Source: Heliocybe sulcata (lineage: Eukaryota > Basidiomycota > Agaricomycetes > Gloeophyllales > Gloeophyllaceae). Taken from it: 21,194 nucleotides of DNA. This document shows, one piece after another, positions 1 through 21,194 of the stretch (position 1 is the stretch's first letter; every line of letters starts with the position of its first letter). The notes beneath the pieces were generated by a model, which was not told the origin of the DNA, did no database searches, and saw only the letters and a program-made list of their open reading frames with translations. The DNA lies in assembly GCA_004369045.1 (NCBI GenBank), contig ML213537.1, positions 1-21,194 of the forward strand, in the 5' to 3' direction. The translations under genes and the position numbers were made by a program.

Positions 1-326
1 GTCCCGTCGTATGAAGAAGAGGCTGACTAAGCTCTCCCTGTGGCAAGCACTCCCACGCATCAACTCTCGCAAGCTCGCTTTTGCTGCGTGTACAAGTTTG
101 TTTGTAAGTTAATTCCGAGACGAAAATTGGGAATGCACGAGGAAATACGTGCATGAGTACGGTAGTCGACTGCAGATATACTAAGCACTATTGCGTTCAT
201 TACGCGTTCGCTTGAAGAGGAATCTTGCGGGCCGATGGCCGAACTTTTAATTACAAAGTCGTGCTCGGCCGTCGTCAAGCTGAATGGGTCAGTCTGCGAC
301 TTCTGATGTAGCACACATATACTTCC

Positions 327-350
327 AAGCTTCAAGCTTCAAGCTGCAAG
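327..350. repeat. Short tandem repeat, 7-nt unit
   Basis: Three consecutive copies of AAGCTTC (the third reads AAGCTGC) followed by AAG. It is probably a minor microsatellite with no evident function. Confidence 0.6.
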
Positions 351-832
351 ATTCACAGCCCCAATTCCACTGGATACTGGTATGCACACCGAACTATTCT
401 CCGGGCGTAGAGTCAAGATTCTTAGAGGTCTTCGTAACTTCACGGCATTTAACTTGCAAGTCCTTTGAGCCAAGGAGCGACGAGTCGGACGACACCATCC
501 AGACTCAGTCCGCACGATGCCTGGACATTTGGTTCCGTGTAGCATTCCATGGCAACGCAAGGAAATGAACAAGGTGCGTCGACCCGGAGGACTCGATTGT
601 ACCTCGACTGAACGGTTCCGAGGCCTCCGCCCATGTCTCGCGCGGCATCTTCTCCGTTGAGGCATATCTGCCCCTTGTATGGAACCGGCGCAGTATATCC
701 GTTTAGCAGCATCTGCGCCGAGACTTGGAAATCCTCTGTAGCGGATTTCTCTCTTCTCGCCGGCTGTTGCTCGCATTGACTGTTATCATCGTACGCAGTC
801 ACCAGATATAATGCGCCTTCCGAGCGGGCAAG

Positions 833-838
833 TATAAA
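833..838 (+). promoter_or_regulatory. TATA-like box upstream of the AA9 gene
   Basis: TATAAA in the context AGTATAAAGAGG, 210 nt before the AA9 start codon, which would imply a leader of about 180 nt. A similar context (GGTATAAAGAGG) precedes the gene starting at 10774. The role is inferred from position only. Confidence 0.4.
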
Positions 839-1042
839 GAGGTCAAATGCCATGTATTCAGATTCACAATTACCTACCTCTGATTCCTCCTCGTTTCTGG
901 TGCTTGACTGCCTCTCCCTCGGAGCTTGTCTCTGTCAACCTTCCTTTTCACTTCATATTCTTTCATTTCGGACGCCTGGCCGTCGACAACCTGAGCTTGC
1001 TCGCTATTATACTCACATTTGCCACCGTTTTACACTTGCATC

Positions 1043-2563
1043 ATGTTTCGCGCTCAGATCCTTTTGCCCCTCCTTGCACTCTCTATGCGCGTAGTCGCTC
1101 ACGGAAATGTTGACACTGTCACCATCAGTGGCCAAGTGTACACGGCCTACCAGCCGTACCAAGACCCGTACAAGAACCCGGTCCCAGACCGTATTGAGCG
1201 TGCCATCCCAGGGAACGGACCTGTGGAGGACGTCACCCTTCTCGAGTAAGTGCTCCGAGATGATGGCTCTCCGCACATGAGTTCCCTGACATTTTCGCAT
1301 AGTATCCAATGCAATGGTCAAGGCGGCACCGGGGCAAAACCTGCCGCTCTTGTGGCATCCGCCGCAGCCGGCGACCAGATGTCCTTCCACTGGACCGATT
1401 GGCCAAGCTCCCATGTGGTATGTCTGCGTTCTTATCAGTTGCATGCAGCTTTTCATGAAACAATGCCCCAGGGACCTGTGATCACCTACATGGGTGCCGT
1501 ACCCTCCAACACTGATATCACTGAGTACGCTCCTACCGGCTCAGACGTCGTCTGGTTCAAGATCGACGAGGGCGGCTACGAGAACGGTAAATGGGCTGGT
1601 ACGGACATCTTGACCAGCCAGAACAGCACCTGGACGGTTACGATCCCCAGCGCTCTGAAGGCCGGCCAGTACCTTGTCCGCCACGAGATGTAAGTGAATT
1701 CTCCGTCATGACACACTAGATACGCACCTTAACTTCGTATGATTGTAGCATCGCTCTTCACTCCGCCGGGAGCTACCCAGGCGCTCAGTTCTACCCCGAC
1801 TGCTTCCAGATTGAGCTCACTGGTTCCGGCACCGAGACGCCCGTCTCCGATGCTTTGGTTGCTTTCCCGGGAGCTTACACCGCCGATACTCCAGGCATCG
1901 TATTCAACGTATACAATGGTAAGCCTGATGCACAACAAAGCGGGGACGCACCTCTGAAGTAATACATTCGTATAGGCTTTACCTCATACCCTATCCCCGG
2001 TCCTCCCGTCTGGAAGAGCAATGCGGACTTCTCTTCCGGTGGTTCGTCTTCAACTGTCGTCGCTTCCAGCGCGGCCGCTGCCAGCTCTACCGTTGCATCG
2101 TCATCCTCAGCTGCCCCCACCTCTACCGCTGCGGCGTCCTCATCTACGGCTGTAGCTTCCTCATCCTCATCCACAACCGTAGCCTCCTCGTCCACAGTTG
2201 CGGCCTCCTCCTCTTCTGACGCCACTCCATCCTCCACGGCTGCCACCAGCTCCGTCGATACCACCAGCTCAATCGCTGCCACCAGCTCTGCCGCCGTCAC
2301 TTCTAGCTCCAGTGCCGCCAGCCCCAGCGCCACAGCCATCACCGACGCCAACGTCTGCATGAACAGTACGTCGTCACCGCGCAATCAATACTCTCTGGAT
2401 ACATGCCTGACTTCGTTCACCCGCAGATTATAACCAGTGCATTGCCGCTAGCCAGCCCAACCCCGACTGGAATGGTTGCACTGCGACCAAGGATGGGTGT
2501 CTCTCGGGCGCGACGTACCAGCGTCTCGCACGATCGGGCAACATCGGGCGCCGTCTCTTCTAA
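1043..2563 (+). CDS. AA9 (former GH61) lytic polysaccharide monooxygenase, secreted
   Basis: Copper enzyme that oxidatively cleaves cellulose or related glucans outside the cell. Predicted exons: 1043-1245, 1303-1417, 1472-1689, 1749-1918, 1976-2365 and 2427-2563, all GT..AG with matching phases, giving 410 residues. A 19-residue signal peptide ends at Ala19, exposing His20 as the mature N-terminal histidine of the copper brace. In mature numbering the second brace histidine is His86 (SSH-VGPV motif across the second intron), with His164, Gln173 and the axial Tyr175 in the HSAG...AQFYPDC segment. This is the canonical AA9 active-site set. Cys71 and Cys197 (precursor) probably form the core disulfide. 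The catalytic domain ends near residue 250. It is followed by a Ser/Ala/Thr-rich linker of about 100 residues, likely O-glycosylated, and a tail with Cys363, 370, 383 and 390 near an NPDW motif. That tail lacks the aromatic and Cys pattern of CBM1. The family is certain; regioselectivity and substrate cannot be read from sequence. Confidence 0.96.
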
Positions 2564-3147
2564 AGGTATCTGAGTCTGAGCGTATTTATCAACTTCTTTT
2601 TTTGTTTGGGGCGTCCAGATCGCGTCGCTCTTCGTACACCTTCGAGGATTGAGATTGTACCTCTAGTACTGCGAACAGAATGGATTGGTTTCCAGAGGTT
2701 ATTTGTCCGCGACGTAGTTATTGTTGCTGTCGGCTGAGCTAGGAAGTATGCAGAAGTCACCGCAGTCATGCGAGCAGCGAAGGAGATGCTCATTTTCCAG
2801 CACGTTGAGCCCTTTCCAAACATGGTCCGCTTCATGTCTTTGGTACTGTTAGCATCGAAGTCGAGAGCGTCGATGTGGCGTGAGATGCCACTAACATGCG
2901 TGACGAAACACGTGCCGCGTGACATTGCGTGTTTCAACTTTCTGCTGTGCCCCTCCGGGCCTCCGTGCGTCCATTGACATCCCACCTTCCATCACATCAG
3001 GAAACCTAAACTTACAGGTGCGAGTTACTCGGCGAAGTAGTTTATTAAGCACTAATTTCACAATGATTCCAGTGTTAGATTCTGCCCGGCTCCTGCCTAC
3101 CGTACACCAGTACTTATCTTCCCGGTCGCTGACCGCCCTCGGGTAGA
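2564..3147. other. Intergenic, between AA9 and F-box gene 1
   Basis: It contains the AA9 3' flank and the upstream region of the F-box gene. A TTTTTTTG tract lies just after the AA9 stop. An open stretch at 3063-3145 begins with ATG but has no recognisable content. No gene is supported. Confidence 0.5.
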
Positions 3148-4739
3148 ATGCATCTTAATGACATGGGTGAAGATCTGCGGCATACATCAAGTGTAACTCT
3201 CCGATCTTGCTGTGCTCTGCTGCTTGGTTTGATTTGTCAAACGTAGGATACAGCCGCCGAAAAGACGGCCACCTGCGACATCCCACCCTTTCACCAATTC
3301 CGAACGAACTCCTTCTTCTGATCTTCGCGCAATGTCTCTTCCCTGGAGATAAGAGCGACTTTTCGCTGGGATCGCAATTCATGCCGATGGTCATATCCCA
3401 CGTCTGCCGTCGTTGGAGACACTGCGCGTGCTCTGATCCCATGCTATGGCGGCAGCTCGGTATCCATGACCACGTAGAAAAGGTTCCATGGTCATCACGG
3501 CCCGTACCATCCCTTCGAAAGCTGGAGTCTCATAGTGTCTTCTTGACGACCTGCGCCCTACGGGCGGGCTCGTTTCCACTGACGCTTTCCCTGGATATAT
3601 ACTATGAACCACAATCATCCAGTCAGAGAAGCGATCTCCACCGCTGTATCAAGATGTGGAGGCCTATCTTATTGCGATGCAAATCGCTGTCGCTCGGCCT
3701 TCCGGGTACCACGCTGCATGCGCTCTTCCAAATAACGATCGAGCTGCCATTACTTGAGAGCCTGGCGCTTGCCTCTCCCTACGACATCTTGTATCTTCGC
3801 AACATGCGTGCCCCGATGCTCAACATCATATCTGTTCAAGGCTGCCAGCGTAACCTGAAGATACACGGAGTTGATTGGTCCCGTCTTACTAGCCTGACTA
3901 TACAATGGATAGAGCTGGGGTCCGAGATTGCTTTCATCCTGCAAGAGTGCGTAGCTCTGGAGCATTTGGACCTTGTGTTTGAAGGGGTCACGATCGACGG
4001 GAGCACCGTTATATCCCTCCCGAACGTCAAGGACCTCGCCCTACGATTTGGCGATGACGATGTGGAGCTCGTGGACATCTTCCCTTGTTTCTCAGTCCCC
4101 GCACTCAAATGCTTCCGTCTGATAGCTGCTCCAAGCGAGAGGCCGTTGGCTGGCTCGGTGGCCTCTATGCTGACCAGGTCAGGCTGTCATCTGGAGCAGT
4201 TGGAGGTCAACGGCCAGTGCTTCCTTGACGACACTGACAACTCGGACTTTGGCGTGTTGCTCAAAGCTGCTCCATCACTGAAGGTTCTGCATATCGAGGG
4301 CAGCTATTCCCGGGCATCCAAGCCCGTCGATGACTGTCTGCGTTGGTTAATTCATATAAACCACGATACTGGCGAGATCTTTGCTCCCAAGTTGCAAGAC
4401 CTATTCATACAAATGCAAGTCCTCGAAGGCGAAAGCGAATACCCTTGGCCGTCGGACGTACTCGTCTCCGAGATTCTGACCTCAAGGAGGCACATTCCCG
4501 ATGATCCAAAGCACAACGGAACTCTTGAAAGCGCATTGATCGTTGTAGAGGACGATTACTCAGGACGACAATGGCGTTTCTCTTGTACCAAAGGAATTGT
4601 CATGCACTTCTGCGCGCCGCACGTCCTCACTGCGGAAGAGGAAGAACAACAAAGAGCTGAACAATTAGCGTGGACAGAAGAGTTAAAACGTCTGTTAGAA
4701 GAGGACAATGACGAGGGTCGACACAGTTCAGCGATATAA
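3148..4739 (+). CDS. F-box protein with leucine-rich C-terminal region (paralog 1)
   Basis: Predicted substrate-recognition subunit of an SCF-type ubiquitin ligase. The long frame has no ATG before its F-box, so an upstream exon is needed. The best model is exon 1 at 3148-3166 (six codons plus one base), an 80-nt GTGAAG..GTAG intron, and exon 2 at 3247-4739, giving 503 residues. The phases match. The F-box core is at about residues 25-75: PNELLLLIFAQC, then VISHVCRRWRH and a downstream DPMLWRQL. The rest shows irregular leucine-rich segments (for example LTSLTIQWIELG, LEHLDLVFEGV, LKVLHIEGSY) consistent with an LRR-like substrate domain, ending in an acidic, Glu-rich tail. The gene at 15550-16965 is a clear paralog, sharing SML-RSGC-LE-L, LLKAA and IEGSY/IRGSY blocks. 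Proteins of this layout are numerous in Agaricomycetes. The target is unknown, and the first exon is the least certain part. Confidence 0.82.
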
Positions 4740-4936
4740 ACATGGTCAGTGATACGAACTTTGTTCTAACATAGTTGAAATATAGTACTCTCTTATGCTC
4801 TCGGTGCCCTCCGACATGTGTATCTTACCATGCGAGTCGGCTACTTGACTGTGGCATTGCTCAAGGCTTAATGAGCAAGCTACGCGATCGTACTTCCGAC
4901 ATACATGACGTTTCGTATAGGCGCGCTATGCCTGTG
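4740..4936. other. Convergent 3' intergenic gap
   Basis: A gap of 197 nt between the convergent ends of F-box gene 1 (+) and the seven-helix membrane gene (-). No gene or clear terminator motif was seen. Confidence 0.5.
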
Positions 4937-6192
4937 CTACACGGCGAATGACAGGTCTGGCTTCTTGGACGATTCCTCGGCTGGCGCTCCAGGTATGTCG
5001 TCTCTTCTCACGAACACCTCCTGGCTTATGAGAATATGTCTACCGTGATCAGAGGGAATGCTATGGTCAGAGCTTCCGTCGACGTTTGGACGCGGTGGAG
5101 GACGTAGGTCCATGGAGGTGACGTGTCTTAGGTCCGATCCTCTTCCGCCGTGGAAACCTGCTCGAATGATTACGAGCATGAAGATGCAACCTATCAACGG
5201 TGTGCCCTTTGAGGTAAATGAGCCTCCCTTCGGGTATGCGATGCCAAATAGCGTACCAGTGCAGCCATCGTCTCCATACCCTCAGTACCTGAGCTCAAGG
5301 TGATTGTATGGACGAGCAGATACGCTTCATTCAGAACGCCGCTTTCTATAACTATCTTTGCAACAGGGATCAGATTGGAGGTCGTGAAACCGATAACTCG
5401 GGCCGTCCTTCGAGTCTTATGCCAGATATAAAACCCGGTAAGTGCTATGCGACTTGTCAGTTGTATCATCTTTGCAGACATCTGCCGACAGACACGTACA
5501 GGTGGATATTGCGTTTGCCATCAGACTCAAGACGGCAGTTGCAATGAACCATCTGCGTGGAAATTTGTCGAAGTCCTTGCTTTGAGTGCTGTGCTGGAGC
5601 CAAGCTAGGGCATAAGATCCGCTGGCTGGTCGGAATAAGAAATGAGCGTAAGCTTTAGACCACATTGTACGCACCTCCGCTTGCGAGTGTTAGGCAGAAA
5701 GGAAGGATCACTACCCGAATGCTCCCGTCCCAAACAACCCAGCATCGGTACGTCTGTAATGTTCGTGTCTGACTCTGCATGACACACTCAAGTCGGGACT
5801 CACCACAAATAAATCAGACAGAAACAGCATTGTAATGAGTGTTGCACGTCTGAGGATGAACACGGGGCGAGATGAGTCCTCTAGAAATGCGATGCGCTCG
5901 CCGCGGGTGGACAGCATGAAGCTCCTAAATATACAGGTAACGTCTGCGGCCAGCTGCATCGTCGCCAAAATGGCCATGGAAGCCGTAACTCCCACAAGAA
6001 CATTGTTAACTTTCCAGTGCCGACCCTGTCCAATGGTGAGCTGCATCGCTATTACGAGCAGCACGAGGAAAATTCCTAGATTCCGGTTCGTACATATATC
6101 TAAGGAAGGCACATACATAACGCACCATAGAAAACGGCCTCGATTATCAACCCCGCGAGGTCTGCTACGTCCAGAGGTATTGATGAGGGCAT
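4937..6192 (-). CDS. Seven-helix membrane protein, Agaricomycete YRCxxVW family
   Basis: Not annotatable from any single frame. Six exons, read on the minus strand, join in phase: 6192-6126, 6075-5804, 5753-5675, 5625-5500, 5444-5257 and 5206-4937. Introns are 49-55 nt with GTGCGT, GTGAGT, GTGCGT, GTACGT and GTACGC donors, giving 333 residues. Seven hydrophobic segments are visible at about residues 11-34, 47-70, 98-121, 125-149, 163-190, 203-236 and 242-262. The hallmark YRCWVVW follows LFLSDLFV at the end of helix 3. Later conserved blocks are SNLIPVAKIVIESG in helix 6 and LIGCIFMLVIIRAG in helix 7, then a hydrophilic tail of about 70 residues. This arrangement matches a very common but uncharacterised integral-membrane family of mushrooms. 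Receptor-like topology is plausible, but no ligand or signalling role is known to me. Exon ends were chosen partly by fit to the family spacing; exon 4 to 5 is the main judgement. Confidence 0.85.
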
Positions 6193-6936
6193 GACGAGGG
6201 ATTCTCAGACGTCCTGCAGCGTCGTATGAGTCCGAGGTAAGTACAAATCAAACACTGCTTTTTCCGGTAGAATGTCATCTCAACCCACACGTGCAGATAG
6301 TATCAAGCAGGTGTCAAAGACATTATTCCTGGTTCACATCCTCGCTCCGCTGGCTTCCCCATTGGTAGTGGTGCAATGCAATTCTGTCCCGATTTATCGT
6401 AGATCTGTCTGGTTTCGCACTCTGGGCGTCTGATACATCAGAGAAGCAGATATGTACTTTCGGGCTTCGCAATGCCGAGGAATGCCAAAACCTTGTAGAG
6501 ACCGGTCTCTTGAGTGCCGCAGGGCGCATATGTATAGACCACGCCACCGATGCTATACTGTAATTAAATAAACGATCATGGGCCCTAGGTCGCAGCGTCT
6601 CCACATCTGACATGACGGTGTGTCCCATCATTCACTCGTATAGCTTTACAATGATCGCAGCGTGACACAGCATGCCCATCATTCAGACATGTCTGCGATC
6701 TGGTCCGTCCTTCACAAACGTCGAGGCGACTAAGCAAAGTGCTGTAAGTGGCGTCAACTAGGTCGATCAGAAAGATTTGGACTGAATGGATAGACACATA
6801 ATTAAGTGGGCACCGAGACAAAGGCAGCGTATGGCCATTCAGAGTACAACTTTGGCTGTACTGCTGATATAGATACAGACTGCACGAGAACGGATGAGGT
6901 CGTAGATAGCGATATCGAACACTACTCAGTAGCTCA
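6193..6936. other. Intergenic between two minus-strand genes
   Basis: Upstream of the seven-helix gene and downstream of the Cys/His gene at 6937. Open frames are short and featureless, and no gene is supported. Confidence 0.45.
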
Positions 6937-7896
6937 TCAGCGCTGGTGGACGACCCCACCAGGGGAGTAGACCATGCTGCCCTGATACGTTTGCGGCTGG
7001 GGAACGACCGGCAAAGCAGAGGAGCCAGCTAGGGACGTATAGGGCGTGGGATAAACTTGCTGACCATGTTGCTGCCCATAATACCCCGGTTCACGGTGGA
7101 TGATACCCGGTGAGCTGGGAGACCAGCTTGCTTGATCTTGAAAACCCTGCAATGGTGAAAGAGATCCAACAGGAACACTGCCAGGCGGGCGTTGAGTCTG
7201 CTGCTGTTCATGCTGAGGAAAAACAGAAAACACGCTACGACTTGGGCCATAGGAGTCCGAGTACTCTTCAGTGTCGCGTTGACTTGGAATAGGTGGTGTA
7301 GGTGGTCTATAGCCCAACTGAGCCAGACGGGAGGATTGAGCATGCTGGCTGGAACGTTCAGAAACCGAAGAAGAACTGTAGCGACCATCCGAGTGGGTGC
7401 TCTCGCCAGTATCGCTGTAAGAAAGGTCGCCTAGAGCCGGATGATGCGCAGGAGGAAGCACCTGGGTTCGAGACATAACCGCATTATACGGTTTCTTCCG
7501 GCAGCGCTCACAAGGTTCTCCTATTGGGACTGTCTTATTAAAAATGGTGCCTTGCTTGATCTAAAGGAGATGTAAGACAGCGACGTGCAAGGAATACGTC
7601 CGACACACCCTTTTGTGAAAGCACAGTGTATACCGCGGGCGGTGCTGCTGGCACCACTCCTTGTGAGCAGGATGCCCGCTGCAGTAGATATATCCGCACT
7701 GATAGTTCTCGTAACATATACCCCTGTTTTTGATACACTGGTGCGTTAATCAGTCAGCCATAATGCATGTCCATGGTGAAGAGTATCTTACGCCACATAG
7801 CCACTGGACATACGTGCTGGAGGACGAAAGTCTTTCTTAAGAAATGTAGCAACTTGTGGAACCTCGCCAGACAACTCACTTCACTTTTGGACACAT
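6937..7896 (-). CDS. Met-Cys Cys/His (probable zinc-binding) protein with long disordered tail
   Basis: Four exons on the minus strand: 7896-7880 (17 nt), 7816-7792 (25 nt), 7737-7609 and 7560-6937. All introns are GT..AG with matching phases, and the protein is 264 residues. The start MCPKV is followed by YVQWLCG, then C-G-x3-C-x5-H-x3-C-x9-C-x-H (ending TLCFHKR), and CERC in exon 4. That gives enough Cys and His for about two zinc sites. From about residue 85 the protein is low-complexity Ser/Pro/Gln/Tyr sequence with QQQ and YYGQQHGQQ stretches, ending SPGGVVHQR. The tail frame alone opens with an internal ATG at 7476, but the CERC codons lie before that ATG, so the longer spliced model is preferred. 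Paralogs lie at 10774-11171 and 13964-14763. The family resembles small Cys-rich hypothetical proteins of basidiomycetes with no assigned function. Zinc binding is inferred from residue spacing only. Confidence 0.75.
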
Positions 7897-7962
7897 GCAG
7901 GGAGACGACAAGTTGCAGAAAGGAGGAAGGTCTTTTAACTCCTCGTTTCTGCAATCTGTCCC

Positions 7963-7970
7963 ATTATATA
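7963..7970 (-). promoter_or_regulatory. TATA box of the Cys/His gene at 7896
   Basis: On the minus strand the context is GGCTATATAATGGGACAG, about 67-74 nt before the ATG. It closely resembles the site before the paralog at 13964 (CTATATAAAGGGTCAG), which supports a shared promoter layout. Confidence 0.6.
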
Positions 7971-8748
7971 GCCAGCAGGCCATTTCGTGGCGTCGCTGTG
8001 GCGTACAAGAAAGTAGAGCAACAAGGTCGCCGAGGGTGCCACCCACAGGTGTGTGAAAAATATAACCAGCACTAACATGACCTTACTGGCAGCAATGTCC
8101 TCGTCGTTGAGAGCTCTCCGACTGAGTGGAAACCATAAGAGGTGCACATCTGAGACATGTCGGAGAGTGAAGGATGCGAGATCGACGTACCTAAAAGCAC
8201 AACCTTCAACTAAAAGGTTTCTTTTTGTAACCGAATAGCCAAGCATTGTACTCTGGGAGAAATAACTTGTACAATACGACCCCCAGAAAAAACAGTCCCA
8301 CGCCTCGCTGACTAATCAAGCCGCACGTGGTTTGCTCACGTTCGCGAAATGCGAAGTGTGATCATGGACGCGGAAGCAGATTGTCGATCGTCTAAGTCCA
8401 TTATTTATCAGGGTAGATACATTGTCGTACTGGCAGTGTCACTCCAAGAGGAAATGCAATCCTCCCAACACGGACTGAGGTCGCCACTACCGAAAATGGA
8501 AGATAACTCACGTAGCGCCACAAATGTGACCGCGTGCTAACTTCGAGCCACTCGAAGGGTGCGCTGGAATTGTGAAGTTTTCTGTAAGCAAGAATAGAAT
8601 ATAAGATAGAACACAACATAGTACTGTGCCAGTAATTGTCAAAAATCTTATGGTGTAGACGAATCGACATGTGCCCTGACCATACACCCTACCAATAGCG
8701 AGGCTCGACCCGAGAACCATCAGCATGCACGTAATCCGAAACGGGACA
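7971..8748 (-). other. Unresolved minus-strand fragments, some membrane-like
   Basis: No complete gene could be built. On the minus strand, hydrophobic frames occur at about 8511-8726 (segment TITGTVLCCVLSYILFLLT), 8227-8300 (GVGLFFLGVVLYKLF, then EYNAWLFGY) and 7990-8070 (VMLVLVIFFTHLWVAP). They sit in different frames with plausible intron signals between some of them, for example GTGAGT at 8512. They may be exons of an unrecognised membrane protein, decayed coding sequence, or chance. The promoter of the 7896 gene overlaps the end of this stretch. Confidence 0.2.
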
Positions 8749-8751
8749 CAT
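8690..8751 (-). pseudogene. Possible decayed start of another Met-Cys gene
   Basis: From an ATG at 8751 the minus strand reads MCPVSDYVHADGSR and stops after 20 codons. This resembles the start of the gene at 13964 (MCQSLVYHDGSGQ), but there is no intron at the expected place and no following C-G-x3-C block. It could be a relic or coincidence. The same bases weakly resemble pol III A and B boxes, an alternative I consider less convincing. Confidence 0.22.
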
Positions 8752-10682
8752 TATCCGCTACACCACGTCTGCTTATAAGCTTGAGAGCTATAATGTGAAA
8801 GTCACCTCTGTGTTTCGGCTCAAATACACTTGTTACCCCTCAAACCCCTCAATATTGCATCTTTATCTGCTTCCAGTTACTCAAACACATTAGACTAGTG
8901 TACTTGAGCTATGGCTTCATTACCTCTCTGCCAGGTTGCCCACAGTCACTGATCAATATCCTCCCACTAAAAGCGCAGTCAGGGTGGCGTGGGACTGTTT
9001 TTTCTGGGGGTCGTATTGCCCAAGATGGGAGAAATACGCGTGAAACCCGCACAGCGGCTGAGCACTGAAGACCTGAACACGCGTAGGGAGGATGGTCAAG
9101 ACTTGGCCTGAGAGCGCGCCTAGGCATCACAGATATAGTAGAGCCAGAAATCTCACCTGGGCGTTAAACGCGCGCTCGAACAGCGCGAGTATCCGAAATA
9201 TCGTCCATACAAGGCAGGATCGAGCTTTTCATCGCCACGAATACCGAGCTGAAGCCACGTAGAACGTGTAGTAGTTGCACCACATCCCGTAGATATTGTA
9301 TGCATTAGAGCCAGGATCTTCAGGATGTATCTCACAGCAGGATAAGGGGCGCGGATACTGACCGAGTAAACGCCAAACACCCCTCACGTGATAGTCACAG
9401 TGACTGTGACGGTCGTCGCGCGGCCTCGACTGCGCTCTTCGACCGGTACCGCGTCTTGGTTGACCTCTCTGCTGAGCTGTCTGTTCCTGCTATCCGTACT
9501 TCTCTCTCGAATGAGCGCTAATACTGTTTGCATCCAACGACAAGTTACACCGTTGCTTGTTGTTCGCTTTGTCTTTCGGCCGTCGAGCTCCTGCAAGACG
9601 TCGTCCAAGGCGTTGACCTGCACCAACACTGTGTCTCGTTTCTGTGGGTATTAAGCTGAAGAAGGCGACACTTTATGGCTTCCTTTGCAAGATATGGCGC
9701 GTATAACTGGCAGAATCAATGCAGTAATCAAGCAGTTTATATGCGCTCACGGCTACCTTGAACGCACACACGCCGCTCTGCTCCGGCACGCCAGTCGTAA
9801 AGCAGGACGACGGTATACTATAGTCCGCTTGCGATACATTACCAGCGAGACTTGCTGTTATTAGCCCATCTCGCGATTACTGGTCTGTGTCGAGCTCTGC
9901 TGTGTTTGCTTCCAACCACATGCAACTGTGTTTCTTCCCTGGCAATCGGTACGCTGGAAACCATGGCTGGCGATGATTTTAGAAGGTTCTCTCGCGTGGA
10001 TCGTACACCATGCCAGTCTATGGTAAGGAAGCAAGCGATAGTTCTTTGGTAAGTACACGCAACTTGCGCACTGTGGCGTTGTCAGATGAAGGATCTGACA
10101 TTTGACCAGCTTGGTGCACAGTCCGAAGAACGCTGTTAAAGACTAGGACTGCCCTTTTGAGGTTGCTCAGCATGCCTCTCGCAGGACGGATTTGTCCCCG
10201 GGAAGGCCAGTCCTTACGGTGACAACCAGGCCTTGACTCCGTGTTCATTCTTGGCTTTATAGAGCTCATTGCAGTCGGGTTTTGCGCACTGTTCAACAAA
10301 TATTTGCGCCTTAAGATCGCACTGTGCTCCGATGACGCCACGTCGCCTTTATCCCTTGGATACGGGCATATAGAAGAAAGGGCGTGAAGCATGACGACGA
10401 TAGCGAGGCAAGGTAAGATAGTTCATCTCTGTATTATTAGAGTGCTGCGGCTCTGATTACGGTGGCTGGAGCATGTGCAGTTGCCTTTGTCGAGATGTCC
10501 TTCAGCCACAATTTCCATATTTTTTCTAAGCGCTCGTAACCCAGCGTGGCGTCTGTGTTCTCTCCAACAAAGCAATGCACCAATTAACTTCCCTTTCATC
10601 CTCCATGTGCGCGCCACGATTTTCTTCGCCACTTGTTCCATGCTCGCCGTGGCGCCAGGCGAGGACGCCACGAAGTTGAGGG
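8752..10682. other. Long intergenic stretch, no gene recognised
   Basis: About 1.9 kb without a defensible gene. Short frames overlap on both strands and none shows a domain, signal peptide with continuation, or phase-consistent exon chain. Notable items are the E-box and palindrome at 9385-9410 and a short open stretch at 9963-10020 ending at a GTAAGG donor (start MAGDDFRRFSR) with no identifiable downstream exon. Confidence 0.4.
9394..9410. promoter_or_regulatory. Perfect 7+3+7 inverted repeat next to a CACGTG box
   Basis: GTCACAG-TGA-CTGTGAC forms a perfect palindrome, with CACGTG at 9385-9390 just before it. This could be a paired binding site for a dimeric regulator. No adjacent gene was identified, so any function is speculative. 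Confidence 0.35.
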
Positions 10683-10688
10683 TATAAA
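10683..10688 (+). promoter_or_regulatory. TATA box of the Cys/His gene at 10774
   Basis: TATAAA in the context GGGTATAAAGAGGTGAG, 91 nt before the ATG. The spacing is like that of the two paralogous genes. Confidence 0.55.
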
Positions 10689-10773
10689 GAGGTGAGCCTC
10701 GATGACTATTCGTCCCCATCAACCAAACGATTCTACTGCCTCGAAACTCGCCTAGATACCTAGCTATATCAAT

Positions 10774-11171
10774 ATGTGCATACCGAGAAGGTAAGTAAAG
10801 CCGACGTATGACCGAACTCACCGCTGAACTATCGTCCAGTGTATATTGCTACTACACAGTCTGTCGTGTACGATATTTTGCCTTATCTTCTGTTCTGACG
10901 CTGACTGAATTTTATATAGCACACGAAATGGATAAACACATACAACGTGCCATGTGGAGAGCAAGAGTGTAAAGGGAGCACAACGCACTGGATAATATGC
11001 CCTAATCCCGACGCTTGCGTCCATGAACAAGTAGGTGTGATATTGTGACAATCAGAACTAACATACTCATGAAGCTGATAGGTGCTAAAGCCCGACCAAA
11101 GGGACGAACCTGAGATTGACGGGCTCTGTGATGATTGCTTTCGAAGAATGCTCAACGCGGGTCGGCGCTAA
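10774..11171 (+). CDS. Short Met-Cys Cys/His (probable zinc-binding) protein, tailless
   Basis: Four exons: 10774-10790 (17 nt), 10840-10867 (28 nt), 10920-11030 and 11082-11171, with donors GTAAGT, GTACGA and GTAGGT, giving 81 residues. The protein starts MCIPRSVYCYY. The core is C-G-x3-C-x5-H-x3-C-x5-C-x-H (CGEQEC, then H, C, and ACVH), followed by LKPDQRDEPEID and a final CDDC with a basic end. Every core residue is retained at the same spacing as in the genes at 7896 and 13964. It is the minimal version of the family because it stops ten residues after CDDC. No signal peptide is visible, so it is probably intracellular. Function is unknown; a small zinc-binding fold is inferred. The second exon boundary (28 nt, GTACGA donor) is less certain than the others. 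Confidence 0.72.
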
Positions 11172-12095
11172 GAGACGATATTCGCCTACGCTATCCATGT
11201 ATATCCTTTACGTGTGACGACTTCTTGTATTATCTGACAATGTGATATATGTTACAATGTATCACCCTGCATAGCTCGATCATCTTAAGTGAAGTGCAGT
11301 TTGGCCTGTCGTTGGACTGTGCCTGCTTGACAGAGAACAGTATCTGAGGCACTACAATCTTCGCTCAAGCAACTACAGAGAGGTTAATCGAGACGGCTCA
11401 ATGTGGTGTACTGCTTTACCGCGATCGTCGTCGCGGATGGACTGCTAAAGAGGCGGACGAGTGGCGGGGACGCGCCATTTGCACGTGACTCAGTTTATCA
11501 GTCACGCGACGTGGCTGAGCGGGCAATTGCTTTCAACTTCGCAGTGTTAACTCGCCGCTTGCTTACTCTGGGTGCTCGCTGTGACACTCGCTATGCAGAA
11601 TTCTACAGGATGCCTTGCAAGTGGCCCAAAAGGCCTTCGCGTTCAAATATCTGCGAATCTTGCCTTTTTGCTGTCGCTCTGGACGCCACCCAAGGATCTT
11701 GCAGCGGTCGAGCCTGCCATGTAGCATTGCCTTGAGGATAGGTCTTTCGCGAGTACGTCTGATATAGTCTACTTGCAGCTGGCACTTCAGCGCGTGGATG
11801 TGACTTCGAAGCTTCATGCGCACGAGTGAAATCCCTGATAACTGAGAGTCGCGGCGTCCTGACTGTACGAATGCTCCATGCATACTCGGCGAGAGTGCGA
11901 GATGACTTCTTGCCCGCACCGCCTTCAGTGGTCTTCCTTCTTCCAGCAACCAGAAGATGGCTCGCTATGTCTGTTCAGCTTGCTGCGCAGTTTCGCCACA
12001 GCTTCATCGCCTCATCCGCCGGGACTTCTGCCTTCTTCTCGTCATCCGATCAATGTCCCCGTGGCGTCAAGCTGTACACTCACGGAGCGGAGACG
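11172..12095. other. Intergenic, no gene recognised
   Basis: Short overlapping frames on both strands without motifs. It contains an overlapping CACGTG/TGACTCA site at 11482-11492. Confidence 0.4.
11482..11492 (+). promoter_or_regulatory. Overlapping E-box and AP-1/GCN4-type site
   Basis: CACGTGACTCA combines CACGTG (bHLH/Cbf1-type) with TGACTCA (bZIP GCN4/AP-1-type), sharing the central TG. It lies 735 nt before the ATG at 12227. The motif match is exact, but its use is unproven. Confidence 0.35.
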
Positions 12096-12101
12096 TATAA
12101 A
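12096..12101 (+). promoter_or_regulatory. TATA box upstream of the Ser/Pro-rich gene
   Basis: TATAAA in the context GTATAAAGGACAGCACGA, similar to the site before the gene at 13964 (TATAAAGGGTCAGCGCGA). It lies 131 nt before the ATG at 12227. Confidence 0.5.
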
Positions 12102-12226
12102 GGACAGCACGATCTGCTGTATGCCCTTCACACAGCTGTTGCTATCCTTTCTTCTGTTTCTGCTACTGCTACTGTCGAGGCGCTTGTTTTGAATTACTTG
12201 GACTACCACAGGTCGTCTCTGGAGCA

Positions 12227-13054
12227 ATGGACCGTGACTTACCTTATACAGTAAGCCATTTTCACTCCATTCGTCTAGTCTTTGCTGACGCTCTCCAGCC
12301 TCCCGGTATGGGTCGTCGGAGCGGCCAGTCATCAGCCCAAGGACCGCCACCGCTTGTTCGACTGGAACGTCCTCGAGAAGGGGAGCGACATCATCGAACA
12401 TCCACTGGCCATGGGACTAGCGGTATATCTGCGCGAGACTTCGATGCATGGGATGGCGAGGATCATCCGTACGATCCTCGCCAGCATAGGCCACAACCAA
12501 GTCCAAGAAGACCTACTAGCCACACCGGCGAATACTCTGCTTCGTCCACTCGTGCAAGCTTTGGCTCTGGAAATACTCCTGGAAATCTCCCTACCAGCGG
12601 ATCTGGCGGGCGCTCCTCTGCACATGGGTCTTCAAGGTCATCTGCGCGACAGTCTTCTGATCCTTATCCTCCGTCTCGGCCTACTTCTGGACCTGTTCCC
12701 TCGCCTGGCTATGGTACTGAACACGGAGGAAGATCCAGCGGTCCCTCTCGGAATTTTCCGTCCTCTGCTCATGACAACAGTGCTCGATCTTATCCGCCTC
12801 CGCCTCCTCCGTCCGCACATCCACCTCAAGGCCCGCCGCTCGGCGCTCAATATTACAGTACTGGTTGGTCAGCCCCTACCATGGCGCCAGCGGGTGGTAG
12901 TATCCAGTTTCTGCCAGGTCAGGTTCTCAGGAGGCGTTCCGATGTCATGGCCGTGCCTGGAGGTGTGGTCATAGCCGAGCATCTGGTGGTTTCTAGGAGG
13001 AGGACAATACCTAGGCAGCCTCCAGCTGGATATAACTGGCAGCCCCGGCCGTGA
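12227..13054 (+). CDS. Disordered Ser/Pro/Gly-rich protein, tail-like relative of the Cys/His genes
   Basis: Predicted exons are 12227-12250 and 12299-13054, separated by a 48-nt GTAAGC..CCAG intron, giving 259 residues. The intron is a multiple of three and free of stops, so retaining it would give a 275-residue protein instead. The body is low-complexity: Arg/Gly/Ser/Pro-rich with HGSSRSSARQSS, a run of seven prolines near PPPPPPSAHPPQ, and a more ordered C-terminal stretch with SIQFLPGQV, AVPGGVVIAEHLVVS and a basic end. The PGGVV motif and overall composition recall the tail of the protein at 7896-6937, and the promoter context matches its neighbours, but there are no Cys/His motifs. A long open frame offset by one base (12282-12974) is treated as a shadow. 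The function is unknown. Confidence 0.6.
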   Translation: MDRDLPYTVSHFHSIRLVFADALQPPGMGRRSGQSSAQGPPPLVRLERPREGERHHRTSTGHGTSGISARDFDAWDGEDHPYDPRQHRPQPSPRRPTSHTGEYSASSTRASFGSGNTPGNLPTSGSGGRSSAHGSSRSSARQSSDPYPPSRPTSGPVPSPGYGTEHGGRSSGPSRNFPSSAHDNSARSYPPPPPPSAHPPQGPPLGAQYYSTGWSAPTMAPAGGSIQFLPGQVLRRRSDVMAVPGGVVIAEHLVVSRRRTIPRQPPAGYNWQPRP

Positions 13055-13881
13055 ATGGTGGACGCAAGGCTGCTCTGGGTATGAAGCAAGCTCTGTGATC
13101 TTGAACTTTTCTTGGACGCTCTCTCTTCTGTGGCCTACTGCGTGAGTTTGATACTATGCTTTCCCTCCTATGTCGTCCCTTGTCTTGTCTATGTCGTATG
13201 CGCGCCGTCTCTTGCCTCGTTAATGCCGAATTTTGCGAATATATGCCATGTTATGCCGAGATGTCTGACCGACAAAGAGACTTGCTGGACTAGAATACTT
13301 TGGCGACCTTTTTCACGGTGAGAGAGTCCGATGCGTGTGGCACTCGCTCTATATGTATGCGAGTGGAGGCTTACTATTAAATGCCACCAGTTCCATCGTC
13401 CTTGTGCCAGCCCGGTGCGCCATTTATGGCATCACTTGTACGCCTCGAATGGTCAGAAGCATGATTAAGTTCCCTGGCATAACTATCTTGAGCAAAGTGC
13501 CTGGCGGTCATTTATTTAACCACGGAATGCAAGTCCTGCGTTGCTACATTCCTAACCAAGACGGGATCCGTATATAAAGTCGACATATTCCACGTCCACT
13601 CGAGTTTATACCATCTCGCACATATCAGCAGGGCAGTGGAAAGTGGCCTCCGTAGAACCGTCGTGTCCTGCTAGGCCTCTGTGGCAGTTCGTCCGAATGT
13701 GGCACCTACCTCCTCGTCGGACGACGGAGCCACTATCAGAACCGACAATCTGCATTGGTATCAACTTCTTCGTCCGATAATGCCACAGGCGCCTCATTGC
13801 AATGCTTCTCTAGAGGCTTCTAGCCGGCTGTCCCCGGTGTGGCTTGGGCCACCCAGGCACGAGCCACATCCCGTGTAAAGC
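13055..13881. other. Intergenic, no gene recognised
   Basis: It contains the 3' flank of the Ser/Pro-rich gene and the promoter region of the gene at 13964. Open frames are short and featureless. Confidence 0.45.
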
Positions 13882-13889
13882 TATATAAA
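13882..13889 (+). promoter_or_regulatory. TATA box of the Cys/His gene at 13964
   Basis: TATATAAA within CTATATAAAGGGTCAG, 82 nt before the ATG. It is nearly identical to the minus-strand site at 7963-7970. Confidence 0.65.
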
Positions 13890-13963
13890 GGGTCAGCGCG
13901 ACTGCTGATTATTATTCAGGACGCATTTCCTTCCCGCATTCAAAGCGCAGCCTAGTTGTCAAG

Positions 13964-14763
13964 ATGTGCCAATCACTAGTGTAAGTGCTGTGGCATGTTC
14001 TGTCCGTCACATACATTAACATATCTCGCAGGTACCATGATGGCAGTGGTCAAAAAGTATGAAATTCTGCGCCAGCTATTTCCCGCATGCTAATACCTCG
14101 ACCATTTCAGAAGATCACTGTGGACGACTGTGGCTCCGTGACCTGTAAAAGCAGCAGCATTCATGAAATAACGTGCGAGGCATTCAGGAATGGATCGACG
14201 TTCTGTGGACACAGTCGTGTAAGTCAAGTTCAGTTCCCTCTTACCTGATGCTCAGCTATACTTTAGAGTCTCCAATCTCATGGAGTATGGCTGGAAAATT
14301 TCCTTTTCCCGGGGCTATGCCAACAGAGGACGACCGCCATCTCTCTGGACGTCGGCCTTCAGCGTCCGTGCATTCCAATCCTGTCATGGAGGCGCCTGTG
14401 AACTTTCCGCTCGTGCCACCTTCAGTACCCGAAAGGCCGTATCCTCCGGCACGGCTTCCAGGCTCACCTTACACTGGGTGTTTTCTTCCTGCCAACGAGC
14501 ATGATTGTACCCCCCAGCCAAAGACGCGGCGATCCAAGGCGAAAACCTCCCATAGTGGTTCGAAGACTGTCCGTCCCGGTCAACGTGGCGGCATCGGACA
14601 CATCGACGATTCGACTTTACCTGCGCTAGACGTATCTCCCGCTCATGCTTACCCCGGTGGAAGTTCAGGCGGATTGCCCACCATTCCTACTTTACGGGAG
14701 GCGGGGTTGACAATTGACTTGTTCCATGGAAAGCACGCTCGAAATGCTGACGCATCGCCTTAG
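13964..14763 (+). CDS. Met-Cys Cys/His protein with Pro/Ser-rich tail, final CxxC missing
   Basis: Predicted exons are 13964-13980 (17 nt), 14032-14056 (25 nt), 14111-14218 and 14269-14763, giving 214 residues. The start is MCQSLVYHDGSGQ. Exon 3 carries C-G-x3-C-x5-H-x3-C-x9-C-x-H (CGSVTC, IHEITC, TFCGHS) at exactly the spacing of the paralogs. Unlike the genes at 7896 and 10774, no CxxC follows. The tail is Pro/Ser-rich with a basic patch (KTRRSKAK) and ends near GLTIDLFHGKHARNADASP. The last splice site is ambiguous: the usual AG at 14265-14266 would give a short tail ending near 14403, whereas the AG at 14267-14268 keeps the long low-complexity frame. I chose the latter on composition. The first three exons are well supported, the tail less so. 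Confidence 0.65.
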
Positions 14764-15549
14764 AAGAGCTTATCGTCCTATTGAGTCAACAGATTTCTCG
14801 TAATTCTACCTCAACGACAGCCACGTCTACTTCTTAGTTACTCTTCGCATGGATGTTATGCTTATTGCTATACCTCATAGGCTGAAGTGCATGTCTTGAC
14901 AGACGCGTAACGAGATCCATCAGTCTATGTGTCAGTCAGTCAGGTTAAGGAGCTGCAAGGTGCTGAGAACGGTGAGTACGTCACGGCAATTGTAGCACGT
15001 GAGTGTGACCAATGCGTCACGTGCTGCCGCCTCTCAACTCAGTCCTGAATTTGTGCTCTGATCGACGTGAAATTCAATACTCAAATATGTCTAAGAGCAT
15101 GAGTAAAGCTATGCTGTTTTGCGCGACTGACCTACAGACAAGGCATCCAGTTGCATTTTCCTTTGAAAGCAATCACCGACGGTCCGGGGTCCGAGTCGAA
15201 CCACATTATACGATCTTATACGATGCGTCGCTAGCTAGAGCGCGCGTTCGCGTCGCTCGCAACATGGAAACCGACACTCCATTGGACTGCGACTACTGCG
15301 ATTTGCGAGGCGAAGAGCTGAGCCTGCAAGACATATCGTTCAGAAGAGTCTGTGGTCTAAACGCTGCGCGAAGTGCCGGTATGACTGCCGCGCAGGAAGC
15401 AGGAATGACAAAGGAGTTGCGACGGGATAACCTGGACGACAAAGGCTCGTACATTTATGTTGGTCGCCACAAACCAGAGTACTCATACAGATATTGTCTC
15501 TGTATATTTAGTTTCACCACAACTGCTGCCTGAGAAGGAGACGCAGGAT
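14764..15549. other. Upstream region of F-box gene 2 with a doubtful ORF
   Basis: It holds an inverted E-box pair (14994-15025) and a 173-codon open frame at 15012-15533 starting at ATG. That frame has no recognised domain. It contains DCDYCDLRGEELSLQD and a repeated AGMT motif, and overlaps the E-box. It may be chance or an exon of an unrecognised gene, and I do not call it a gene. Confidence 0.35.
14994..15025. promoter_or_regulatory. Inverted CACGTG pair flanking a CCAAT box
   Basis: The arms AGCACGTGA (14994-15002) and TCACGTGCT (15017-15025) are perfect reverse complements. Each contains CACGTG, and CCAAT lies between them at 15009-15013. This is typical of a bHLH or bZIP plus CCAAT-binding-complex control element. 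It is about 525 nt before the predicted start of F-box gene 2. Confidence 0.5.
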
Positions 15550-16965
15550 ATGAACATCGTAACTCCGGCAGAGGTGATGCACCGTCCTCTATCATTGAAA
15601 GTGGCTATAGCTGACTGGCAATGAGGATAGACACATGCAAGGAATCACAACGCAGCATCAGTCCACCGTCTTCCACACGAGATGCTGTCTATGATAATGG
15701 TGGACGTTGTTGATACATACGGAGTGCGGTTCCTTGGTCGCTGCTTCACGCCTTTAACTCTTTCCCAAGTGTGTCAGCGCTGGCGACATGTCGCACTCGA
15801 GACACCGCAGATCTGGAGGGCTGTGTATATTGTGCAAGCCGCTCCCTATATCAGGGCTTCCACTCCTGGTGTTACGAGGCTGCAGGCACAGGCAGCGTTC
15901 ATGGATACCTGTGTTGCCCGTGCAGGAGGTCTACCTTTGGACCTCTTCTTCTCCATCGACTGCGTATCGGACGATGTCCCCGAGCTCCTGCCAGCTTGGC
16001 GCCGTTACATCACTCGTTGCGAGTCATTATGTCTCTGCTTCACAAGAGAGGTCTGGGACGCCTTCTTTGACACGATCGTCAGTGGACCGATCCTCAAGGA
16101 ATTGGCAATCAGCGGAGCGAGAACATCGGACCCACTGCCACTCCAAAATCTGGTGATGCCGAGGCTCCAATCCCTAGCCTTGGACGCCAGCGGGCAGGAG
16201 GTAATCTTCACTGGTCTCCCTGAAGGCGTCAACTGGTCACAAATCATAAATCTCTGCCTGGAAGACGTGGAGTTCGGTCACTCATTGGCGACTGTCCTGA
16301 ACCAATGCACCACCGTGAAGTCTCTAAGGCTTTGCATTGAAGAATTTAGAGTGGAGGAGGTCTGTGACATAACGTTGGCGTGTCTGGAAGAGTTCACGTG
16401 TTTGATCAGGGGGTTGCGGAGGGAGAATCATATCCAATTAGTTCTCCCGAGCTTCGACCTTCCTCGGCTACGGTCATTGTCCGTCGAAGAGGAATACTCG
16501 GACATCCCAATTACGGAGTCTGTGGTATCCATGCTGAAGCGATCAGGGTGTCGGCTGGAGACTCTCAAGTTAGAGGGCACCGGTCTCTTGGAAAGTGAAG
16601 AACACTTCGATGAATTGCTCAAAGCCGCGTCTGGTTTGTCCTCCCTCGAGATTCGTGGTTCCTATCGCCTATCAAGGAGCATGGACAATATCTTACGCTG
16701 CCTGACTCGACCAGTCGATGAAGATTCTGGCAGGTATCCTGCACCACAACTGGAGTGGCTGGTTCTTGTGACGACAGTGAACGATACGGAAAGCTTTCCA
16801 TCTGACAGCTCCGTCCGCGAGGTTCTTAATATGAGGCGCCTCGCGGATGCGCCTGTCATGCTCCGCAATGCTAACATCGTCGCCCACGGCCCCAACAAGA
16901 GATGGCAGTGGGATCTTTTCGATGGAGGTGATATTACTGGGCGGTTGGCCGATGAATGGGTCTAG
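15550..16965 (+). CDS. F-box protein with leucine-rich C-terminal region (paralog 2)
   Basis: Predicted SCF ubiquitin-ligase adaptor. The first ATG of the long frame (15682) lies inside the F-box: codons just before it read SVHRLPHE, the usual start of this domain, so the true start is upstream. One in-phase solution is exon 1 at 15550-15558 (Met-Asn-Ile), an intron at 15559-15630 with a CTGAC branch site, and exon 2 at 15631-16965, about 447 residues. The F-box spans about residues 13-60 (VHRLPHEMLSMIM, then LSQVCQRWRHVAL and TPQIWRAV). Leucine-rich segments follow to the end (for example LKELAISG, LRSLSVEEE, LSSLEIRGSY). It aligns along its length with the F-box protein at 3148-4739, for example SMLKRSGCRLETLKLEG against SMLTRSGCHLEQLEVNG. 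It is shorter and lacks the acidic C-terminal tail. The coding exon is secure; the tiny first exon is tentative. Confidence 0.8.
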
Positions 16966-17302
16966 ATGGAGGATATACTACATAGGAGATGAAGGCGAAG
17001 GCTAGTCACGCTGAGATTGTTATATATACGCGTCAAAACTGTCTCCATAAGATCGCCTGCCTTTGACTAGGTTCCGTCCCTAATCGCTTCGCAGGTATCA
17101 TGCATAGGCCTAGCCACTAATCTCACTTCCGTCCTTCAGATATCATTGAAAGCCGAGCTGGAAATGATAACTCGTGCAATCAATCAAAATAATGATACAG
17201 CTAGACCAATCACGAGAGTAGAAAGCACAGATTACGAAGGCTAACGGAATTCAAGCAAACTACGAGATTTTCCCAGATCCACCTGAGCACCGTTTTTGGA
17301 CA
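16966..17302. other. Convergent 3' intergenic gap
   Basis: Lies between the ends of F-box gene 2 (+) and PCNA (-). No gene was seen, only AT-richer sequence compatible with 3' untranslated regions. Confidence 0.5.
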
Positions 17303-18699
17303 TCAGTCGTCGCCGATCTTGGGAGCGAGATAATAGCGTATGTGGCCCTGCCCGAACTCGTATGACACCTGCATCAAGCAAAGGGGCGACCGTGGTCAGC
17401 AATGGAAAGGGAAGAAAGAGCAGGAACAGAGAGGGCACGCACGAGGAGTGGCACATCATTGCTCATCATCAGCTGGACCTTGTCCGCCAGCGACGAGCTT
17501 TTCGAAAAGTTGACGAGGTACTTGAGGGAGAACGTCAGAGTAACGTGCTGGTTCATCTCAATGCGCACGGCGTTAGGCGGATCGTCATCCAGCGAGCGCT
17601 TCGCCTTCTTCGAGGCCTTGCCGTTCTACATCCAACCAAACCATCATATCAGCGGGCTGACGGAGGAAGGGCATGGAGAAGAAGAGAGACAGACCTTCGC
17701 GGGCGCCTTCTTTTTCCGCTTCTTACTGTCGCTATCCTCCTCTTCCTCCTCGTCTTCATTGTTATACTCCTCTTCTTCCTCCCCATCGCCATTCATCTCC
17801 ACATCCCCATCCTCGCCACCGTCCTCCCTCTTTACCTTCTCCTTCTTTACCTTCTTCTTACTGCCCCCTTCATCATCCTCATCATCGTCCCCTTCCTCTG
17901 CATCACTCTCCTCCTTTGCATCCTTCTCCGGCTTAATCTTACTCCCGCTCGCGCCCCCGGACCCAGAAATCCCCTCGCTCTGCTTCAAAAGCACACTCCC
18001 ATTCGCCGCCTCACCGTCGCTGGCGAACCTTATGCCCTCCTTCGACACCTCGATCCGCACAGATTCGCCGAGCTGCGACAGGTCGCGCACGATCCTCGAG
18101 AACTCCGACGCGGGCATGGTGACGCGCGCGTCGTACTCCGTGTCCGGAATCCCAAGCTGGTCCGAGTCAATATCCATAAGCTTCATATCATACTCCGCGA
18201 TTCTGTCTGCGCCTGCCCGCGTCTTGTTAGAAATCGCTCGCGGGCGCTAAATACAACAGAAAGACAACACGCACTCCGCGCTTCGTACGTCAAGTTCAGC
18301 ACGTCCCCGTCGTCGCTCGCCTTGAGCGTGCACATATCGTCATCCTTCGCGCACTTCAGCACCTTCGTCAACGAGTTGATGTTCACTCCGAGCGGCATCG
18401 GCCTGTCGCATCTGTACCTCTTGAACCCTGTGCTGTCGAGCTTTACCGCGACGAGCGCGACATGCGAGTTGTCCATTGCTTGCAAGTTCTGTATAATGCA
18501 TCAGCAGCTGCTCTACTAAGAGCCAAGTCCGCGCCACGCACGATGCCCTCCTCGTTACACTCAAAGTTCGCGTCAGTGACGAGTTCTTTCACCGCTGCGC
18601 CCTCATTATCAGTGCTGCCGTCAGAGCCCCGAGCCAACTCTACGCACCGTCAAGTAAACGCTTGAGAATCGCAGCCTCGTTAAGCTTGGCTTCGAGCAT
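17303..18699 (-). CDS. Proliferating cell nuclear antigen (sliding clamp) with large charged insertion
   Basis: Homotrimeric DNA clamp that tethers polymerase delta and repair factors at replication forks in the nucleus. Six exons on the minus strand join in phase: 18699-18648, 18594-18542, 18488-18275, 18212-17695, 17625-17443 and 17368-17303, giving 361 residues against about 260 for typical PCNA. Family landmarks appear in order: MLEAKL start, [33 protein letters not shown], the interdomain connector around [38 protein letters not shown], and the C-terminal [17 protein letters not shown]. Between LLKQSEG (about residue 187) and VRIEMNQ (about 299) sits roughly 100 extra residues of alternating Glu/Asp and Lys runs, with [11 protein letters not shown] and KKRKKK patches resembling nuclear localisation signals. 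An intron splits this insertion (after residue 279). All core elements look intact, so a working clamp is expected. It is the only housekeeping gene in the window. Confidence 0.96.
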
Positions 18700-18965
18700 T
18701 CTGAATATGTGATGGCGGCCGCGTCGAGGAGTAAGAGTGCAAGAAGTGGGTTGCACGTCGCGTCACGCACTGCGCTACAAAAAGGCGCGTACCGTCACTC
18801 TCATTATGTCACGCTCTCACGGTGCATGTGGCATCGAAAGGCTCGGGACTCAGCGTGTCGTATTTCACTACAGGCAACCACTACGTATGTACCTCACAGT
18901 CTGTCAATGGTAAAGAGAGGAATAATGCATGAGGATCTTACAGACGAGACGGGGCTGTCGCGCGC
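18700..18965. promoter_or_regulatory. Short divergent intergenic region upstream of PCNA
   Basis: 266 nt lie between the PCNA start (-) and the ATG at 18966 (+). It is GC-rich near PCNA (GGCGGCCGCGTCGAGG, GTCGCGTCACGC). I found no exact ACGCGT cell-cycle box. A shared bidirectional promoter is possible. Confidence 0.4.
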
Positions 18966-19918
18966 ATGACCACGGAGGGAGCAGAAATCATGTGGCGGTG
19001 TCGAATCGAACGGAACTACGACAAAAAGCACTGCAGTACGCGAGATACGGACGACGATAATGCCAATCTTCAAATCCCTGCCACACTCAGCGCGCATCGT
19101 CCGCTCTCCCCGTCATCCTGGCAGACTACAATGCGCGAAGGCACCCAGCCGGCTCTGCCACACCCAGATGCCCCTCCAGGTCTCGAGAAAAACCGACCTC
19201 ATAGACCATCCACGACAAAGGCAAGCCTCACAAGCCTGCGCGGCGTGCAACGATACACGGGTTCACGCACATTCGCCTCTCAAGACCACTGCCATGCAGA
19301 CGACCTGTGGCACGACGCAGACAACGCCAATCCGTGGCACGACGCAGGCGATACCAGCTCATGGCAGGACAGCGATTCACAGTCGTCCGACGCAAGCAAC
19401 GAGAACCCTTGGGCGACCAGAACGGATGACGGGTGGGCATGGTTCACAGAAGAAGAAAGAGCTGAGCTCGAGGAGCGCACAGTCGGCACGGTCTTCTCCA
19501 AGGCGAGTCGCGCTGTGAATCTGTGAGTGGCTGCTGATCGGTTCAGGAGGACCAGGCGATCCTTGAGGCAGGGCTGGGCTGCACAGTGGAGGAGCTGGAG
19601 AGGACGGGGTACACGGACGCGATCAGGCCTATGCCATTGCCACCAGGAAGATGCGTGAAAGTAGCAGTCCTCAAGCCTTCAAGACAGTTCGCATCGCCGC
19701 TTGCACTCACGACCAGTACCAATACTTGGGTGCATGACGACGCGCGTACTCCACACATGGTAGTCACCGGAAAGGAGAACGTGCCCCATCTGAGGAGCAA
19801 GGCTTCCCGCAGAATATGTGGCAGGAGTTCAGCCAGCGTATATGGATGCCAACTAGATCAAACAATGGGGATTTCATATGTCAGGGACGGAGCAGGAGCT
19901 GGGTACGACGGTACATAA
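18966..19918 (+). CDS. Hypothetical acidic, Trp/Asp-repeat protein
   Basis: Not recognised. The model is exon 1 at 18966-19502 and exon 2 at 19547-19918, 302 residues if the first ATG is used; the ATG at 19131 is an alternative start. The exon 1 frame ends at a stop shortly after FSKASRAVNL. The downstream frame EDQAILEAGLGCTVEELERTGYTDA reads well and joins in phase if the intron begins with GC (AAG|GCGAGT) and ends GTTCAG, 44 nt. The canonical-looking GTGAGT at 19523 would leave only 24 nt, too short for an intron. The centre has a Trp/Asp-rich array with tryptophans 115, 124 and 133 spaced nine residues apart (WHDAD, WHDAG, WQDSD), then NPW and WAWF and an acidic helix-like EEERAELEER. The N-terminal half is Pro/Ser-rich. 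The 3' end may be incomplete because further exons cannot be excluded. The gene is divergent from PCNA. Confidence 0.45.
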
Positions 19919-21194
19919 GCCAGAACAACCAGAAACTAGCGTCGAGACGTACCGTACATGTCTGGTGTTATGAATGGCTTCAGTGGATAAGGGAAGACCT
20001 CGAGGACTGCCACACCATCACGTTCCCGGTCGTGAATCGACACATCTTGCAGCCCATAAGACAAGACGTCCGCCATAAATCCAAGAGCACCAGCAGATAA
20101 TAATGGAGGTTCACAACGACAGATTTGACGACCGTGTGGAGACGCGCCCAGGCCTGGGGCACTAGCATTACCGCCTACTCCTCGCGTCATAGTGTCGATG
20201 TGCAGCCACGGAGAAGGAGAACGTATATCAAGCCTGGAGCTGGTAGAGGCGCGAGGCTCCCTTTGAGCCGATTGACAGTTTCGCCAACTGCACTCCGTAA
20301 TGTCGGCCACTGGCGCAGATCAGGCGATGGAGCTCGGTGTATCGAAGGCTGTCATCATGGTCACGAGAGAGAAATCATGAGACCGCAGAATGTACAAAGG
20401 ACCCAATCCTCGCGGGCCGCCTCGAGATGTACCGTACGTATGTGTTGCACCTAGACGTCATTAGTATTCCTGCGCAACAGACCAGCAGCTTCCATCAGAT
20501 TAGAGAGTAGAATTCGCTCCAGCAACAGCATGTTGCCAGGACCTCAAGCGCACGGTCCCATAGTTCTTCCTGGATAACTAGGAACGGTCAGCTCTGTGCG
20601 ACGTGACATGACAGACCTTCAGGTGCCTAAGCATTACAAAGTCGATTCCTCGAATACCAAACCGAAAATGTGGAAGCTACGGTGACAGGGTAAACTTCGG
20701 CTCGCACAGCGCAAGCTTTCAGAGAGCTGTAAGCTGTCCAGCTAGGGGAGATCCACACGTCGTCGCTGCCCTCGATAACAAGATGGCGCCAAAACCTTGC
20801 GTGTTATGACGGTGCAGTGCCGCCGCCTTGATCATACGCAACCCAGAATAAAAAACAAATATTGCAGTCCCAGATTATACACGTCAGCGAAGCGGAGTGT
20901 TTCTGCGAATATTTATGTCTGACAGCAGTCGATGAACCGGAGTCATTGTGCGCCTGCTTGAATAGAGGTCGTTCATGACTTCGTGCCGCTGCATCTGTAG
21001 AAGCAAATGTCAATAACAATCATGCTTCATGTGAAGAACGGCCTTCACTATCAGAATACTGCTTCTTTAAGAGGACCTCAGCTGGTAGGAGAAATACGAG
21101 GCCATGTAAGGGCTACCTTAACAACCAGTGAGCTGGCAAGGCTGCACGTTGTTGAAGGGAGTTCCAAAGCAAATATATACACTCATGAGCACTA
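19919..21194. other. Right end of window, no gene recognised
   Basis: Frames on both strands (for example a minus-strand frame at 19936-20310 containing LSYGLQDVSIHDRERDG) show no domain I recognise and no convincing exon chain. An exon of a gene continuing beyond the window cannot be excluded. Confidence 0.4.

Follow-up and report, generated by a model that had tools for sequence, protein, structure and literature searches.

Three genes in the analysed window, the whole stretch of 21,194 nt that forms the start of a 177 kb contig (C35) of Heliocybe sulcata, encode Met-Cys proteins with a common Cys/His motif, C-G-x3-C-x5-H-x3-C-x(5-9)-C-x-H. These genes, referred to as A (minus strand), B and C (both plus strand), are probably paralogs in a dispersed family of small intracellular zinc-stapled adaptor proteins, of which this genome (31.6 Mb searched, in 51 contigs) has nine or more genes.

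All three cores are located where an earlier note on this DNA had placed three genes with the motif. Counted with 4-12 residues allowed ahead of C-x-H, the full motif occurs three times in the six frames of the window and in none of 600 dinucleotide-preserving shuffles, and the shorter C-x4-C-x5-H-x3-C also occurs three times, versus a mean of 0.05 per shuffle. Three variants of the motif gave 0 matches in a control set of 20 stretches of 10 kb (200 kb) from other parts of the genome; 10 of these stretches belong to the window's own contig. Three occurrences of the motif within 21 kb, together with its absence from shuffles and control stretches, thus indicate a true cluster. The final CxxC is kept by two of the three proteins, as had also been noticed (CERC in A, CDDC in B), and is lacking in C. 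Cysteine and histidine residues at fixed spacing in an otherwise free sequence are the usual mark of structural zinc, and, judged from sequence, metal binding appears to be the best explanation for the conserved set.

The likeness of A, B and C exceeds metal geometry, in that all three cores belong to genes with one and the same four-exon plan (Table 1). None of the genes is visible as a single open reading frame, in agreement with the earlier note, whose start and end positions are compatible with spliced models. The plan consists of a first coding exon of 17 nt (ATGTGY and 11 further nucleotides, ending in phase 2), a microexon (25, ~ 19 and 25 nt in A, B and C, respectively), the core exon and the tail exon. 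Modelled introns are 48-63 nt long, with phases 2-0-0 in each gene, and the core exon stops in phase 0, two residues past the histidine of C-x-H. The signature ATGTGY-N11-GTRNG, composed of the 17-nt exon and a GT donor, precedes every one of the three cores by 165-198 nt, and only 2 occurrences were detected in 400,000 control strand-bases. One extra signature in the window, at position 10941 on the minus strand, is probably a chance occurrence. With such a plan in common, a single ancestor is much likelier than convergence. Diverged paralogs are the most likely interpretation of A, B and C; local duplication would have produced them, and they would then have diverged strongly. Selection acting on metal-site geometry alone, as previously suggested, is not needed, because common descent is seen in the exon plan and in the profile comparisons described below (for B, and more weakly for A).

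Table 1. Modelled exons and Cys/His core motifs of genes A, B and C; positions are those of the window
Gene	Feature	Positions	Strand	Description	Phase
A	exon 1	7880..7896	-	17 nt, five codons MCPKV and 2 nt; donor gtgagt	2
A	exon 2	7792..7816	-	25-nt microexon, ends WLCG	0
A	exon 3	7609..7737	-	Cys/His core CGYIYCSGHPAHKEWCQQHRPRYTLCFH	0
A	core motif	7698-7615	-		
A	exon 4	6937..7560	-	EPCERC, then Ser/Pro/Gln-rich tail	
B	exon 1	10774..10790	+	17 nt; donor gtaagt	2
B	exon 2	10840..10858	+	probable 19-nt microexon, weak donor gtctgt; uncertain	
B	exon 3	10920..11030	+	Cys/His core CGEQECKGSTTHWIICPNPDACVH	
B	core motif	10953-11024	+		
B	exon 4	11082..11171	+	final CDDC and stop	
C	exon 1	13964..13980	+	17 nt; donor gtaagt	2
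C	exon 2	14032..14056	+	25-nt microexon, without C-G-H	
C	exon 3	14111..14218	+	Cys/His core CGSVTCKSSSIHEITCEAFRNGSTFCGH	
C	core motif	14129-14212	+		
C	exon 4	14269..14763	+	long tail without CxxC	

Exon 2 is the weakest call in B, and its alternative form of 25 nt is possible only with a non-canonical donor. In C, a second acceptor of exon 4 lies 2 nt upstream and would lead to a short tail that ends at 14401 instead of 14763. Splicing as modelled would make B a small, single-module protein of 78 aa, and in A and C a disordered-looking tail would be added to the module. The residues S, P, Q, G, Y and T make up 63% of the tail of A (178 aa counted), which is preceded by EPCERC, and 45% of the C tail. 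We have also compared gene D (12227-13054) as a possible headless relative of A. Its tail aligns with the A tail with a score of 90 versus a shuffle mean of 56, and one in 500 shuffles scored as high, both tails being of low complexity. The C tail showed no likeness to gene D or to the tail of A (264 and 288 of 500 shuffles, respectively).

The earlier note had made its proposal of a protein family dependent on the existence of further members, and genome searches indeed revealed six more genes, on contigs C2, C3 (two), C8 (two) and C36 (L027, L028, L029, L047, L049 and L050). Searches with A, B or C as a single query returned in each case only the query itself, and a consensus query of the trio returned the trio only. 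Queries for the six others were modelled on a type of Agaricomycete protein, or consisted of one protein so found. Proteins of the form MC...CGH...CxxxxC..S..HxxxC...C...TCWQY...CPxC are, we assume, common, widespread and unnamed hypothetical proteins of Agaricomycetes. Such commonness speaks against a narrow lineage, and the first query written to this form found the family, with matches at C3:733700 (E 1.4e-7), C3:779582 (E 0.013) and C2:442355 (E 0.12). The second query matched C2:442343 (E 1.8e-7), the third C8:694094 (E 0.005) and the last C36:51610 (E 0.006), while the protein of the C8:694094 gene, used as a query, disclosed C8:1080326 (E 9e-4). Two other matches were not counted as members, C4:1580764 (L040, E 0.034), which has a CxxC-like stretch and no core, and the weak match C7:1291769 (E 0.12). 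The member counts are lower bounds.

Since the queries written to this form carried the same core, its presence in the six others is not independent evidence. Outside the stretch matched first, the segment MC...C-[G/A]-H is found in five of the six and the final CxxC in all of them. This N-terminal segment is open without any choice of splice sites in L027, L047, L049 and L050, and in the last three it also lies beyond the matched stretch; the remaining splice sites of the six genes were chosen by hand. Spliced in frame, they would give proteins of 73-82 aa, with GT-AG introns except for one GC donor (L029).

Comparison of all nine members shows which features are general and which distinguish the trio. 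Cysteine at position 2 and the C-x4-C-x5-H core are present in 9/9, and H-x3-C in 7/9. All six others have C-[G/A]-H ahead of the core and the final CxxC. The former is represented in A by CGC, in accordance with the alignment of A exon 2 to C-G-H segments in the family, and it is missing from C and from B with the 19-nt exon; the latter is shared with A and B and is missing from C. The sequence EPCERC of A also appears near the end of L047. C-x-H is found in the trio and in L049, where it is made up of the last core cysteine and a nearby histidine, perhaps by chance. The exact conservation of spacing proposed earlier therefore holds for the trio and does not extend across the nine-gene family, in which H-x3-C is not general and C-x-H is essentially limited to the trio. 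The 17-nt phase-2 first coding exon is shared by A, B, C, L028 and L029 (5/9), and there is no intron at this place in L027, L047, L049 and L050. Furthermore, the intron behind the core exon is in phase 0 in the trio versus phase 2 in all six others. The trio is thus marked off from the six others by C-x-H and by the phase-0 intron that follows the core.

The tie between the trio and the other members was assessed with a profile of the six others, from which the trio was left out and for which the models were cut by script from DNA. The 3,003 sequences scored with it were the spliced products of A, B (in the 19-nt form) and C and 1,000 shuffled versions per protein. B ranked first (E 8.5e-7) and A second (E 0.011), just above the best shuffle (13.7 vs 12.6 bits; E 0.023 for the shuffle), and C was placed within the shuffles (rank 22, E 1). 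With approximate linkers for L047, L049 and L050, the E-values were 7.1e-9 for B in the 25-nt form and 0.03 for A, with C at rank 9. A profile of L027-L029 only, run on 3,003 sequences, gave 4.5e-6 for B (25-nt form), 2.2 for C and 190 for A. Among 674 six-frame segments of the window, the six-member profile placed the core exon of B first (E 0.0028) and the segment with the C core second (E 0.016), and the core exon of A alone ranked 151st (E 35); the best E-value among 6,093 control segments was 0.39. When the profile was reduced to the core, B was again first in the window (0.0085), followed by an unrelated segment at -19828 (0.075) and by C (0.097), and the best control reached 0.1. On this sequence comparison, B appears to belong to the dispersed family, and A does so more weakly. 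Given this low rank of its core exon, the tie of A is based on the whole spliced protein, spacing and exon plan. Membership of C is based on spacing and exon plan, since the whole protein scores at the level of shuffles.

This profile score of C, together with its lack of both C-G-H and CxxC, would also suit decaying paralogs, in which C, and perhaps A, are functionless relics. Such an origin seems unlikely, as the exons of A and C are open, their splice sites are GT-AG and the inner set of ligands is intact in both.

In the family as proposed here, structural zinc, and not a hydrophobic core, would hold the fold together. The central C-x4-C-x5-H(-x3-C) and the following cysteine or C-x-H would form one or more inner metal sites, and the C-[G/A]-H segment would probably make a further site with the final CxxC. 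The pairing of these two segments in one site is suggested by C, a single case, in which both are lacking; the 19-nt form of B, with CxxC and without C-G-H, speaks against it. Cysteine 2 is probably a metal ligand too. Most likely, the compact zinc-stapled adaptor would bind a protein or nucleic-acid partner via its fast-changing surface.

Non-structural, metallothionein-like storage of zinc or copper would account for the high content of cysteine and histidine and for the small size (78 aa in B). It would also agree with TATA-type motifs at -140 to -50, which are present in 5/9 genes versus 6/335 control ATGTG sites, as for inducible genes. However, the spacing, including that of histidine, is fixed, and A and C have long tails, and a role of the proteins as metal buffers is therefore considered improbable.

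An intracellular location of the adaptors is suggested by their N-termini. By 8-residue hydropathy, no signal-peptide-like hydrophobic stretch was observed at the N-termini of the trio; the maximum near the N-terminus is 0.45-1.59 in the trio and five other members, versus 2.96 in an AA9 secreted control. In L028 it reaches 2.42, through VVLL after CGH. In the absence of a strongly hydrophobic N-terminus, cysteines of the trio are expected to be in the reduced state, in which they could bind metal. An AA9 gene, which codes for a secreted protein, is present in the same window; this gene and the short introns are in line with a fungal source of the DNA. Small Cys-rich secreted proteins are common in fungi, and the members are small, Cys-rich, fast-evolving and clustered, as disulphide-bonded proteins of antifungal or effector-like type could be. 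The value of L028 is in line with secretion, but the low values of all other members and the conserved histidine argue against it, and we regard this explanation as quite unlikely.

Finally, the invariant Met-Cys, which in L047, L049 and L050 lies outside the matched stretch and needs no splice choice, could be read as an oxygen-sensitive degradation signal (Cys N-degron), of the kind described in passages on plant ERF-VII, VRN2 and ZPR2 (PMC11371169). This is very improbable, because, according to passages of a review (PMC11773813), fungal phyla other than Chytridiomycota lack the required N-terminal cysteine dioxygenases almost completely, and because cysteine 2 would be expected to the same degree as a ligand of zinc.

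Returning to zinc-stapled adaptors, a broader and more tentative proposal is that they may represent an unnamed intracellular mini-protein family, with cysteine 2 as a ligand and in part with a 17-nt start exon, spread through mushroom-forming fungi. At the locus analysed here it would be diversifying by swapped last ligands (C-x-H) and long disordered tails.

Searches of the nine proteins against Pfam, and against NCBIfam with shortened tails of A and C, detected nothing above cut-off. Below cut-off, there were weak Pfam matches of L028 (zf-C3HC4_3, DUF4980 and DUF6485) and L049 (rve), and L028 also had weak matches to two NCBIfam models. Among PDB sequences no convincing match was found, the best E-values being 0.79 for A (head only), 0.59 for B and 0.081 for the six-member profile. 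A search of PHROGs with L029 and B gave one weak match (B residues 55-69, E 0.028), and a scan of viral contigs with L029 found no relative. The core fold predicted from three sequences had a mean pLDDT of 53.4, too low for use. In addition, a literature search found no paper on the family, and five spellings of the motif were unmatched; many other spacing notations are in print. The description of the role as undescribed is a fair one, and it fits the lack of Pfam and NCBIfam matches above cut-off and of literature matches to these five spellings.

A small zinc-type protein would be of a known kind, and no Pfam or NCBIfam model matched the family itself above cut-off. The CCHC zinc knuckle, C-x2-C-x4-H-x4-C, resembles the trio in the order C-C-H-C within a short segment. 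It differs from the trio, in which the spacing is C-x4-C-x5-H-x3-C and conserved ligands extend beyond the core, and A, B and C have no Pfam match. Similarity to a RING finger (Pfam zf-C3HC4_3) is limited to the weak match of L028 (E 0.019; 15.2 bits vs a cut-off of 27), whereas A, B and C do not match it and none of the nine proteins is above cut-off. With very short exons and no match in either Pfam or NCBIfam, the family easily escapes gene callers. Its exon plan and table of ligands suffice to seek it elsewhere, and B, being small and composed of a single module, lends itself well to direct testing of its metal binding and structure. The Agaricomycete hypothetical proteins of the above form share MC, C-[G/A]-H, C-x4-C-x5-H and the final CxxC with the six genes described here, and B, and weakly A, fit the profile of these six. 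In contrast to that type, C-x-H is present in the trio, the intron after the core exon is in phase 0, and A and C carry long tails.

The cluster of genes A, B and C, which encode Met-Cys proteins with a shared Cys/His motif, is flanked on each side by one F-box-like gene. Both flanking genes have the same orientation, and the stretch LLKAA..L..L.I.GSY is common to them.

Additional features of the window
Feature	Position	Strand	Remarks
AA9 lytic polysaccharide monooxygenase exon	1250-1690	+	E 1.7e-27
First F-box-like gene	3171-4739	+	match slightly under the Pfam cut-off
Element with terminal inverted repeats	8266-9024		759 bp; between genes A and B
Gene D	12227-13054	+	Ser/Pro/Gly-rich protein; between genes B and C
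Second F-box-like gene	15631-16965	+	domain match
PCNA gene	17644-18500	-	PCNA_N and PCNA_C matches

Reading of the sequence suggests a first exon of 8 residues for gene D, and a Pfam scan of its protein gave no match. A weak likeness was observed between gene D and the low-complexity, Ser/Pro/Gln-rich tail of gene A, with an equally high score in 1 of 500 shuffles.

In the PCNA gene, the PCNA_C match reaches no further than position 63 of the 128-position profile. Beyond it the open frame continues as an acidic, Lys-rich stretch of about 90 residues, which may be either an insertion within the PCNA protein or intron sequence that was not recognised as such.

No second copy of the inverted-repeat element was found in the other stretches of the same genome that were examined. 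With terminal inverted repeats of 48 nt each (92% complementarity), the element resembles a non-autonomous DNA transposon.
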